NCBI RefSeq assembly: GCF_001428665.1
Contig: NZ_LMIJ01000003.1
Span: 165,873 to 229,872, forward strand
Direction: 5' to 3'
DNA length: 64,000 nucleotides
Source of the DNA: Acidovorax sp. Root219
Lineage (GTDB): Bacteria > Pseudomonadota > Gammaproteobacteria > Burkholderiales > Burkholderiaceae_C
Shown piece after piece: positions 1 through 64,000 of the stretch. The notes beneath the pieces are model-generated. The model made no database searches, was not told the DNA's origin, and was given only the letters and a program-made list of their open reading frames with translations. Each line of letters starts with the position of its first letter. Positions within the stretch are counted from its first letter, which is position 1. Both the position numbers and the translations under genes were made by a program.

Positions 1-2004
1 GGTGAGGGCGTCGTAGAACGCCAGGCGCTCGATCTCCTGCTCTGCGCGCTTGCGGTCGGTGATGTCACGGCACACGCCCAGGATGCCCGTCACGCGGCCA
101 TGCAGGTCGCGGATGGGCGTCTTGATGGTCTCGAAATACCCCTGGTAACCGTCTTCCGCAAAGGTCAGCTGCTCTTCGTAGACCAGGGGCTGCCAGGCCT
201 GCATGGCACGCCGGTCATACGCGCGGAACTCCTCGGCCGCCGATGCAGGGGACAGATCGTAGTCGGTGCAGCCGATGATCTCGCGCTCGGGCTTGCCCGC
301 AAAGCGCTCGAACACCGGGTTGCAGGACAGGTAGACACCCTGCGCGTCCTTGAGGAAGACCATGTCGGGCATGGCGTTCACCACCCGGGCCAGGTGGGCC
401 TTCTGCTGGGCCAGCTCGGTCTCGATGCGCTTGAGCTCGGTCAGGTCGTAGGCAAAGACCACCACGGCCACCACCCCCTGCTCCGTGATGGATTCGGGCA
501 CCAGGGTGGTGTGGCGGTACTGCGGGCCGTCCAGTGCGTCGATGCGGTTTTCAAAGACGGCCGTCTCTCCGGCAAATGCCTTGTGCAACTGGGGCTGCAT
601 GCGCGCCATGACCGCTGCGGGGATCACGTCCGGGAGCAGTTGCCCCTGCAACTGCTCGGGTGTGCGGTGCAGCCACCGGGCCTGTTGCTCGTTCACATAG
701 AGCACGCGGTACTCGCGGTCCAGCCGTGCCACGCCGCCGGGCACCTGGCGCAGCATGTTGGCCATCTGCACCTCGTGCGCGTGGGCCGCCTGCTCGGCCT
801 CGCGCTCGGCGGTGATGTCGCTTTGCACGCCATCCCAGATCACGCGCCCGCCATCCAGGGGTCGGGGCGAGGAACTCAGGTGTATCCAGCGCACCGCCCC
901 CGAAGACACACGCATGCGAAAGGTGGCCTCCATGGGCCCCATGCTGCGCAGCGACTGGTCCCTGGCCTCCTCGAGCGCGGGGAGGTCTTCTGGGAGGATC
1001 TGCTGGTACAGCACGCCGGGATCACGCAGCACATCCTCAGGGCGCAGGCCGTTCAGGCGCTCGATGGCATCGCCGATGTGCACGAAGTGCATGCGGCCAT
1101 CGGCCTCGCGCACCACCTGGTAGAGCACACTCAGCGGCAGGTTGCGGCCCAGCAGCTGCAGGCGCGTTTCGCTTTCACGCAACTGGGCTTCGGCCTCGTA
1201 CAGCCGATCGAAGGGCTGGCGCATGCCCGCCACGAACACGGCTTGGTACAGCAGGGCATAGCCCACCACACGCACGCCAATGGCCAGCAGGCTGGCCCAG
1301 CCGACCTGCGCCACGCCGGAGAGCCCCACCATGAGTTCCGCGACCGCGAAAGTGGCAGCAGCCCATGCCAGCAGGCGTCCCCGCGTGCGGTTGTCGCCCT
1401 TCGCATCGCCGTGCAGCCGCACGGCAGCCCCTACCAGGCCTGCGCACAGCAATCCGGCCATCAACGCCGGCAACATGCCGCCCGAGGCCGCAGAAAACCA
1501 CTGCGGCAGCGGCCCCGCAGCCGCCCACACCAGCACCAGCGAAAACGCACCCGCAGCCACGGCCCACACCTTGGCAGGCCCGGGCAGGGAGACGCGCAGT
1601 GCCGTGAGCACCAGCGCGGCGCACTCGGCCACGCGCACCCAGGAGCCAAGCCACAGCGCCATGTCCGCCGCCAGGGTCGAAGCTGGTTGCGGCGTGGCAT
1701 GGGCCAGCACGCCATGCAGGAAATTGCAGACCGCTGCCACCCCGAAACCGGCGACCAGCACATTCGCATGGCCCTGGCCATGCGCGTCGAGCGTGTGCAG
1801 GGACACCGACACCACCAGCAACGCCAGCAGGATGGCCACCAGCTCCATGAAGGGCTCCAGCCCATGCTGCAGACCCACACCCTCTCCCAGGATGCCGCTC
1901 AGTGACACCATCACCAGCGCCAGCACCGCCACGGCCAGCACCACCGTGACGGCGGGAGCCTCCGAGACGAGCGTCCGCGGGGAACGGTGGACTGGGGAGT
2001 TCAT
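1..2004 (-). CDS. MASE3-like membrane sensor / PAS / GGDEF diguanylate cyclase, truncated by window edge
   Basis: The visible 668 residues begin with MNSPVHRSP and contain several hydrophobic segments (first near residues 19-40 and 50-70), ending about residue 265 in a stretch with GYALLYQAVFVAGM that resembles a MASE3 sensor. Three PAS repeats follow at about 290-400, 410-515 and 530-645, each ending in the usual D-[IL]-T linker. The last visible residues, RLAFYDALT, are the conserved entry into a GGDEF domain, which lies outside the window; an EAL domain could follow it. The protein is probably an inner-membrane sensor that makes or breaks c-di-GMP. The start was chosen at the ATG ahead of the first membrane segment. 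The signal and the catalytic state cannot be seen. Confidence 0.82.
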   Translation of the reverse strand, partial: MNSPVHRSPRTLVSEAPAVTVVLAVAVLALVMVSLSGILGEGVGLQHGLEPFMELVAILLALLVVSVSLHTLDAHGQGHANVLVAGFGVAAVCNFLHGVLAHATPQPASTLAADMALWLGSWVRVAECAALVLTALRVSLPGPAKVWAVAAGAFSLVLVWAAAGPLPQWFSAASGGMLPALMAGLLCAGLVGAAVRLHGDAKGDNRTRGRLLAWAAATFAVAELMVGLSGVAQVGWASLLAIGVRVVGYALLYQAVFVAGMRQPFDRLYEAEAQLRESETRLQLLGRNLPLSVLYQVVREADGRMHFVHIGDAIERLNGLRPEDVLRDPGVLYQQILPEDLPALEEARDQSLRSMGPMEATFRMRVSSGAVRWIHLSSSPRPLDGGRVIWDGVQSDITAEREAEQAAHAHEVQMANMLRQVPGGVARLDREYRVLYVNEQQARWLHRTPEQLQGQLLPDVIPAAVMARMQPQLHKAFAGETAVFENRIDALDGPQYRHTTLVPESITEQGVVAVVVFAYDLTELKRIETELAQQKAHLARVVNAMPDMVFLKDAQGVYLSCNPVFERFAGKPEREIIGCTDYDLSPASAAEEFRAYDRRAMQAWQPLVYEEQLTFAEDGYQGYFETIKTPIRDLHGRVTGILGVCRDITDRKRAEQEIERLAFYDALT

Positions 2005-2183
2005 AGGAGCTGTGGGGGGTAGGGCGTCCGCTGCACCTCACCAGTGTATCGGCCTGTAAGCGCCAGCGACGATTTCTGCCGCAACGCGCGGTATGCGCGC
2101 CACAACCGTGACCTGGCACCGGTCACACCCACCTGCTCCATGCCCGGGCGATGCGAACACCACCGCCCAGATGCCATCAGCCC

Positions 2184-5084
2184 TCAGCCTTCGAGCAGTT
2201 GGCGCAGCACGAACGGCAGAATGCCGCCCGCCTGGTAGTAGTCCACCTCGATGGGGGTGTCGATGCGCAGCGTGACCACCACCTCCTGGCTGCTGCCGTC
2301 AGCCCGGCGAATCACCAGGGTGGCGTCGCTCTGGGGCGTGAGCGCGGGGTCGGGCAGCACGTTGATGGTTTCGTTGCCGGTCAGGCCCAGCGACTCCCAC
2401 GAATCCGTGCCCTTGAACTGCAGGGGCAGCACGCCCATGCCCACCAGGTTGGAGCGGTGGATGCGCTCGAAGCTGCGCGCCACCACGGCCTTGATGCCCA
2501 AGAGCTGCGTGCCCTTGGCGGCCCAGTCGCGGCTCGATCCGGTGCCGTATTCCTCGCCCGCGAAGATCACCGTGGGTGTCTTTTGCGCCATGTACTGCAT
2601 GGCTGCGTCGAAGATGAACATCTTCTCGCCCTGCAGCGGCCCTTCGCTCTGGAACACGGTCACCCCGCCTTCCTCGCGCGAGCCATCGGCCGTGGGCGGG
2701 AGCATGAGGTTCTTGATGCGCACGTTGGCGAAGGTGCCGCGCATCATCACGTCGTGGTTGCCGCGGCGTGCGCCGTAGCTGTTGAAGTCGGCCTTCTGCA
2801 CACCGTTGAGCTGCAGCCACTGGCCGGCGGGCGAGGTGGCCTTGATGGAGCCCGCAGGAGAGATGTGGTCGGTGGTGATGGAGTCGCCGAACAACGCCAT
2901 GATGCGCGCGCCGTGCACAGCGGAGGCCGTCGCGGCACCCTGCTCGAGCGTGAATTGGGCGAAGAACGGCGGCTCGGCGATGTAGGTGCTGGCCGGCCAG
3001 GTGTACGAGTTTCCGCTCACGCCCTTGATCTTTTCCCAGAGCTTGCCGGGGTCTGTGGCAACCTTGGCGTAGTTCTCGCGGAAGGCCTTGCCGTTCATCG
3101 CGAACTTCATGAGCTTGTGCACTTCCTCGCTCGTCGGCCAGATGTCGCCCAGGTAGATGTCGCGGCCACCCTTGCCCTTGCCCACGGGCTCGGTCATCAG
3201 GTCCTTGAGCACCGTGCCGGCGATGGCATAGGCCACCACCAGCGGCGGGCTGGCCAGGAAGTTGGCCTTGAGGTTGGGGTGGATGCGCGCCTCGAAATTG
3301 CGGTTGCCCGAGAGCACGGCCGCACAGATGAGGTCGTTGCTGGTAATGGCTTCGTTGAGCTCGGGCGTGAGGTCGCCCGCATTGCCGATGCAGGTGGTGC
3401 AACCATAGCCCGCCAGCGCAAAGCCCAGCTTCTCCAGGTAGGGCAGCAGGCCGGTCTCGGTGAGGTAGTCGGTGACGATGCGCGAGCCGGGGGCCAGCGA
3501 GGTCTTGATGTGCGGCTGGACCTTGAGCCCCGCCTCCACCGCCTTCTTGGCCAGCAGGCCGGCGGCCAGCAGCACGCTGGGGTTGGAGGTGTTGGTGCAG
3601 CTGGTGATGGCGGCGATCAGCACGTCCCCATTGCCCACCGTGGGGTCGGCGCCCTTGGTGGGCATGGTGGCCGCTGCGTCGGCATGGGCCGTGGCCAGCG
3701 CGGGCTTGTTGCCCTCCATCTCGGCCAGGGAGCGCGGCGCGCCTGCGGGAGCAGGTTTGTCCTTGGGCGCCAGCTCTTGAACCATATCCTGCCCACGGTG
3801 GATGTGGTGGCGGGTGAGCAGCAGTTCGGCCGGGCGGTTGAAGCCGTTCTCGGCATTGGACTTGCTGAACAGGTCGGCGAACTGGCTGCTGACCTTGCCC
3901 AGCTCGATCCGGTCCTGCGGCCGCTTGGGGCCGGCCAGGCTGGGGGTCACGCTGCCCAGGTCGAGCTTGACGACCTGCGAGTAGTCGATCTCGCCGGCCA
4001 GCGGCACGCCGAACAGGCCCTGGGCCTTGAAGTAGGCCTCGAAGGCCTCGATCTCGGCCTTGGTGCGGCCCGTGCCCTGGAAGTAGTCGATGGTCTTCTC
4101 ATCCACCGGGAAGAAGCCCATGGTGGCACCGTACTCGGGTGCCATGTTGCCGATGGTGGCCCGGTCGGGCAGCGCCAGGGTGCGCGTGCCCTCGCCGAAG
4201 AACTCGACGAACTTGCCCACCACCTTGTGCTGGCGCAGCAGCTCGGTCACGGTGAGCACCAGGTCGGTGGCGGTCACGCCCTCGCGCAGCTGGCCGGTCA
4301 TCTCGAAGCCCACCACGTCGGGCGTGAGGAAGTACACGGGCTGGCCCAGCATGGCGGCCTCGGCCTCGATGCCGCCCACGCCCCAGCCGACCACGCCGAT
4401 GCCGTTGATCATGGTGGTGTGGCTGTCGGTTCCCACCAGGGTGTCGGGGTAGTGGACGCCTGCCTTGGTCTTGTGCACGCCGCGCGCCAGGTACTCCAGG
4501 TTCACCTGGTGCACGATGCCGAAGCCCGGCGGCACCACGCCGAAGGTGCTGAAGGCCTGCATGCCCCACTTCATGAACTCGTAGCGCTCACGGTTGCGCT
4601 GGAACTCGAGCTTCATGTTGAGGTCGAGCGAATTCTTCTTGCCGTAATAGTCGACCATGATGGAGTGGTCCACCACCAGATCGACTGGCACCAGGGGTTC
4701 GATCTTCTTGGGGTTCTTGCCCAGCCTGGCAGCCACGCTGCGCATGGCGGCCAGGTCGGCCAGCAGCGGCACGCCGGTGAAGTCCTGCAGCACCACGCGC
4801 GATACGACGAAGGGGATCTCGTCCTTGCGCTCGGCCTTGGGCGCCCAGTGCGCGAGCTGGTGCACATGCTCGGCCGTGACCTTGCGGCCGTCGCAGTTGC
4901 GCAGCACCGATTCGAGCACGATGCGGATGGACACCGGCAGGCGGTTGATTTGCGGAAACTGTTTGGCCAGGGCTGGCAGGGAATAGAGCTGTCCGGTCTT
5001 GCCCGACGCGGTCTTGAAACTCTTGAGCGTGTTGGCAAACGCGTGGCGGGCGGGCTGGGGCGACGACTTGGTCGATGTGGCCAT
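2184..5084 (-). CDS. acnA: Aconitate hydratase A
   Basis: This 966-residue protein is a full-length AcnA/IRP-type aconitase, converting citrate to isocitrate in the TCA cycle. The three [4Fe-4S] ligands are visible in SCTN and in GCTTCIGN (two cysteines), and substrate-loop motifs include VGTDSHTT and [12 protein letters not shown]. The start MATSTKSS is preferred over an upstream TTG because CAGGAG lies at SD distance from it. A roughly 100-residue insert rich in Ala and Pro sits before the [12 protein letters not shown] core. It stands alone, not beside prpC/prpB genes, so a role in methylcitrate metabolism is less likely. The 171 bases upstream hold no recognised gene. Confidence 0.97.
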
Positions 5085-5255
5085 GGCTGACTCCTGTGTA
5101 AGCGACAAGGCCTATTCTGTCAGTCCCACGCGGCGGAGCCAACGTTGGGGGTATGCAGGGAGGCGGCAACTGCCGCCCATCGCCATGGAAAAGGGCCTCA
5201 CAGGGCCCCTCCGGTACACGCGCAAGAGCGCCAAGTGCTATTTAATACAGAGCAT

Positions 5256-5660
5256 TCAAGCCATTGCAGGCAACGGCAAACGGCGCATGCCAAACCATTG
5301 CAGCTCGGCCAGCAGGCCTACCGAAACCACATGCACGACCAGATAGGCCTGGCCCCACACGCTGGGCGCGATGGCCGATGACAGCAGCAGTGCCAGGCTG
5401 GCGAGGGCCCAGGCGGCATTGCCCACGATCAACAGCCACAGCAGGCTGCGGGGGGTGTTGCGCTGGCTTGCAATCGCCATGGCCAGAACCGCATAGGCAA
5501 GGAGCGCCAGGCCACTGGCCGAGACCAGCCCCACCGGCAGCCCGAGCCACTCGGCGAGCGTCTCGGTCAGCGCCAGGTGCAGGGCGCCGAGCAGCACGCC
5601 CGTGGCGGCATCGAACCAGACCACGGCACGCAGGAACGAGGGAGAGGACAGAACGGACAT
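5256..5660 (-). CDS. Small four-helix integral membrane protein
   Basis: The 134-residue product starts at MSVLSSPSF, behind a strong AAGGAGT ribosome site. It has four predicted membrane helices (about 10-32, 42-64, 73-95 and 102-124) and few charged residues except in the loops. Proteins of this size and shape occur widely in Betaproteobacteria as uncharacterised membrane proteins. It is divergent from the XRE regulator at 5780, and the 119 bases between them must hold both promoters, so the regulator may control it. No enzymatic motif is visible. Confidence 0.7.
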   Translation of the reverse strand: MSVLSSPSFLRAVVWFDAATGVLLGALHLALTETLAEWLGLPVGLVSASGLALLAYAVLAMAIASQRNTPRSLLWLLIVGNAAWALASLALLLSSAIAPSVWGQAYLVVHVVSVGLLAELQWFGMRRLPLPAMA

Positions 5661-5779
5661 GGTGGACTCCTTGGGATCTTTTCGGGTTGAAGGAGCCTCC
5701 ATGGTCGCGGCCGGGCTGCACCGCGTCGATGACATGCCAGGTAATGGCCGGCATGCCAACTGGCCCTAGGATGGAGGGC

Positions 5780-6652
5780 ATGACCAGCACCCACCGCCCC
5801 CCACGCCCCACCCTGCCCCACCGGCCTGCGGCCGGGGGCCACCGCAGCCTTCCGGGGCCTGCCTCGTTCGGCGACCATCTGCGCACCTGGCGCCAGCAGC
5901 GCCACCTGAGTCAGCTGGAGCTGGCCGACGAGGCGGACATCTCCACCCGCCACGTGAGCTTCATGGAGACAGGCCGCACCAACCCCAGCCGCGAGATGGT
6001 GCTGCGGCTGTGCGAGCGCCTGGCCATCCCGCTGCGCGAGCGCAATGCCCTGCTGGTGGCGGCCGGCTATGCGCCCATGTACCGCGAGCGCGCGCTGGAC
6101 GACCCGGCCCTGGCTGCCGCGCGCAAAGCGGTGGAACTGGTGCTCAAGGGCCACGAACCCTGCCCCGCGATTGCACTGGATCGCTGCTGGAACATCGTGG
6201 CCACCAACCGCGCTGCCCAGGCGCTGCTGGCCAACCACGTGAGCCCTGAACTGCTGAAGGGGCCGGTGAATGTGTTCCGCCTCAGCCTGCACCCCAAGGG
6301 CCTGGCACCGCACATCGCCAACCTGGCCCAGTGGCGGGCCCACCTGTTCGAGCGCCTGCGCCAGCAAATACAGGCCACGGCGGACCCCGTGCTCATCGCA
6401 CTGCAGGCCGAGTTGCTGGAATACCCCGCGCCCGAGGAATCGAGCTCCCTGGTGCTCGACGGGGAATTGCTGGGTGTGGTAATGCCCTTCTGCTTTCAAA
6501 GCGCCCGGGGAACACTTTCGTTTATGAGCACCACCACCATATTTGGAACCCCGGTGGATGTGACCCTGCAGGAACTGGCCGTGGAATCATTCTTTCCGGC
6601 CGACGAATTCACGGCCCAGGTATTGCGCGAGATCGCTGCCGCCCCCATCTGA
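5780..6652 (+). CDS. XRE-family transcriptional regulator with MmyB-like ligand domain
   Basis: The 290-residue protein has an N-terminal helix-turn-helix (about 30-85), with the typical RxxRxLSQLELADxAxIS..HVSFxExGRTxPS pattern. The C-terminal half has the motifs of the MmyB-like PAS-type ligand domain, including DRCWNIVATNRAAQALL and a late GTPVDVTLQELAVESFFPAD block. Such regulators often control a neighbouring gene in response to a small molecule. The ATG at 5771 is equally possible; 5780 was chosen because GGAGG lies just before it. It is divergent from the small membrane protein at 5256-5660. Confidence 0.85.
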   Translation: MTSTHRPPRPTLPHRPAAGGHRSLPGPASFGDHLRTWRQQRHLSQLELADEADISTRHVSFMETGRTNPSREMVLRLCERLAIPLRERNALLVAAGYAPMYRERALDDPALAAARKAVELVLKGHEPCPAIALDRCWNIVATNRAAQALLANHVSPELLKGPVNVFRLSLHPKGLAPHIANLAQWRAHLFERLRQQIQATADPVLIALQAELLEYPAPEESSSLVLDGELLGVVMPFCFQSARGTLSFMSTTTIFGTPVDVTLQELAVESFFPADEFTAQVLREIAAAPI

Positions 6653-6720
6653 TCAGGCGCCAGCCGCGGGCGCGCCCCCACACAGCCAGCCGGATCGCAC
6701 GTTTATGGTGCGTACCACGC

Positions 6721-6747
6721 AAAAAGCCCGCAGATGCGGGCTTTTTT
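6721..6747. terminator. Bidirectional rho-independent terminator
   Basis: The hairpin is AGCCCGC, loop AGAT, GCGGGCT, flanked by five A residues on the left and six T residues on the right. It can therefore terminate both the XRE gene (plus strand) and the convergent H-NS gene (minus strand). Confidence 0.9.
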
Positions 6748-6789
6748 ATGCAACGCGGCAACAGGCCGCTGTCCAATGGATTCAATCGA

Positions 6790-7080
6790 TCAAATGGCGA
6801 ACTTTTCGCGGTTCTCGTTTTGAATCCACTTGGGTGCCTTGCCACGGCCCGTCCAGGTCTGGCCTGTGGATGGATCGCGGTATTTAGGAGCCACCTTGGT
6901 GCCAGCGCTTGCGCTGCGTGCACGGCCACTGGGGAACACGTCCTGTGCGGTCAGGCCGAACTCCGCCACCAGCGCACGCACCTGCGATACGGCGTCCGAC
7001 AACTCGCGCTTGCGGGCTTCACCGATTTGCTGTTCCAGGGCGTCGCGTTGCTTGAGGAGTTCTTTGTAGCTGGTTGTCAT
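6790..7080 (-). CDS. H-NS family nucleoid-associated DNA-binding protein
   Basis: The 96-residue protein has an N-terminal coiled coil (about 1-45, oligomerisation) and the C-terminal H-NS DNA-binding core KYRDPSTGQTWTGRGKAPKW near residues 66-85. The minor-groove motif is the TGRGKAP stretch. This is the short form common in Burkholderiales, where several paralogues usually occur per genome. It probably silences AT-rich or transferred DNA such as the island near 59-61 kb, but that link is inference. No clear SD lies before the ATG. A sigma-70-like promoter is visible upstream. Confidence 0.93.
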   Translation of the reverse strand: MTTSYKELLKQRDALEQQIGEARKRELSDAVSQVRALVAEFGLTAQDVFPSGRARSASAGTKVAPKYRDPSTGQTWTGRGKAPKWIQNENREKFAI

Positions 7081-7116
7081 GGTATGTGTGGCTGCTAGGT
7101 GGACAAGGAAGGCCCC

Positions 7117-7146
7117 ATTATAGGAATAATGGGCAAAATTTTCAGG
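7117..7146 (-). promoter_or_regulatory. Sigma-70-like promoter of the H-NS gene
   Basis: On the minus strand a perfect -10 hexamer TATAAT is preceded, after 17 bases, by CTGAAA (four of six matches to -35). The -10 overlaps a small inverted repeat, CCATTAT/ATAATGG, that could be an autoregulatory site. The start would give a leader of about 30 bases. Confidence 0.55.
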
Positions 7147-7217
7147 GTTTGCGAAAAAATTCGTGACAAACCGTTGAAACCCCTCACCAGTGAAAATCAT
7201 TTCACAGCCCCAGGTAA

Positions 7218-8522
7218 TCAGCCGGACCGATCGGCCAGGTCCATTTGCGCCAATACACGGTCGATTCTCTTGCCCTCCAGGCCAAGCACCTCGAATATCC
7301 ACCCGGCACAGGCAATGCGTTCGCCCACTGCCGGCAAATGGCCTGATTCAGCCATCAACAATCCCGCCAGTGTGTTGTAACGGCCGCGCTCCTCTCCCGG
7401 TAAATCGCGAATATCGAGCCGCGCCTTGAGTTCGCTGACGGGCATCAGGCCGTCGAGCAGCCACATGCCGTCCTCTTGCTGGGTGGCCCAGGCATCCGTC
7501 GCAGCCCCGGGCTGCAGTTCTCCGGTAATCGCCTCCAGCAGATCGCGTGGTGTCATGATGCCCTGCACCACGCCATATTCGTCCACCACGAAGACCATGC
7601 GGCCCGAGCGTGCGCGGAACTGCTCCAGCAGTTCCATGCCGCTCAGGGTTTCGGGCAGAAAGGCGGCCGGCAGGGCGTACTGCTCGATGGCGCCTGGGGC
7701 CTCCACGCCCAGCTCCAGCAGGCGCGCTACGCTGATCAGGCCCACCACCTCATCGAGCGAGCCCCTGCAGACGGGGTACCAGGAATGGGCACCATGGTCA
7801 CCACCGGTGCCGGCCATGCGCAGGCCTTCGGCCACGGTGAGCCGGGCATCGAGCCACTGCATGTCCGTGCGGGGCACCATCAGCGAGGTCAGCGGCCGGT
7901 CGTCGAGGCGGAACACATTGCGCACCATCTGGTGCTCGTGGTGCTCGATCACCCCGGCATCGCGCCCTTCTTCCAGGCTGGCCACGATCTCTTCCTCCGT
8001 CACGGCGCGGCCCGCGTTGTTGTCGATGCGCAGCAGCCCCAGCACGCCCTGGGTGGACAGCGACAGCAGCCGCACGAAGGGCTTGGCCACCAGGGCCACC
8101 CAGGTCATGGGCCGAGCCACCAGGCGGGCCACGGTTTCGGGGTAGAGCTGGCCGATGCGCTTGGGCACCAGCTCACCGAAGACGATGGTGATGAAGGTGA
8201 TCACCGTGACCACCAGCGCCGTGGCCGTGATGCCGGAGGCGCGCTCGGGCATGCCCAGCGCCAGCAGCCAGCGCGCCAGGTCATCGCTGAACGCGGCTTC
8301 GCCGATGATGCCGTTGAGCATGCCGATAGAGGTGATGCCCACCTGCACGGAGGACAGGAACTGGGTGGGGTTCTCCAGCAGCGTGAGCGAGGCCTGCGCC
8401 CCCTTGTCGCCGCCCTCGGCCATGGCGGCCAGGCGCGACTTGCGGCTCGATGCCAGCGCCAGCTCGGACATGGCAAATACGCCATTGAGCAGCGTGAGCA
8501 GCGCAATCAGCAGAAAATCCAT
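7218..8522 (-). CDS. CNNM/CBS-domain membrane protein of the CorC/HlyC family
   Basis: The 434-residue protein has an N-terminal CNNM (DUF21) transmembrane domain (about 1-165, starting MDFLLIALLTLLNGVFAMSE), a CBS pair (about 195-330, with LMVPRTDM and GIMTPRDLLEAI) and a C-terminal CorC/HlyC transporter-associated domain (about 345-430). Family members are linked to magnesium or cobalt efflux and to membrane-stress tolerance; the older name haemolysin is misleading. It is divergent from apaH with only 21 bases between the start codons, so the two share a promoter region. Confidence 0.93.
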   Translation of the reverse strand: MDFLLIALLTLLNGVFAMSELALASSRKSRLAAMAEGGDKGAQASLTLLENPTQFLSSVQVGITSIGMLNGIIGEAAFSDDLARWLLALGMPERASGITATALVVTVITFITIVFGELVPKRIGQLYPETVARLVARPMTWVALVAKPFVRLLSLSTQGVLGLLRIDNNAGRAVTEEEIVASLEEGRDAGVIEHHEHQMVRNVFRLDDRPLTSLMVPRTDMQWLDARLTVAEGLRMAGTGGDHGAHSWYPVCRGSLDEVVGLISVARLLELGVEAPGAIEQYALPAAFLPETLSGMELLEQFRARSGRMVFVVDEYGVVQGIMTPRDLLEAITGELQPGAATDAWATQQEDGMWLLDGLMPVSELKARLDIRDLPGEERGRYNTLAGLLMAESGHLPAVGERIACAGWIFEVLGLEGKRIDRVLAQMDLADRSG

Positions 8523-8543
8523 GATTCAAGGCATAGGAACACG

Positions 8544-9386
8544 ATGGCACTTTACTGTATTGGCGATATCCAGGGTTGCGACAGCGCGCTCGGGCGCCTT
8601 CTGGACGAGATCGGCTTTTCCGCGAGCCGCGACACGGTCTACCTGCTGGGCGACCTGGTGAACCGGGGCCCGGAGTCGGCTGCCGTGCTGCGCCGCTGCA
8701 TGCAGCAGGGCGATGCGCTGCGCCCGCTGCTGGGCAACCACGATCTGCACCTGCTGGCCGCCGCCCATGGGGCACGCAAGCCCTCGCGCAAGGACACGCT
8801 GGAGCAGGTGCTCAAAGCCGATGACCGTGACGCCATGCTGGACTGGCTGCGCCGGCAGCCGCTGATGCGCACGCACCTGCATGCCGGCGAGCGGTTGGCG
8901 ATGGTGCACGCCGGCCTGCTGCCCGCCTGGACGGTGGACGAGGCCCTGGCCCTGGCGAGCGAAGTGCAGCAGGTGCTGCGCGGCCCGGGGCTGTCGGACT
9001 TTCTGCATCAGATGTACGGCAACGGCCCGGACCGCTGGGACCCGGCGCTCACGGGCATGGACCGCCTGCGCACCATCGTCAACGCCATGACGCGGCTGCG
9101 CTTTTGCTCGGCCGATGGGGTGATGGATTTCGACAGCACCGAGAGTGCGCAAAAGCCCCCCGAAGGCCTGATGCCCTGGTTCGACGTGCCGGGCAGGCGG
9201 GCGGCAAGTACGCTGCTGGCCTTCGGGCACTGGTCCACGCTGGGTTTGCTGGACCGCCCGGACACCCTGGCGATGGACACGGGCTGCGTATGGGGCGGCT
9301 ACCTGAGCGCCATGCGCTTTGGCGCCACGCTGGCCGACCGCGAACTGCTGCAGGTGCACTGCGAGCAGTCGCAGCAGCCGGGCTGA
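8544..9386 (+). CDS. apaH: Bis(5'-nucleosyl)-tetraphosphatase, symmetrical
   Basis: This 280-residue calcineurin-like phosphoesterase splits Ap4A into two ADP and can remove nucleoside-tetraphosphate caps from RNA. Metal-binding motifs are in order: GDIQG (residues 7-11), GDLVNRGPES (about 37-46), GNHDLH (about 65-70), and later FGHWSTLG. Length matches the family. The start is preceded by AGGAA. It is convergent with the RhlE helicase gene, separated by 20 bases. Confidence 0.96.
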   Translation: MALYCIGDIQGCDSALGRLLDEIGFSASRDTVYLLGDLVNRGPESAAVLRRCMQQGDALRPLLGNHDLHLLAAAHGARKPSRKDTLEQVLKADDRDAMLDWLRRQPLMRTHLHAGERLAMVHAGLLPAWTVDEALALASEVQQVLRGPGLSDFLHQMYGNGPDRWDPALTGMDRLRTIVNAMTRLRFCSADGVMDFDSTESAQKPPEGLMPWFDVPGRRAASTLLAFGHWSTLGLLDRPDTLAMDTGCVWGGYLSAMRFGATLADRELLQVHCEQSQQPG

Positions 9387-9406
9387 TGGCGTGACCGGCC
9401 TTTGCT

Positions 9407-10927
9407 TCAGTCGGTGGTGACGGCCTGTGCCTGATCTTCAGTGGCAGGAGCTACCGCCTTGAACAGCGCCGCCACCTTGCGCTTGGGCTTGATATTGGCC
9501 GACACACTGCTGCGTGGCGCCGACTTGGCGGACTCCCAGGCGGGCGCGGCATCGGCCGCCGCGCTGGATTCGTAGGGCTTTTCGAAGAACGGGTCGCGCG
9601 ATGCCACCGCAGGACGGAAGCCCCGGTGCTGTTCGCGCGGCTCGCGGGTTTCACGGCCCGGACGGTGCTCGCGCTCCCGTTCGCGGCGCGGAGCGGCGGA
9701 GGCAATGGCATCGCGCCCGTCACCGGTCTCGCCCGCTTCGCGCCAAGCACGGCGGCCGTCGTTGATGCGGCCGCGCGGCTGGTCTTCGTCGTACTCGACG
9801 GCTTCAAGCTCGATCTTTTTCTTGATGAGCTTTTCGATGTCGGCCACCAGGCGGGCATCGCTGCCCGACACCAGCGTGACCGCCAGACCCGACGCGCCAG
9901 CACGGCCCGTGCGGCCGATGCGGTGCACGTAGTCTTCGGCGTTGAAGGGCACGTCGAAGTTGAACACCGCCGGCACGTCCTTGATGTCGAGGCCGCGGGC
10001 GGCCACGTCGGTACACACCAGCAGGTCGACTTCGCCCTTCTTGAAGGCCTCCAGGGCTTTCAGGCGCTCGTCCTGGCTCTTGTCGCCGTGCAGCGCGGTG
10101 GTCTTGAGGCCTTCGCGCTCCAGGCTGCGCGCCAGGCGGGCGCAACCGAGCTTGCTGTTGACGAAGATGAAGGCCTGCTTGATGCCCCGGGTCTTGAGCA
10201 CCTGGTGGATGGCACGGCGCTTGTCATCGTCGTTGGCGCTGTAGAAGCGCTGCTCCACCGTGGAGGCCGTCTCGTTCGGGCGGGCCACTTCGATGGTGAT
10301 GGGGTTTTGCAGGTAGCTGCTGGCCAGGCGCTTGATCTCGGGCGAGAACGTGGCCGAGAACAGCAGCGTGGTGCGCTGCTTGGGCAGGTAGGACAGGATG
10401 CGCTGCAGGTCGGGCAGGAAACCGATGTCCAGCATGCGGTCGGCCTCGTCGAGCACCACGTACTCGACCTGGTTGAGCACCGCGTTCTTGGCTTCGATGT
10501 GGTCCAGCAGGCGGCCGGGGGTGGCCACCAGCACCTCGACACCCTTCTTGAGCTCAAGGGTCTGGGGCTTCATGTCCATGCCGCCGAAGACCACGGTGCT
10601 GCGCAGCTTGGTGTACTTGGCGTACAGCGCGATCTGCTGGGCGACCTGGTCGGCCAGTTCGCGCGTGGGCAGCAGCACCAGCGCACGCACGGGGTGGCGG
10701 GCCGGGGAGGTGGAGCTGCTCTCGTGCTTGAGCAGGCGCTGCAGCAGTGGCAGCGAGAACGCCGCCGTCTTGCCGGTGCCGGTCTGGGCTGCGCCCATCA
10801 CGTCCTGGCCGGTTAGCACGACCGGAATGGCCTGCTCCTGGATAGGCGTCATGGACTCGTAGCCCATTTCGGCCACGGCGCGCGAGAGCGGCTCGGCCAG
10901 CGATAGATTGGAAAAAGAACTTGTCAT
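9407..10927 (-). CDS. rhlE: DEAD-box RNA helicase RhlE
   Basis: The 506-residue ATP-dependent RNA helicase has the full motif set: Q motif (TPIQEQAIP), motif I AQTGTGKT, PTRELA, motif II DEAD, SAT, and HRIGRTGRAG. The last 120 residues are basic, arginine-rich and low-complexity, as in RhlE proteins, and probably bind RNA or the degradosome. RhlE assists ribosome assembly and cold growth. The 160 bases upstream contain no gene. Confidence 0.95.
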   Translation of the reverse strand: MTSSFSNLSLAEPLSRAVAEMGYESMTPIQEQAIPVVLTGQDVMGAAQTGTGKTAAFSLPLLQRLLKHESSSTSPARHPVRALVLLPTRELADQVAQQIALYAKYTKLRSTVVFGGMDMKPQTLELKKGVEVLVATPGRLLDHIEAKNAVLNQVEYVVLDEADRMLDIGFLPDLQRILSYLPKQRTTLLFSATFSPEIKRLASSYLQNPITIEVARPNETASTVEQRFYSANDDDKRRAIHQVLKTRGIKQAFIFVNSKLGCARLARSLEREGLKTTALHGDKSQDERLKALEAFKKGEVDLLVCTDVAARGLDIKDVPAVFNFDVPFNAEDYVHRIGRTGRAGASGLAVTLVSGSDARLVADIEKLIKKKIELEAVEYDEDQPRGRINDGRRAWREAGETGDGRDAIASAAPRREREREHRPGRETREPREQHRGFRPAVASRDPFFEKPYESSAAADAAPAWESAKSAPRSSVSANIKPKRKVAALFKAVAPATEDQAQAVTTD

Positions 10928-11087
10928 TTAGCCCTCTATTGTCGCACCGGTGGCCCAAACACACCATGGGGGTGGTAAGCAAGGGTGTATTCACCGAGCC
11001 ATGCCGCCAGAGGACTGGCTTTGATGCTTTTAATTCGATAGCACCAAAACAATAACCATCAATTCACAGATGGCAATTTTCAGGAAT

Positions 11088-13262
11088 TCACTCCAGCACC
11101 GCGCGCAGCTGGCGCGTGGTCACCGCCAGGCGGCGGGCACCGATTTGGGCGATGTTGTTCATCACCGTGAGCGCCGCTTCGGGGTAGCGGTGCGCCCAGG
11201 CGTCGAAGTGCGCGCGCGACAGCCGCGCCAGTTGCGCAGGCCCCAATTCGGCCCCGGCGCTGGCCGTGCGGGCGGCGCCGTTGAGAAAAGCCATCTCCCC
11301 GAAGGCCATGCCCGGCCCCACGGTGGCCAGGCGCAGGCCGCGCTCGGGCGGCCACTGGGTCACGAGCGTGATGTGGCCCGACTGCACCACCAGCAGGTCG
11401 CGGTCGGTGTCCCCGGCGTTGAACACCACCCCATGGGCCGCCATGGGCAGTGGCTCCAGCAGGGCCTCCAGCGCCAGCCGGGCCTCGGCGTCCATGCCTT
11501 CACCGATCTCGCCGAGCACATCCTGCTCGGGATAAACAGGCCGCTCGTGCTCGGGCCGCTCGGCCAGGATGGCGGCTTCCGCCCATTCCAGGGCCCGGTC
11601 GCCATCGGCGAAGGTGCGAACGCCGGTGCCCGCGTGCTCGGCCGCCACGCGGTCGAGCGCCGCCACGGCGCAGGCCACGCCTTGCTGCGAGAGGTCGCGC
11701 ACCAGCGCACGCAGCTGGGCCAGGGCCGTGCTGTCCCAGGCCGGCACGCGGCTGGCATCCAGCACCACCCAGCGGTGGCGCGGCTGCAGCATCAGGCGCA
11801 CCTGCTCGGCCAGGTGCGCGGCGACGCCGAAGGACATGACGCCCTGCAGCTCGAACACCGCCACCTGGTTCATGCGCGGCGCCAGCCAGGTGTCGGAGCC
11901 CGCGCGGCGCAGGCGGCGCGAGCGCAACTGCCCATCGAGCCGCACATGGCGCAGCACCTTGGACGCCGAGTCGCGCAGCAGCACGAAGGTGGCCACCACC
12001 AGCCCCGCCACGAGGGCACCCACGCCGCCCAGCACGGCGAACACCAGCGCCACCAGCCAGCTTTGCGCCCAGGTCACGCTGGAGCGGCGCGCGTAGCCAG
12101 GCGACCACAGCAGCCCGGGCACCTGCATCAGCCCCGCCAGCACCAGTCCGCCGGCCAGGCAGGCCATGGGCACCCAGTGCAGCCACCAGGCACCCGTGAA
12201 GGCCACCACCAGCATGATGCCGGCATGCCAGCGCGGGGCGCTGGCCGAGGCACCGGCCTGCGCCAGCACGATGCGCGAGCGCGAGGCACTGGTGGACGCG
12301 GGGATCATGCCCACCAGGCCACACAGCACGCCCAGCAGGCTCTCGCGCCGCAGCGCCTGGTTGGGGTTGCCGCGCAGGCCGTGGTCGAGCTCCAGCTCCT
12401 GGTTGAAGACCAGGATCTCCAGGCTGTTGACCAGCGCCATCAGCAGGGCCAGCACCACCAGCGCAGAGCCGTGCCGGTGCGCCAGTTCCAGCCAGGGAAT
12501 GCCCGTCCAGTCGGGCCACAGCGGCCCGGCAAAGGCACTCTGGCTGACGGCCGGTGCGAACACGTTGCCCATGCCTACACCCCACAGGCCCGCCACGGCC
12601 ACGGCCAGTGCCACCAGCACCACGGCCGTGAGCAGGCCCGGCATGCGCGGCCAGCGCCGGCGCAGCAGCACCGCCAGGCCCACTACCGCGAGGGCGGCCA
12701 CGGCGTGCCAAAAGGTACGCAGGTCCCAACCCCACCCGGCGCCCGCACCCAGGCCATTGCGCAGTTGCCCCACCACCATGGACAGGCCCACGCCCGCCGC
12801 AAAGCCATGGGTCACCGAAATCGGCAGGAAGCGCGCCACCGAGGCCAGGCGCAGCACCCCCAGCAGCCACTGAAAGCCAAACGCCAGCGCCACGGTGGCA
12901 CCGCTGACGGCAAGCACCTGGCGCGCCGTCAGGCCCAGGGTGCCGGCTGCGCCGTAGGCGGTGGCCACCACGGCGGCGAACAGCAGGGCCACCACGGTGG
13001 TCGGCGCATAGACGACCCCCGGGCGTGGCGCCAGCACGGTGAGCAGCAATCCGGGCAAGGCGGCCGACCACAGGGCCAGGGCCGCCAGCGAGTAGCCGCC
13101 TGCCAGCGGCGCGAAGGCCAACAAGCCCAGGCCCACCGCATGGGGCACCGTGACAGCCGCAGCAGACCATGCCGCCACCGCGCCCGAGGGCGGGTGGCTG
13201 GCAGCGCCCGGTGAGGGCCCCTGCCCGGCTACAGGCGGATGGGACAGCGACTCGGGTGGCAT
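11088..13262 (-). CDS. SulP-type anion transporter fused to STAS and cyclic-nucleotide-binding domains
   Basis: The roughly 724-residue protein has ten or more hydrophobic segments in residues 30-430, including the SulP signature around PISVTHGFAAGVGLSMVVGQ. A STAS domain (about 465-570, with VVLDASRVPAWDSTAL) and a C-terminal cNMP-binding fold (about 600-715, with GxVxFNAGDxxxDLLVVQSG) follow. The substrate could be sulfate, bicarbonate or an organic acid. The extra cyclic-nucleotide domain implies regulation of transport by cAMP or another nucleotide. An alternative GTG start lies at 13313; neither start has a clear SD. Confidence 0.88.
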   Translation of the reverse strand: MPPESLSHPPVAGQGPSPGAASHPPSGAVAAWSAAAVTVPHAVGLGLLAFAPLAGGYSLAALALWSAALPGLLLTVLAPRPGVVYAPTTVVALLFAAVVATAYGAAGTLGLTARQVLAVSGATVALAFGFQWLLGVLRLASVARFLPISVTHGFAAGVGLSMVVGQLRNGLGAGAGWGWDLRTFWHAVAALAVVGLAVLLRRRWPRMPGLLTAVVLVALAVAVAGLWGVGMGNVFAPAVSQSAFAGPLWPDWTGIPWLELAHRHGSALVVLALLMALVNSLEILVFNQELELDHGLRGNPNQALRRESLLGVLCGLVGMIPASTSASRSRIVLAQAGASASAPRWHAGIMLVVAFTGAWWLHWVPMACLAGGLVLAGLMQVPGLLWSPGYARRSSVTWAQSWLVALVFAVLGGVGALVAGLVVATFVLLRDSASKVLRHVRLDGQLRSRRLRRAGSDTWLAPRMNQVAVFELQGVMSFGVAAHLAEQVRLMLQPRHRWVVLDASRVPAWDSTALAQLRALVRDLSQQGVACAVAALDRVAAEHAGTGVRTFADGDRALEWAEAAILAERPEHERPVYPEQDVLGEIGEGMDAEARLALEALLEPLPMAAHGVVFNAGDTDRDLLVVQSGHITLVTQWPPERGLRLATVGPGMAFGEMAFLNGAARTASAGAELGPAQLARLSRAHFDAWAHRYPEAALTVMNNIAQIGARRLAVTTRQLRAVLE

Positions 13263-13337
13263 GGCGTGCGCAAAAAGGAGGGAGGGACCGCGTTCAGCCC
13301 CCGCGAACCTCACCGCAGACCTGTGCAGCGATGTCCA

Positions 13338-14228
13338 TCACAGATTGCGGGCGGCAAAGGTGTCGCAACCCTTGACGCTGCCGTTCTGCAGTCCGGCGTT
13401 GAACCAGCGCTGGCGCTGCGCGCTGCTGCCGTGGGTGAAGCTCTCAGGCACCACCCGGCCACCGCCGGCACCTTGCAGGGCGTCGTCGCCGATCTTGGCG
13501 GCCGCGTTCATGGCCTCTTCCACATCGCCCTGCTCCAGGATCTTGCGGGCAGCCTGCGCGTGGTGCGCCCACACGCCGGCAAAGCAGTCGGCCTGCAGCT
13601 CCAGCCGCACGGACATGGCGTTGTACTCGGTCTTGCTCACGCGGCCGCGCATCTGGTCCATCTTGCCGCTGATGCCCAGCAGGTTCTGCACGTGGTGGCC
13701 GACCTCGTGCGCGATCACGTAGGCCTGCGCGAAATCGCCGGGCGCGCCCAGGCGGTTCTTGAGGGTCTCGTAAAAACCCAGATCGATGTACACCTTCTGG
13801 TCGGCCGGACAGTAGAACGGCCCCATCGCCGCCTGGCCCGCGCCGCAGGCTGTGGGCGTGGAGCCGCGGAACAGCACCAGCCGGGGCTCCTGGTAGGTGC
13901 CGCCGCCCTGGCGGAACACGCCCTGCCAAACGTCCTCGGTATCGGCCAGCACGGTGGAGACGAAGCGCGCCATGGTGTCGTCGGCCGGGGGGCGGTGCGC
14001 CGGGCCCTGCTGTTGCTGCTGCACCTGCGCGGGCGGACCACCGCCGCTGAGCAGGCCCAGGATGGTCAGCGGGTTGATGCCCAGCACCCAACCGCCCACC
14101 AGGGCGATGACGATGGTCCCGATGCCGATGCTGCGCCCGCCAAAGATGGGCGAGCCGCCCCCACCGCCACCGCCCTCGTCCCGGCGGTCCTCTACGTTGT
14201 CGGACTCGCGATTGCCTTCCCATTTCAT
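13338..14228 (-). CDS. Neutral zinc metallopeptidase, YpfJ family
   Basis: The 296-residue protein begins with a charged, glycine-rich region and one membrane helix (about 35-58), then a periplasmic zinc-metallopeptidase domain. The active-site HEVGHH (HExxH) lies near residue 175, and LELQADCFAG supplies the third ligand region. It ends with GCDTFAARNL as in family members. Substrates are not known. The start MKWEGNRESD is the usual family start. Confidence 0.92.
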   Translation of the reverse strand: MKWEGNRESDNVEDRRDEGGGGGGGSPIFGGRSIGIGTIVIALVGGWVLGINPLTILGLLSGGGPPAQVQQQQQGPAHRPPADDTMARFVSTVLADTEDVWQGVFRQGGGTYQEPRLVLFRGSTPTACGAGQAAMGPFYCPADQKVYIDLGFYETLKNRLGAPGDFAQAYVIAHEVGHHVQNLLGISGKMDQMRGRVSKTEYNAMSVRLELQADCFAGVWAHHAQAARKILEQGDVEEAMNAAAKIGDDALQGAGGGRVVPESFTHGSSAQRQRWFNAGLQNGSVKGCDTFAARNL

Positions 14229-14366
14229 CGTTGTTCTCCAGCGCCCCCACCGGACGGGGGCATGGACAGCATGTTACGCGCGGCGCGCCCTCCTCGGGGG
14301 CCAGCACAAGTAGGAGAGCAGCGCGCTACCATGCAGTCTGTTTCTCGTACGTGAGCGCCCCACCCC

Positions 14367-15038
14367 ATGCTGCACCACCCCCACAACCCCCACGGCGCAA
14401 GCAACCCCGTCATCATGCTGACGGGATTCGATCCCTTCGGTGGGGATGCCATCAACCCCAGCTGGCTGCTGGCCCAGGCACTGCAGGGCCAGCGCATCGG
14501 CGGGCACACCGTGGTGGCCGCGCAACTGCCCACCGTGTTCGGGCTGGCGCTGCAGCGGCTGACGGCACTGCACCGGCAGCTGCAGCCGGCGCTCACCGTA
14601 TGCCTGGGGCAGGCGGGCGGACGGGCGGCCCTGTCGATCGAGCGCATCGGCATCAATGTGGACGATGCGCGCATCCCCGACAACCAGGGCGCGCAGCCCA
14701 TCGACGCGGCCGTGGCCCCCGGTGGCCCGGCCGCCTACTTTGCCAGCCTGCCCGTCAAGGCCATGCTGCGCGCGGTGCAGCAGACCGGCGTGCCCTGCGA
14801 GGTATCACAGACGGCTGGCACCTTCGTCTGCAACCATGTGCTCTACGGGCTGATGCACCACCTGGCGCGCGAAGGCGTGGCCGGCATGCGCGGTGGCTTC
14901 GTGCACGTGCCCTGGCTACCGGGACAGGGCACGCCCCATCTGGCGCTGCGCGACATGGTGCGCGGCCTGCATGCCGCGCTGTGGGCGGCCGTCCTCGCCC
15001 GGCAAGACATCGTCCTCGGCGCGGGCGCCACCCACTGA
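14367..15038 (+). CDS. pcp: Pyroglutamyl-peptidase I
   Basis: The 223-residue C15 cysteine peptidase removes N-terminal pyroglutamate from peptides. The opening TGFDPFGGDAINPSW is diagnostic. The catalytic triad is visible as Glu in GRAALSIERIGIN, Cys in TAGTFVCNHVLYG and His in GGFVHVPWLP. It is followed 52 bases later by a pyrroline-2-carboxylate reductase gene, so both may serve amino-acid or peptide scavenging. Confidence 0.96.
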   Translation: MLHHPHNPHGASNPVIMLTGFDPFGGDAINPSWLLAQALQGQRIGGHTVVAAQLPTVFGLALQRLTALHRQLQPALTVCLGQAGGRAALSIERIGINVDDARIPDNQGAQPIDAAVAPGGPAAYFASLPVKAMLRAVQQTGVPCEVSQTAGTFVCNHVLYGLMHHLAREGVAGMRGGFVHVPWLPGQGTPHLALRDMVRGLHAALWAAVLARQDIVLGAGATH

Positions 15039-15090
15039 CCGCCGGGTACGCCCTGTGCCACCGGCCCCGCATGCTGTGTACAGTCCCGGT

Positions 15091-16095
15091 ATGCGCCCCG
15101 CCCCGCTTTCTGAACCCTCTTCCACCCTGGGGCCCCAGGCCACCGCCGACCTGCTGGACTGGACAGCGCTGGCCGATGAAATAGCCGCCCTGCTGGTGGA
15201 CGACGGCATCCAGGTGCCGCCCCGCAGCGTGCTGGCGCTGGCAGGCGGCGCCAGCCTGTTCGTGATGCCGGCCAGCGACCGCACGGTCGCCATGGCCAAG
15301 CTGATCACCCTCACCCCCGGCAATGCGGCGCGCGGCCAGCCCACCATCCAGGGCGATGTGGTGGTGTTCGACGTAGCCACCGGCCAGCGCCGCGTGGTGC
15401 TGGACGGCCCCACCGTCACGGCGCGCCGCACGGCCGCCGTCTCGCTGCTGGCGGCGCAGCGCCTGGCGCCGGTGCCGCAGGGCCCGCTGCTGGTGGTGGG
15501 TGCCGGCGTGCAAGGCCTGGCCCATGTGCAGGCCTTTGTGGAAGTGCTGGGTGTGCGCGAGGTCTGGGTGGCATCGCGCAGCGCGGCCAGTGCCGAGGCC
15601 CTGGCGCAGGCGGCCCGCGCCCTGGGCGCTCAGGCCCGGGTCGTGCAGGACGCCGACGCGGCCATGGCCCACTGCCCTCTGGTGGCCGCATGCACCCCGG
15701 GCACGGCCGTGGTCCTGAGCGCCCAGCCCCGGCCCGATGCCTTCATCGCGGCGGTCGGCGCCTACACCCCCACCATGGCAGAACTGTCGCCCGGGCTGTG
15801 CCGATGGATGGCGCAGCATGGCACGGTGGTGGTGGACACGGCCGATGCCGGGCACGAGGCCGGCGACCTGCTGCAGGCCGGGCTGGACGTGGCGCGCCTG
15901 CCTACGCTGCAGGACATGGTGCGGCAAGGCGCGCGCCCCCGCACCGGGCCCGTGCTGTTCAAGAGCTGCGGCTGGGCCGGCTGGGACCTGGCGGCTGCCC
16001 GCCTGGTGCTGCGCGCCACCCGCACCGCGCGTTCGGACATCGGCGCAAACACGGGATCAGGAGCACATTCCCAGCCGGGGAGCGGCAGCCCATGA
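15091..16095 (+). CDS. Delta1-pyrroline-2-carboxylate reductase family (ornithine cyclodeaminase/mu-crystallin fold)
   Basis: The 334-residue protein has the two-part OCD/mu-crystallin fold. The N-terminal half carries the substrate Arg/Lys region (AMAKLITLTPGN) and the Rossmann segment contains LLVVGAGVQGLAHVQAF, where GAGVQG binds the dinucleotide. The motifs KSCGWAGWDLAAARL and the short length fit the LhpI-like reductases that make L-proline or L-pipecolate, rather than ornithine cyclodeaminase. Its stop overlaps the next gene's start (ATGA), so the downstream GGDEF protein is translationally coupled. Confidence 0.8.
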   Translation: MRPAPLSEPSSTLGPQATADLLDWTALADEIAALLVDDGIQVPPRSVLALAGGASLFVMPASDRTVAMAKLITLTPGNAARGQPTIQGDVVVFDVATGQRRVVLDGPTVTARRTAAVSLLAAQRLAPVPQGPLLVVGAGVQGLAHVQAFVEVLGVREVWVASRSAASAEALAQAARALGAQARVVQDADAAMAHCPLVAACTPGTAVVLSAQPRPDAFIAAVGAYTPTMAELSPGLCRWMAQHGTVVVDTADAGHEAGDLLQAGLDVARLPTLQDMVRQGARPRTGPVLFKSCGWAGWDLAAARLVLRATRTARSDIGANTGSGAHSQPGSGSP

Positions 16096-17810
16096 GCCCC
16101 CCCACCCGTTTTCGCGGCCAGAGCCTGCGCACGCAGATCTCATTGGTGTTTGCGCTGCTGGTGATCGGGCTGGCCGTGCTGCTGTCCCTGGGTTTCGGCG
16201 AACTGCTCAAGCGACGCGTGCAAAGCGATGCCGGCCATGCCTTGCGCACCGTGGCCGATAACGCCAGCCGCCAGCTTGCCAACGGGTTACTGGAGCGCAG
16301 CCGGGCCGTGCAGGTACTGGCCGATGCACCCGGCATATGGCAAAAGGGGCTCGATTCGCCCGAAGTGCACCAACTGCTGGCGCGCACCCAGGCCATCGAC
16401 CCTTACAGCCTGTGGATCGGCGTGGCAGATGCCCAGGGCGTGGTAAGGGCCGCCACGAAGGGACTTCTGGAGGGCCAGAGCGTGCGCGAGCGCCCCTGGT
16501 TCATCGCCGGCCTGCAGGAGCTGCACGTGGGCGACGTGCACCCGGCCAAGCTGCTGGAGCAGTTGCTGCCGCCCAACGCCTCGGGCGAGCCCTACCGCTT
16601 CGTGGACTTCGCTGCCCCCATCCACGCGGGGCGGGCCACCGTGGGCGTGCTGGGCATGCACGGCAGCTGGGAGTGGACGCGCGAGGTGCTGGAAAGCCTG
16701 GCCCCCATCGGTATCCAGGGTGCCTCGGTGGACCTGTTCGTCTTTGACCGCGCCGGCAAACTCATTTTCTCGCCCCAGGAATACCGCAGCCAGCTCGAAG
16801 CCGGCGGCCAGCATCTGCCCGTGCCACTGACCGTGGCCACGCGGGAATCAGGCGCCCTGTCTGCGACCGTGGTGCCCTGGGCCGATGGCAAGAACTACCT
16901 TACCGCCAGCGTGCGCATGGAAGCGCGCAACGCGGCAAGCGACCTGGGCTGGCACATCGTGGCCCGGGAACCGGTGGAAATCGCCTTTGCCGACGCGGAC
17001 CGCGCGGTGCGCATGGCCCTGGCAATCGGCCTGCTGGCGGCGGTGCTGGCCGCAGCCATCGCCTGGATCGCGGCCCGCCGCCTGAGCGAAGACCTCTACG
17101 CGCTGGCCGATGCCGCCAGCCTCGTGGAATCGGGCAAGCCCGGCGCCACCATTCCCCTGGTCACCCACAACCGTGACGTGCACCAGCTGTCCGCCGCGCT
17201 CAGCAGCATGACGCAGCGCCTCATGGCGGCTCACGAAGCCATGGAGGACCAGGTGCGCCTGCGCACCCTGGAGCTGGAAGCCGCCAACCGCGCGCTGGAC
17301 CTGCAGGCACGCACCGACGCACTTACCGGCCTGCTCAACCGGCGGGGCTTCGACAGCAAGATGGAGTTTGCGCTGGCGCTGGCGCGCCGCAGCGGCCGGC
17401 CCCTGAGCTTGGTCAGCGTCGATGTGGACCATTTCAAGCGCGTGAACGACAGCTTCGGGCACGACGCAGGCGACGAGGTGCTGCGCCGGCTGGCACAGAC
17501 GCTGCAGCAGCGCCTGCGCGCGTCGGACGTGATTGCGCGGCTCGGTGGCGAGGAGTTTGCCGTGGTACTGCCCGACACCGCCGTGGAAGGCGCACGCGCG
17601 ATCGCCCAGTCGATCGTGGACGGCATGGCGGCGCAGGAAGATCCTCTGGTGGGGCGGATCACGGTGAGCGCTGGCATATCCAGCCTGCGCGAGGGGCCCG
17701 ACAATGCCCACGAGATGCTGCGCCGCAGCGACGCGGCGCTTTACGAAGCCAAGGGCCAGGGACGCAACAGGGTGTGCGTGGAGCCTGAGGCCGGGCAGGC
17801 GCTGAAATAG
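16092..17810 (+). CDS. Membrane-bound diguanylate cyclase with extracytoplasmic Cache-type sensor
   Basis: The 572-residue protein has an N-terminal membrane helix (about 14-37), a periplasmic double-Cache-like sensor (about 40-305), a second helix (about 312-336), a HAMP-like linker and a GGDEF domain (about 405-565). The active site is intact as GGEEF, and RxxD five residues before it (RASD) is an inhibitory I-site, so it should make c-di-GMP with product feedback. It overlaps the preceding reductase gene by four bases. The 3' end overlaps a convergent small gene by about 70 bases. Confidence 0.93.
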   Translation: MSPPTRFRGQSLRTQISLVFALLVIGLAVLLSLGFGELLKRRVQSDAGHALRTVADNASRQLANGLLERSRAVQVLADAPGIWQKGLDSPEVHQLLARTQAIDPYSLWIGVADAQGVVRAATKGLLEGQSVRERPWFIAGLQELHVGDVHPAKLLEQLLPPNASGEPYRFVDFAAPIHAGRATVGVLGMHGSWEWTREVLESLAPIGIQGASVDLFVFDRAGKLIFSPQEYRSQLEAGGQHLPVPLTVATRESGALSATVVPWADGKNYLTASVRMEARNAASDLGWHIVAREPVEIAFADADRAVRMALAIGLLAAVLAAAIAWIAARRLSEDLYALADAASLVESGKPGATIPLVTHNRDVHQLSAALSSMTQRLMAAHEAMEDQVRLRTLELEAANRALDLQARTDALTGLLNRRGFDSKMEFALALARRSGRPLSLVSVDVDHFKRVNDSFGHDAGDEVLRRLAQTLQQRLRASDVIARLGGEEFAVVLPDTAVEGARAIAQSIVDGMAAQEDPLVGRITVSAGISSLREGPDNAHEMLRRSDAALYEAKGQGRNRVCVEPEAGQALK

Positions 17811-18094
17811 CCCCCCAGGCGGTCGGCAAGCCCATCGAGTTCGCCGTCATGGTGCTGGCGTGCGATGGCCAACTGCTCCTGCGCATAGGGCGGGTGGCCC
17901 AGCATCATGGCCGTGTTCACGCAGTGGCCACGCTTGGCCATGTGCAGGATGAACGCATCCAGCACTTCGCAAGGCCAGTAATGGATATCGGCCTCGCCCA
18001 GGTCTGCATGGCGGGCTTGTGCAAGATGGGGCAGGCTGGGCCGGTCGGCACCCGCCGTGGCGCGGGGTGCGGACGGTTCAACAAAATCGATCAT
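17741..18094 (-). CDS. Hypothetical protein of 117 residues
   Basis: No family was recognised. The start MIDFVEPS has a good AAGGAGT ribosome site. The middle part (HYWPCEVLDAFILHMAKRGH) is a plausible folded helical segment, and several His and Cys residues are scattered along the chain. The last 24 codons run into the end of the convergent GGDEF gene, so the extreme C-terminus may not be conserved or the frame may be extended by a small deletion. Confidence 0.55.
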   Translation of the reverse strand: MIDFVEPSAPRATAGADRPSLPHLAQARHADLGEADIHYWPCEVLDAFILHMAKRGHCVNTAMMLGHPPYAQEQLAIARQHHDGELDGLADRLGGYFSACPASGSTHTLLRPWPLAS

Positions 18095-18236
18095 GTTGGA
18101 CTCCTTCACACGGACCCTGCGAACATCCGCAGGCATGCATCCATGCTATGGAACTTACCAACGCTTGCACTTCAGCCGAAGTGCCCTGCCCCTGTAGGAC
18201 GGGACCACCGGGCGGTACGCCCGCCCTTGCAGGCGA

Positions 18237-18809
<573 letters not shown>

Positions 18810-18938
18810 TGGGTTAACTCCTGCGCCGTATTCTAGGCAGGACGCCCTTGCGGGCCCTGCACGTCACCCTGTGGACACGGCTTTTTTGCATGCTTCCTGC
18901 CAGGAAGCACACCCCCACTGCCCGGCGCGCCGGGCACT

Positions 18939-19241
18939 TCACCCCAGCTTTTTCTCGCGGATGTGGCGCGCCAGGCCGCAGTAGCCTTCCTTGAAGAGGA
19001 TTTCGCTCTCCAGCCTGGCGGGCAGCAGCTTCTCCTTGAGGTCCGCTGCCGCCTGGTTGCCCTGCGAGCGGCGAATGAAACCGATGGCCTCCTCGAACTT
19101 CGACACCTCGGAGCGGCAGGCTTCCTGCGCCCGCTGTGCAGCGGTGCTGTCGCTCGCCAACTGGGCCCAGGCAGCTCCGCTGCCCAGCAGGCCCGCCGCC
19201 AGTACAAGAAAGGAAGCGGTGCAGGACAGGTTATGCAACAT
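18939..19241 (-). CDS. Small secreted protein of unknown function
   Basis: The 100-residue product begins with a signal peptide (hydrophobic residues 8-25, cleavage probably after AAWA). The mature part is helical and charged, with two cysteines (CRSEVSKFEE and EGYCGLARHI) that could form one disulfide in the periplasm. No family was recognised. It lies 23 bases downstream of the guanine deaminase gene on the same strand and might be co-transcribed with it. Confidence 0.65.
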   Translation of the reverse strand: MLHNLSCTASFLVLAAGLLGSGAAWAQLASDSTAAQRAQEACRSEVSKFEEAIGFIRRSQGNQAAADLKEKLLPARLESEILFKEGYCGLARHIREKKLG

Positions 19242-19264
19242 GGTCCCAGACGCCGGGCCGCCGA

Positions 19265-20608
19265 TCAGGTACCTGCAGCCTGCACATCCGGCAACGACTG
19301 GCTGATCACCGTGCGCTCGACCAGCCGGTCATCGCCCAGCACGATCATCGCGAACAGCAGTTCGTCCAGATTGTTCGCCTGGGCCGTCTTGCGCGCCAGC
19401 AGCGGGGTGGCGGCGGGGTTGATGACCACGAAGTCGCCCTCGCAGCCCGGCTGCAGGTTGCCCACCACGCCAGCCAGGCCCAGCGCTGCCGCAGCGCCTG
19501 CGGTGTGCTGCCACCACAGCTGCTGGGGCGACAGGCTCAGGCCGGGCTTGGTCTGCCCTTCGCGGCCCACGTAGTAGGCGGCCAGCATGGTGCGAAACGG
19601 GCTGAAGCTGGTGCCCCCGCCCACATCGCTGGCCAGGCCGTAGCCAAAGCCGACGCGGTCGGCGCCTGCATAGTCGAAGAAGCCGCTGCCCAGGAACAGG
19701 TTGCTGGTGGGGCTGACGGCGGCCACCGTGCCGGTGTCGCGCATCAGCGCCCGGTCGTCGTCGTCGAAATGGATGCAGTGGGCATACACGGCGCGCTCGC
19801 GCATCAGCCCGTAGTCGCCGTACACCGCAAGGTAGCTGCGCGAGGCCGGGAACAGCTCGCGCGCCCAGCGCACCTCATCGAGGTTCTCGGCCACGTGCGA
19901 CTGAATCCACACGTCGGGGTAGCGCGCCGCCAGCTCGCCCGCGCCCTGGAGCTGCTCGTGCGTACTGGTGGGCGCAAAGCGCGGCGTGATGGCATAGCCC
20001 AGCCGGTCCACACCATGCCAGCGCCGGATCAGCGCCTCGGTGTCGATCAGGCTTTGCTCCGTCAGGTCGCGCACGCCGTCGGGCGAGTGGCGGTCCTGCA
20101 GCACCTTGCCGGTGATCAGGCGCAGTTGCTGGCGCTGCGCCTCGGTGAACAGTGCGTCCACGCTGGCGGGGTGCGAGGTGGCGAAGGTCAGGGCGGTGGT
20201 CACGCCGTTGCGCAGCAGCTCTTCGACGAAGAAGCCTGCGACCTGCGCGCCATAGGCCGGGTCGATGAAGCGCGACTCGTGCGGAAAGGTGTAGTTCTCC
20301 AGCCAGGGCAGCAGCCCATCGGCCGGGGCGCCGATCACGTCGGTCTGGGGGAAGTGGATGTGCATGTCCACGAAGCCCGGCGCGATAATGCGGCCCGGCA
20401 GGTGCTCGACCGCGCCTTGCCCGTAGGTGGGCGCCAGCGCTGTCCAGGCACCCGCAGCCACGACGCGCTGGCGGCCTGCGCCGTCGGGGGCGATGGCCAG
20501 CAGGCCGTCCTCGTCATACAGGGCCGAGCCATCGTCGGCAAAACGCAAAAGGGCAGAACGGTAGACACGCATGGGCGCAAGCTTAGCGGCAGAGGGGGGC
20601 CGTTGCAT
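19265..20608 (-). CDS. guaD: Guanine deaminase (amidohydrolase superfamily)
   Basis: The 447-residue enzyme converts guanine to xanthine. Zinc ligands of the amidohydrolase barrel are visible as HIHFPQ, QSHVAEN, AHCIHF and ASDVGGGTSFS, the last typical of guanine deaminases. It supplies xanthine to the XDH encoded at 34-38 kb. A shorter start MRVYRSAL at 20572 is possible; 20608 has AGGCGG upstream. The gene follows a BMP-type substrate-binding protein by 44 bases, consistent with uptake and deamination of a purine in one unit. Confidence 0.94.
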   Translation of the reverse strand: MQRPPSAAKLAPMRVYRSALLRFADDGSALYDEDGLLAIAPDGAGRQRVVAAGAWTALAPTYGQGAVEHLPGRIIAPGFVDMHIHFPQTDVIGAPADGLLPWLENYTFPHESRFIDPAYGAQVAGFFVEELLRNGVTTALTFATSHPASVDALFTEAQRQQLRLITGKVLQDRHSPDGVRDLTEQSLIDTEALIRRWHGVDRLGYAITPRFAPTSTHEQLQGAGELAARYPDVWIQSHVAENLDEVRWARELFPASRSYLAVYGDYGLMRERAVYAHCIHFDDDDRALMRDTGTVAAVSPTSNLFLGSGFFDYAGADRVGFGYGLASDVGGGTSFSPFRTMLAAYYVGREGQTKPGLSLSPQQLWWQHTAGAAAALGLAGVVGNLQPGCEGDFVVINPAATPLLARKTAQANNLDELLFAMIVLGDDRLVERTVISQSLPDVQAAGT

Positions 20609-20652
20609 ATGCTGCCGCCTATAGTGGATATGCGCCCTCGGGCAAGGCGGGT

Positions 20653-21786
20653 TCAGTGGGCCAGCTTGCCCTGCACGCCTTCGACCAGCCAGTTCATCTT
20701 GAGGATCTGCGCATCGCCGAGCACCTGGCCGGCGGCGATCACCTCGTGGCCCTCGTTGTCGCGCACCGGCGCCTTGCCGGCACGGAAAGGGTGCAGCGTC
20801 CCCGCGCCCACGGCCTTCTGCGCGGCCAGCACCTCCTGCTGCACGGCGGCAGGCACCTTGGGGCCGAAGTCGCCCACGCGGATCATGCCCTCGCGCACGC
20901 CACCCCACACGGTGCCGCTCTTCCAGGTGCCGGCCTGCACGGCGCGCACGCGCTCGGTGTAGTACCGGCCCCACTGGTGGGTGACGGCGATGATCTGCGC
21001 GTCGGGCCCCGCGCCGCGCATGTCGGAATGGTAGGCCACGGCCATCTTGCCGCGCTCCTGCGCGGCGGCCATCACGGCGGTGGAGCCGGTGTGGAAGGCG
21101 ATCACGTCCACATCCTGGTTGAACAGCACCATGGCTGCGTCGCGCTCCTTGGGCGGGTCGAACCAGACGTTGAGCCAGACCACCTTGACCGTGGCCTTGG
21201 GGTTCACCGAGCGCATGCCGAGCGTGAAGGCATTGATGCCCTGTAGCACCTCGGGAATGGGAAAGCCCGCCACATAGCCGGCCACGCCGGTCTTGCTCAT
21301 GCGGCCCGCCGCGATGCCGGCCAGGTAGCGGCCCTCGTAGTAGCGCGCATTGGCCACCGCCACGTTGGCAGCGGTCTTGTAGCCGGTGATGGACTCGAAC
21401 TTCACGTTCGGATAGTCCTGCGCGACCTTGAGCGTGGGCTCCATGTAGCCGAAGCTGGGCGTGAAGATGATCTGGTGGCCCGTGGCCGCCAGGTCGCGGA
21501 TCACGCGCTCAGCGTCGGCCCCCTCGGCCACGTTCTCGACGAAAGTGGTCTTGACCTGGTTGCCCAGCGCGGCCTCCACCGCCTTGCGGCCATCGTCGTG
21601 CTGCTTCGTCCAGCCTGCTGCGGTGATGGGCGAGACATAGACGAAGCCGGCCTTGATCGGCTCGGTTTTGGGCGCTGCGGCCGCTGGCTGGCCAGGGGAT
21701 TGAGAAAAGGCGGGGGAGATGGAAACGGCGCTGAAAAGCGCACTCACACAGACCGCACGCAATGCGGTGGCGAGGTTTTTGTACAT
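20653..21786 (-). CDS. BMP-family ABC transporter substrate-binding protein
   Basis: The 377-residue protein has a signal peptide (about 1-28, cleavage after AFS) and the BMP/PnrA-like nucleoside-binding fold. Family blocks include GFVYVSPITAAGWTKQHD, TTFVENVAEGADAERVIRDL and FTPSFGYMEPT. It lacks a lipobox cysteine, unlike the second BMP protein at 25894. No permease or ATPase genes adjoin it, so it probably shares the importer encoded at 27.2-30.9 kb. Position directly before guaD suggests a purine ligand such as guanine or guanosine. Confidence 0.9.
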   Translation of the reverse strand: MYKNLATALRAVCVSALFSAVSISPAFSQSPGQPAAAAPKTEPIKAGFVYVSPITAAGWTKQHDDGRKAVEAALGNQVKTTFVENVAEGADAERVIRDLAATGHQIIFTPSFGYMEPTLKVAQDYPNVKFESITGYKTAANVAVANARYYEGRYLAGIAAGRMSKTGVAGYVAGFPIPEVLQGINAFTLGMRSVNPKATVKVVWLNVWFDPPKERDAAMVLFNQDVDVIAFHTGSTAVMAAAQERGKMAVAYHSDMRGAGPDAQIIAVTHQWGRYYTERVRAVQAGTWKSGTVWGGVREGMIRVGDFGPKVPAAVQQEVLAAQKAVGAGTLHPFRAGKAPVRDNEGHEVIAAGQVLGDAQILKMNWLVEGVQGKLAH

Positions 21787-21811
21787 GGTAGTCCTCTACA
21801 TGGTCCCGATG

Positions 21812-21850
21812 ACAGAAAAAGCAAAAGGCTGCCGGGACAGCAGCCTTTGC
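21812..21850 (-). terminator. Rho-independent terminator after the chemoreceptor gene
   Basis: Read on the minus strand, a GCAAAGGCTGC arm pairs with GCAGCCTTTTGC across a seven-base loop and is followed by TTTTTC. It lies between the stop of the MCP gene and the start of the BMP gene, so these are separate transcription units. Confidence 0.85.
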
Positions 21851-21901
21851 AAGGGCGGTATTGTAGCCAGCGGGCCGCGCCGGCGCTGGCGCGGCGCTTT
21901 C

Positions 21902-23476
21902 TCAGCGCAGTCGCAGCGCGCCCGATGGCGCACCCAGGCGGAAGGCGCCCACCACCTCGGCCAGGCGCGCGGCCTGGTCCTTGAGGCTCTCGGCGGCGGC
22001 GGTGGATTCCTCCACCAGCGCCGCGTTCTGCTGCGTCATCTGGTCGAGCTGGCTGACGGCCACGTTCACCTGGCTGATGCCCTGGCTCTGCTCCGATGCG
22101 GCGGCGCTGATCTCGCCGATGATGTCGGTCACGCGGCGCACGGAGCTCACGATCTCGCCCATGGTGCTGCCGGCGTTCTGCACCAGCGCAGCGCCCGACT
22201 CCACCTTCTCGACCGACTGGCCGATCAGGGTCTTGATCTCCTTGGCCGCTTCGGCACTGCGCTGGGCGAGGCTGCGCACTTCGCTGGCCACCACGGCAAA
22301 GCCACGGCCCTGCTCGCCGGCCCGGGCGGCTTCCACGGCGGCGTTGAGCGCCAGGATGTTGGTCTGGAAGGCGATGCCGTCGATGGTGCCGATGATGTCG
22401 GCGATCTTCTTGCTGCTGGCGTTGATCGCGTCCATGGTGCTCACCACCTGGGCCACGACCTCGCCGCCGCGCTGCGCCACCTGGGCAGCCGAGGCGGCCA
22501 TCTGGTTGGCCTGCACGGCCGAGTCGGCGCTCTGGCGCACGGTGCTGGTGAGCTCTTCCATGGAGCTGGCCGTCTCCTCCAGGTTGGCGGCCGTCTGCTC
22601 GGTGCGCGCGCTCAGGTCCTGGTTGCCAATGGCGATCTGTGAGCTGGCGGTGGAGATGCTGTCCACCACGCCACGCACCTGCTGCAGCGAGCCGTTCAGC
22701 GCACTGCGCATGGCGTCCAGCGCGCGCAGCAGGTGGCCGGTCTCGTCATTGGCGTAGCCGGCCTGGGGTGCACCGGTCAGGTCCATGCCGGCGATGGATT
22801 CGGCTATGGCTTCGGCCTGGCGCAAGGGGCGAGTGATGCTGATGGCCAGCAGCCAGGCCAGCAAGGCGCCGAGCAGCAGCGAGATGGCGGTGCACACCTG
22901 CAGCAGCAGGGTGGTCTGCGCGCGCAGTCCCTCGGCGCGCTTGCCTGCGGCATCCAGTTGGGCGCGTTGCGCGTCCACCATCTGCTGCACGCCGGCCAGG
23001 TAGTCGCGTGAGGTGGGCTCGAAGCGCTCGGTGAACACCTTGTTGGCGTTCTCCGCATCGCCGGCCTGCTTGAACTTGCTCACCTCTTCACGCGCGGCCA
23101 GGTAGCTCTTGCGCAGCTCGCCCACTTTGGTGAAGAGCTGCTTTTCCTCGGCCGTGTCCATCTGCGCCTCGATGATCTTCTGAAGCTCGTTGGTCTCACG
23201 GATGGAGGTGGCCGTGGCCGGCGCGAAGTAGGGGATCAGCGCAGCATCGCTGCTCTTGGCGATGGCGGCGGCACGCTGCACACCCGAGGTGGTGTGGCGC
23301 AGCCAGTCGGCCCCGGCACGCTCGGTCTTGATGTTGTCGTTGACCATGGTGTCGATCTCGGTGCCAAGCTGGCCCAGACGGACGACGGCCACGATGGAGC
23401 TGAGCAGGAACAGCGCGAGGATCGCCCCAAGCACCAGCGCGAGGCGCTTGCCGATGGACAACTGATTGAGAAACAT
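21902..23476 (-). CDS. Methyl-accepting chemotaxis protein
   Basis: The 524-residue receptor has an N-terminal membrane helix (about 12-32), a four-helix-bundle periplasmic sensor (about 35-190), a second membrane helix (about 191-212), a HAMP region and a long signalling coiled coil. The hairpin tip, [21 protein letters not shown], is diagnostic. The length of the signalling helices suggests the 36H class, like Tsr. There is no C-terminal CheR/CheB-tethering pentapeptide. Lying among purine uptake and deaminase genes, it might sense a purine, though 4HB sensors bind very varied ligands. The 253 bases upstream hold only short inverted repeats. Confidence 0.94.
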
Positions 23477-23729
23477 GGAGAGACTCCGTTATGGAAAGGC
23501 GCAGGGGGTAGGCACAAAAGAGATGCGGTCTCCCAAAGGCCGCATTCTGGGCAGTTGCCGACCCCGGAGGGGACCAACAAATGCTTACAAAAACCTGTAA
23601 TTCTAGGGTTTACCCGAAATCCATGTGCAACTGATGCGCCAGACCCAACAGCAGCGTTGTTGTTCTGCACACAAACAGTGCACAGAAAATGCGCCCTGCG
23701 CTGCCTTGGATACCCCTGCCATTCCTGGA

Positions 23730-27063
<3,334 letters not shown>

Positions 27064-27246
27064 GTCGGTTCCTTATAAGAAAGAAGGAGGGTTGCAAGGT
27101 TGGGGACGAAAACGGTGATTATGGGGTGATCTACCGAGCGGTAACCAAAGGTTTTTGGGGGAGACGCGGCCCGCAAGGCTCCAGCACCCGGCAGGATGCA
27201 AGATCCAAGCCGAGGCCGTGCGCCACGAGAAGGCATCCGCCCATCT

Positions 27247-28167
27247 TCACGAGCCAGGGTAGAAAGGTTTGCCCAGCGAGGCCGGCATGTTGATGCGGAT
27301 CCACGCCGGGTTGCGCGAGATCAGGGCCAGCACCACGATGGTGGCCACGTAGGGCAGCATGCTCAGCAACTGGCTGGCCACCTGCACGCCCGTGGCCTGC
27401 AGGTGGAACTGCAGCATGGTCACGCCGCCGAACAGGTAGGCCCCGAGCAGCACGCGCGCCGGCCGCCAGGTGGCGAAGGTGGTGAGCGCCAGCGCGATCC
27501 AGCCGCGGCCCGCCACCATGCCCTCCACCCACAGGGGGGTGTAGACCGTGGAGATGTAGGCCCCCGACAGGCCGCACAGCGCGCCGCCGGCCACCACGGC
27601 CGCCAGGCGGATGCGGCGCACCGGGTAGCCCAGCGCATGGGCCGACTCGGGCGACTCGCCCACAGAGCGCAGCACCAGGCCGGCGCGCGAGCGGTACAGG
27701 AACCAGATGAGGGCTGCCACCAGCAGCATGGTGAGATAGACCACCGGGTGCTGCTGGAACAGCGCGGGCCCGAGCAACGGCACCTCGGACAGGCCGGGGA
27801 TGGCGTACTTGGGCATCTCGGGCAGCTTGGCCTGTACGTAGCTGATGCCCAGGAAGGCCGAGAAGCCCACGCCGAACAGGCTCAGTGCCAGCCCCGTGGC
27901 GTACTGGTTGGTATTGAGCCAGATCACCAGCACGCCGAAGATGGCGGCCAGCACGGCACCGGCGGCCATGCCGGCCGCGAAGCCCAGCCAGCTGTTGCCG
28001 GTGTGCACCACGGTGGCGAAGCCGGCAATGGCGGCGCACAGCATCATGCCCTCGGCGCCGAGGTTGACGATGCCGGCCTTCTCGTTGATCAACAGGCCCA
28101 GCGCCGCGATGGCCAGGACGGTGCCCGCACTCAGCGTGGCGCCTATGAGCAGTGCATAGGATTCCAT
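27247..28167 (-). CDS. ABC transporter permease, BMP/nucleoside type (second permease)
   Basis: The 306-residue protein has eight to ten membrane helices of the BPD_transp_2 class, including the conserved INEKAGIVNLGAEGMML block and RSVGESPESAHALGYPV cytoplasmic loop that contacts the ATPase. It forms the membrane channel with the permease encoded at 28219. The gene order on the minus strand is ATPase, permease, permease, binding protein, as in nucleoside importers such as NupABC and YufNOPQ. Confidence 0.93.
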   Translation of the reverse strand: MESYALLIGATLSAGTVLAIAALGLLINEKAGIVNLGAEGMMLCAAIAGFATVVHTGNSWLGFAAGMAAGAVLAAIFGVLVIWLNTNQYATGLALSLFGVGFSAFLGISYVQAKLPEMPKYAIPGLSEVPLLGPALFQQHPVVYLTMLLVAALIWFLYRSRAGLVLRSVGESPESAHALGYPVRRIRLAAVVAGGALCGLSGAYISTVYTPLWVEGMVAGRGWIALALTTFATWRPARVLLGAYLFGGVTMLQFHLQATGVQVASQLLSMLPYVATIVVLALISRNPAWIRINMPASLGKPFYPGS

Positions 28168-28218
28168 ATCAAGCTTCCTTCCTGGCCGAGAGATTCACGC
28201 AGAGGCTGTGGTGGTGGT

Positions 28219-29292
28219 TCATGCCTTCACCCCTTTCGTACCGACCCAGCGCACGCGGTAGGCGATCAGCGTGTCGCAGGCCAGCAGCGTGAACAGCAGC
28301 AGGCCCTGGAACACGCCCGTGAGCGACTTGGGCAGGCCCAGGCGCGACTGCGCCAGCTCGCCGCCGATGTAGAACATGCTCATCAAAATCGCCGACAGGA
28401 TCATGCCCACCGGGTGCAGCCGCCCGACGAAGGCGACGATGATGGCCGCGAAGCCGTAGCCCGCCGGTACATAGGGCGTGAGCTGGCCAATGGGGCCGGC
28501 CACCTCCAGCGCGCCGGCCAGGCCGGCAGCGCCACCCGAGATGAGGAGCGCCACCCACAGCGCACGGCGCGACGAGAAGCCCGCGTAGCGCGCCGCCGCC
28601 GGCGCCAGCCCGCCCACCTGCTGGGCAAAACCGGCGCGGGTGCGGAACAGGAACACCCACAGCGCGGCCGCACCGGCCAGGGCCAGCAGCAGGCCGATGG
28701 ACATGCGCGAGCCCTGCATCAGGCGCGGTATCTGCGTCACGCGCTCGAAGGTCTTGGTCTGCGGGAAGTTGTAGCCCATGGGGTCCTTCCAGGGGCCGTA
28801 GACCAGGTAGCCCAGCACCAGCGTGGCCACGTAGACCAGCATCAGGCTGACCAGGATCTCGCTGGCGTTGAACTTGTCGCGCAGCAGTGCCGTGAGCCCG
28901 GCCCAGGCCATGCCGCCCAGCACACCGGCCAGCAAAATGGCCGGCACGATCCAGGGGCCGGTGGTCTTGTCGGCCAGCAGCGCCACGCCGCCGGCCGCCA
29001 CGGCGCCGATGACGAACTGGCCCTCGGCGCCGATGTTCCAGACGTTGGAGCGAAAGCACACGGCCAGGCCGAGCGCGATGAGCAGCAGCGGCGTGGCCTT
29101 GACCATGAGTTCGCCGATGGCGTAGGGCGTCTTGATCGGCTCCCAGAAGAAGATCTGCAGCGCACGCACGGGGTCCTTGCCCAGTGCAGCGAAGAGGATG
29201 ATGCCGATCAGCACGGTGAAGGCCAGCGCCAGCAGCGGCGAGCCGAAGGTCCACAGCCGCGAGGCCTGGGGGCGTGGTTCGAGCTTAAGCAT
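28219..29292 (-). CDS. ABC transporter permease, BMP/nucleoside type (first permease)
   Basis: The 357-residue membrane protein has about ten helices. The block CFRSNVWNIGAEGQFVIGA is the family signature for the first permease of nucleoside-type importers. The start MLKLEPRPQ overlaps the end of the ATPase gene by eight bases, so the two are translationally coupled. A short spacer of 51 bases separates it from the second permease. Confidence 0.93.
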   Translation of the reverse strand: MLKLEPRPQASRLWTFGSPLLALAFTVLIGIILFAALGKDPVRALQIFFWEPIKTPYAIGELMVKATPLLLIALGLAVCFRSNVWNIGAEGQFVIGAVAAGGVALLADKTTGPWIVPAILLAGVLGGMAWAGLTALLRDKFNASEILVSLMLVYVATLVLGYLVYGPWKDPMGYNFPQTKTFERVTQIPRLMQGSRMSIGLLLALAGAAALWVFLFRTRAGFAQQVGGLAPAAARYAGFSSRRALWVALLISGGAAGLAGALEVAGPIGQLTPYVPAGYGFAAIIVAFVGRLHPVGMILSAILMSMFYIGGELAQSRLGLPKSLTGVFQGLLLFTLLACDTLIAYRVRWVGTKGVKA

Positions 29293-30874
29293 GGTGGTGC
29301 TCCCCGCCAGCGGCCACTGCGGCCTGCGCCAGGTGGGACTGCACGTCGGCATGCCACAGCCCGCTCATCCATTCGCCGATGCGCTCCACGGTGGCTTCGG
29401 CGCGTGGCACCGAGGGCGATAGGTGGCCCTTGGCCACGACATGCAGGCGGTCGCAGATTTCAAACAATTCGTCCAGCTCCTCACTGACCACCAGCACGGC
29501 GCAACCGGCATCGCGCAGTGCCAGGATTTCGCCGCGGATCTGTGCGGCGGCGCCCACGTCCACGCCCCAGGTGGGTTGCGAGACGATGAGCAGCCGGGGC
29601 TTGGCGTCGATCTCGCGGCCCACGATGAATTTCTGCAGGTTGCCGCCCGACAGCGACTTGGCCGCCGCATGCGGGCCACCCGCCTTGACGTGGAAGCGCT
29701 CGATGATGGCGCGCGCATGCGATTCGAGTGCACCCACCTTGATCCAGCCGCTGCCCGCCACCGAATTGGTGCGCGTGAGCAGCAGGTTGTGCGCCAGGCC
29801 CATGGTGGGCACGGCACCGCGGCCCAGGCGCTCCTCGGGCACGAAGTGCAGGCCCAGCGCGCGGCGGCGGCTCGGGCCCATGCGGCCGGCGTTCTGGCCG
29901 GACACCTGGATGCTCGCCGGCTCGGCGCGCTGGTCTTCACCCGACAGCGCGTAGAGCAATTCCTTCTGGCCATTGCCGGAGACCCCGGCAATGCCGACCA
30001 CCTCGCCGGCCTTCACCTCAAAGGCCAGGTCCACCAGGTCCACGCCGAACTGGTCGGCGCGTGGCAGCGACAGGCCCTGCACCTTGAGCACGGTGGCACC
30101 GGTCTGCACGGTGCGGTGCTCCAGCGCCGGCGGCTCGGCACCGATCATCAGGCGCGAGAGCGAGGCATTCGATTCCTCGGCCGGGTTGCACACGCCCGTG
30201 ACCTTGCCGCCGCGCAACACGGTGCAGGCCGTGCACAGGGCACGGATCTCGTGCAGCTTGTGGCTGATGTAGAGGATGCTGCAGCCCTCGGCCGCGAGCT
30301 TGCGCAGCACCACGAAGAGCTTTTCCACCGCCTGGGGCGTGAGCACCGAGGTGGGCTCATCGAGGATCAGCACCTTGGGGTTGGTGAGCAGCGCGCGGAT
30401 GATCTCCACACGCTGCATCTCGCCCACGCTCAGCGTGTGCACGGGGCGCAGGGGGTCGATGTCGAGGCCGTACTCGGCCGCCTTGGCGGTGATGCGCTGC
30501 GTGACCTCGGCCAGGTCCTGGCTCTTGTCCAGGCCCAGCCAGACGTTCTCGGCCACGGTCAGTGTATCGAACAGGCTGAAGTGCTGGAACACCATGGCGA
30601 TGCCCAGGGCCCGCGCCTCCTGCGGGTTGCGCACCTGCACGGCCTGGCCGTTGAAATGCACGCTGCCCTCGTCGGGCTTGACCGAGCCGTAGATGATCTT
30701 CATCAGCGTGGACTTGCCCGCGCCGTTTTCGCCCAGCACCGCGTGGATCTCGCCCGGCTGCACCGTGAGGGAGACACCGCTGTTGGCCACCACGGCGGGA
30801 TAGCGCTTGGTGATGCCCGTGAGCTGCAGCCGGGGCGCCAAGCCCGGGGCATTGGGAAGAGGTGGTGAACTCAT
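29285..30874 (-). CDS. ABC transporter ATPase with two nucleotide-binding domains
   Basis: The 529-residue protein contains two fused ABC domains. The first has Walker A GENGAGKST, signature LSVGEMQRVEI and Walker B LILDEPTSVL. The second is degenerate, as is usual in this subfamily: GVSGNGQKEL replaces Walker A and VSQPTWG replaces the Walker B DEPT, while LSGGNLQKF is kept. It energises the purine importer and shares an overlap with the first permease. The gene lies 80 bases downstream of the LysR stop, so a promoter in that gap or read-through from lysR is possible. Confidence 0.95.
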   Translation of the reverse strand: MSSPPLPNAPGLAPRLQLTGITKRYPAVVANSGVSLTVQPGEIHAVLGENGAGKSTLMKIIYGSVKPDEGSVHFNGQAVQVRNPQEARALGIAMVFQHFSLFDTLTVAENVWLGLDKSQDLAEVTQRITAKAAEYGLDIDPLRPVHTLSVGEMQRVEIIRALLTNPKVLILDEPTSVLTPQAVEKLFVVLRKLAAEGCSILYISHKLHEIRALCTACTVLRGGKVTGVCNPAEESNASLSRLMIGAEPPALEHRTVQTGATVLKVQGLSLPRADQFGVDLVDLAFEVKAGEVVGIAGVSGNGQKELLYALSGEDQRAEPASIQVSGQNAGRMGPSRRRALGLHFVPEERLGRGAVPTMGLAHNLLLTRTNSVAGSGWIKVGALESHARAIIERFHVKAGGPHAAAKSLSGGNLQKFIVGREIDAKPRLLIVSQPTWGVDVGAAAQIRGEILALRDAGCAVLVVSEELDELFEICDRLHVVAKGHLSPSVPRAEATVERIGEWMSGLWHADVQSHLAQAAVAAGGEHHHA

Positions 30875-30954
30875 GCGGTGGATTGTCTCTCAGTTTGGTG
30901 GGTCGTTATGGGGTTGAAACTGCCTGCCATCGCTTGTTCAGCATGACCTTAAAG

Positions 30955-31887
30955 CTATTCTTTTCGTAGCGATGCAGCCACCGCTTTCACGCAGTCGCGC
31001 AGCCACACGGCGGCTGCGGAATGGTGCGTGCGGGCATGCCATAGCTGGTAGTACATGAGGCGTGGAAACTCCACGGGGGCCGGCAAAATGGCCAGCGGCA
31101 GGTGGTCCACATAGCGCTCGCAGTACTGGCGCCCGGTGGTCAGCACAAGCAAGCTCGATGCCACGATGGGCGGTATGGCGCTGAAGTGCGCGCAGCGCGC
31201 CGTGATGTTGCGCGCCAGGCCCAGGCCATCGAGGTGCACGTCGATCACGCCGCGTGCGCCGGGGTGGGTGGGCGTGGGGGCGATGTGTTCGGCGGCCAGC
31301 CAGCTCTCGGCGTCCCAGCCGCGGCGCACCGCAGGGTGGTCGCGGCTGACCAGGCACACCACCTCGTCGCCGAACAGGCGGCCCATGTGCAGGTCGTCCG
31401 GGGGCTGGGGCCAGTTGCCGATGACCACGTCCACGTCGCCCTGCGCCAGGTGGGCGTGGTAGTGCGTGTCGCCCGAGAGCGGCAGGATCTCGATGGGGCA
31501 CATCGGCGCCTCGACCTTGATGCGCGCCACGAGCTGGGGCAGGAACAGCGGGTCCAGGTAGTCGCTGGCGGCAACGCGGAAGGTGCGGGTGGCGGTGCGC
31601 GGATCGAAGCCGCGGGCATCGGAGAACAGCGCCTCGGCCGAGCGCAGGATGGCGCCCGCAGGCTCCACCATGCGCAGCGCCGCGTCGGTAGGCATCATGC
31701 TGGCGCCCGACCGCACCAGCAGCGGATCGCCCGCCAGGTCGCGCAGCCGCTTGAGCGCGGCCGACACCGCCGGCTGGTGCATGCCCAGGCGGACGGCGGC
31801 CCTCGATACGCTGCGTTCAGTCAACACGGTGTGCAAGACCCTTATGAGATGGAGGTCTATCTTGTCGAAAAGGGCGTGGTCTCGCAT
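30955..31887 (-). CDS. LysR-family transcriptional regulator
   Basis: The 310-residue protein has an N-terminal winged helix-turn-helix (about 10-70, with ERSVSRAAVRLGMHQPAVSA) and a substrate-binding-type effector domain. It ends 80 bases before the importer operon in the same direction, so it is a likely regulator of purine uptake. Longer starts exist (31917 and 32013), but the chosen start places the HTH at the usual distance from the N-terminus. The 183-base gap upstream has no gene. Confidence 0.92.
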   Translation of the reverse strand: MRDHALFDKIDLHLIRVLHTVLTERSVSRAAVRLGMHQPAVSAALKRLRDLAGDPLLVRSGASMMPTDAALRMVEPAGAILRSAEALFSDARGFDPRTATRTFRVAASDYLDPLFLPQLVARIKVEAPMCPIEILPLSGDTHYHAHLAQGDVDVVIGNWPQPPDDLHMGRLFGDEVVCLVSRDHPAVRRGWDAESWLAAEHIAPTPTHPGARGVIDVHLDGLGLARNITARCAHFSAIPPIVASSLLVLTTGRQYCERYVDHLPLAILPAPVEFPRLMYYQLWHARTHHSAAAVWLRDCVKAVAASLRKE

Positions 31888-32070
31888 ACAGGGGCCTGCA
31901 TTCTTGTCATACGCCATCACGTATGCCGCTGCGCGCGTTGGATGCGCTGCGCTGCGCGGTGTGGGGAGTGGAGGCGTTGTGGGGTGGGCAAAAAGTGTCG
32001 GCGCACTGTACACCGCACAGCCCCTGCACCGTGCCCCTGGAAATCCCTGTGCGGCCGCGAGAGGCCCGGG

Positions 32071-32541
32071 TCAGGCCCCGCGCAATGCGGCCGCAGCTTC
32101 TTCGCGCAGCAGGCCGTGCTCCACCACGACTGGAGGACGCGCCTGTGCCAGCAATTGAGCACAAGGCGTTGCCAGTTGCGGCCCACCCAAGGCCTGGGCG
32201 ATGTCGTCCTGGCTGGCCGCATAGACCACGCGCGCAATACCGGCCCAGAACATGGCACCGGCGCACATCGCACAGGGCTCGCCGCTCGCGAACACGGTCG
32301 CACCGCGCAGGACATCGGGGCCGAGCGCCGCAGAGGCCTCGCGCACCAGCACCATTTCGGCATGGCCGGTGCAGTCGCGCGTGGTGTTCTGGTTGTTGCG
32401 GGCAGTGAACAGCACCGCGCCCTCGGCCGACGCCAGCGTGGCGCCGAAGGGGTTGTCGCCCGCCGCAAGCGCAGCGCGCGAAGCCTCGATGGCCAGCCGC
32501 ATGGCGGCGTGGTCCTGCGCGCTGAAGGCGGATGCATCCAT
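32071..32541 (-). CDS. Cytidine-deaminase-fold nucleobase/nucleoside deaminase
   Basis: The 156-residue protein has the zinc motif HAE (in GHAEMVLV) and PCxxC (in GEPCAMCAGAMFW) of the CDA superfamily. Bacillus-type guanine deaminase and tRNA adenosine deaminase (TadA) share this fold. The length, the NPFGATL opening and location in a purine region favour guanine or a related base as substrate, but a TadA-like or other specificity cannot be excluded. It follows the flavin reductase gene by only five bases, so the two form an operon. Confidence 0.82.
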   Translation of the reverse strand: MDASAFSAQDHAAMRLAIEASRAALAAGDNPFGATLASAEGAVLFTARNNQNTTRDCTGHAEMVLVREASAALGPDVLRGATVFASGEPCAMCAGAMFWAGIARVVYAASQDDIAQALGGPQLATPCAQLLAQARPPVVVEHGLLREEAAAALRGA

Positions 32542-32546
32542 GGCGC

Positions 32547-33182
32547 TCAGATCTCGTCGATGGCGGTGCTGCGCGCCTGCGCTGGCGTGTCCGCGCCGAT
32601 GGCGAAGCGCTCGCCGGTCTTCACGTAGAAGCTCGCGCCAAAGCGCCCCACGGGATGGAAGTCCTGCAGGCGCACGCGCCAGCGTTCGGTGTCCACCAGG
32701 CCTTCGCGCACGCCCAGCCACAGCACGCGGCCGATGAAGACGTAGCGGCTGGCGGTCTCCAGGGTTTCGTGCAGCACGCACTCGAAGGCCACCGGCGCCT
32801 CGGCGATGCGCGGCGGCGCCACGCTGCGCGAGGGCACCGGCGTGAGGCCGGCGTGCGCCAGTTCGCTTTCATCCGGGGGCAGGCTGTCGCCGCAGGCATG
32901 CATCTGCGCGGCCATGGCTTCGTCGGTGATGTGCACCACGAACTCGCCGGTGCGCAGAATATTGGCCGCCGTGTCCTTGAGCAGGCCGTCCTTCAAGCGG
33001 TTGATGCTGACCATGACCACCGGAGGGTCCTCGCCCAGCATGTTGAACATGCTGAACGGCGCGGCATTCACCGTGCCGTCCTCGCCCAGCGTGGTGATCA
33101 GCGCGATGGGGCGCGGCACGATCAGGCTGGCCATGAGCTTGTAGCGCTGGTAGGCGTCTATCTGCGAGAAGTCGATGTCCAT
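32547..33182 (-). CDS. Flavin reductase-like protein (FMN-binding split barrel)
   Basis: The 211-residue protein shows the flavin-reductase fold with the FMN-binding stretch SLIVPRPIALITTLGEDGTVNAAP and FSMFNMLGEDPPVVM. Relatives supply reduced flavin to two-component monooxygenases or act on flavin themselves; no obvious partner oxygenase adjoins it. It is the first gene of an operon with the deaminase at 32071 and follows two GTATAC-centred palindromes at 33202 and 33251, which probably form its operator. Confidence 0.85.
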   Translation of the reverse strand: MDIDFSQIDAYQRYKLMASLIVPRPIALITTLGEDGTVNAAPFSMFNMLGEDPPVVMVSINRLKDGLLKDTAANILRTGEFVVHITDEAMAAQMHACGDSLPPDESELAHAGLTPVPSRSVAPPRIAEAPVAFECVLHETLETASRYVFIGRVLWLGVREGLVDTERWRVRLQDFHPVGRFGASFYVKTGERFAIGADTPAQARSTAIDEI

Positions 33183-33201
33183 GGCGCGGCGCTCTAATAA
33201 A

Positions 33202-33266
33202 TCGTATACGAAATTTTAAACCATGCCGTGAATTCACAAAGGCAATGCATAAATCGTATACGATTT
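33202..33266. promoter_or_regulatory. Two palindromic GntR-type operator boxes before the flavin reductase-deaminase operon
   Basis: Box 1, TCGTATACGA, lies at 33202-33211, 20 bases before the flavin reductase ATG. Box 2, AAATCGTATACGATTT, is a perfect 16-base palindrome at 33251-33266, seven bases past the stop of the GntR gene. Shared core TCGTATACGA and the centre spacing of about 52 bases (close to five helical turns) suggest cooperative binding by the adjacent GntR protein. Confidence 0.7.
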
Positions 33267-33273
33267 TCCGCCA

Positions 33274-33945
33274 TCAGCCCTGCGGCACCTCTTGCGGCAG
33301 GGACAGGCGCGCCTCCAGCGCCAGCAGGTGGCGGTCCATGGCGTCGGCTGCGGCGGCGCCATCGCGCAGGGCAAGGTGCTCGACGAGCTGCTCATGCTCC
33401 TCGTGCTCGCAGTTGGATTCGCCGGGCGCCTCGTACAGCGCCACGATGAGCGAGCAGCGCGTCATCAGCTCCGACAGGATGCGCTGCAGCTCGGCATTGC
33501 CCGACAGCTCCGCCAGCGCCAGGTGGAACCCACCCGCCAGCGCCACCCAGCGCGCATGGTCCTGCTGGTGCAGGGCCTCGTGCTCGGCGCGCATGCGCTG
33601 CTTGAGGCGCTGCACCTCGCCGTGCGTGATGCGCGCAGCCACCATGCGCACGATGCCCACCTCCACCACGCGGCGCGCGGCGAAGATGTCACGTGTCTCC
33701 TTCGGGCTGGGGCGGGCCACCGTCGCACCCTTGTTGGGCACGATGTCCAGGATGCGCAATTCGGCCAGCCGGTGCAGGGCCTGGCGCACCACCGTGCGGC
33801 TCACGCCGAAGCGCTCGCACAGCGCGGGTTCGCCCAGGCGCTCGCCGGGCCGCAGCCGGCCGTGCATGACGGCGTCGAGCACGGCCTCGTAGACCGGCTG
33901 GTCCAGGGTGGCGGCAGGTGGGCGAGAAGGCGTTGCGGCGGGCAT
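33274..33945 (-). CDS. GntR-family (FadR/FCD type) transcriptional regulator
   Basis: The 223-residue protein has a winged HTH (about 15-80, with ERLGEPALCERFGVSRTVVRQAL) and an FCD effector domain with the metal/ligand His residues expected of the class. It is divergent from xdhA across 207 bases and is followed by the flavin reductase-deaminase operon, whose upstream region carries two palindromes. It therefore may control both sides in response to a purine intermediate. An alternative start at 34050 would lengthen the N-terminus by 35 residues. Confidence 0.9.
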   Translation of the reverse strand: MPAATPSRPPAATLDQPVYEAVLDAVMHGRLRPGERLGEPALCERFGVSRTVVRQALHRLAELRILDIVPNKGATVARPSPKETRDIFAARRVVEVGIVRMVAARITHGEVQRLKQRMRAEHEALHQQDHARWVALAGGFHLALAELSGNAELQRILSELMTRCSLIVALYEAPGESNCEHEEHEQLVEHLALRDGAAAADAMDRHLLALEARLSLPQEVPQG

Positions 33946-34071
33946 GGGCAGAAGTGGTGCGGTGTGCGCGCCAGTGTAGCCAGCAACCACGGTGCCACGG
34001 GGGTGTGGCGGCAGCGGTCTTTTTTTTGCCCCCGGTGGCCGCGCAGTCATAGCGCGGCAGGCATCCTCGTT

Positions 34072-34118
34072 ATACGCTCTGGCATATGCGGTCTGTTGCA
34101 GCCGCGCATACGCTCTGC
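34072..34118. repeat. Direct repeat in the xdhA-GntR divergent promoter region
   Basis: The sequence ATACGCTCTG occurs twice, at 34072-34081 and 34108-34117, 36 bases apart, with CATATGCGG between them. The repeats lie 35-80 bases before the xdhA start and are plausible binding sites for a regulator of xdhAB. Confidence 0.4.
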
Positions 34119-34152
34119 TTTTGACCGATTGGCCCGTTTCGAGCACCCACGC

Positions 34153-35661
34153 ATGACGATGATGATGACCCACCGACCTCTCCGCTTCATCCGCCGCGGC
34201 CAGCCTGCGGCGCTGCACGACGTACCGCCCGACCGCACGCTGCTCGAAGTGCTGCGCGAGGACCTGGGCTGCACCGGCACCAAGGAAGGCTGCGGCGAAG
34301 GCGACTGCGGAGCCTGCACGGTGGTGCTGGGTGAAGAGCGCCATGGCAAGCTGCACTACAGCGCCGTGAACAGCTGCATACGCCTGGCCCACTCGGTGGA
34401 CGGCATGGCGCTGTGGACGGTGGAAGACCTGGCCGAGGACCCGCTGATCCGCCCCGCCGGCCCGGCCCCGTCGGCCGAGAAAGCCATCACCCTGCACCCC
34501 GCCCAGGAGGCCATGGTGCAGTGCCACGGCTCGCAGTGCGGCTTTTGCACGCCGGGCTTCGTGATGAGCCTGTTCGGCATGTACCAGAACCATGTGTGCC
34601 AGGGCCAGCCGATCACGCGCGAGCTGGTGCAGGAAGAACTCTCGGGCAACCTGTGCCGTTGCACGGGCTACCGCCCCATCCTCGATGCCGCCCAGCAGAT
34701 GGCCTCCCTGCCCCCTGTGGCCGTGGACGAGGCGCAGTTGCTGCGCCAGTTGGCACTGCTGCAAGCCCCTGAGGCGGACGGCACGGCCTACCTGGCCCCA
34801 ACCACCCTGCCCGCCCTTCTGGCCGCGCGCGCCGCGCACCCCGGCGCCCAGGTGGTGGCCGGCTGCACTGATGTGGGGCTGTGGGTCACCAAGATGCACA
34901 AACAGTACGCGCAGATCCTGGACGTGACGCGCGCGGCCGAGCTGCTGCAGCTCGATGAAGACGCGCAACACATCACCATCGGCGCTGCCGTGTCGCTGAC
35001 CGACGCCTTTGCCGCACTCACCCGCCAGTGGCCGCAACTGCACAGCTTTGCCACGCGCTTCGCGGGCCTGCCGGTGCGCAACTCGGGCACGCTGGGCGGC
35101 AACGTGGCCAACGGCTCGCCCATCGGCGACTCCATGCCGCTGCTGATCGCCTTGCGCGCGCAGATCGTGCTGGCCAGCACGCGCGGCGAGCGCACGCTGG
35201 CGCTGGAAGACCTCTACACCGGCTACCGCCAGAACGTGATCGCGCCCGATGAGCTGCTGGTGCGCATCGTGGTGCCGCGGCCGGGTGTGACCGAGGCGCT
35301 GCGCGCGTACAAGATATCGAAGCGCTTCGACGATGACATCTCGGCGGTCTGCCTGGTCATCAACCTCGACATCGAGGCCGGCGTGGTGCGACGAGCCAGC
35401 ATCGGTGCGGGCGGCGTGGCCGCTACCCCGGCGCGCGCGCGGCAGACCGAAGCCGCCTTCACCGGCCAGCCCTGGTCGGCCGAGACGGTGCAGAAAGCCG
35501 CCGATGTCCTGCAGGCCGAGTTCAGCCCCATCTCCGACATGCGCGCCAGCGGCGCCTACCGGCGCACTGTGCTGGCCAGCCTGCTGCAGCGCTTCTGGCT
35601 CGAAAGCCAGGGCCAGGACGCGGTGAGCGTGGAGAACTTCCGACTGGAGGCCAGCGTATGA
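34153..35661 (+). CDS. xdhA: Xanthine dehydrogenase small subunit (2Fe-2S and FAD domains)
   Basis: The 502-residue subunit carries electrons from molybdenum to NAD+. The N-terminal ferredoxin domain has GCGEGDCGACTV, and the second [2Fe-2S] domain has QCGFCTPGFVMS and CRCTGYRP (about residues 130-170). The FAD domain (about 215-500) contains VVAGCTDVGLWVTK and NSGTLGGNVANGSPIGD. The start is one of four closely spaced in-frame ATGs; no SD is evident. It overlaps xdhB by four bases (ATGA). It catalyses hypoxanthine to xanthine to urate together with XdhB. Confidence 0.97.
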   Translation: MTMMMTHRPLRFIRRGQPAALHDVPPDRTLLEVLREDLGCTGTKEGCGEGDCGACTVVLGEERHGKLHYSAVNSCIRLAHSVDGMALWTVEDLAEDPLIRPAGPAPSAEKAITLHPAQEAMVQCHGSQCGFCTPGFVMSLFGMYQNHVCQGQPITRELVQEELSGNLCRCTGYRPILDAAQQMASLPPVAVDEAQLLRQLALLQAPEADGTAYLAPTTLPALLAARAAHPGAQVVAGCTDVGLWVTKMHKQYAQILDVTRAAELLQLDEDAQHITIGAAVSLTDAFAALTRQWPQLHSFATRFAGLPVRNSGTLGGNVANGSPIGDSMPLLIALRAQIVLASTRGERTLALEDLYTGYRQNVIAPDELLVRIVVPRPGVTEALRAYKISKRFDDDISAVCLVINLDIEAGVVRRASIGAGGVAATPARARQTEAAFTGQPWSAETVQKAADVLQAEFSPISDMRASGAYRRTVLASLLQRFWLESQGQDAVSVENFRLEASV

Positions 35662-38084
35662 ACCAGCGTGACCCCTCTCCCGTGAGCCGCGACGCGGTGG
35701 ACGACCCGGTGGCAGTGCAGGCCGATGCGCACGCCGACCAGCCCGTGGCGGCAACGCTGGCGGCCACGCCCCCCGCAACCCTGCGCGCCATGGGGCATTC
35801 GCACATCCATGAAAGCGCACGCGCCCAGGTGGCCGGTGCGGCCCACTACATTGACGACCTGCCCGAGATCAAGGGCACGCTCTACGCCTCGCCCATTCTC
35901 TCCACCGTGGCCCACGGGCGCCTGAACGGCGTGGACGCGAGCGCCGCCCTGGCCCTGCCCGGCGTGCGCGGCGTGGTGCTGGCGGGCGACGTGCCGGGCG
36001 ACAAGATGCTGGCCGCCTTCGCGCACGACGAGCCGGTGTTTGCCATGGACACGGTGCAGCACATTGGCCAGGTCATCGGCCTGGTGGTGGCCGACACGGT
36101 GATGCAGGCGCGCCGCGCCGTGCGCGCCGTGAAGCTCGACATCACGCCGCTGCCGGCCGTGCTCACGGTGCAGGACGCGCTCGCGGCAGAAAGCTATGTG
36201 CTGCCCCCGGTGTTCGTGCGCCGCGGCGATGCGGCGGCCGGCCTGGCCGGCGCAGAGCACCGCCTCTCGGGCACCTTCGACGTCGGCGGGCAAGAGCATT
36301 TCTACCTCGAAGGCCAGATCGCCTACGCCATGCCGCTGGAGCAAAAGCAGTGGTGGGTCTATTCGAGCACCCAGCACCCGGGCGAGGTGCAGCACTGGGT
36401 GGCGCACGCCCTGGGCATCGACAACCACGCGGTGCGCGTGGAGTGCCGGCGCATGGGCGGGGGCTTTGGCGGCAAGGAGACGCAGGCCGGACACCTGGCC
36501 GTGTGGGCCGCGGTGGCCGCGCACAAACTGGGCCGCCCGATCAAGCTGCGCCTGGACCGGGACGAGGACTTCATGGTCACCGGCAAGCGCCATCCGTTTG
36601 CCTACCGCTACGACGTGGGCTTTGACGGCACGGGCCGCATCACGGGGCTGAACCTGCACATGGCGGCCAACTGCGGCTTCTCGGCCGACCTGTCGGGCCC
36701 GGTGGCCGACCGCGCCGTGTTCCACAGCGACAACGCCTACTACCTGAGCGATGTGGAGATCGCCTCCTACCGCTGCAAGACCAACACCCAGAGCCACACG
36801 GCGTTCCGCGGCTTCGGCGGCCCGCAGGGCGTGATCGTGATCGAGGCCATCCTGGGCGACATCGCGCGCGCCCTGGGTCTGGACGCGCAGGACGTGCGCC
36901 TGCGCAACCTCTACGGCCGCGATGCGGCCGAGGGCCGCAACGTGACCCACTACCAGATGACCGTGGAGGACAACATCCTGCACGAGCTCATGCCCCAGCT
37001 GGAGCGCGACGCCAACTACCGCCAGCGGCAGGCAGCGATTGCGGCATGGAACGCCACCAACCCGGTGCTCAAGCGCGGGCTGGCGATCACGCCGGTGAAG
37101 TTCGGCATCAGCTTCACGGCCACCTTGTTCAACCAGGCCGGCGCGCTGGTGCACGTGTACACCGACGGCAGCGTGCAGGTGAACCACGGCGGCACCGAAA
37201 TGGGCCAGGGCCTGCACACCAAGGTGGCGCAGATCGTGGCCGACGAGCTGGGCGTGCCCCTGCACCGCGTGCTGGTCACGGCCAGCGACACCAGCAAGGT
37301 GCCCAACGCCAGCGCCACCGCCGCATCGAGCGGCACCGACCTGAACGGCCGCGCGGCCCAGTTCGCCGCGCGCCATGTGCGCGACAACCTGGCGGCCTAT
37401 GTCTGCGGGCTCGATGGCTGCGGCGCGGGCGCCATCCAGTTTGCGGGCGGGCAGGTGATCTCGCCCAAGAAGGTGCGTGCCTTCGACGACGTGGTCAAGG
37501 AGGCGTATGCCAACCGCATCCAGCTGTGGAGCGACGGCTTCTACCGCACGCCCAAGATCCACTACGACAAGACCACGCTCACGGGCCGGCCGTTCTACTA
37601 CTTCTCGTACGGCGCGGCCTGCACCGAGGTGGTGATCGACACGCTGACCGGCGAGAGCCGCGTGATCGCCGTGGACATATTGCACGACGTGGGCCACAGC
37701 ATCAACCCGGCCATCGACATCGGGCAGATCGAGGGCGGCTTCGTGCAGGGCATGGGCTGGCTCACCACCGAGCAACTGGTGTGGAACGACAAGGGCTACC
37801 TGGCCACGCACGCCCCCAGCACCTACAAGATCCCGGCCACGGGCGACATCCCGGCGCATTTTCGCGTGAACCTGTGGCCCGAGGCCAACCGCGAGGACAA
37901 CGTGGGCGGCAGCAAGGCCGTGGGCGAGCCGCCCTTCATGCTGGCCATCAGCGTCTACGAGGCGCTGCGCAACGCCGTGGCGGCTGCGCGCGGCGCGGGC
38001 GATAACGACCGTGCGCCGGTGCAACTGACCGCGCCCGCCACAGCCGAGAACGTGCTGCGGGCGCTGGGCAAGGTCAGCGACTGA
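35658..38084 (+). CDS. xdhB: Xanthine dehydrogenase molybdenum-binding subunit
   Basis: The 808-residue subunit has the molybdopterin-binding motifs GGGFGGKE, FRGFGGPQG (Arg that positions substrate), GTEMGQGLHTK and near residue 755 VGEPPFML with the catalytic Glu. Length fits the bacterial two-subunit XDH of the Rhodobacter/Pseudomonas kind. The N-terminus has about 45 extra low-complexity residues. XdhC, which inserts sulfurated cofactor, is not next to it but at 47313-48167. It ends six bases before a convergent GGDEF gene. Confidence 0.97.
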   Translation: MNQRDPSPVSRDAVDDPVAVQADAHADQPVAATLAATPPATLRAMGHSHIHESARAQVAGAAHYIDDLPEIKGTLYASPILSTVAHGRLNGVDASAALALPGVRGVVLAGDVPGDKMLAAFAHDEPVFAMDTVQHIGQVIGLVVADTVMQARRAVRAVKLDITPLPAVLTVQDALAAESYVLPPVFVRRGDAAAGLAGAEHRLSGTFDVGGQEHFYLEGQIAYAMPLEQKQWWVYSSTQHPGEVQHWVAHALGIDNHAVRVECRRMGGGFGGKETQAGHLAVWAAVAAHKLGRPIKLRLDRDEDFMVTGKRHPFAYRYDVGFDGTGRITGLNLHMAANCGFSADLSGPVADRAVFHSDNAYYLSDVEIASYRCKTNTQSHTAFRGFGGPQGVIVIEAILGDIARALGLDAQDVRLRNLYGRDAAEGRNVTHYQMTVEDNILHELMPQLERDANYRQRQAAIAAWNATNPVLKRGLAITPVKFGISFTATLFNQAGALVHVYTDGSVQVNHGGTEMGQGLHTKVAQIVADELGVPLHRVLVTASDTSKVPNASATAASSGTDLNGRAAQFAARHVRDNLAAYVCGLDGCGAGAIQFAGGQVISPKKVRAFDDVVKEAYANRIQLWSDGFYRTPKIHYDKTTLTGRPFYYFSYGAACTEVVIDTLTGESRVIAVDILHDVGHSINPAIDIGQIEGGFVQGMGWLTTEQLVWNDKGYLATHAPSTYKIPATGDIPAHFRVNLWPEANREDNVGGSKAVGEPPFMLAISVYEALRNAVAAARGAGDNDRAPVQLTAPATAENVLRALGKVSD

Positions 38085-38090
38085 CGGGCT

Positions 38091-40193
38091 TCAATACGGC
38101 CCCAGCGCCATGCGACCGGAGGAAGTCATGTCGCGCGCATGGCGCGTCTCCACCCGGTTGCGCCCAGCGCGCTTGGCGTCGTAGCAGGCCATGTCGGCTG
38201 CATTCAGCACCGAGGCCACGTCGTGCAGGTGGGCGTCGAGCACCACCAGGCCGATGCTCACACCCAGCGTAAAGCTGCGCCCCTGGTAGGACGGCTCCCA
38301 GGCCTGCACCGTGGCGCGCAGCTGTTCGGCCACGGCCTGGCCGCGCGCCAGCGGGCAGCCGGGCAGCACCACGGCGAACTCGTCGCCGCCCAGCCGTGCA
38401 GACCAGCCCACCTGGCGCACCTGGGTCTCGATGAGCCGGGCCACATGGCGCAGCACGTCGTCGCCCGCATCGTGGCCCGCCACATCATTGACCAGCGTGA
38501 AATGGTCAAGGTCCAGGAACAGCATCACCCCGTCGTCAGGCGCATCGGCCACCGGGGCCCCTGGTGCACCGAGGGTTCGCGTGCGTGCCGAGCGCTCGGC
38601 CAGCAGCAGGGCCAGTCGGTGGTCGAAGGCCGAGCGGTTGTGCAACTGGGTGAGGGCATCGTGCGTGAGCTCCCAGGCCTGCTGGTACTGGGCTTCGCGC
38701 GCGGCGGTGATGTCCTCCAGCATCCACACCGTGCCTCCGCCCAGGGCCTCCGAATTCACCTTGCGGCCCTGCACCCGCGCCCAGACGGGGCTACCGTCCT
38801 TGCGCACGAAGCACACGTCCCCATCGAAGGTGCCATGCGCCGCGAAGGCGGACTGCACGCGCTCGCCCAGGCGGGCATAGTCGGCGTCAGAGCCATACAG
38901 CGTGCGTGCCGGCCGGCCCTGCAGTTCACCCTCGGCGTAGCCCAGCGTCAGGCAGGCCTGCCGCCCCACCACTTCCAGCACGCCATGGCGCGTGATGACA
39001 ATGCCCACCGAGGCGTTCTGCAGGATGGCCTGGAACTGCCCGTGCAGCAGGGCGTGCAGGTGGTCCTGCTGCCGCTTTTGCTGCGCCAGCCCGTCGAACA
39101 CCCGCACCAGCGCACCCACCTCGCCCCGGCCACCGGGCCAATCGATGGCGCCCCGAGCATCGTGGCGCAGCAGCTGCTGCGCGCCCCGGCACAGCTGGGC
39201 CAGGGGCTGGGCCATCCAGGCCATGGCCGTGGCCAGCAGCAGCACGCCCAGGGCAATCACTGCGGCGGCCAGCCACCAGGCATCGCGCTGGGCACCCTGC
39301 AACGGCGCCAGCAGCGCCTGCGAATTGCTGACCCGGGCCACGAACCACTGCGGCAGCGGCATGCCGGCCACGCTCACGATGTGGTCGGGCTGCACCTCGG
39401 TGACCCCGCGCCCGACCACGGGCTGCGCGCGGCGCAGCCATTCGGCGAACACGGGGGCCAGGCCCGGCTCGTCGCTCACCTGGCCCATGATGCGCGCGGG
39501 GTCGGTGTGCGAGAGGATGGTGCCGTCGCGGGTGAAGACCACCAGGCGCGAGTCATCGCGCGCCGGCAGCGCCATGGACTGCGGCAGCAGGCCCTGCGAC
39601 TGCAGCCTGAGCGCCCCCGCGACCACGCCCAACACGGCGCCCTCCTCGCTGTGCAACGGCAGCGTGAACAGGATGCGCGCATTGCTGGTGCGCCCGGCAA
39701 TCAGCTCCGACACCTGGGGTTTGCCGTCGATCAGCGTGCGGCGCAGGGCATCGCGCTCCGCCGGGTCCAGGTCGGCGGCCTTGACCAGTTGGCCCGCGCG
39801 GATGTTGAGTCGGAGCTCGCCATCCTTGCGGGCCACCTGCAGGGCATCAAAGAACCCCACCGCAGGCAGGCCCTGCTGCAGCAGCCAGTCCAGCGACGAG
39901 GGCGATTCGAGCATGGCCGGCGTGATGCCCTGTGCCACCGTGCGCAACACCTTCTGGCTCTGCTCGATCTTGCTGGCCAACAGCCGCGCCACCACCTCCA
40001 CCTCGTCGGTCTGCTGGCCGACCACGCGGCGCATGGCCTCCTGGCCTGCGGCACGCGAGACCAGCCACACCGACGCTGCGCTCGCCAGCACCACCACCAG
40101 CGCAGCCACCGCCATCAGCCGCAGCACCAGGGAGCCCGGCAGGCTCAAGGCAGGCTCTTGCGCGGCAGCGACGGGGTTCGCGGGTGGCGTCAT
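38091..40193 (-). CDS. Membrane-anchored PAS-GGDEF diguanylate cyclase
   Basis: The 700-residue protein has a first membrane helix (about 20-45), a large periplasmic sensor of Cache type (about 50-300), a second helix (about 305-330), a HAMP-like region, a PAS domain (about 390-510) and a GGDEF domain (about 530-690). The active site is intact (GGDEF). The I-site position reads RQVG rather than RxxD, so product inhibition is probably lost. Convergent with xdhB. Confidence 0.92.
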   Translation of the reverse strand: MTPPANPVAAAQEPALSLPGSLVLRLMAVAALVVVLASAASVWLVSRAAGQEAMRRVVGQQTDEVEVVARLLASKIEQSQKVLRTVAQGITPAMLESPSSLDWLLQQGLPAVGFFDALQVARKDGELRLNIRAGQLVKAADLDPAERDALRRTLIDGKPQVSELIAGRTSNARILFTLPLHSEEGAVLGVVAGALRLQSQGLLPQSMALPARDDSRLVVFTRDGTILSHTDPARIMGQVSDEPGLAPVFAEWLRRAQPVVGRGVTEVQPDHIVSVAGMPLPQWFVARVSNSQALLAPLQGAQRDAWWLAAAVIALGVLLLATAMAWMAQPLAQLCRGAQQLLRHDARGAIDWPGGRGEVGALVRVFDGLAQQKRQQDHLHALLHGQFQAILQNASVGIVITRHGVLEVVGRQACLTLGYAEGELQGRPARTLYGSDADYARLGERVQSAFAAHGTFDGDVCFVRKDGSPVWARVQGRKVNSEALGGGTVWMLEDITAAREAQYQQAWELTHDALTQLHNRSAFDHRLALLLAERSARTRTLGAPGAPVADAPDDGVMLFLDLDHFTLVNDVAGHDAGDDVLRHVARLIETQVRQVGWSARLGGDEFAVVLPGCPLARGQAVAEQLRATVQAWEPSYQGRSFTLGVSIGLVVLDAHLHDVASVLNAADMACYDAKRAGRNRVETRHARDMTSSGRMALGPY

Positions 40194-40381
40194 GCGCTGT
40201 CCCGGTGGGGAGTGCTGCAGGTGCGGACGATGAGGGAGGCGGGCATGGGAACTGTGGGAAACAACAGGGCTTCCAACGAATATACGCAGCACCCGCCCGC
40301 AGGGGCTTGGGTGGAACCCTCACATGCCCCCAAGGAAAAACCCTGAGAGAAAACACCCCCTGAGTCGCTTCGCGCCTTCAC

Positions 40382-40416
40382 CCCTCTCTCGACTCGCTGC
40401 GCGAGTCGGGAGGGGG
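40382..40416. repeat. Long GC-rich hairpin in the 324-base gap 40194-40517
   Basis: A stem of about 15 pairs (arm CCTCTCTCGACTCG, loop CTGCG) lies between the PAS-GGDEF and Crp/Fnr genes, which are both on the minus strand. It sits in a block of repeat-like sequence (40355-40455) that resembles intergenic elements of Comamonadaceae genomes from memory. It could be a REP-type element or terminate the Crp/Fnr transcript. Nothing else is visible in this gap. Confidence 0.5.
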
Positions 40417-40517
40417 ACGCTCCCGGTGCGGCGGGGCGGCCCTTGCACGGGAGCACTGGTTTTGCGGCGCGCCAGTTTCATGGACTGCGCCGCCAGCAGG
40501 GGGTTAGCGGTCCTGGC

Positions 40518-41141
40518 TCAGCCGCCTGCAACCGACTGCAGCGCCATCGGCTGGGGCAGCCTGAGCACGTTGCCGGTGCCGGCCACCAGGCCGTGCTCGC
40601 GCAGGTGGCGCATCACGCGCGAGAAGGTCTCGGGGGCGATGCCCAGTTGCGCGGCAATGAGCCGCTTGCGCTGGTGCAGGGTGACGCTCATGGCGCCGCC
40701 CGTGTCCGGCTCGGCGTTCTGCAGCAGCCACTGCGCGCAGCGCGCCTGGGCGTCCTGCGCGAGGCGGCTCACCGCCAGGCCCGACTGCTGCAGGTAGCCC
40801 GTGGCCATGTCGCGCAACAGCGCCTGCGCTGCCGGGGGCAGCGCCTCGCAGTGGCTGCGAAACACGTCCACCGGCAGATGGCGCAGCTGCACCTGGGTCT
40901 GCGCCACCATGTCCACCGCGCAGGGCTCCCCCAGCAGCGCCGAGGCGGCGTCAAGCCAGAACGGCGCCTCCACCAAACCCAGTTGGTGGCGCATCTGGCC
41001 GCGCTCGCACACCCCGAGCAGTACACGCCCGCGCTCCAGGTGCACTGCGGTGTCCAGCGTCTGGTGGCGGTGCCGCAGCACGTCACCGGCCGCAGCGACC
41101 TGGAACTGTGCAGGAAGGGAAAGAAGCGAAGAGGGCAGCAT
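40518..41141 (-). CDS. Crp/Fnr-family transcriptional regulator
   Basis: The 207-residue protein has an N-terminal cyclic-nucleotide-type sensor fold and a C-terminal HTH with RKRLIAAQLGIAPETFSRVM near residues 155-175. The four-cysteine N-terminal motif of FNR is absent, so it is not a simple oxygen sensor; two or three scattered cysteines remain. An earlier ATG at 41177 would overlap a sequence close to an FNR box, so the shorter start is preferred. It is divergent from the porin gene and may control it. Confidence 0.85.
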   Translation of the reverse strand: MLPSSLLSLPAQFQVAAAGDVLRHRHQTLDTAVHLERGRVLLGVCERGQMRHQLGLVEAPFWLDAASALLGEPCAVDMVAQTQVQLRHLPVDVFRSHCEALPPAAQALLRDMATGYLQQSGLAVSRLAQDAQARCAQWLLQNAEPDTGGAMSVTLHQRKRLIAAQLGIAPETFSRVMRHLREHGLVAGTGNVLRLPQPMALQSVAGG

Positions 41142-41176
41142 GGCCCGAACTGTGCCGCGCTGGGGCAGCGGGCACA

Positions 41177-41190
41177 TTGAGCAAGATCAA
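41177..41190. promoter_or_regulatory. FNR/CRP-like box upstream of the Crp/Fnr gene
   Basis: TTGAG-CAAG-ATCAA matches the FNR consensus TTGAT-N4-ATCAA with one mismatch. It lies 36 bases before the chosen start of the Crp/Fnr gene and about 200 bases before the porin, so it could mediate autoregulation or co-regulation. Confidence 0.5.
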
Positions 41191-41387
41191 ACCGGCGCCA
41201 TGCATGCCGCATGCCTGGTCCCTGCCCGCCAGGGGACTGTCCGTTTTCTGTAAGCACTTGTTCATCAGGGGCATGGAACTTGCGAAGTCCCCGCCGCTGC
41301 TCCCGCCCGTGCACCAAGGTGCACCCCATGGCAGGGCTGCATCCGAAGCACCGCCTACCCGGTGCCCCCTCACCCCAGGAGTACACA

Positions 41388-42425
41388 ATGAAAACAAACC
41401 TGATTGCCCTTTCGCTCGGTGGCGCCCTGCTGTGCGCCACTGCTGCCACCCACGCCCAGAGCTCCGTGCAACTCATGGGCCTGACCGATGTGTTCGTCGG
41501 CTCCCTGCGCAACGCGGGTGATGCCGGCCGCGCCACGGTGCTCAACAGCGGTGGCATGACCACCTCGTGGTTTGGCGTCAAGGGCACCGAAGACCTCGGC
41601 GGCGGCCTCAAGGCCAACTTCGCACTGACCTCGTTCATCAAGGTGGACAGCGGAGTGCAGGGCCGCTTCGTGAACGACACCTTCTTCTCGCGCGATGCCA
41701 ACGTGGGCCTGTCGGGCGGCTTCGGCACGGTGACCGTGGGCCGGGGCCTGGCGCCCAACTTCCTGCCCTCGATCCTGTCGAACCCGATGGGCGATTCGTT
41801 CACCTTCGCGCCGCTGATCCTGCACATGAACGTGCCGCTGTTCAACGGCACCGGCTGGACGGCCACCACGCCGTCGGACACGGGCTGGTCCAACGAAATC
41901 ATCTACAGCACGCCGAGCATGGGTGGGCTCACCGTGAACGCGCACTACCAGGTGGGTGAGGTCGCCAATGACAACGGCAAGAAGAACATTGGCCTGAACG
42001 CGCTGTACTTCAACGGCCCGCTCACGCTGACCGGCTTCTATGAGCGCGACCAGGTCAGCAACCCCGCCGTGCCCAACACCTACCTGGGCACCACCAAGGC
42101 CGACTGGATGCTGGGTGGCGCCTACGACTTCACCGTGGTCAAGGCCTTCGCCAGCTACGGCCAGGCCAAAGCCGACAACACCACCAACAAGGCCAAGACC
42201 CTGCAGTTGGGCGTGGCCGTACCGGTGTTCAGCACTGGCAAGGTGCTGGCCTCGTGGGCCCAAACCGAAATGACGGCCACCGATGTGTCGCGCAAGACCT
42301 TCTCGCTGGGCTACGACCACTTCCTTTCCAAGCGCACCGACCTGTATGCGATGCTGATGAACGACCGCATCACGGCGCGCACCACCGGCAACAGCTTCGG
42401 CCTCGGAATCCGCCACAGGTTCTGA
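41388..42425 (+). CDS. Gram-negative trimeric porin
   Basis: The 345-residue outer-membrane protein has a signal peptide (cleavage probably after THA in AATHAQSS), alternating amphipathic beta strands, and a C-terminal phenylalanine (GLGIRHRF) needed for BAM-dependent insertion. It belongs to the betaproteobacterial 16-strand porin class. AGGAG precedes the start. Position between purine genes suggests, but does not show, that it admits purines or allantoin. Confidence 0.93.
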   Translation: MKTNLIALSLGGALLCATAATHAQSSVQLMGLTDVFVGSLRNAGDAGRATVLNSGGMTTSWFGVKGTEDLGGGLKANFALTSFIKVDSGVQGRFVNDTFFSRDANVGLSGGFGTVTVGRGLAPNFLPSILSNPMGDSFTFAPLILHMNVPLFNGTGWTATTPSDTGWSNEIIYSTPSMGGLTVNAHYQVGEVANDNGKKNIGLNALYFNGPLTLTGFYERDQVSNPAVPNTYLGTTKADWMLGGAYDFTVVKAFASYGQAKADNTTNKAKTLQLGVAVPVFSTGKVLASWAQTEMTATDVSRKTFSLGYDHFLSKRTDLYAMLMNDRITARTTGNSFGLGIRHRF

Positions 42426-42457
42426 TGCCAGCGCCGCCCGGGCAGCCTGGCGGTTGA

Positions 42458-43801
42458 CTACAGCACCAGGATGGCCCGGAAGTCGTTGACGTTGGTGTGC
42501 GTGGGCCCGGTGACCAGCAGGTCGCCAAGGGCCGCAAAGTAGCCCCAGGCGTCGTTGCGCTGCAGGGCGTCTTCGATGTCGGCGCCCGCCGCGTGGGCGC
42601 GGTGCAGGGTGTCGGGGACCACGAAGGCCCCCGCGTTGTTCTCGACGCCGTCGATGCCGTCGGTGTCGGCAGCCAGCGCCCACACCGACGCTTCGCCCTG
42701 CAGCGCCTTGGCCAGCCCCAGGCAGAACTCGCCGGCGCGGCCGCCGCGGCCGCGGGGGGCGTCGGGCGCGCGCGGGCGCACCGTGACCGTGGTTTCGCCA
42801 CCCGAGAGGATGACGCAGGGCTTGGTGAACGGCTGGCCCCGGCGCGCCACCGAGCGCGCCATGGCCGCATGCACCTTGCCCACATCACGCGACTCGCCTT
42901 CGATCTCGTCCGAGAGGATGACGGCGTCCACGCCTGCCGCGCGCGCCGCTGCGGCCGCAGCCTCCAGCGCCTGCCAGGGCGTGGCCACCAGGTGCACGGC
43001 ATGGCCTTCGAACACGGCGTCGCCGGGCTTGGGGGTTTCCAGCGCACCGTCGCGCAGGGCCTGCAGGGTCTGGTGCGGCACCTCGATGCCGTAGCGCACC
43101 AGGATGGCCAGCGCATCGGCGCAGGTCGTGGCGTCGGGCACGGTGGGGCCGCTGGCGATGACCGAAGGGTCGTCGCCCGGCACGTCGCTGATGGTCAGCG
43201 TGACCACGCGCGCCGGCCCGCAGGCCGCCGCCAGCCGCCCGCCCTTGATGCGCGAGAGGTGCTTGCGCACGCAGTTCATCTCGGCGATGTCGGCGCCGCT
43301 CTCCAGCAGCGCGCGGTTGATGCGCTGCTTGTCATCGAGCGTCAGGCCCTCGCCCGGCAGGGTGAGCAGCGAGGAGCCCCCGCCCGAGATCAGGCACAGC
43401 ACCAGGTCGTCGGCGGTCAGGCCTTCGGTCAACGCCAGCAGGCGCTCTGCGGCGGCTTCGCCGGCGGCGTCGGGCACAGGGTGCGCGGCTTCGACCACCT
43501 CGATGCGCTGCACCAGGCCCTCGGGCCGAGGTGGAACGTGCCCGTAGCGGGTGACCACCAGGCCCGACAGCGGCGCGTCGTGCGGCCACAGGGCTTCGAG
43601 CGCCTGGGCCATGGCGCCACCGGCCTTGCCGCCCCCCAGCACCAGGGTGCGCCCGCGCGGGGGCGCTGGCAGCCAGGCGCGCATGCCGTGCAGGGGCTGG
43701 GCGCTGCGCACGGCAACGTCGAACAGGCCCCGCAGAAAGCCGCGCGGATCGGTGTGAAAATCAGGCAACAGGCCGGGTTGGGGAAGAGAGATGTCGGGCA
43801 T
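42458..43801 (-). CDS. ttuD: Glycerate 2-kinase (MOFRL family)
   Basis: The 447-residue protein has the glycerate kinase/MOFRL architecture: the N-terminal block LVLGGGKAGGAMAQALE, SGGGSSLLTLP, the conserved KHLSRIKGG, and the C-terminal MOFRL motif region SGGETTVTV with GRAGEFCLGLA. It phosphorylates D-glycerate to 2-phosphoglycerate. In a purine-degrading region it would assimilate glyoxylate from ureidoglycolate through tartronate semialdehyde, although the gcl, hyi and glxR genes are not in this window. It is convergent with the porin. An ATG nine bases earlier is equally possible. Confidence 0.92.
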   Translation of the reverse strand: MPDISLPQPGLLPDFHTDPRGFLRGLFDVAVRSAQPLHGMRAWLPAPPRGRTLVLGGGKAGGAMAQALEALWPHDAPLSGLVVTRYGHVPPRPEGLVQRIEVVEAAHPVPDAAGEAAAERLLALTEGLTADDLVLCLISGGGSSLLTLPGEGLTLDDKQRINRALLESGADIAEMNCVRKHLSRIKGGRLAAACGPARVVTLTISDVPGDDPSVIASGPTVPDATTCADALAILVRYGIEVPHQTLQALRDGALETPKPGDAVFEGHAVHLVATPWQALEAAAAAARAAGVDAVILSDEIEGESRDVGKVHAAMARSVARRGQPFTKPCVILSGGETTVTVRPRAPDAPRGRGGRAGEFCLGLAKALQGEASVWALAADTDGIDGVENNAGAFVVPDTLHRAHAAGADIEDALQRNDAWGYFAALGDLLVTGPTHTNVNDFRAILVL

Positions 43802-43913
43802 GGTGCACATTGTGCGTGGCCTCGGGCGGACCGGTGTAAACCCGGGGCCGCTGTAACGCAAATGTCACACCCGCCCGGTATGGTGAACCCCCTAGAAGTG
43901 ACAAATTGCAACC

Positions 43914-45785
43914 ATGGCGCACCCCAAGCAAGAACGTCTCGACCGCATGCTCGCGCTGCTGTCGCCCGCCGCACGGCTGGGGTCGGGACCGCTGGCGCGG
44001 CTGATGCGCGGTGGCGGCCTGCACTGCGTGTTCCAGCCGCTCGGGGACCTGCGCGAAGGCAGCATCTTTGCCCATGAGGCCCTGATCCGCGGCCCCGAGG
44101 GCTCAGCCCTGCACACGCCCGACGTGCTGCTGGACCTGGCGCGGCGCGAGGGCCTGCTGCTGGATTTCGAGCTGGTGTGCGTTTTCACGGCGCTGCGCGA
44201 CTGGGGCGACCATGGTGCGCCCGGACGGCTGTTCGTGAACATCAGCGCCGATGCATTGGTGCATGCCGTGGCCCTTTGTGGCGAGCGCCGCCTGGGCGAG
44301 ACGGTGCGCGCCTTCGGCGTGAGCGCACGCATGCTGGTGTTCGAGATCACCGAGCACGAGCGCGTGACCGACATGCCCGCGCTGCGCGAGGCCATCCGCG
44401 AGGTGCATGCCTGCGGCGCGCGCCTGGCGCTCGACGATTTCGGCGATGGGCGCTCCAGCCTGCGCCTGTGGTCCGAGGTCAAGCCCGACTTCGTGAAGAT
44501 CGACCGCTATTTCATCCACGACATCAGCGAGCACCCCGAGAACCTGCAGATGCTGCAGGCCATCAAAGGCATTGCCGACGTGTTCGGCACCACGCTGATC
44601 GCCGAGGGCATCGAGACGCGCGACGACCTGCGCGCCCTGCGCGACCTGGCCATCCCCTACGGCCAGGGCTGGGTGCTGGGCCGCCCGGCGCGCACCCCGC
44701 GCGAGGCCATCGACGGCCCCGCGCTCGACGTGCTGCAGGACCGCCGCGTCGCCGTGCTGCCGCACCTGGGCCAGACGGCACGCCCGGGCATTCTGCGCAG
44801 CCTGATGGTGGTGCAGGCACCCACCGTGACACCGGCCACCAGCAACGACGAGGTGGCCGCCCTGCTGCAGGAGCGGGTGGACCTGCATGCGCTGGCCGTG
44901 GTGGACGGCACGCGCCCCGTGGCGTTGATCAACCGCCAGCAGTTCATGAACCACTACGCCACGCTGTACTTTCGCGAAGTGCATGGCCGCAAGCCCTGCA
45001 TCGTCTTTGCCAACAGCACGCCGCGCGTGGTGGAGCTCGACTGCGACGTGGACCAGCTCGTGGGCATCCTCACCTCGCAGGACCAGCGCTACCTGAGCGA
45101 TGGCTACATCGTCACCGACAACGGCCGCTACGTGGGCCTGGGCACCGGCGACCAACTGGTGCGCGCGGTGACCGAGACACGCATCGAGGCCGCACGCCAC
45201 GCCAACCCGCTGACCTTTCTGCCCGGCAACATCCCCATCAGCATGCACATGCAGCGCCTGCTGGAGAGCGGCACCGAGTTCGTGGCCTGCTATGCGGACC
45301 TGAACAACTTCAAGCCCTTCAACGACCACTACGGCTACTGGCGCGGCGACCAGATGATCCGCCTGGTGGCGCGCCTGGCCACCACGCACTGCGACGCGCG
45401 GCGCGACTTCGTGGGCCATGTGGGCGGCGACGATTTCATGCTCATCTTCCAGAGCAGCAACTGGCTGCAGCGCTGCAAGAACATCGTGGACGAGTTCGCG
45501 CGCGAGGCGCTGACCCTGTTCGACGACGGCGCGCGTGCCATGGGCGGCATCCACTCCGAAGACCGCCACGGCGTGCGCCGCTTCTTTCCGTGCACCACGC
45601 TGGCCATTGGCGCCGTGCGCATACAGCCCGGCACCTACCGCCATGCCGAAGAGGTGGCCAACCTGGCCGCCGTGGCCAAGCACGAGGCCAAGCTCGCATC
45701 CACCGGCGTGGTGCTGCACGGCGGCGAGCTGCCCGGGCCGCCGCACAACGCCCTGCGCGCTCTGCAAAGCGTTCTGGCGGCCTGA
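43914..45785 (+). CDS. EAL-CBS-GGDEF c-di-GMP phosphodiesterase-type protein
   Basis: The 623-residue soluble protein has an EAL domain (about 30-270) with intact catalytic motifs: HEALIRGP, FVNIS, FEITEHE, LDDFGDG, VKIDR, AEGIET and QGWVLGRP. A CBS pair (about 295-425) and a GGDEF-like domain (about 440-610) follow. The latter reads GGDDF, so cyclase activity is doubtful and it may instead bind GTP or regulate the EAL domain; the CBS pair could sense an adenine nucleotide. It most likely degrades c-di-GMP. It is convergent with puuD (13 bases apart). Confidence 0.92.
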   Translation: MAHPKQERLDRMLALLSPAARLGSGPLARLMRGGGLHCVFQPLGDLREGSIFAHEALIRGPEGSALHTPDVLLDLARREGLLLDFELVCVFTALRDWGDHGAPGRLFVNISADALVHAVALCGERRLGETVRAFGVSARMLVFEITEHERVTDMPALREAIREVHACGARLALDDFGDGRSSLRLWSEVKPDFVKIDRYFIHDISEHPENLQMLQAIKGIADVFGTTLIAEGIETRDDLRALRDLAIPYGQGWVLGRPARTPREAIDGPALDVLQDRRVAVLPHLGQTARPGILRSLMVVQAPTVTPATSNDEVAALLQERVDLHALAVVDGTRPVALINRQQFMNHYATLYFREVHGRKPCIVFANSTPRVVELDCDVDQLVGILTSQDQRYLSDGYIVTDNGRYVGLGTGDQLVRAVTETRIEAARHANPLTFLPGNIPISMHMQRLLESGTEFVACYADLNNFKPFNDHYGYWRGDQMIRLVARLATTHCDARRDFVGHVGGDDFMLIFQSSNWLQRCKNIVDEFAREALTLFDDGARAMGGIHSEDRHGVRRFFPCTTLAIGAVRIQPGTYRHAEEVANLAAVAKHEAKLASTGVVLHGGELPGPPHNALRALQSVLAA

Positions 45786-45798
45786 TATCAGCGCAGCA

Positions 45799-47094
45799 TC
45801 AGGGCACCTTCGCGCCGTCCTGGAACCAGCGGCCGATCAGCGCGCGCTCGGCGTCGGTCATCTGCGTGGCATTGTTCATGGGCATGAGCTTTTGCACCAC
45901 GGCCTGCTGGTAGACCGCCTGGGCGTGCTGCTTGACCAGGGCCGGTGAATCCAGGCGCATGTTCTTCATCTGCACCTGGGCGCCATGGCACAAATAGCAG
46001 CGTTGTTCGAGCACCGTCTGCACGGCAGCGAAGTCGCTGCCCCCGCCGGCCGCAGCGGGTGCCGCAGGAGCAGGCGCAGCCTGCGAAGCCGTGGAGGCGC
46101 TGGAGGCCGCAGGGGCCGCCACCGCCGCCGGCTTGGCGGCAGCCACGGGCGCGGGCGCTGGTACCGGCGCGGGCCGCATCCAGACAATCGCGCCGACCAG
46201 GGCCACCACGCCCACCAGCGCATAGGGCAGCGGGTTCGGGTTGCGGCCGAGCTTGTAGCCGTGGCGCATCACGAAGAACTGGCGGATGGCGGCGCCCGCA
46301 AACATCATGATGATCAGCACCAGCCAGTTCTGTGGGTGGCTCCAGGTAAAGCTGTAGTGGTTGCTCAGCATCGCAAAGATCACCGGCAGCGTGAAATAGG
46401 TGTTGTGCACGCTGCGCTGCTTGCCGCGCTTGCCGTGGATCGGGTCCACGTTCTGCCCGGTGCGGATCTGGCGCACCACGGTGCGCTGGCCAGGGATGAT
46501 CCAGAAGAACACGTTGGCGCTCATCGAGGTGGCGATCATCGCCCCCACCAGCAAAAAGGCCGCACGCCCGGCGAACAGGTGGCAGGCCAGCCACGAGGCG
46601 ATGCACACCAGCACCAGCACCAGCCCGCCGACGATGGCGTCGCCGTTCTTCTTTTGCCCGAAGATGCGGCAGATGCCGTCGTACAGCAGCCAGAACACCA
46701 CCAAAAAGGCCAGCGCCGCGCCAATGGCCGCGGGCGGAGCCCAGTCCATGCGCGACTTGTCGATCAGGTAGGTGCCCGCGCTCCACAGGTAGGACAGGGT
46801 AAACAGCGCAAAGCCGCTGAGCCAGGTGCTGTAGCTTTCCCAATAGAACCAGTGCAGGTGCTTGGGCAGCTCGGGCGGGGAGACGGCGAACTTGACCGGG
46901 TGGTAGAACCCGCCGCCGTGCACGGCCCAGAGCTCGCCGCTCACGCCCTGCTTCTTGAGGTCCTCGTCTTCGGGCGGCGTGAGGCTGCTGTCCAGAAAGA
47001 CGAAGTAGAACGACGAGCCAACCCAGGCGATGGCGGTGATGACATGGACCCAGCGCAGCAGCAGGTTGGCCCAGTCGAGAAGGTAGTTTTCCAT
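45799..47094 (-). CDS. puuD: Urate dehydrogenase/oxidase PuuD with C-terminal cytochrome c domain
   Basis: The 431-residue integral membrane protein oxidises urate to 5-hydroxyisourate and passes electrons to a cytochrome chain. The N-terminal part (about 1-305) has eight or nine helices with WVHVITAIAWVGSSFYF and the GGGFYHPVKF block of the Urate_ox_N family. An Ala/Pro-rich linker (about 305-350) leads to a c-type domain with CYLCH and a Met ligand near the end (KLMPMNN). No soluble uricase was seen, so PuuD is the urate step. Upstream lies a degenerate copy of the GntR operator. Confidence 0.95.
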   Translation of the reverse strand: MENYLLDWANLLLRWVHVITAIAWVGSSFYFVFLDSSLTPPEDEDLKKQGVSGELWAVHGGGFYHPVKFAVSPPELPKHLHWFYWESYSTWLSGFALFTLSYLWSAGTYLIDKSRMDWAPPAAIGAALAFLVVFWLLYDGICRIFGQKKNGDAIVGGLVLVLVCIASWLACHLFAGRAAFLLVGAMIATSMSANVFFWIIPGQRTVVRQIRTGQNVDPIHGKRGKQRSVHNTYFTLPVIFAMLSNHYSFTWSHPQNWLVLIIMMFAGAAIRQFFVMRHGYKLGRNPNPLPYALVGVVALVGAIVWMRPAPVPAPAPVAAAKPAAVAAPAASSASTASQAAPAPAAPAAAGGGSDFAAVQTVLEQRCYLCHGAQVQMKNMRLDSPALVKQHAQAVYQQAVVQKLMPMNNATQMTDAERALIGRWFQDGAKVP

Positions 47095-47263
47095 TTTTTC
47101 TCAACCTTGGCGGCGTGGGGGGAACACACCGCTGTACAACCTGCTCACCACTGCGGGCGCTCTGAGCAGAAGATGGGGTCGCGCACCTTGGCAATGTCTG
47201 CCGGGGCACCGCTGCGACCCAAAGGCCCCGAACCACGCCAAACGGCCGGTTCAGATCCTGTGT

Positions 47264-47280
47264 GAAAGTGTATGCAGGAA
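47264..47280. promoter_or_regulatory. Possible GntR operator half-site upstream of puuD
   Basis: GAAAGTGTATGCAGGAA shares AAAGTGTAT and CA with the perfect palindrome at 49147-49168. It lies about 170 bases before the puuD start, in the 218-base gap between puuD and xdhC, which has no other recognisable feature. Confidence 0.35.
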
Positions 47281-47312
47281 TTGTTCCCGATTCCAGTCCT
47301 GTCGCCGGCCTT

Positions 47313-48167
47313 TCAGGCCTGTGAATACCCTTGCAGCGGATTTGCGACAGCCTGGGCTGCGGCAACCGACTGCAACAGCTGTGCCGCCACGGCCACGGCA
47401 ATCACCTCGGGCTCCTTGCCGGGGATGCCCGGCACGCCGATGGGGCAGGTCACCTGCGCCAGCTCGCGCGGGCTGAAGCCCCGCGCCGTGAGCCGGCTGG
47501 TGAAGGTGGCCCACTTGGTCTTGCTGCCGATGAGCCCGATGAACGGCAGGTCGCCGCGCTCACGCTGGCGCTTGAGGCAGGCGGCCACCACGTCCAGGTC
47601 TTCGGCGTGGCTGAAGCTCATGATGAGCACGCGCGAGCCGGGTGCCAGCGCGGGCACGGCCATCTGCACGGGCTCGGAATGTTCGCAGTGCACGTTGGGC
47701 GGCAGCGCGGCGGGGAAAATCCCGTCACGGCTGTCGATCCAGGTCAGCGCAAAGGGCAGCGGCGCCAGCGTGCGCGCCAGGGCATGGCCCACATGGCCGC
47801 CGCCGAACAGCGCCACCGGGTGCAAATCGGCCGTCAGGCGCCGGGCCAGGACCGGTGCGTCCTGCGCGGCCACACATTCGAATTCGAGGTACACCACGCC
47901 ACCGCAGCACTGGCCGAGCGCCGGGCCCAGGGCAAAGCGCATCGGTGCCGGGTCGTTCGCGGCGCTGGGGTCCGCCAGGCGGCGGCGCGCCTCGGCGATG
48001 GCCTGGTGCTCCAGGTGGCCGCCGCCGATGGTGCCCACCAACCTGCCTGCGAACACGGCCATCCACGCGCCCGATTCACGCGGCACGGAGCCTTGGGTAG
48101 ACTCCACTGTCACCAGACACGCCGGTTCGGCCGCAAGGCCTTCCAGCAACAAAAGCAAGTTCTCCAC
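47313..48167 (-). CDS. xdhC: Xanthine dehydrogenase accessory protein XdhC
   Basis: The 284-residue protein sulfurates the molybdenum cofactor and hands it to XdhB. The N-terminal XdhC_CoxI domain has VTVESTQGSVPRESGAWM and GTIGGGHLE; the C-terminal Rossmann domain has VALFGGGHVGHALA and IGLIGSKTKWATF. A GTG start with AAAGGA upstream is preferred over a non-SD start at 48221. The gene is separated from xdhAB by more than 9 kb. It is in the same direction as puuD, 218 bases upstream of it, and divergent from the TonB-like lipoprotein gene with 34 bases between starts. Confidence 0.92.
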   Translation of the reverse strand: MENLLLLLEGLAAEPACLVTVESTQGSVPRESGAWMAVFAGRLVGTIGGGHLEHQAIAEARRRLADPSAANDPAPMRFALGPALGQCCGGVVYLEFECVAAQDAPVLARRLTADLHPVALFGGGHVGHALARTLAPLPFALTWIDSRDGIFPAALPPNVHCEHSEPVQMAVPALAPGSRVLIMSFSHAEDLDVVAACLKRQRERGDLPFIGLIGSKTKWATFTSRLTARGFSPRELAQVTCPIGVPGIPGKEPEVIAVAVAAQLLQSVAAAQAVANPLQGYSQA

Positions 48168-48201
48168 TGCCGCCGTCCTTTCGTTACACCACCAGCCCAC
48201 C

Positions 48202-48753
48202 ATGCCCGATACCCCGCCCAATCAACGCCCCGGCAAAGGCCGCCACTGGCTGCTGGCGGGCATCATGGCCGCTGTTGGCGCCTTGGTCGCTTCCTGCAAG
48301 TCTGCGCCCGAATCCACACCCGCACCAGCCACGCCAGAGAGCCGCCCTCCCACCAGTACCGACATCCAGGGCGTGAAGGGCCCGGTGCCGGCCACCGCGG
48401 GCTCGGCCCGCCCCTCGGCGGCCGCCACGCCCCGCGCCTACCGGCAGGACGGCGCCACCCACCTCTACGGCCTGAACGCCGAGCGCATCTTCAAGGGCAA
48501 GCTGCAACCCCAGCTGTACGCCATCGGCGTGATCGAGGTGGACATCGACCGCACCGGCAAGGTCACGCGGGTGAACTGGCTGCGCGCCCCGCGCCATGCG
48601 CCCGAGGTGGTCAAGGAGATCGAGCGCACCATCCGCGCCGCCGCCCCCTTCCCGGTGCCCACCCGCATGGGCAAGGTGACCTACACCGAGACCTGGCTGT
48701 GGGACAAGAGCGGCAAGTTCCAACTCGATACCCTCACCGAAGGCCAGCTCTAA
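48202..48753 (+). CDS. TonB C-terminal domain lipoprotein
   Basis: The 183-residue protein has a hydrophobic N-terminus ending in a lipobox (ALVASC), a Pro/Ala/Ser/Thr-rich linker and a TonB C-terminal-like domain (about 95-180), with YAIGVIEVDIDRTGKVTRV as the clearest block. Unlike energy-transducing TonB, it would be anchored by lipid rather than a membrane helix, so it may span the periplasm in a structural rather than an energy role. It converges with and overlaps hiuH by four bases. Confidence 0.75.
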   Translation: MPDTPPNQRPGKGRHWLLAGIMAAVGALVASCKSAPESTPAPATPESRPPTSTDIQGVKGPVPATAGSARPSAAATPRAYRQDGATHLYGLNAERIFKGKLQPQLYAIGVIEVDIDRTGKVTRVNWLRAPRHAPEVVKEIERTIRAAAPFPVPTRMGKVTYTETWLWDKSGKFQLDTLTEGQL

Positions 48754-49100
48754 GAGCCCCTGTACGTCGAGTAGCTCCACGGGCTCACCAGCAGCGGCAC
48801 GTGGTAGTGCTGGTCTTCGTGCGCAATGCCGAAGTCCAGGCTCACCTGGTTCAGAAAGTTCGGCTCGGGCAAAGTGACGCCTTTGGCCTTGAAGTACCCC
48901 GCCACGTCAAAGCGCAGCCGGTAGGTGCCGGCACGCACGCTGGCGTTGTCGAACAGCGGCGCATCGGTGCGGCCATCGTGGTTGAGCACCAGGCGCTGCA
49001 GCAAGGTGGCGGCGTCGCCATGGGTGGAATACAGGGCCACTTCCATGCCAGCGGCGGGGCAGCCGTGCATCGTGTCCAGAACATGTGTGCTCAAGCCCAT
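48750..49100 (-). CDS. hiuH: 5-hydroxyisourate hydrolase
   Basis: The 116-residue transthyretin-like enzyme converts 5-hydroxyisourate to OHCU, the step after PuuD. It opens with LSTHVLDTMHGCPAAGM, contains HYHVPLLVSPWSYSTY, and ends in the diagnostic tetrapeptide YRGS. Active-site His and Arg residues are present. AGGAG lies before the ATG. It is divergent from the GntR gene and shares the 22-base palindromic operator with it, so both are likely repressed by that GntR. Confidence 0.96.
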   Translation of the reverse strand: MGLSTHVLDTMHGCPAAGMEVALYSTHGDAATLLQRLVLNHDGRTDAPLFDNASVRAGTYRLRFDVAGYFKAKGVTLPEPNFLNQVSLDFGIAHEDQHYHVPLLVSPWSYSTYRGS

Positions 49101-49146
49101 AGGGATTCTCCTGAAGGATGGAGGCCGTAAAAACGCGACCTGTAGA

Positions 49147-49168
49147 CTAAAAGTGTATACACTTTTAG
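49147..49168. promoter_or_regulatory. Perfect 22-base palindrome, GntR operator
   Basis: The half CTAAAAGTGTA is followed immediately by its exact reverse complement, giving a 22-base palindrome centred on GTATAC. It is 47 bases before the hiuH start and 23 bases before the GntR start. GTATAC-centred sites are typical of FadR/VanR-type GntR proteins, so autoregulation and control of hiuH and the puuE operon are very likely. Confidence 0.85.
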
Positions 49169-49190
49169 CCAATCCTCCTATCATGTCGCC

Positions 49191-49880
49191 ATGGAATCTT
49201 CATCCACCAGTGCCATCGTCGAAGCGTTGACCCGCGCCATCGTTGAACACCGCCTGCAGCCGGGCACCAAGCTCGCCGAGCAGAAGCTTGCCGACCATTT
49301 CGGCGTATCGCGCACGCTGGTGCGCCAGGCGCTGTTCCAGATGGCGCAGAACAAGCTCGTCACGCTGGAGCCCGCGCGCGGCGCCTTCGTCTCCACCCCC
49401 TCGGTCGAAGAAGCGCGCCAGGTGTTCGCCGTGCGCCGCATGCTCGAAACCGAGATGACCCGCGCCTTCGTGCGCAGCGTCACCCCCGCCAAGATCAAGG
49501 CCCTGCGCGCCCACGTCGCCAGCGAGAAGGCCGCCATGGGCACGGCCGACGCCAGCAGCCGCACCGAACTGCTGGGTGACTTCCACGTGCGCATGGCCGA
49601 GCTCATGGGCAACGAGGTGCTGGCCCACCTGCTGGGCGACCTGATCTCGCGCTGCGCGCTGATCACGCTGATGTACCAGTCGGCCAGCGCCGCCGAGCAC
49701 TCGCACGAAGAGCATGGCGAAATCGTGACGGCCCTGGCCGCGCGCAACGAAGACCATGCCGTGGCCCTCATGCAGTCGCACCTCGAACATGTCGAGGCCA
49801 GCCTGACCTTCGACCGCAAACGCCCCGCCAGCGACCTGGCCATGGCGCTCGCCCCCGTCACCGCTTCGCAAGTCCACTGA
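49191..49880 (+). CDS. GntR-family (FCD) regulator of the urate/allantoin operon
   Basis: The 229-residue protein has a winged HTH (about 8-75, with EQKLADHFGVSRTLVRQALF) and an FCD effector domain with conserved acidic and His residues (HSHEEHGEIV). It is the first gene of an operon with puuE (4-base gap), uraD-allC and the M20 hydrolase. The perfect palindrome just upstream is the obvious operator. The inducer may be urate, allantoin or a nearby intermediate. Confidence 0.93.
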   Translation: MESSSTSAIVEALTRAIVEHRLQPGTKLAEQKLADHFGVSRTLVRQALFQMAQNKLVTLEPARGAFVSTPSVEEARQVFAVRRMLETEMTRAFVRSVTPAKIKALRAHVASEKAAMGTADASSRTELLGDFHVRMAELMGNEVLAHLLGDLISRCALITLMYQSASAAEHSHEEHGEIVTALAARNEDHAVALMQSHLEHVEASLTFDRKRPASDLAMALAPVTASQVH

Positions 49881-49884
49881 CACC

Positions 49885-50853
49885 ATGACCTACGACTCCA
49901 CCCTGCCCTACCCCCGCGACCTCGTCGGCTACGGCCGCAACCCGCCCCATGCGCAGTGGCCCGGCCAGGCGCGCATTGCCGTGCAGTTCGTGCTCAACTA
50001 CGAAGAGGGCGGCGAAAACGCCACCTTGCATGGCGACGCGGGCTCCGAGCAGTTCCTGTCGGAAATGTTCAACCCCGCCAGCTACCCCGAGCGGCACATG
50101 AGCATGGAGGGCATCTACGAATACGGCTCGCGTGCCGGCGTGTGGCGCATCCTGCGCGAGTTTGACAAGCGCAACCTGCCGCTCACCGTGTTCGGCGTGT
50201 CGAGCGCGCTGCAGCGCCACCCCGAGCTGACCCAGGCCTTCGTGCAGGCCGGCCACGAGATCGCCTGCCACGGCCTCAAGTGGATCCACTACCAGCACAT
50301 CCCCGAAGAGGTGGAGCGCGCTCACATGGCCGAGGCCATGGCCATCATCGAGCGCATGACCGGCCAGCGCGCCACCGGCTGGTACACCGGGCGCGACAGC
50401 CCCAACACCCACCGCCTGGTGGCCGACTTCGGCGGCTTCGAATACGACAGCGACTACTACGGCGACGACCTGCCCTTCTGGATGAAGGTGCAGCGTACCG
50501 ACGGCAGCGTGGCGCCGCAGCTCATCGTGCCCTACACGCTGGACTGCAACGACATGCGCTTTGCCCTGCCCCAGGGCTTCTCGCACGCCGACCCGTTCTA
50601 CCAGTACCTCAAGGACACCTTCGACGCCCTGTACGCCGAAGGCGACCCCGCTGGCGACAACGCGCCCAAGATGATGAGCATCGGCATGCACTGCCGCCTG
50701 CTGGGCCGCCCCGGCCGCATCACGGCGCTGCAACGCTTTCTGGACCACATCGCCCAGCACGACAAGGTGTGGGTGGCACGCCGCGTGGACATCGCGCGGC
50801 ACTGGGCCCAGGTGCACCCCTTCAACGACACCACTGTCACCACCAAGGCCTGA
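49885..50853 (+). CDS. puuE: Allantoinase PuuE
   Basis: The 322-residue enzyme hydrolyses allantoin to allantoate. It belongs to the polysaccharide-deacetylase-like family that replaces the metal-dependent amidohydrolase allantoinase. Blocks include VQFVLNYEEGGEN, MEGIYEYGSRAGVWRILREF, GHEIACHGLKWIHYQ and WYTGRDSPNTHRLV. It lies between its GntR regulator and the UraD-AllC fusion, with five bases to the next start. Confidence 0.96.
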   Translation: MTYDSTLPYPRDLVGYGRNPPHAQWPGQARIAVQFVLNYEEGGENATLHGDAGSEQFLSEMFNPASYPERHMSMEGIYEYGSRAGVWRILREFDKRNLPLTVFGVSSALQRHPELTQAFVQAGHEIACHGLKWIHYQHIPEEVERAHMAEAMAIIERMTGQRATGWYTGRDSPNTHRLVADFGGFEYDSDYYGDDLPFWMKVQRTDGSVAPQLIVPYTLDCNDMRFALPQGFSHADPFYQYLKDTFDALYAEGDPAGDNAPKMMSIGMHCRLLGRPGRITALQRFLDHIAQHDKVWVARRVDIARHWAQVHPFNDTTVTTKA

Positions 50854-50858
50854 CCACC

Positions 50859-52643
50859 ATGGCACTCACCCTTGACCAACTCAACGCGGCCACCCCGGCC
50901 GACGCCCTGCAATGGCTGGACGGCGTGTACGAGCACTCGCCGTGGATCGCCGAGCAGGCCCTTGCGCAGCGCCCCTTCCGCTCGCTGGCGCACCTGCGCC
51001 ACGCGCTGGCCCAGGCGGTGCGCACAGCGCCGCAGGCTGCACAGCTGGCGCTGATCCGCGCCCACCCCGAGCTCGCGGGCAAAGCCATGGTGGCCAACAG
51101 CCTCACGGCCGAGTCGACCAACGAGCAGAGCAAGGCGGGCCTGGCCCAGTGCACGCCCGAGGAGTTCGCGCGCATCCAGCAGCTCAATGCGGACTACAAC
51201 ACGCGCTTCGGCTTCCCCTTCATCCTGGCGGTGCGCGGGCCGCGCGGCGCGGGCCTGCCACGCCAGGAGATCATCGCCACCTTTGCGCGCCGGCTCGACA
51301 ACCACACCGACTTCGAGCTGGCCGAGGCGCTGCGCAACATCCACCGCATCGCCGAGATCCGCCTGAACGACAAGTTCGGCGCCGAGCCCGCGCTGGGCAA
51401 CGACGTGTGGGACTGGCAGGAGACCCTGGCCCAGCACTCGGACCCCGGCTTTGCCGAGAAGGGCCAGCTCACCGTCACCTACCTGACCGACGCGCACCGC
51501 GCCTGCGCCCAGCGCATCAGCCACTGGATGCGCGACTGCGGGTTCGACGAGGTCGAGGTCGACGCCGTGGGCAACGTGGTGGGCCGCTACCACCCTGCCC
51601 CCGGTGCAGCGCAAGGCAAGTACCTGATGACCGGCTCGCACTACGACACGGTGCGCAACGGCGGCAAGTACGACGGGCGCCTGGGCATCTTCGTGCCCAT
51701 GGCCTGCGTGCGCGAGCTGCACCGCGCCGGCAAGCGTTTGCCCTTCGGCATCGAGGTCATCGGCTTTGCCGAGGAAGAAGGCCAGCGCTACAAGGCCACC
51801 TTCCTCGGCTCGGGCGCGCTCATCGGCCATTTCAACCCCGCCTGGCTGGACCAGAAGGACGCCGACGGCGTGACCATGCGCGCCGCCATGGAGCATGCCG
51901 GCCTGTGCATCGCCGATATCCCCAAGCTGCAGCGCGACGCCGCGCAGTACCTCGGCTTCATCGAGGTGCACATCGAACAGGGCCCGGTGCTCAACGAGCT
52001 GGACCTGCCGCTGGGCGTGGTCACCTCCATCAACGGCGGCGTGCGCTATGTGGGCGAGATGATCGGCATGGCCAGCCACGCCGGCACCACCCCCATGGAC
52101 CGCCGCCGCGACGCCGCCGTGGCCGTGGCCGAGCTGGCCCTGTACATCGAGCAGCGCGCCGCCAAGGACGGCGACTCGGTAGGCACCATCGGCCTGCTGA
52201 ACGTGCCCGGCGGCTCCATCAACGTGGTGCCCGGCCGCTGCCAGTTCAGCCTGGACCTGCGCGCCCCCACCGACCCGCAGCGCGATGCGCTGGTCAAGGA
52301 CGTGCTCGACCAGCTGGGCCAGATCGCCGCGCGCCGCGGCATGCGCTACACGCTGGAAGAATCGATGCGCGCCGCCGCCGCCCCCAGCGCCGCCGCCTGG
52401 CAACACCGCTGGGAGCGCGCCGTGGACGCCCTGGGCGTGCCCGTGTTCCGCATGCCCAGCGGCGCCGGGCATGATGCGATGAAGCTGCACGAAATCATGC
52501 CCCAGGCCATGCTCTTTGTGCGCGGGCTCAACGCCGGCATCAGCCACAACCCGCTCGAATCCACCACCAACAACGACATGCAGCTGGCCGTGGACGCCTT
52601 CACGCATGTACTGAACCAGATCGCCGAGGAAACCCCCGCATGA
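50859..52643 (+). CDS. uraD/allC: Fused OHCU decarboxylase / allantoate amidohydrolase
   Basis: The 594-residue protein joins two enzymes. Residues 1-170 are OHCU decarboxylase (UraD), with IRAHPELAGKA (catalytic His) and NADYNTRFGFPFILAVRG, making S-allantoin. Residues 180-594 are an M20-type allantoate amidohydrolase with GSHYDTVRNGGKYDGRLG and AEEEGQRY (metal ligands), HIEQGP, SHAGTTPM and SGAGHDAM. It therefore carries out the steps on either side of PuuE. It overlaps the M20 hydrolase gene by four bases. Such fusions are known in Burkholderiales. Confidence 0.95.
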   Translation: MALTLDQLNAATPADALQWLDGVYEHSPWIAEQALAQRPFRSLAHLRHALAQAVRTAPQAAQLALIRAHPELAGKAMVANSLTAESTNEQSKAGLAQCTPEEFARIQQLNADYNTRFGFPFILAVRGPRGAGLPRQEIIATFARRLDNHTDFELAEALRNIHRIAEIRLNDKFGAEPALGNDVWDWQETLAQHSDPGFAEKGQLTVTYLTDAHRACAQRISHWMRDCGFDEVEVDAVGNVVGRYHPAPGAAQGKYLMTGSHYDTVRNGGKYDGRLGIFVPMACVRELHRAGKRLPFGIEVIGFAEEEGQRYKATFLGSGALIGHFNPAWLDQKDADGVTMRAAMEHAGLCIADIPKLQRDAAQYLGFIEVHIEQGPVLNELDLPLGVVTSINGGVRYVGEMIGMASHAGTTPMDRRRDAAVAVAELALYIEQRAAKDGDSVGTIGLLNVPGGSINVVPGRCQFSLDLRAPTDPQRDALVKDVLDQLGQIAARRGMRYTLEESMRAAAAPSAAAWQHRWERAVDALGVPVFRMPSGAGHDAMKLHEIMPQAMLFVRGLNAGISHNPLESTTNNDMQLAVDAFTHVLNQIAEETPA

Positions 52644-53896
52644 CCGCCACCACCGCTCCACTGACCTCCACCTACAGCGCCCTGGATGCGTGGATCGACC
52701 AGCACTTCGACGAGGAAGTGCACTTCATGCAGGCGCTGGTGCGCGTGCCCACCGACACGCCGCCCGGCAACAACGCGCCCCACGCCGAGCGCACGGCCGA
52801 GCTGCTCAAGGACTTTGGCTACGAGGCCGAAAAGCACGCCGTGCCGCCCGGCGAGGTGCTGGCCTACGGCATGGAGTCGATCACCAACCTGATCGTGCGC
52901 CGCAAGTTCGGCACTGAGGGCAAGGGCCCGACCATCGCCCTCAACGCCCACGGCGACGTGGTGCCCCCCGGCGAAGGCTGGACGCATGACCCCTACGGCG
53001 CAGAGATCGTGGACGGCAAGATGTACGGCCGCGCCACCGCCGTGAGCAAGAGCGACTTCGCCAGCTTCACCTTCGCGCTGCGCGCGCTCGAAGCCGTGGC
53101 CAAACCAACGCACGGCGCGGTGGAACTGCACTTCACCTACGACGAAGAGTTTGGTGGCGAACTCGGCCCGGGCTGGCTGCTCAAGAACAACCTGACCAAG
53201 CCCGACCTGATGATCGCGGCCGGCTTCTCGTACGAAGTGGTCACCGCCCACAACGGCTGCCTGCAGATGGAGATAACGGTGCACGGCAAGATGGCCCATG
53301 CCGCCGTGCCCCACACCGGCGTGGACGCACTGCAGGGCGCCGTGCACATCCTGAACGCGCTGTACGCGCAGAACCAGGAATACCTGAAGGTCACCTCCAA
53401 CGTCGCAGGCATCAAGCATCCCTACCTGAACGTGGGCCGCATCGAAGGTGGCACCAACACCAACGTGGTGCCCGGCAAGGTTACGTTCAAGCTCGACCGC
53501 CGCATGATCCCCGAAGAGAACCCGGTGGAGGTGGAAGCCAACATCCGCAGCGTGATCGAGCAGGCAGCGGCTGAGCGCGCCGGCATCTCGGTGGACATCC
53601 GCCGCCTGCTGCTGGCCAACGCCATGACGCCGCTGGCCGGCAACAAGCCCCTGGTCGATGCCATCCAGAAGCACGCGCAAGAGCTGCTGGGCGAGCCAGT
53701 GCCCGCCCTGGGCACGCCCCTGTACACCGACGTGCGCCTGTACGTGGAGCGCGGCATCCCCGGCGTGATCTACGGCGCCGGCCCGCGCACCGTGCTCGAA
53801 TCGCACGCCAAGCGCGCCGACGAGCGCCTGGACCTGGAAGACCTGCGCCGCGCCACCAAGGTGATTGCACGCACGCTGAAAGACTTGCTGGCCTGA
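52640..53896 (+). CDS. M20-family metallohydrolase (ArgE/DapE-like) of unknown substrate
   Basis: The 418-residue protein has metal ligands in LNAHGDVVPPGEGW, the Asp in SKSDFASF, the Glu pair in TYDEEFGG and a late His in ESHAKRADE; the dimerisation lid has GKMAHAAVPHTG. It is the fourth gene of the operon and overlaps uraD-allC by four bases, so it very probably acts on an allantoate- or ureidoglycolate-level amide. No ureidoglycolate lyase, ureidoglycolate amidohydrolase or ureidoglycine aminohydrolase was seen in the window. Confidence 0.88.
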   Translation: MTATTAPLTSTYSALDAWIDQHFDEEVHFMQALVRVPTDTPPGNNAPHAERTAELLKDFGYEAEKHAVPPGEVLAYGMESITNLIVRRKFGTEGKGPTIALNAHGDVVPPGEGWTHDPYGAEIVDGKMYGRATAVSKSDFASFTFALRALEAVAKPTHGAVELHFTYDEEFGGELGPGWLLKNNLTKPDLMIAAGFSYEVVTAHNGCLQMEITVHGKMAHAAVPHTGVDALQGAVHILNALYAQNQEYLKVTSNVAGIKHPYLNVGRIEGGTNTNVVPGKVTFKLDRRMIPEENPVEVEANIRSVIEQAAAERAGISVDIRRLLLANAMTPLAGNKPLVDAIQKHAQELLGEPVPALGTPLYTDVRLYVERGIPGVIYGAGPRTVLESHAKRADERLDLEDLRRATKVIARTLKDLLA

Positions 53897-53985
53897 GCCA
53901 CCGATACCTGCCTTGCATGGCGTGAGTATCTGATTGGCATAAGCCAGTACAGGCGCGCCATGCGTGCCAGTCCTACACTTGCTGC

Positions 53986-54011
53986 GGGCGCATTCCAAAA
54001 GGAGTGCGCCC
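53986..54011. terminator. Hairpin between the allantoin operon and ggt
   Basis: An 11-base stem with one G-T pair (arm GGGCGCATTCC) and an AAAA loop, followed by GTTTGTC, may end the puuE operon or lie in the ggt leader. The rest of the 173-base gap has no recognised feature except AGAGGAG before ggt. Confidence 0.55.
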
Positions 54012-54069
54012 GTTTGTCATTCCAAGACCCGGATAGACATAAAGATCAATAACAGAGGAGCACCTACCA

Positions 54070-55863
54070 ATGAGCATCCGCCACACCTTGCTGGCCAGCA
54101 GCGTCGCACTGGCCCTGGCCAGCCTGACCGCCTGCGGCAGCACCACCCCAGCCGTTACGGCTTCGGCCCCGCCAGTGGCCGCCGTGCAGCAGACCGCAGC
54201 GGCACAGGCCGCCAGCGCCGCCTATGACTTCGACATGGACGTGTTCCACCCCGTGGTGGCGCGCAACGGCATGGTTGCCACCGAGCAGGAGCTGGCCTCG
54301 CAGATCGGCCTGGACATCCTCAAGGCAGGCGGCAACGCGGTGGACGCGGCCGTGGCCGTCGGCTTCGCGCTGGCCGTGGCCCTGCCCAATGCGGGTAACC
54401 TGGGCGGCGGCGGTTTCATGATGGTGCACGACGCCAAGACCGGCAAGAGCGTGGCCCTGGACTTCCGCGAAGTGGCGCCCAACAAGGCCACGCGCGACAT
54501 GTACCTCGACGCCAAGGGCAATGTGGTGGACGGCAAGTCGCTGTTCACCCACTACGCCGTGGGCGTGCCCGGCACCGTGGCCGGCATGGAGCATGCGCTC
54601 AAGACCTGGGGCACCCTGCCACTATCGCGCGTGATTGCCCCCGCCATCGAGCTGGCCGACAAGGGCTTCCCGGTAAGCGAGACCCTGGCCAAGATACTGG
54701 ACCAGGAAAAGAAGAACATGGGCAAGTGGCCCGCCACCCAGGCCATCTTCTGGAAGAACGGCGCGCCCCTGAAGGTGGGCGACGCGCTGGTGCAGAAAGA
54801 CCTGGCCCAGTCGATGCGCCTCATCGGCCAGCAGGGCGCCAAGGCGTTTTATGAAGGCGAAATCGCCCAGAAGATCGCCGCCGAGATGGCACCGCACGCC
54901 GGCGCCCTCACGCTGCAAGACCTGCGCGAATACAAGGTGGCCGAGCGCGTGCCCACCCGCGGCACCTACCGCGGCTATGAGATCGTGACCATGCCGCCAC
55001 CCTCCTCCGGCGGCCCGCACCTGGTGCAGATCTTGAACATGCTGGAGCCCCTGCCCCTGGCCCAGTGGGGCCCCAACAGCGCCCAGACCATCCACTACAT
55101 GGCCGAGAGCATGAAGCTGGCGTACGCCGACCGCTCCGAGTACCTGGGCGACCCGGATTTCGTGAAGATCCCGCTCAAGGGCCTGACCTCCAAGCGCTAC
55201 GCCGAGTCGCTGGCCAAGGGCATTGATGGCAACACCGCACGCAGCGGCAAGAGCATCAAGCCCGGCCAGCCCCAGCCGTACGAAAGCGACCAGACCACCC
55301 ACTACTCGGTGGTGGACAAGGCCGGCAACGCCGTGGCCGTGACCTACACGCTGAACACCAACTTCGGCAGCGGCATCGTCGCCAAGGGCACGGGCATCAT
55401 GCTCAACAACGAGATGGACGACTTCTCGGCCAAGCCCGGCGTGGCCAATGCCTACGGCCTGGTCGGCGGCGACGCCAACGCCGTGGCCGCCAAGAAGCGC
55501 CCCCTGTCGTCCATGACCCCCACCCTGGTGCTCAAGGACGGCAAGCCCACCCTGGTGACCGGCAGTCCCGGCGGCGCCCGCATCATCACCACGGTGCTGC
55601 AGACGGTGGTCAACACCATTGACTTCGGCATGAACCCCGCCGAGGCCGCCGCCGCACCGCGTGTGCACCACCAGTGGACGCCTGACGAACTGCGCGTGGA
55701 AAAGGGTTTGTCGCCCGACACCCTGGCACTGCTCAAGCAGCGCGGCCACAACATCGCGGTGAAGCCATCGATGGGGCGTACGCAGACGATTCAGTTGCGT
55801 GGCGGGGCGTTGTATGGGTACTCGGATCCGCGCAATCCGGATGGGAAGACGTTGGGGTATTGA
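54070..55863 (+). CDS. ggt: Gamma-glutamyltransferase
   Basis: The 597-residue precursor has a lipoprotein-like signal peptide (ASLTAC, Cys near residue 17), so it is probably periplasmic or outer-membrane anchored. The autocatalytic processing site is the QTTHYSVVD block, where the second Thr becomes the N-terminal nucleophile of the small subunit. Other landmarks are NAGNLGGGGFM and LSSMTPTLVLKDGKP. It splits glutathione and related gamma-glutamyl compounds. The last 276 bases are repeated at 58165-58443. Confidence 0.96.
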   Translation: MSIRHTLLASSVALALASLTACGSTTPAVTASAPPVAAVQQTAAAQAASAAYDFDMDVFHPVVARNGMVATEQELASQIGLDILKAGGNAVDAAVAVGFALAVALPNAGNLGGGGFMMVHDAKTGKSVALDFREVAPNKATRDMYLDAKGNVVDGKSLFTHYAVGVPGTVAGMEHALKTWGTLPLSRVIAPAIELADKGFPVSETLAKILDQEKKNMGKWPATQAIFWKNGAPLKVGDALVQKDLAQSMRLIGQQGAKAFYEGEIAQKIAAEMAPHAGALTLQDLREYKVAERVPTRGTYRGYEIVTMPPPSSGGPHLVQILNMLEPLPLAQWGPNSAQTIHYMAESMKLAYADRSEYLGDPDFVKIPLKGLTSKRYAESLAKGIDGNTARSGKSIKPGQPQPYESDQTTHYSVVDKAGNAVAVTYTLNTNFGSGIVAKGTGIMLNNEMDDFSAKPGVANAYGLVGGDANAVAAKKRPLSSMTPTLVLKDGKPTLVTGSPGGARIITTVLQTVVNTIDFGMNPAEAAAAPRVHHQWTPDELRVEKGLSPDTLALLKQRGHNIAVKPSMGRTQTIQLRGGALYGYSDPRNPDGKTLGY

Positions 55864-55938
55864 TGCACGGCCTGACTTGCCCGCTCCGCAGGCCCGTCAT
55901 GGTTGATCCATAGCTCAGCCAACAAGGCACCAACGAAC

Positions 55939-55970
55939 AAAGGCCGCGCCCTGTGAGGGGCGTGGCCTTT
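55939..55970 (+). terminator. Rho-independent terminator of ggt
   Basis: A GC-rich stem (AAAGGCCGCGCCC with GGGGCGTGGCCTTT, one G-T pair) with loop TGTGA lies 76 bases past the ggt stop and between ggt and the convergent membrane-gene remnant. Confidence 0.75.
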
Positions 55971-55994
55971 GTCATTGTTGTGCCTGTGCCGGGT

Positions 55995-56110
55995 CTATCG
56001 CCTCAACACACTGGCCCAAAAATCATCGCCGTAGCGGACTGCGCAGAACGCAAACACCAGGCAGAAGCCCATGGTGATGGCCAGCATCGGCAAAAAGCCG
56101 GAGAGCTTCA
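55995..56110 (-). pseudogene. 3' fragment of the small membrane protein gene
   Basis: The fragment encodes about 38 C-terminal residues (KLSGFLPMLAITMGFCLVF onward, ending in LRR) that match the intact gene at 58544-58762 almost exactly. The N-terminal half, including the first membrane helix, is missing; the sequence upstream is unrelated. Together with the ggt tail it marks the left copy of a duplication. Confidence 0.75.
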
Positions 56111-56214
56111 GGTTTATGGCACGAGCCTGCCCAAAACCCCTGCCATACTTGGATCTGGTGTGGTTGATTATCCTATCCGTTGGTTTCACCTGACTCCCTT
56201 TGCGACAGCCCCGC

Positions 56215-57897
56215 ATGCCTGCCACTCTCACGCCGTCCGCAAAACTGCTGCAACTGCTACCCGAGGCGGTGGTGCAGACCAATGCGCTGTGGGAGATCAC
56301 TTACCTGAATCCGGCGTGGACAACGCTCACCGGCCATTCGGTGGAGGCAGCGCTCGGCAGGTCTCTGCTTGAATTTGTGCATCCCGGCGACATTGGCACC
56401 ATGCGCTCGGGCATGCCTGTGTTCCGGTTGCGATTTGCCGACGCGAACTATCGCTGGGTGCGTCTGAAACTCCACCCGGAGACGGATGCAGCGGAGCGGG
56501 TGATCAGCCGCCAGGGTGTCCTGATCGAGATCACCGAGGTCACCGAGCAGGTGCTGGTTGAGATTCGCCAGCGCTTTTTGCGCTTGCTGGAAACCATTGA
56601 TGGCGTAGTTTGGGAGGCTGAAATCGGCGTGGGCAATACTTTCCTTAGCCCGCAGGTCGAACGCTTGTTCGGTTTCTCCGTGGAGGAGTGGCGGTCTGAC
56701 CCGGGCTTTTGGCGGGCGCATGTGCATCCCGATGATCTAGCGCAGGCCGTGCTTATCGATGATGCCGCCTACAACGCGACGCACAGCTATGCCTACGAGA
56801 TGAGCTATCGGCTGATTGCAAAATCCGGCAAGGTGGTGTGGGTGCGCGATCTGTGCCGCGCAGTGGTCGAGCCGGGGCGGCCGAACCGCATGATCGGCCT
56901 GATGATCGACGTCACCCAGCAGAAGAACACCGAACTTGAGTTGTTGCGCTCCGAAAACCGCTATTTGCTGGCGACCCTTGGATCCAATGACGGCATCTGG
57001 TACTGGGACTTGCGAACTGACGCCCTGCATGTGTCCGGGCGCTTTCACCAGATCGTCGGGCTGGGTAGCGGCGATCTTGTACACGACGGCGGCTGGAGCT
57101 TTCTGGGGCAACTCATCGATCCCGAAGATCGCGCGCGCGTGCAGGCGGCCTACCGCAGGCATCTGTTGGGGAACAGCCCGAACTTTTCGGTGGATTTCCG
57201 CGCGTTCCACGCGGATGGACGGCTGGTGTGGGTCAATTGGCGCGGGCTCGCCGAGTTTGAAGACGGCGTTGCGGTGCGCATGGCGGGCTCGTTGAGCGAT
57301 CTGGCTGACCGTGGCAGTTCCTACGATGCGCTGACCAGCCTGCCCGGCCGGCCGTTGTTCCGCGATCGCCTCGCGAATCTCATGGCGCTGCACCAGAACG
57401 AGGCTGCGAATGGTGATGGCGTGCCAACACGCGATGGAGCCACCATGTTCGCCGTGCTGCTGCTGGATCTCAACGGGTTCAAAGCCGTCAATGACAACTA
57501 CGGGCACCATGTGGGCGACCGGCTGTTGCAGCAGGTGGCGCGGCGGCTCGAATCCTGCGTGCGGGCGGTTGATCTGGTCGCCCGCATGGGTGGCGACGAA
57601 TTCAATGTGCTGTTGGAGTCCATTGATCCCGCCGAAGCCAGCAACCGCGCTCAACAGATCGCCGCCGCCCTCGCAGCGCCTTATGTGGTCGGCGAACACA
57701 CCGTGATCAGTGGCGCGAGTATTGGACTTGTCAGCAGTGCATCAAGGCTGGCGACGGTGGACGAATACCTGCGCGCCGCAGACACCGCAATGTACCAGGC
57801 CAAAAGCCAGTCATCGGGCGTGTGCGTGTTTCAACAAAAGGTGCCAGAGACGACTTCCTGCGCGGCTGATCAGCAGCGACCGAAATACGCACCATAG
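56215..57897 (+). CDS. PAS-PAS-PAS-GGDEF diguanylate cyclase inside a duplicated locus
   Basis: The 560-residue cytoplasmic protein has PAS repeats at about 10-115, 120-240 and 245-365 and a GGDEF domain at about 380-540. The active site is intact (MGGDEF) with I-site RAVD five residues upstream. There are no membrane helices. Base composition is lower than in most of the window (one 60-base line, 57421-57480, counts 37 G+C). It lies between the two diverged copies of the ggt tail, so it was probably acquired or relocated with that event. Confidence 0.92.
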   Translation: MPATLTPSAKLLQLLPEAVVQTNALWEITYLNPAWTTLTGHSVEAALGRSLLEFVHPGDIGTMRSGMPVFRLRFADANYRWVRLKLHPETDAAERVISRQGVLIEITEVTEQVLVEIRQRFLRLLETIDGVVWEAEIGVGNTFLSPQVERLFGFSVEEWRSDPGFWRAHVHPDDLAQAVLIDDAAYNATHSYAYEMSYRLIAKSGKVVWVRDLCRAVVEPGRPNRMIGLMIDVTQQKNTELELLRSENRYLLATLGSNDGIWYWDLRTDALHVSGRFHQIVGLGSGDLVHDGGWSFLGQLIDPEDRARVQAAYRRHLLGNSPNFSVDFRAFHADGRLVWVNWRGLAEFEDGVAVRMAGSLSDLADRGSSYDALTSLPGRPLFRDRLANLMALHQNEAANGDGVPTRDGATMFAVLLLDLNGFKAVNDNYGHHVGDRLLQQVARRLESCVRAVDLVARMGGDEFNVLLESIDPAEASNRAQQIAAALAAPYVVGEHTVISGASIGLVSSASRLATVDEYLRAADTAMYQAKSQSSGVCVFQQKVPETTSCAADQQRPKYAP

Positions 57898-58164
57898 GGT
57901 CACCGCACAGCATTGGCGTGGCAAGCCTTCTCCACATCCAACCAGCCCGGCGGGTCATCGGCTTCGGAGTGCAGGTACTCCTGCCATTTGGAAGGATCGG
58001 CCTGGAAGCGCAGAGGGCCTTCAGGGGATACCAAGGCAAACAGGTGGCCATTCCCATGGAGGTTTTTCTTTCCTTTGTTGCATGAAGGCCTGGGCGGGCT
58101 TGCAAGCCAGCCCCAGCGCCTGCCCATCATTGTGGCCAAAGCGGCTGCCGTACCCCAACGTTTA
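57898..58164 (-). other. Tail of the inserted segment with a possible short reading frame
   Basis: No recognised gene lies here. A minus-strand frame at 57900-58139 (79 codons) contains HLFALVSPEGPLRFQAD and may be a remnant or a small gene; start and SD are unclear. The final bases run directly into the decayed ggt copy. Confidence 0.3.
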
Positions 58165-58443
58165 CGTCACTGTGGTGCTGCAGACGTTGGTGAACACGAT
58201 TGACTTCGGAATGAACCCGCCGAAGCTGCTGCCGCACCGCGCGTCCACCCCCAGTGGACGCCTGACGAGCTGCGCGTAGAAAAGGGCTTGTCGCCCGACA
58301 CCCTGGCACTGCTCAAGCAGCGCGGCCACAACATCGCGGTGAAGCCGTCGATGGGGCGGACGCAGACGATCCAGCTGCGGGGTGGAGCGCTGTATGGGTA
58401 CTCGGATCCACGGAATCCGGATGGGAAGACGTTGGGGTATTGA
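58165..58443 (+). pseudogene. Decayed 3' fragment of a second ggt copy
   Basis: The fragment reads like the last 90 codons of ggt, including VEKGLSPDTLALLKQRGHN-type sequence, and ends at the same stop. A single base is missing soon after the shared DFGMNP codons, which puts the first part out of frame with the rest. No start or signal sequence is present, so it cannot make a functional product. Confidence 0.85.
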
Positions 58444-58659
58444 TGCTTAGAGAATGGCCTGCCTCGGCAGGTCACTACCCCGCCAGCAAAGGCCGCGCCC
58501 CTCACTGGGAGCGGCCATTTTCTTTGCAGCGCCTGTGCCAGTGTCATCGCCTCAACAGGCCAGCCCAAAAGCCATCACCATAGCGCACTGCGCAGAACGC
58601 GAACACCAGGCAAAAGCCCATGGTGATGGCCAGCATCGGCAAAAAGCCGGAGAGCTTCA
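58165..58659. repeat. Direct repeat, right copy: decayed ggt tail and intact membrane-gene end
   Basis: This is the partner of 55588-56110. It includes its own GC-rich terminator-like hairpin at about 58488-58524. In this copy the membrane gene is intact and ggt is truncated, the mirror of the left copy. Confidence 0.85.
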
Positions 58660-58762
58660 AGCGAAAGACCATCCAGAAGCCCACGAGTGCACCAGCCAAT
58701 GCGCCGCAGACGAAGCGCACCACGGTTTCAAGCGGGTCATGTTTTTTCTCGCCGCAGGACAT
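58544..58762 (-). CDS. Small inner-membrane protein of 72 residues
   Basis: The protein has two membrane helices (about 15-35 and 42-60) and ends with VRYGDGFWAGLLRR. No family was recognised. GAGGGTGAT lies before the ATG; a GTG nine bases upstream is another possible start. A 3' fragment of it is found at 55995-56110. Confidence 0.7.
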   Translation of the reverse strand: MSCGEKKHDPLETVVRFVCGALAGALVGFWMVFRLKLSGFLPMLAITMGFCLVFAFCAVRYGDGFWAGLLRR

Positions 58763-58853
58763 TCGGATCACCCTCGCCCTTTAAAAGCATGGCCGTATTG
58801 CGACCACGCCTGAGCGGGTGGACTCGCACAAATCCGAGGAAATCAGGAGCTCA

Positions 58854-59804
58854 TCAGTGCTCAGTTCTCAGCAAGAGGTAGGGACTGCTCTTTTCCTGCT
58901 CCAGCGCTTCGATGTAATCACTGCCACTGATCCTCCGTGTACGCAAGTAGTCAATCAGAAAAGGCTTGCTCGCCGCTGCGTCGCTCGCATCACGCAAAAT
59001 TTTTACAGCAGCCAGCCCTTGGTCGACTGCGGGTCCAAACGACAAGGGGGTCAGATGGGTGAAGAGGTGGTTGTAATCGGTCGATACAGCGTCCGCAACG
59101 GCCAACGCGTGACGCAGTTCGTTGGTTCGAATTCTGCAGTCGATTCGCACACTGTTGCAGAGCATCAGCATCTGAGCCAGCTGCCAGAACACCTCGGGAC
59201 TGATCGGTCCCTCAGCTTTGACCATGAACGCGATTTCACCCTCAAAGTATGCCGCTTGGTCAGCCAGCCCCGCAGCAACTTCAGAATACTCGGGCCGCGG
59301 GTCAGAGAGTGCTTGCGCTTGCTGCGCCCGCTGCAACAGGCTTTTCGTGAGATGCAATTGTTTACGCAAATCCCGGTGACTCAGGCTCTCAAACTCAGAC
59401 CGTAGCGTTTCACCAAGGCGATCCATGCGAATTTCCAATGCATTGAATCGCTTGTGCATGTAGTAGAAGCCCGCTACGCTGACACCCACTCCTGCAAGAG
59501 AGACCCCAAGGGTGGCCACTTGCAGCAACTGCAGATTTTCCATCATGGCCTTCAGCTGGCTGATTTGAATGCCGGTATACATGCTGGCTCCAGCATTCAC
59601 CACATCAGCCACCATTGACAAAGGTGCGAAAGGACCCGCAGCGAGACTGGATAGAACGGATTGCGCGGCCCCAGTCTCCTGAACATGTCGAACGATTTGT
59701 CCGGTCACCGAATCCTTCAGAAGAGTTCCATACCGTACCACCTCGCCAGACGCTAGCCGACCCAGCAGTTCTGCGGGTATCTCAAAGGGAATGGTGCTCA
59801 GCAT
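58854..59804 (-). CDS. Unrecognised protein with a central hydrophobic segment and coiled coil (island gene 3)
   Basis: The 316-residue protein belongs to no family I recognise. Residues about 45-115 are rich in Ala, Gly and Val, ending in a probable membrane helix (TLGVSLAGVGVSVAGFYYM). A charged coiled coil follows (about 117-165), then a helical C-terminal region to the end. This layout recalls helical membrane-acting effectors, but that is only a resemblance. It overlaps the preceding gene by seven bases, with GGAGG before its ATG, so the two proteins are made together. Composition is clearly less GC-rich than the flanks. Confidence 0.75.
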   Translation of the reverse strand: MLSTIPFEIPAELLGRLASGEVVRYGTLLKDSVTGQIVRHVQETGAAQSVLSSLAAGPFAPLSMVADVVNAGASMYTGIQISQLKAMMENLQLLQVATLGVSLAGVGVSVAGFYYMHKRFNALEIRMDRLGETLRSEFESLSHRDLRKQLHLTKSLLQRAQQAQALSDPRPEYSEVAAGLADQAAYFEGEIAFMVKAEGPISPEVFWQLAQMLMLCNSVRIDCRIRTNELRHALAVADAVSTDYNHLFTHLTPLSFGPAVDQGLAAVKILRDASDAAASKPFLIDYLRTRRISGSDYIEALEQEKSSPYLLLRTEH

Positions 59805-60505
59805 GATTCTTTGACCTCCATCAGTTTTCGGGAAAGCTGCGACCCTTGGTCACAAAAGTGCATGGCAAACCCCTCGGGGCCCAACAACAAGGTCTGTACT
59901 CGCGCCTCGATCAAGCTCCTGTTGCCAGGCTTGAAGCCGATGCCATAGAGGCTCGCGCATTCTGAGTTCAGCATGCGCATGTGGATAGCCAGATCGGCCT
60001 TGCCAAACAAAGCCCACTTCCGTGCGCAGGCATTCAGATTGGCCTCCTCTTTTCGCAGAGCGGTGATCAACGGCATCCGAACTATCCGAACAAAGCTGTC
60101 CTGAAGCACCTCATTTGCCGGGCGCGTGATCAGCTTTCGGAACACGCTGGTATCCCTAAGCTCTGCATCCACTTGATAAAAAAATGCCTGTTGCAACTCG
60201 GTGATGATGTTCGTAACGTTGGCGTGGAAGTTGTCTCTCCAATCGAGCACTTCGCGCCTGAAGGCCATGTCAGGCAGCTTTCCAAAATCGACAAGGGATT
60301 CGATGGGATGCTCGCTCTGACCGAGTGCGTCAGGTGCAGCGGCGGTGTCCGGCAAATTCGCCGTTTCGTCTTTGCCCTCTTCGCTTGGGAAGAACGAACG
60401 GATGTCTCTTTGCAGGAAGGCAACTGTCTTGTCCCACCGTCCTTCAGGCTTCGCCAGGTTTTCGGGGGAGCGAGACAACGCCGCTTGGGTTGAAATATTA
60501 TTCAT
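59798..60505 (-). CDS. Unrecognised helical soluble protein (island gene 2)
   Basis: The 235-residue protein has a disordered, acidic N-terminal region (about 1-65) and a helical core (about 70-235) with three or four cysteines. No membrane helix, enzyme motif or known domain is visible. It starts 31 bases after the WYL regulator gene and overlaps island gene 3 by seven bases, so it belongs to a three-gene operon. Confidence 0.72.
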   Translation of the reverse strand: MNNISTQAALSRSPENLAKPEGRWDKTVAFLQRDIRSFFPSEEGKDETANLPDTAAAPDALGQSEHPIESLVDFGKLPDMAFRREVLDWRDNFHANVTNIITELQQAFFYQVDAELRDTSVFRKLITRPANEVLQDSFVRIVRMPLITALRKEEANLNACARKWALFGKADLAIHMRMLNSECASLYGIGFKPGNRSLIEARVQTLLLGPEGFAMHFCDQGSQLSRKLMEVKESC

Positions 60506-60536
60506 TTGGGTTCGTCAATTGAGCTATGGTCAGTTC

Positions 60537-61454
60537 TTACTTCGTTCTGCATTCGCGGCAAGCAGCCAGATATTCCTCAAGTTCTCGCTCAAGGCTCTCT
60601 TGCCAAGGTGCGGGATTGACAATCCGAATGTGCGGTAGCCAATATCGAATGATCGGAAGAATTTGCGTTGGGTGTCCAACGGTAGTGCTGATCTGCAAAG
60701 ACCCATCACTGCTTTCCAATTTGACTATTTGATTCGGCACTAACTGCCTGCGCTTGAAGTAACTGGCCACAGGGGCGGCGACTGAAAGCATGACCTCATG
60801 GCTGTCTTCGGAATGCCAAGCCCCCTCCTGTTTCGCGATGGTGATTTCCAAGGCCGGGTCTTTGTGGAAAGAGCTTTCGGTGACCAACACGTGCAGCATC
60901 TTGCCGATCCCAAAAGTCTTGTACTTTCCTTGGTCAACGGCTGCGAGGTACCAAATGCCTTTGAGATTGAGCAGGCGGTAGGGCGCAACGGCCTTGTAGG
61001 CCTTCGGCACTCCGGCCACCGCCATCTCGAAGTCGAGCAAGCGGGACTCCATCACTGCGGCTTCAAGCTGCCGAAAGATTGGCTGGCTCTCACTCAGATC
61101 TTCATAGTGATGGCCTTTGACAAGCCAAGGTACAGCAATCGCCTTGTCAAAGATACTTCTGAGAGATTCTGCCGACAGGGACGGGAAAAGTCCTTTCACC
61201 CCAGCCAGGGCCGCGAAGCGCTCGATGTCGTTGTAGTTGAGTTTTCCCAAGTAAGCTGGGCTGAGCTGGTACCGGCCCTGAATCTTGGTGAGAGGCAGGT
61301 ATGCAAGTCGTACGCGCAGGTCGCGTTGGATGGTCCTTACATGGACACCGAACTCCTGTGCGAGATCCTCAGGATCAAGCTTTTCAGCCTGATTGAGCTT
61401 GATCAGTATCTGCGACAAACGATACGCGATCGTGTCATGTTGGCCGTTTGCCAT
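60537..61454 (-). CDS. WYL-domain HTH transcriptional regulator (island gene 1)
   Basis: The 305-residue protein has an N-terminal DeoR-type HTH (about 12-70, PEDLAQEFGVHVRTIQRDLR) and a central WYL domain with GIWYLAAVDQGKYKTFGIGK near residues 165-185. WYL proteins sense nucleic acids or nucleotides and often control anti-phage or mobile genes such as BREX and CBASS loci. Here it heads an operon of two unrecognised genes. A 60-base line at its 3' end (60541-60600) counts 31 G+C, far below the roughly two-thirds typical of the window. Confidence 0.88.
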   Translation of the reverse strand: MANGQHDTIAYRLSQILIKLNQAEKLDPEDLAQEFGVHVRTIQRDLRVRLAYLPLTKIQGRYQLSPAYLGKLNYNDIERFAALAGVKGLFPSLSAESLRSIFDKAIAVPWLVKGHHYEDLSESQPIFRQLEAAVMESRLLDFEMAVAGVPKAYKAVAPYRLLNLKGIWYLAAVDQGKYKTFGIGKMLHVLVTESSFHKDPALEITIAKQEGAWHSEDSHEVMLSVAAPVASYFKRRQLVPNQIVKLESSDGSLQISTTVGHPTQILPIIRYWLPHIRIVNPAPWQESLERELEEYLAACRECRTK

Positions 61455-61577
61455 TCCGCCCCATTCCTTGTTTTAGAAGCCACCTGATCCATTGCGGAAA
61501 TTTTGCCTCGGTCTGCTGCCAACGTGCCGCGCACGATACACGAACAGCGCGTCTACCACCCGAATGAAATTTGCACT

Positions 61578-61745
61578 CTATGCCTTGCTGCGAAGCCGTG
61601 TCCAACTCCAGACCAAGACCGCCCCAACCACCAGAACAAGCAGCAGCTTCAATGCCAAGCTCAGAAAGCCCACAGTTGCTGACATCACGCCGAGTTTGAT
61701 CAGCATCCAGGAAAGGGTAGCGCCCAAAGCAGCAATCCAAAACAT
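61578..61745 (-). CDS. Small hydrophobic membrane protein of 55 residues (possible island gene 0)
   Basis: The frame starts MFWIAALGATLSWMLIKLG and has two membrane helices (about 2-22 and 26-46) with basic residues at the end (RLRSKA). It lies 123 bases before the WYL gene in the same direction. Hydrophobic pattern and composition look coding. The SD is weak. It could be part of the island or belong to its upstream control region. Confidence 0.55.
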   Translation of the reverse strand: MFWIAALGATLSWMLIKLGVMSATVGFLSLALKLLLVLVVGAVLVWSWTRLRSKA

Positions 61746-61981
61746 TTGATGTCTCTATTGAAATTAAGGAGACCTCACTTTGAAACATCGTTTGGACAGG
61801 TGGTGTCGCAAATCTGGCAAGGCATTCAAATTCAGAAAATTGCTCGGAGTTTGGCAGCAAGATTCCGCTGCACCTCACAGGGGATCAGCTACGGGCATAC
61901 CCTGATACGCCCAGCTCCCAACTTGCCTACATTTCTTGTATGCAAGATTTGCTTTCAAGACACAACTGAAGGAGACGGGGC
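61746..61981. other. Intergenic region between the island and dctA
   Basis: These 236 bases hold no recognised gene on either strand. They must contain the dctA promoter and perhaps the promoter of the divergent island genes. GGAGACGGGGC before the dctA ATG is its ribosome site. Confidence 0.6.
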
Positions 61982-63262
61982 ATGCTGCGGTTTTTCAAAT
62001 CCCTTTTTGGCCAGGTGATCCTGGCCCTCATAGCCGGCGTGGTGGTGGGCCTGGTGTGGCCCGATACCGCCGTGGCCCTGAAGCCCCTGGGCGACGGGTT
62101 CATCAAGCTGATCAAGATGCTGATCCCACTGATCGTGTTCTGCGTGGTGGTGCATGGCATCGCGGGCACGGGGGACCTGAAGCGGGTGGGCCGGGTGGGC
62201 ATCAAGGCGCTGGTCTACTTCGAGGTGGTGACCAGCATTGCGCTGGTGCTGGGCCTGGTGCTGGCCTTTGTGTTCGAGCCTGGGGTGGGCATGAACATCG
62301 ATCCCAAGGCGCTGGACCCCAAGGCCATGGGCGCCTATGTGGAGAACGCGGGCAAGCTCACGGGGGGCGGGTTCACGGACTTTCTGCTCAAGCTGATACC
62401 CAACACGGCGGTCAGCGCGTTTGCCAATGGCGACGTGCTGCAGGTGCTGCTGTTCTCCATCGTGTTCGGCTGCGCGCTGGCGATGCTGGGTGAGCGCGGG
62501 GCGCGGGTCACGGTGCTGATCGAGGACCTCTCGCACGTACTGTTCAAGACCATGGGCATCATCATCAAGCTGGCGCCGCTGGGCGTGCTGGGTGCGATTG
62601 CTTTCACCGTGGGCAAGTACGGCATTGGCTCGCTCAAGCAGTTGGGCATGCTGGTGGTGCTGTTCTATGCGGCGGTGGCGATCTTCGTGGTGGTGGTGCT
62701 GGGCACCATCATGCGGGTGTCGGGCTTCAGTCTGTTCAAGCTGCTGCGCTACCTGCGCGAGGAGCTGGCGGTGGTGTTTGCCACCACCTCGTCGGACAGC
62801 GTGCTGCCGCAGATCATGGCCAAGCTCAAGCACATGGGCATTCGCGATTCGACGGTGGGGCTGGTGATCCCTACGGGGTATTCGTTCAACCTGGATGCGT
62901 TTTCGATCTACATCACGCTGGCGGCGGTGTTCATTGCGCAGGCGACCAACACGCCGATCTCGATGGCGGATCTGCTGACGATTCTGGCGATATCGCTGGT
63001 TACCTCGAAGGGCGCGCACGGGGTGCCGGGCTCGGCCATCGTGGTGCTGGCGGCCACGCTGCAGGCGATACCGGCCATCCCGGCCATCGGGCTGGTGCTG
63101 GTGCTGTCGGTGGACTGGTTCATGGGCATTGCCCGGGCCCTGGGCAACCTGATCGGCAACTGCGTGGCCACGGTGGCCGTGGCCGCGTGGGAGGGCGATA
63201 TTGACCGCGAGCGCGCCCATGCGGTGCTGGACGGCAAGGCCGTCGAATCGCTCAAGGAGTGA
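61982..63262 (+). CDS. dctA: C4-dicarboxylate/proton symporter
   Basis: The 426-residue membrane protein belongs to the DAACS family (DctA/GltP). Characteristic segments are KMLIPLIVFCVVVHGIAG, the serine-rich FATTSSDSVLPQIM and PTGYSFNLDAFSIYITLAAV, which form the substrate and cation sites. It imports succinate, malate or fumarate. A strong SD precedes the ATG, and two bases separate its stop from the next gene, so the solute-binding protein is in the same operon. Confidence 0.94.
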   Translation: MLRFFKSLFGQVILALIAGVVVGLVWPDTAVALKPLGDGFIKLIKMLIPLIVFCVVVHGIAGTGDLKRVGRVGIKALVYFEVVTSIALVLGLVLAFVFEPGVGMNIDPKALDPKAMGAYVENAGKLTGGGFTDFLLKLIPNTAVSAFANGDVLQVLLFSIVFGCALAMLGERGARVTVLIEDLSHVLFKTMGIIIKLAPLGVLGAIAFTVGKYGIGSLKQLGMLVVLFYAAVAIFVVVVLGTIMRVSGFSLFKLLRYLREELAVVFATTSSDSVLPQIMAKLKHMGIRDSTVGLVIPTGYSFNLDAFSIYITLAAVFIAQATNTPISMADLLTILAISLVTSKGAHGVPGSAIVVLAATLQAIPAIPAIGLVLVLSVDWFMGIARALGNLIGNCVATVAVAAWEGDIDRERAHAVLDGKAVESLKE

Positions 63263-63264
63263 GC

Positions 63265-64000
63265 GTGCAGCCGCGCCATCATTCCCTGAACCGCCGCCAG
63301 TTGGTGCTGACAGGCGCTGCCGCTACCGGCCTGGGCAGCCTGGGCTGGGGCAGTGCGGCCCTGGCACAGGGCAGCGCCGCACCGGCGGACCAGCTCGACC
63401 GCATCTTGCGTAGCAAGGTGCTGCGCGTGGCAGTGCCGCAGGATTTTCCGCCGTTCGGCTTTACGCGCAATGGTGTGCTGGACGGCTTCGACATTGCCGT
63501 GGCGCGCATGCTGGCGGCCGACCTGCGGGTGGCCCTGAAGACCTTGCCCGTGGCCAGCGGTGACCGCATGGCGGCACTGCTGGAAGACCGGGTGGACATC
63601 ATCATCGCCAGCCTGGGCAAGACGGCCGAGCGCGAGCGCGATATCGATTTTTCTGCCGCGTATGCGCCGACCTACATTGGCGTCTTCGGCGAAGCCGCTG
63701 CCCCGGGCGCTGCAGATGCCGCCGCTGCGCTCAAGGGCCGGCGCGTGGGCGTGGTGCGCGGCAGCCTGGAGGAAGCCGAGCTCAAGGCCCAGGTGCCGCA
63801 GGCCACGCCCGTGCTGTTCGACAGCTCGGCCCCGCTGCTCGATGCCTATGTGCGCCACGCCGTCGACGCCTTTGCAGCCGGCAACGTGGTGGCCGAATCG
63901 ATACCCGACACGGCCCTGCGCGAGCGCATTCGCCGCCTGGCCGTGCTGCGGCAAAGCCCCTGCCACATAGGGGTGCGCAAGCGCGAGCCGCGCCTGCTGG
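63265..64000 (+). CDS. Family 3 extracellular solute-binding protein, truncated by window edge
   Basis: About 245 residues are visible. A GTG start with AAGGAGT upstream is chosen because it lies two bases past dctA. The N-terminus has a Tat-type signal (NRRQLVLTG, cleavage after ALA). The domain begins with ILRSKVLRVAVPQDFPPFGF and continues DGFDIAVARMLAADL, as in SBP_bac_3 amino-acid-binding proteins. No permease is visible; it might feed an ABC transporter beyond the edge or act as a sensor for dctA. Confidence 0.85.
   Translation, partial: MQPRHHSLNRRQLVLTGAAATGLGSLGWGSAALAQGSAAPADQLDRILRSKVLRVAVPQDFPPFGFTRNGVLDGFDIAVARMLAADLRVALKTLPVASGDRMAALLEDRVDIIIASLGKTAERERDIDFSAAYAPTYIGVFGEAAAPGAADAAAALKGRRVGVVRGSLEEAELKAQVPQATPVLFDSSAPLLDAYVRHAVDAFAAGNVVAESIPDTALRERIRRLAVLRQSPCHIGVRKREPRLL

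Follow-up and report, generated by a model that had tools for sequence, protein, structure and literature searches.

A low-GC island between ggt and dctA of Acidovorax sp. Root219 probably encodes a Juk-type antiphage operon with a different partner family

What is the function of the four genes that lie between ggt and dctA in Acidovorax sp. Root219? They were analyzed within a 64,000-nucleotide stretch of contig NZ_LMIJ01000003.1, referred to here as the window, and all positions without a locus name are window coordinates. The original prediction described four minus-strand genes, two of them unrecognized and overlapping by seven bases, in a lower-GC island between a duplicated locus and dctA. 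The open reading frame (ORF) coordinates and base counts agree with each part of that description. The features of the region are:

58854..59804, minus strand: gene B, 316 aa; predicted JukB-like membrane effector (PADLOC JukB, fold matches, alignments, model)
59798..60505, minus strand: gene A, 235 aa; helical partner with a REVLDWRD motif at residues 84-91; presumed sensor/recruiter of B
60537..61454, minus strand: WYL-domain HTH transcription regulator, 305 aa (Pfam HTH_11, WYL, WCX)
61578..61745, minus strand: 55-aa hydrophobic (membrane) protein, conserved beside WYL where the operon recurs in other genomes
58444..61891, no strand: exchanged cargo segment, from the second ggt 3' copy to the dctA upstream region (blastn of L069, L071, L072 and L075 against the window)
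58167..58446, plus strand: second copy of the ggt 3' end, the left cargo border (repeat search; also in L069 and L071, absent from L072-L075)

The A and B reading frames overlap by 7 bases (59798 versus 59804), and the WYL gene lies upstream of A across a gap of 31 bases. The island spans ~3.4 kb. GC content of 58854-61745 is 0.541 versus 0.670 for the whole window, and the minimum among 2,892-base stretches starting outside 54000-62500 is 0.638 (612 stretches in all); GC3 of the island genes is likewise lower, at 0.60-0.66 versus 0.905 for ggt and 0.897 for dctA. Counts of promoter-like sites (3 versus 1.7 expected) and terminator-like sites (2 versus 4.0 expected) gave no signal, and no operator repeat was prominent.

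The duplicated locus beside the island is the 3' end of ggt plus a downstream stretch: the last 280 bases or so of the gene recur about 2.55-2.58 kb further on with 87-92% identity, and 173 bases of the downstream region recur likewise with 83% identity. The duplication (55586-56110 and 58167-58659) surrounds a 565-aa ORF at 56200-57897 that is PAS-GGDEF-like by eye; L069 and L071 have both the duplication and this ORF, and both are absent at this site in L072-L075.

The site was compared across 17 dctA loci from the genus. The junction is empty in four (L072-L075), with dctA following ggt after 195-196 bases; about 1.8-7.7 kb separates the two genes in ten, and ggt is not nearby in the other three. 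The dctA of L069 is the closest of the 17 to that of the window (98.8% identical), and its flanks match the window with 95% DNA identity up to position 58443 and again from 61892. Genes for CARF (PADLOC E 1.5e-126), ORC-CDC6-like, PRTase-CE and methyltransferase proteins make up its cargo (L069 3080-8392). The right border of the cargo falls at 61890-61892 in all four relatives compared. L070 carries a proline dehydrogenase at this point, and the seven loci L076-L082 hold 6-8 kb at the junction, some of it metabolic-looking by eye. The comparison of these junctions indicates that the ggt-dctA site exchanges its cargo and that one of the other cargoes is a defence-type operon. A dedicated defence site is not proven; the junction is nonetheless a place to look for more defence operons in the genus. 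At the same site, L071 (10758-12480) carries two unrecognized ORFs of 192 and 277 aa, the longer with a marginal match to ZorA (E 0.0094).

Protein B is related to JukB, which serves as pore effector in the Jumbo phage killer (Juk) system. It matches the PADLOC JukB model PDLC04114 over residues 20-151 (E 7.8e-7), as do all 28 aligned B-family proteins, the window's B included, at E<=0.01 (best 5.2e-15). In a Foldseek search of the PDB with the B model, two JukB chains (9jht) ranked first and second with probabilities of 0.93 and 0.98. A profile built on 25 near relatives of the window's B also recovered the B relative of L035 (E 2.1e-18), which is itself a PADLOC JukB match (E 1.1e-6) and is preceded by a JukA gene (E 1.8e-19). 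A wider B profile, which includes L035, reached the effectors of L160 (E 1.3e-25; PADLOC JukB E 8.8e-7) and L161 (E 2.6e-20), the latter preceded by a JukA match (E 4.2e-6). By PADLOC, profile and fold, the operon thus contains a JukB-family effector. L160 (3543-5290) and L161 (3093-5028) are Juk-type pairs in genomes of the family, with effectors of about 395 aa as read; one gene per pair reached a PADLOC Juk model.

Two parts of B stand out. The N-terminal LLK..TG.I..H.QE module is conserved, with G26, K30, T34, G35, I37, H40, Q42 and E43 invariant in 25 aligned sequences, and these residues would form the docking or triggering part. The Gly/Ala/Val-rich hydrophobic segment noted in the original prediction is a glycine-rich helix peaking at residues 93-111 (Kyte-Doolittle 1.82), and its GVGVSVAG stretch would be the membrane part; the C-terminal part is helical. 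The view that neither A nor B belongs to a recognized family held for Pfam (no match at E<=1 for either) and NCBIfam (none above cut-off), with no housekeeping profile match for either protein, and failed for B in PADLOC. PDB sequence searches with A and B profiles gave chance matches only, to coiled-coil or designed-helix chains.

Protein A, by the sequence tests made, is not JukA and belongs to a helical family of its own. As predicted, its structure model contains helices only, and its hydrophobicity peaks at 0.89 versus 1.82 for the B helix. No PADLOC model was matched by A at E<=1, and nine distant A-type partners likewise gave no JukA match at E<=1. The window's genome had no match to PDLC04113, the one of three JukA models with which it was searched. 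In hhalign, JukA scored 0.1% with the window's A subfamily and 1.7% with the distant subfamily, using a thin alignment of five JukA proteins. Identity of A with JukA was set aside on these PADLOC and hhalign results. Foldseek with A returned nothing below E 0.5.

The family is marked by an LDWR motif, and an (L/I/V)-x-W-(R/W)-like motif is common to its distant members. A glycine-rich hydrophobic hairpin is usual in the distant members, L019 excepted, and is missing in L002-L012 and the window. A profile of 15 distant members, containing none of the window's subfamily, recovered A of the window (E 4.3e-5) together with 8 of 12 members of its subfamily at E<=1, missing L004, L005, L010 and L011. 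An alignment of 16 distant members run over the window's genome picked out A (E 8.0e-4), and hhalign united the two groups (88.5%, E 2.7e-6). Class-wide, the distant A profile gave one match, in G116 (E 1.5e-4), covering the hydrophobic part only. In L005, the distant A profile also hits (E 5e-5 to 1e-4) a 192-aa ORF (4378-4956) that has a glycine-rich hydrophobic stretch and lies upstream of the soluble A gene, at a distance of 388 bases; this ORF may be a hairpin that has split off, or the hit may reflect chance similarity between hydrophobic stretches.

A and B travel together. Of 36 public genome loci, 33 have an A-family gene as the immediate upstream neighbour of B, a count that includes a weak match (L019, E 0.013), fragments (L034, L036), a gene cut by the locus end (L031), a run-on frame (L021) and several loci that are near-duplicates of one another. 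The other three are L035, with JukA in the place of A, L023, where the contig starts inside B, and L013, where none was found. In a survey of 250 family genomes, A was matched in full in three, and these are the ones with a full A-type B; a fourth A match covers 33 residues with a stop (E 9.9e-4). Distances of A and B correlated across 21 loci (r 0.795, with 0 of 5000 permutations as high), as common descent would also produce. The pair is patchily distributed: B was found in 2 of 47 genomes of the genus, one of them G004, and A-B loci are labelled Acidovorax (L002 is from Acidovorax defluvii), Zoogloea, Dechloromonas, Methylomicrobium, Pseudomonas, Azomonas and several Rhodobacteraceae. A phage- or plasmid-borne island was considered and rejected, with no B match in the phage records. 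Five plasmid records hold distant B relatives (23-39% identity), and one IMG/VR contig (L120, 47.9 kb) holds a distant A-B pair.

The call of a WYL-HTH regulator was correct: HTH_11, WYL and WCX all score above their Pfam cut-offs, giving the HTH-WYL-WCX arrangement. The three larger genes also occur together elsewhere, WYL relatives accompanying A-B in L002, L003, L004, L005, L011 and L017 (in L005 on the other strand, downstream of B). Neither of the two outcomes that the original prediction named as refuting a system was thus encountered. The 55-aa protein has relatives beside the WYL gene in L002/L086, L003 and L004 (51-55% identity), weaker ones in L011 (E 1.3e-6) and L005 (E 2.9e-4), and a marginal one in L012 (E 0.0022), where WYL was not seen; L017 and 11 WYL loci lacking B (L147-L157) yielded none. 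At E<=1e-45, the WYL protein has relatives in 16 of 250 genomes of the family; their neighbours vary, among them a pair of dynamin-like genes, one for a MoxR-type ATPase and a number of unrecognized ones. As predicted for this class, WYL regulators are known from the vicinity of defence systems (PMC9122601; PMC9122588).

Other operons behind WYL relatives were also seen. In L148 (2387-7882), a regulator 50% identical to that of the window directly precedes two dynamin-like GTPases (Dynamin_N E 1.9e-24 and 8.4e-15). Those of L147 (5374-9022), L149 (2664-6641) and L150 (2789-4884) contain several genes with hydrophobic stretches, and two L147 proteins and one L149 protein had no match in Pfam or PADLOC; these three operons are candidates for further WYL-controlled systems.

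We consider it fairly likely that the operon is a Juk-type antiphage system with a replaced sensor, in which B would be the pore effector, A the sensor or recruiter, and the WYL protein the controlling element. In Juk, early phage proteins on or in the vesicle are sensed by JukA, and recruitment of JukB leads to tetrameric pores built from it (PMC13282480). From the homology with Juk, B would act on the membrane and A would decide when. A may recognize an infection-specific structure or membrane change and recruit or license B, holding the place of JukA. The glycine-rich helix of B may place the protein at the membrane or insert it there; on triggering, B could oligomerize and permeabilize a phage-made vesicle or the cell membrane (abortive infection). 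The WYL protein would repress or induce the operon, and the 55-aa membrane protein may be an accessory of the WYL-bearing subtype.

A defence-type module is supported by the JukB-related effector, the conserved gene set, the patchy presence in the genus and the CARF cargo at the same site. Instead of acting against phages, A and B could form a pair that handles membrane stress or maintains the envelope, or B could be a membrane toxin restrained by A, with a WYL protein that answers DNA or membrane stress. WYL relatives do precede varied operons (the dynamin-like pair, the MoxR-type ATPase and genes with hydrophobic stretches), B has a hydrophobic helix and could be neutralized by A, and WYL regulators are also known from DNA-damage responses. 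However, presence in 2 of 47 genomes, low GC and the CARF/PRTase cargo of a close relative suit defence better, and B groups with JukB; we regard the stress reading as unlikely. Least probable, in our judgment, is a standard Juk system in which A is a JukA too diverged to be recognized: gene order is the same, lengths are similar and the hydrophobic stretch of distant A members lies in the second half, as in JukA, but the JukA searches with A and its nine distant partners and the hhalign scores given above stand against it.

The other reading of A is that it is a shortened dynamin-like protein, a trunk or stalk without GTPase and with a paddle in distant members, which senses membrane deformation and brings B to it. 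This is a tentative possibility, compatible with the Juk-type explanation, and both can be true together. The PADLOC model LeoBC was matched by 3 of 9 distant A proteins (E 6.4e-5 to 2.9e-4), and dynamin-family proteins made up four of the top eight rows of structural matches to A. Against 31 LeoBC proteins, hhalign gave 15.5% for distant A, 0.6% for the window's A subfamily and 0.4% for B. When hhalign compared distant A partners with single proteins, ORFs from the LeoBC-search loci (not only dynamins) outscored all 60 controls in 15 of 46 cases, with probabilities <=5.8%. A LeoBC family search was dropped as a census and served only as the source of a LeoBC relative; it matched 276 of 276 genomes and 14 of 14 controls, mostly via the GTPase part. 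A dynamin-trunk origin of A is suggested as a lead only. More speculatively, and we would not expect it to hold, a JukB-type effector may be a shared killing module wired to a second, unrelated sensor family, A, a GTPase-stripped dynamin trunk sensing membrane deformation, with the hairpin missing from A in the window's lineage and the 55-aa membrane protein having joined the operon. If true, the trigger would be a change in the membrane that many phages cause, and not a single protein of jumbo phages.

Returning to the Juk-type system with a replaced sensor, the island probably encodes, judged from its genes, a Juk-like antiphage operon whose effector is paired with another family. The original prediction of an undescribed defence module is therefore favoured in its compact layout of regulator, partner and membrane effector, and has to be narrowed in that a system already known includes effectors of this kind; the novelty lies in partner A, a family without its own model in the Pfam and PADLOC copies searched. 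Here, a JukB effector is separated from JukA and the same kind of effector is paired with another protein family, which makes it testable how different infection cues switch on a pore effector. The pairing of a JukB-type effector with an A-family protein was not found described in the literature searched, a weak negative, with the primary Juk paper (Cell 2025, 188:2127, as cited in PMC12931631) outside its scope.

Compared with Juk, the operon shares the two-gene layout, a partner upstream of a membrane-type effector, and B resembles JukB by sequence and, weakly, by fold. It differs in that the partner encoded with the effector is not JukA by the sequence tests, and in having an extra WYL regulator and 55-aa membrane protein. 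The A model is helical and may be trunk-like, as in LeoABC and bacterial dynamin-like proteins, and the hairpin of distant members could be a paddle; unlike those proteins, A has no GTPase domain (235 aa, helices only, no Pfam match at E<=1), and homology is no more than suggestive at the hhalign value reached by the distant members. By domains and position, from the genes alone, the regulator is comparable with the BrxR/CapW-type WYL regulators: like them, the HTH-WYL-WCX protein of the window adjoins a defence-type operon on its upstream side.
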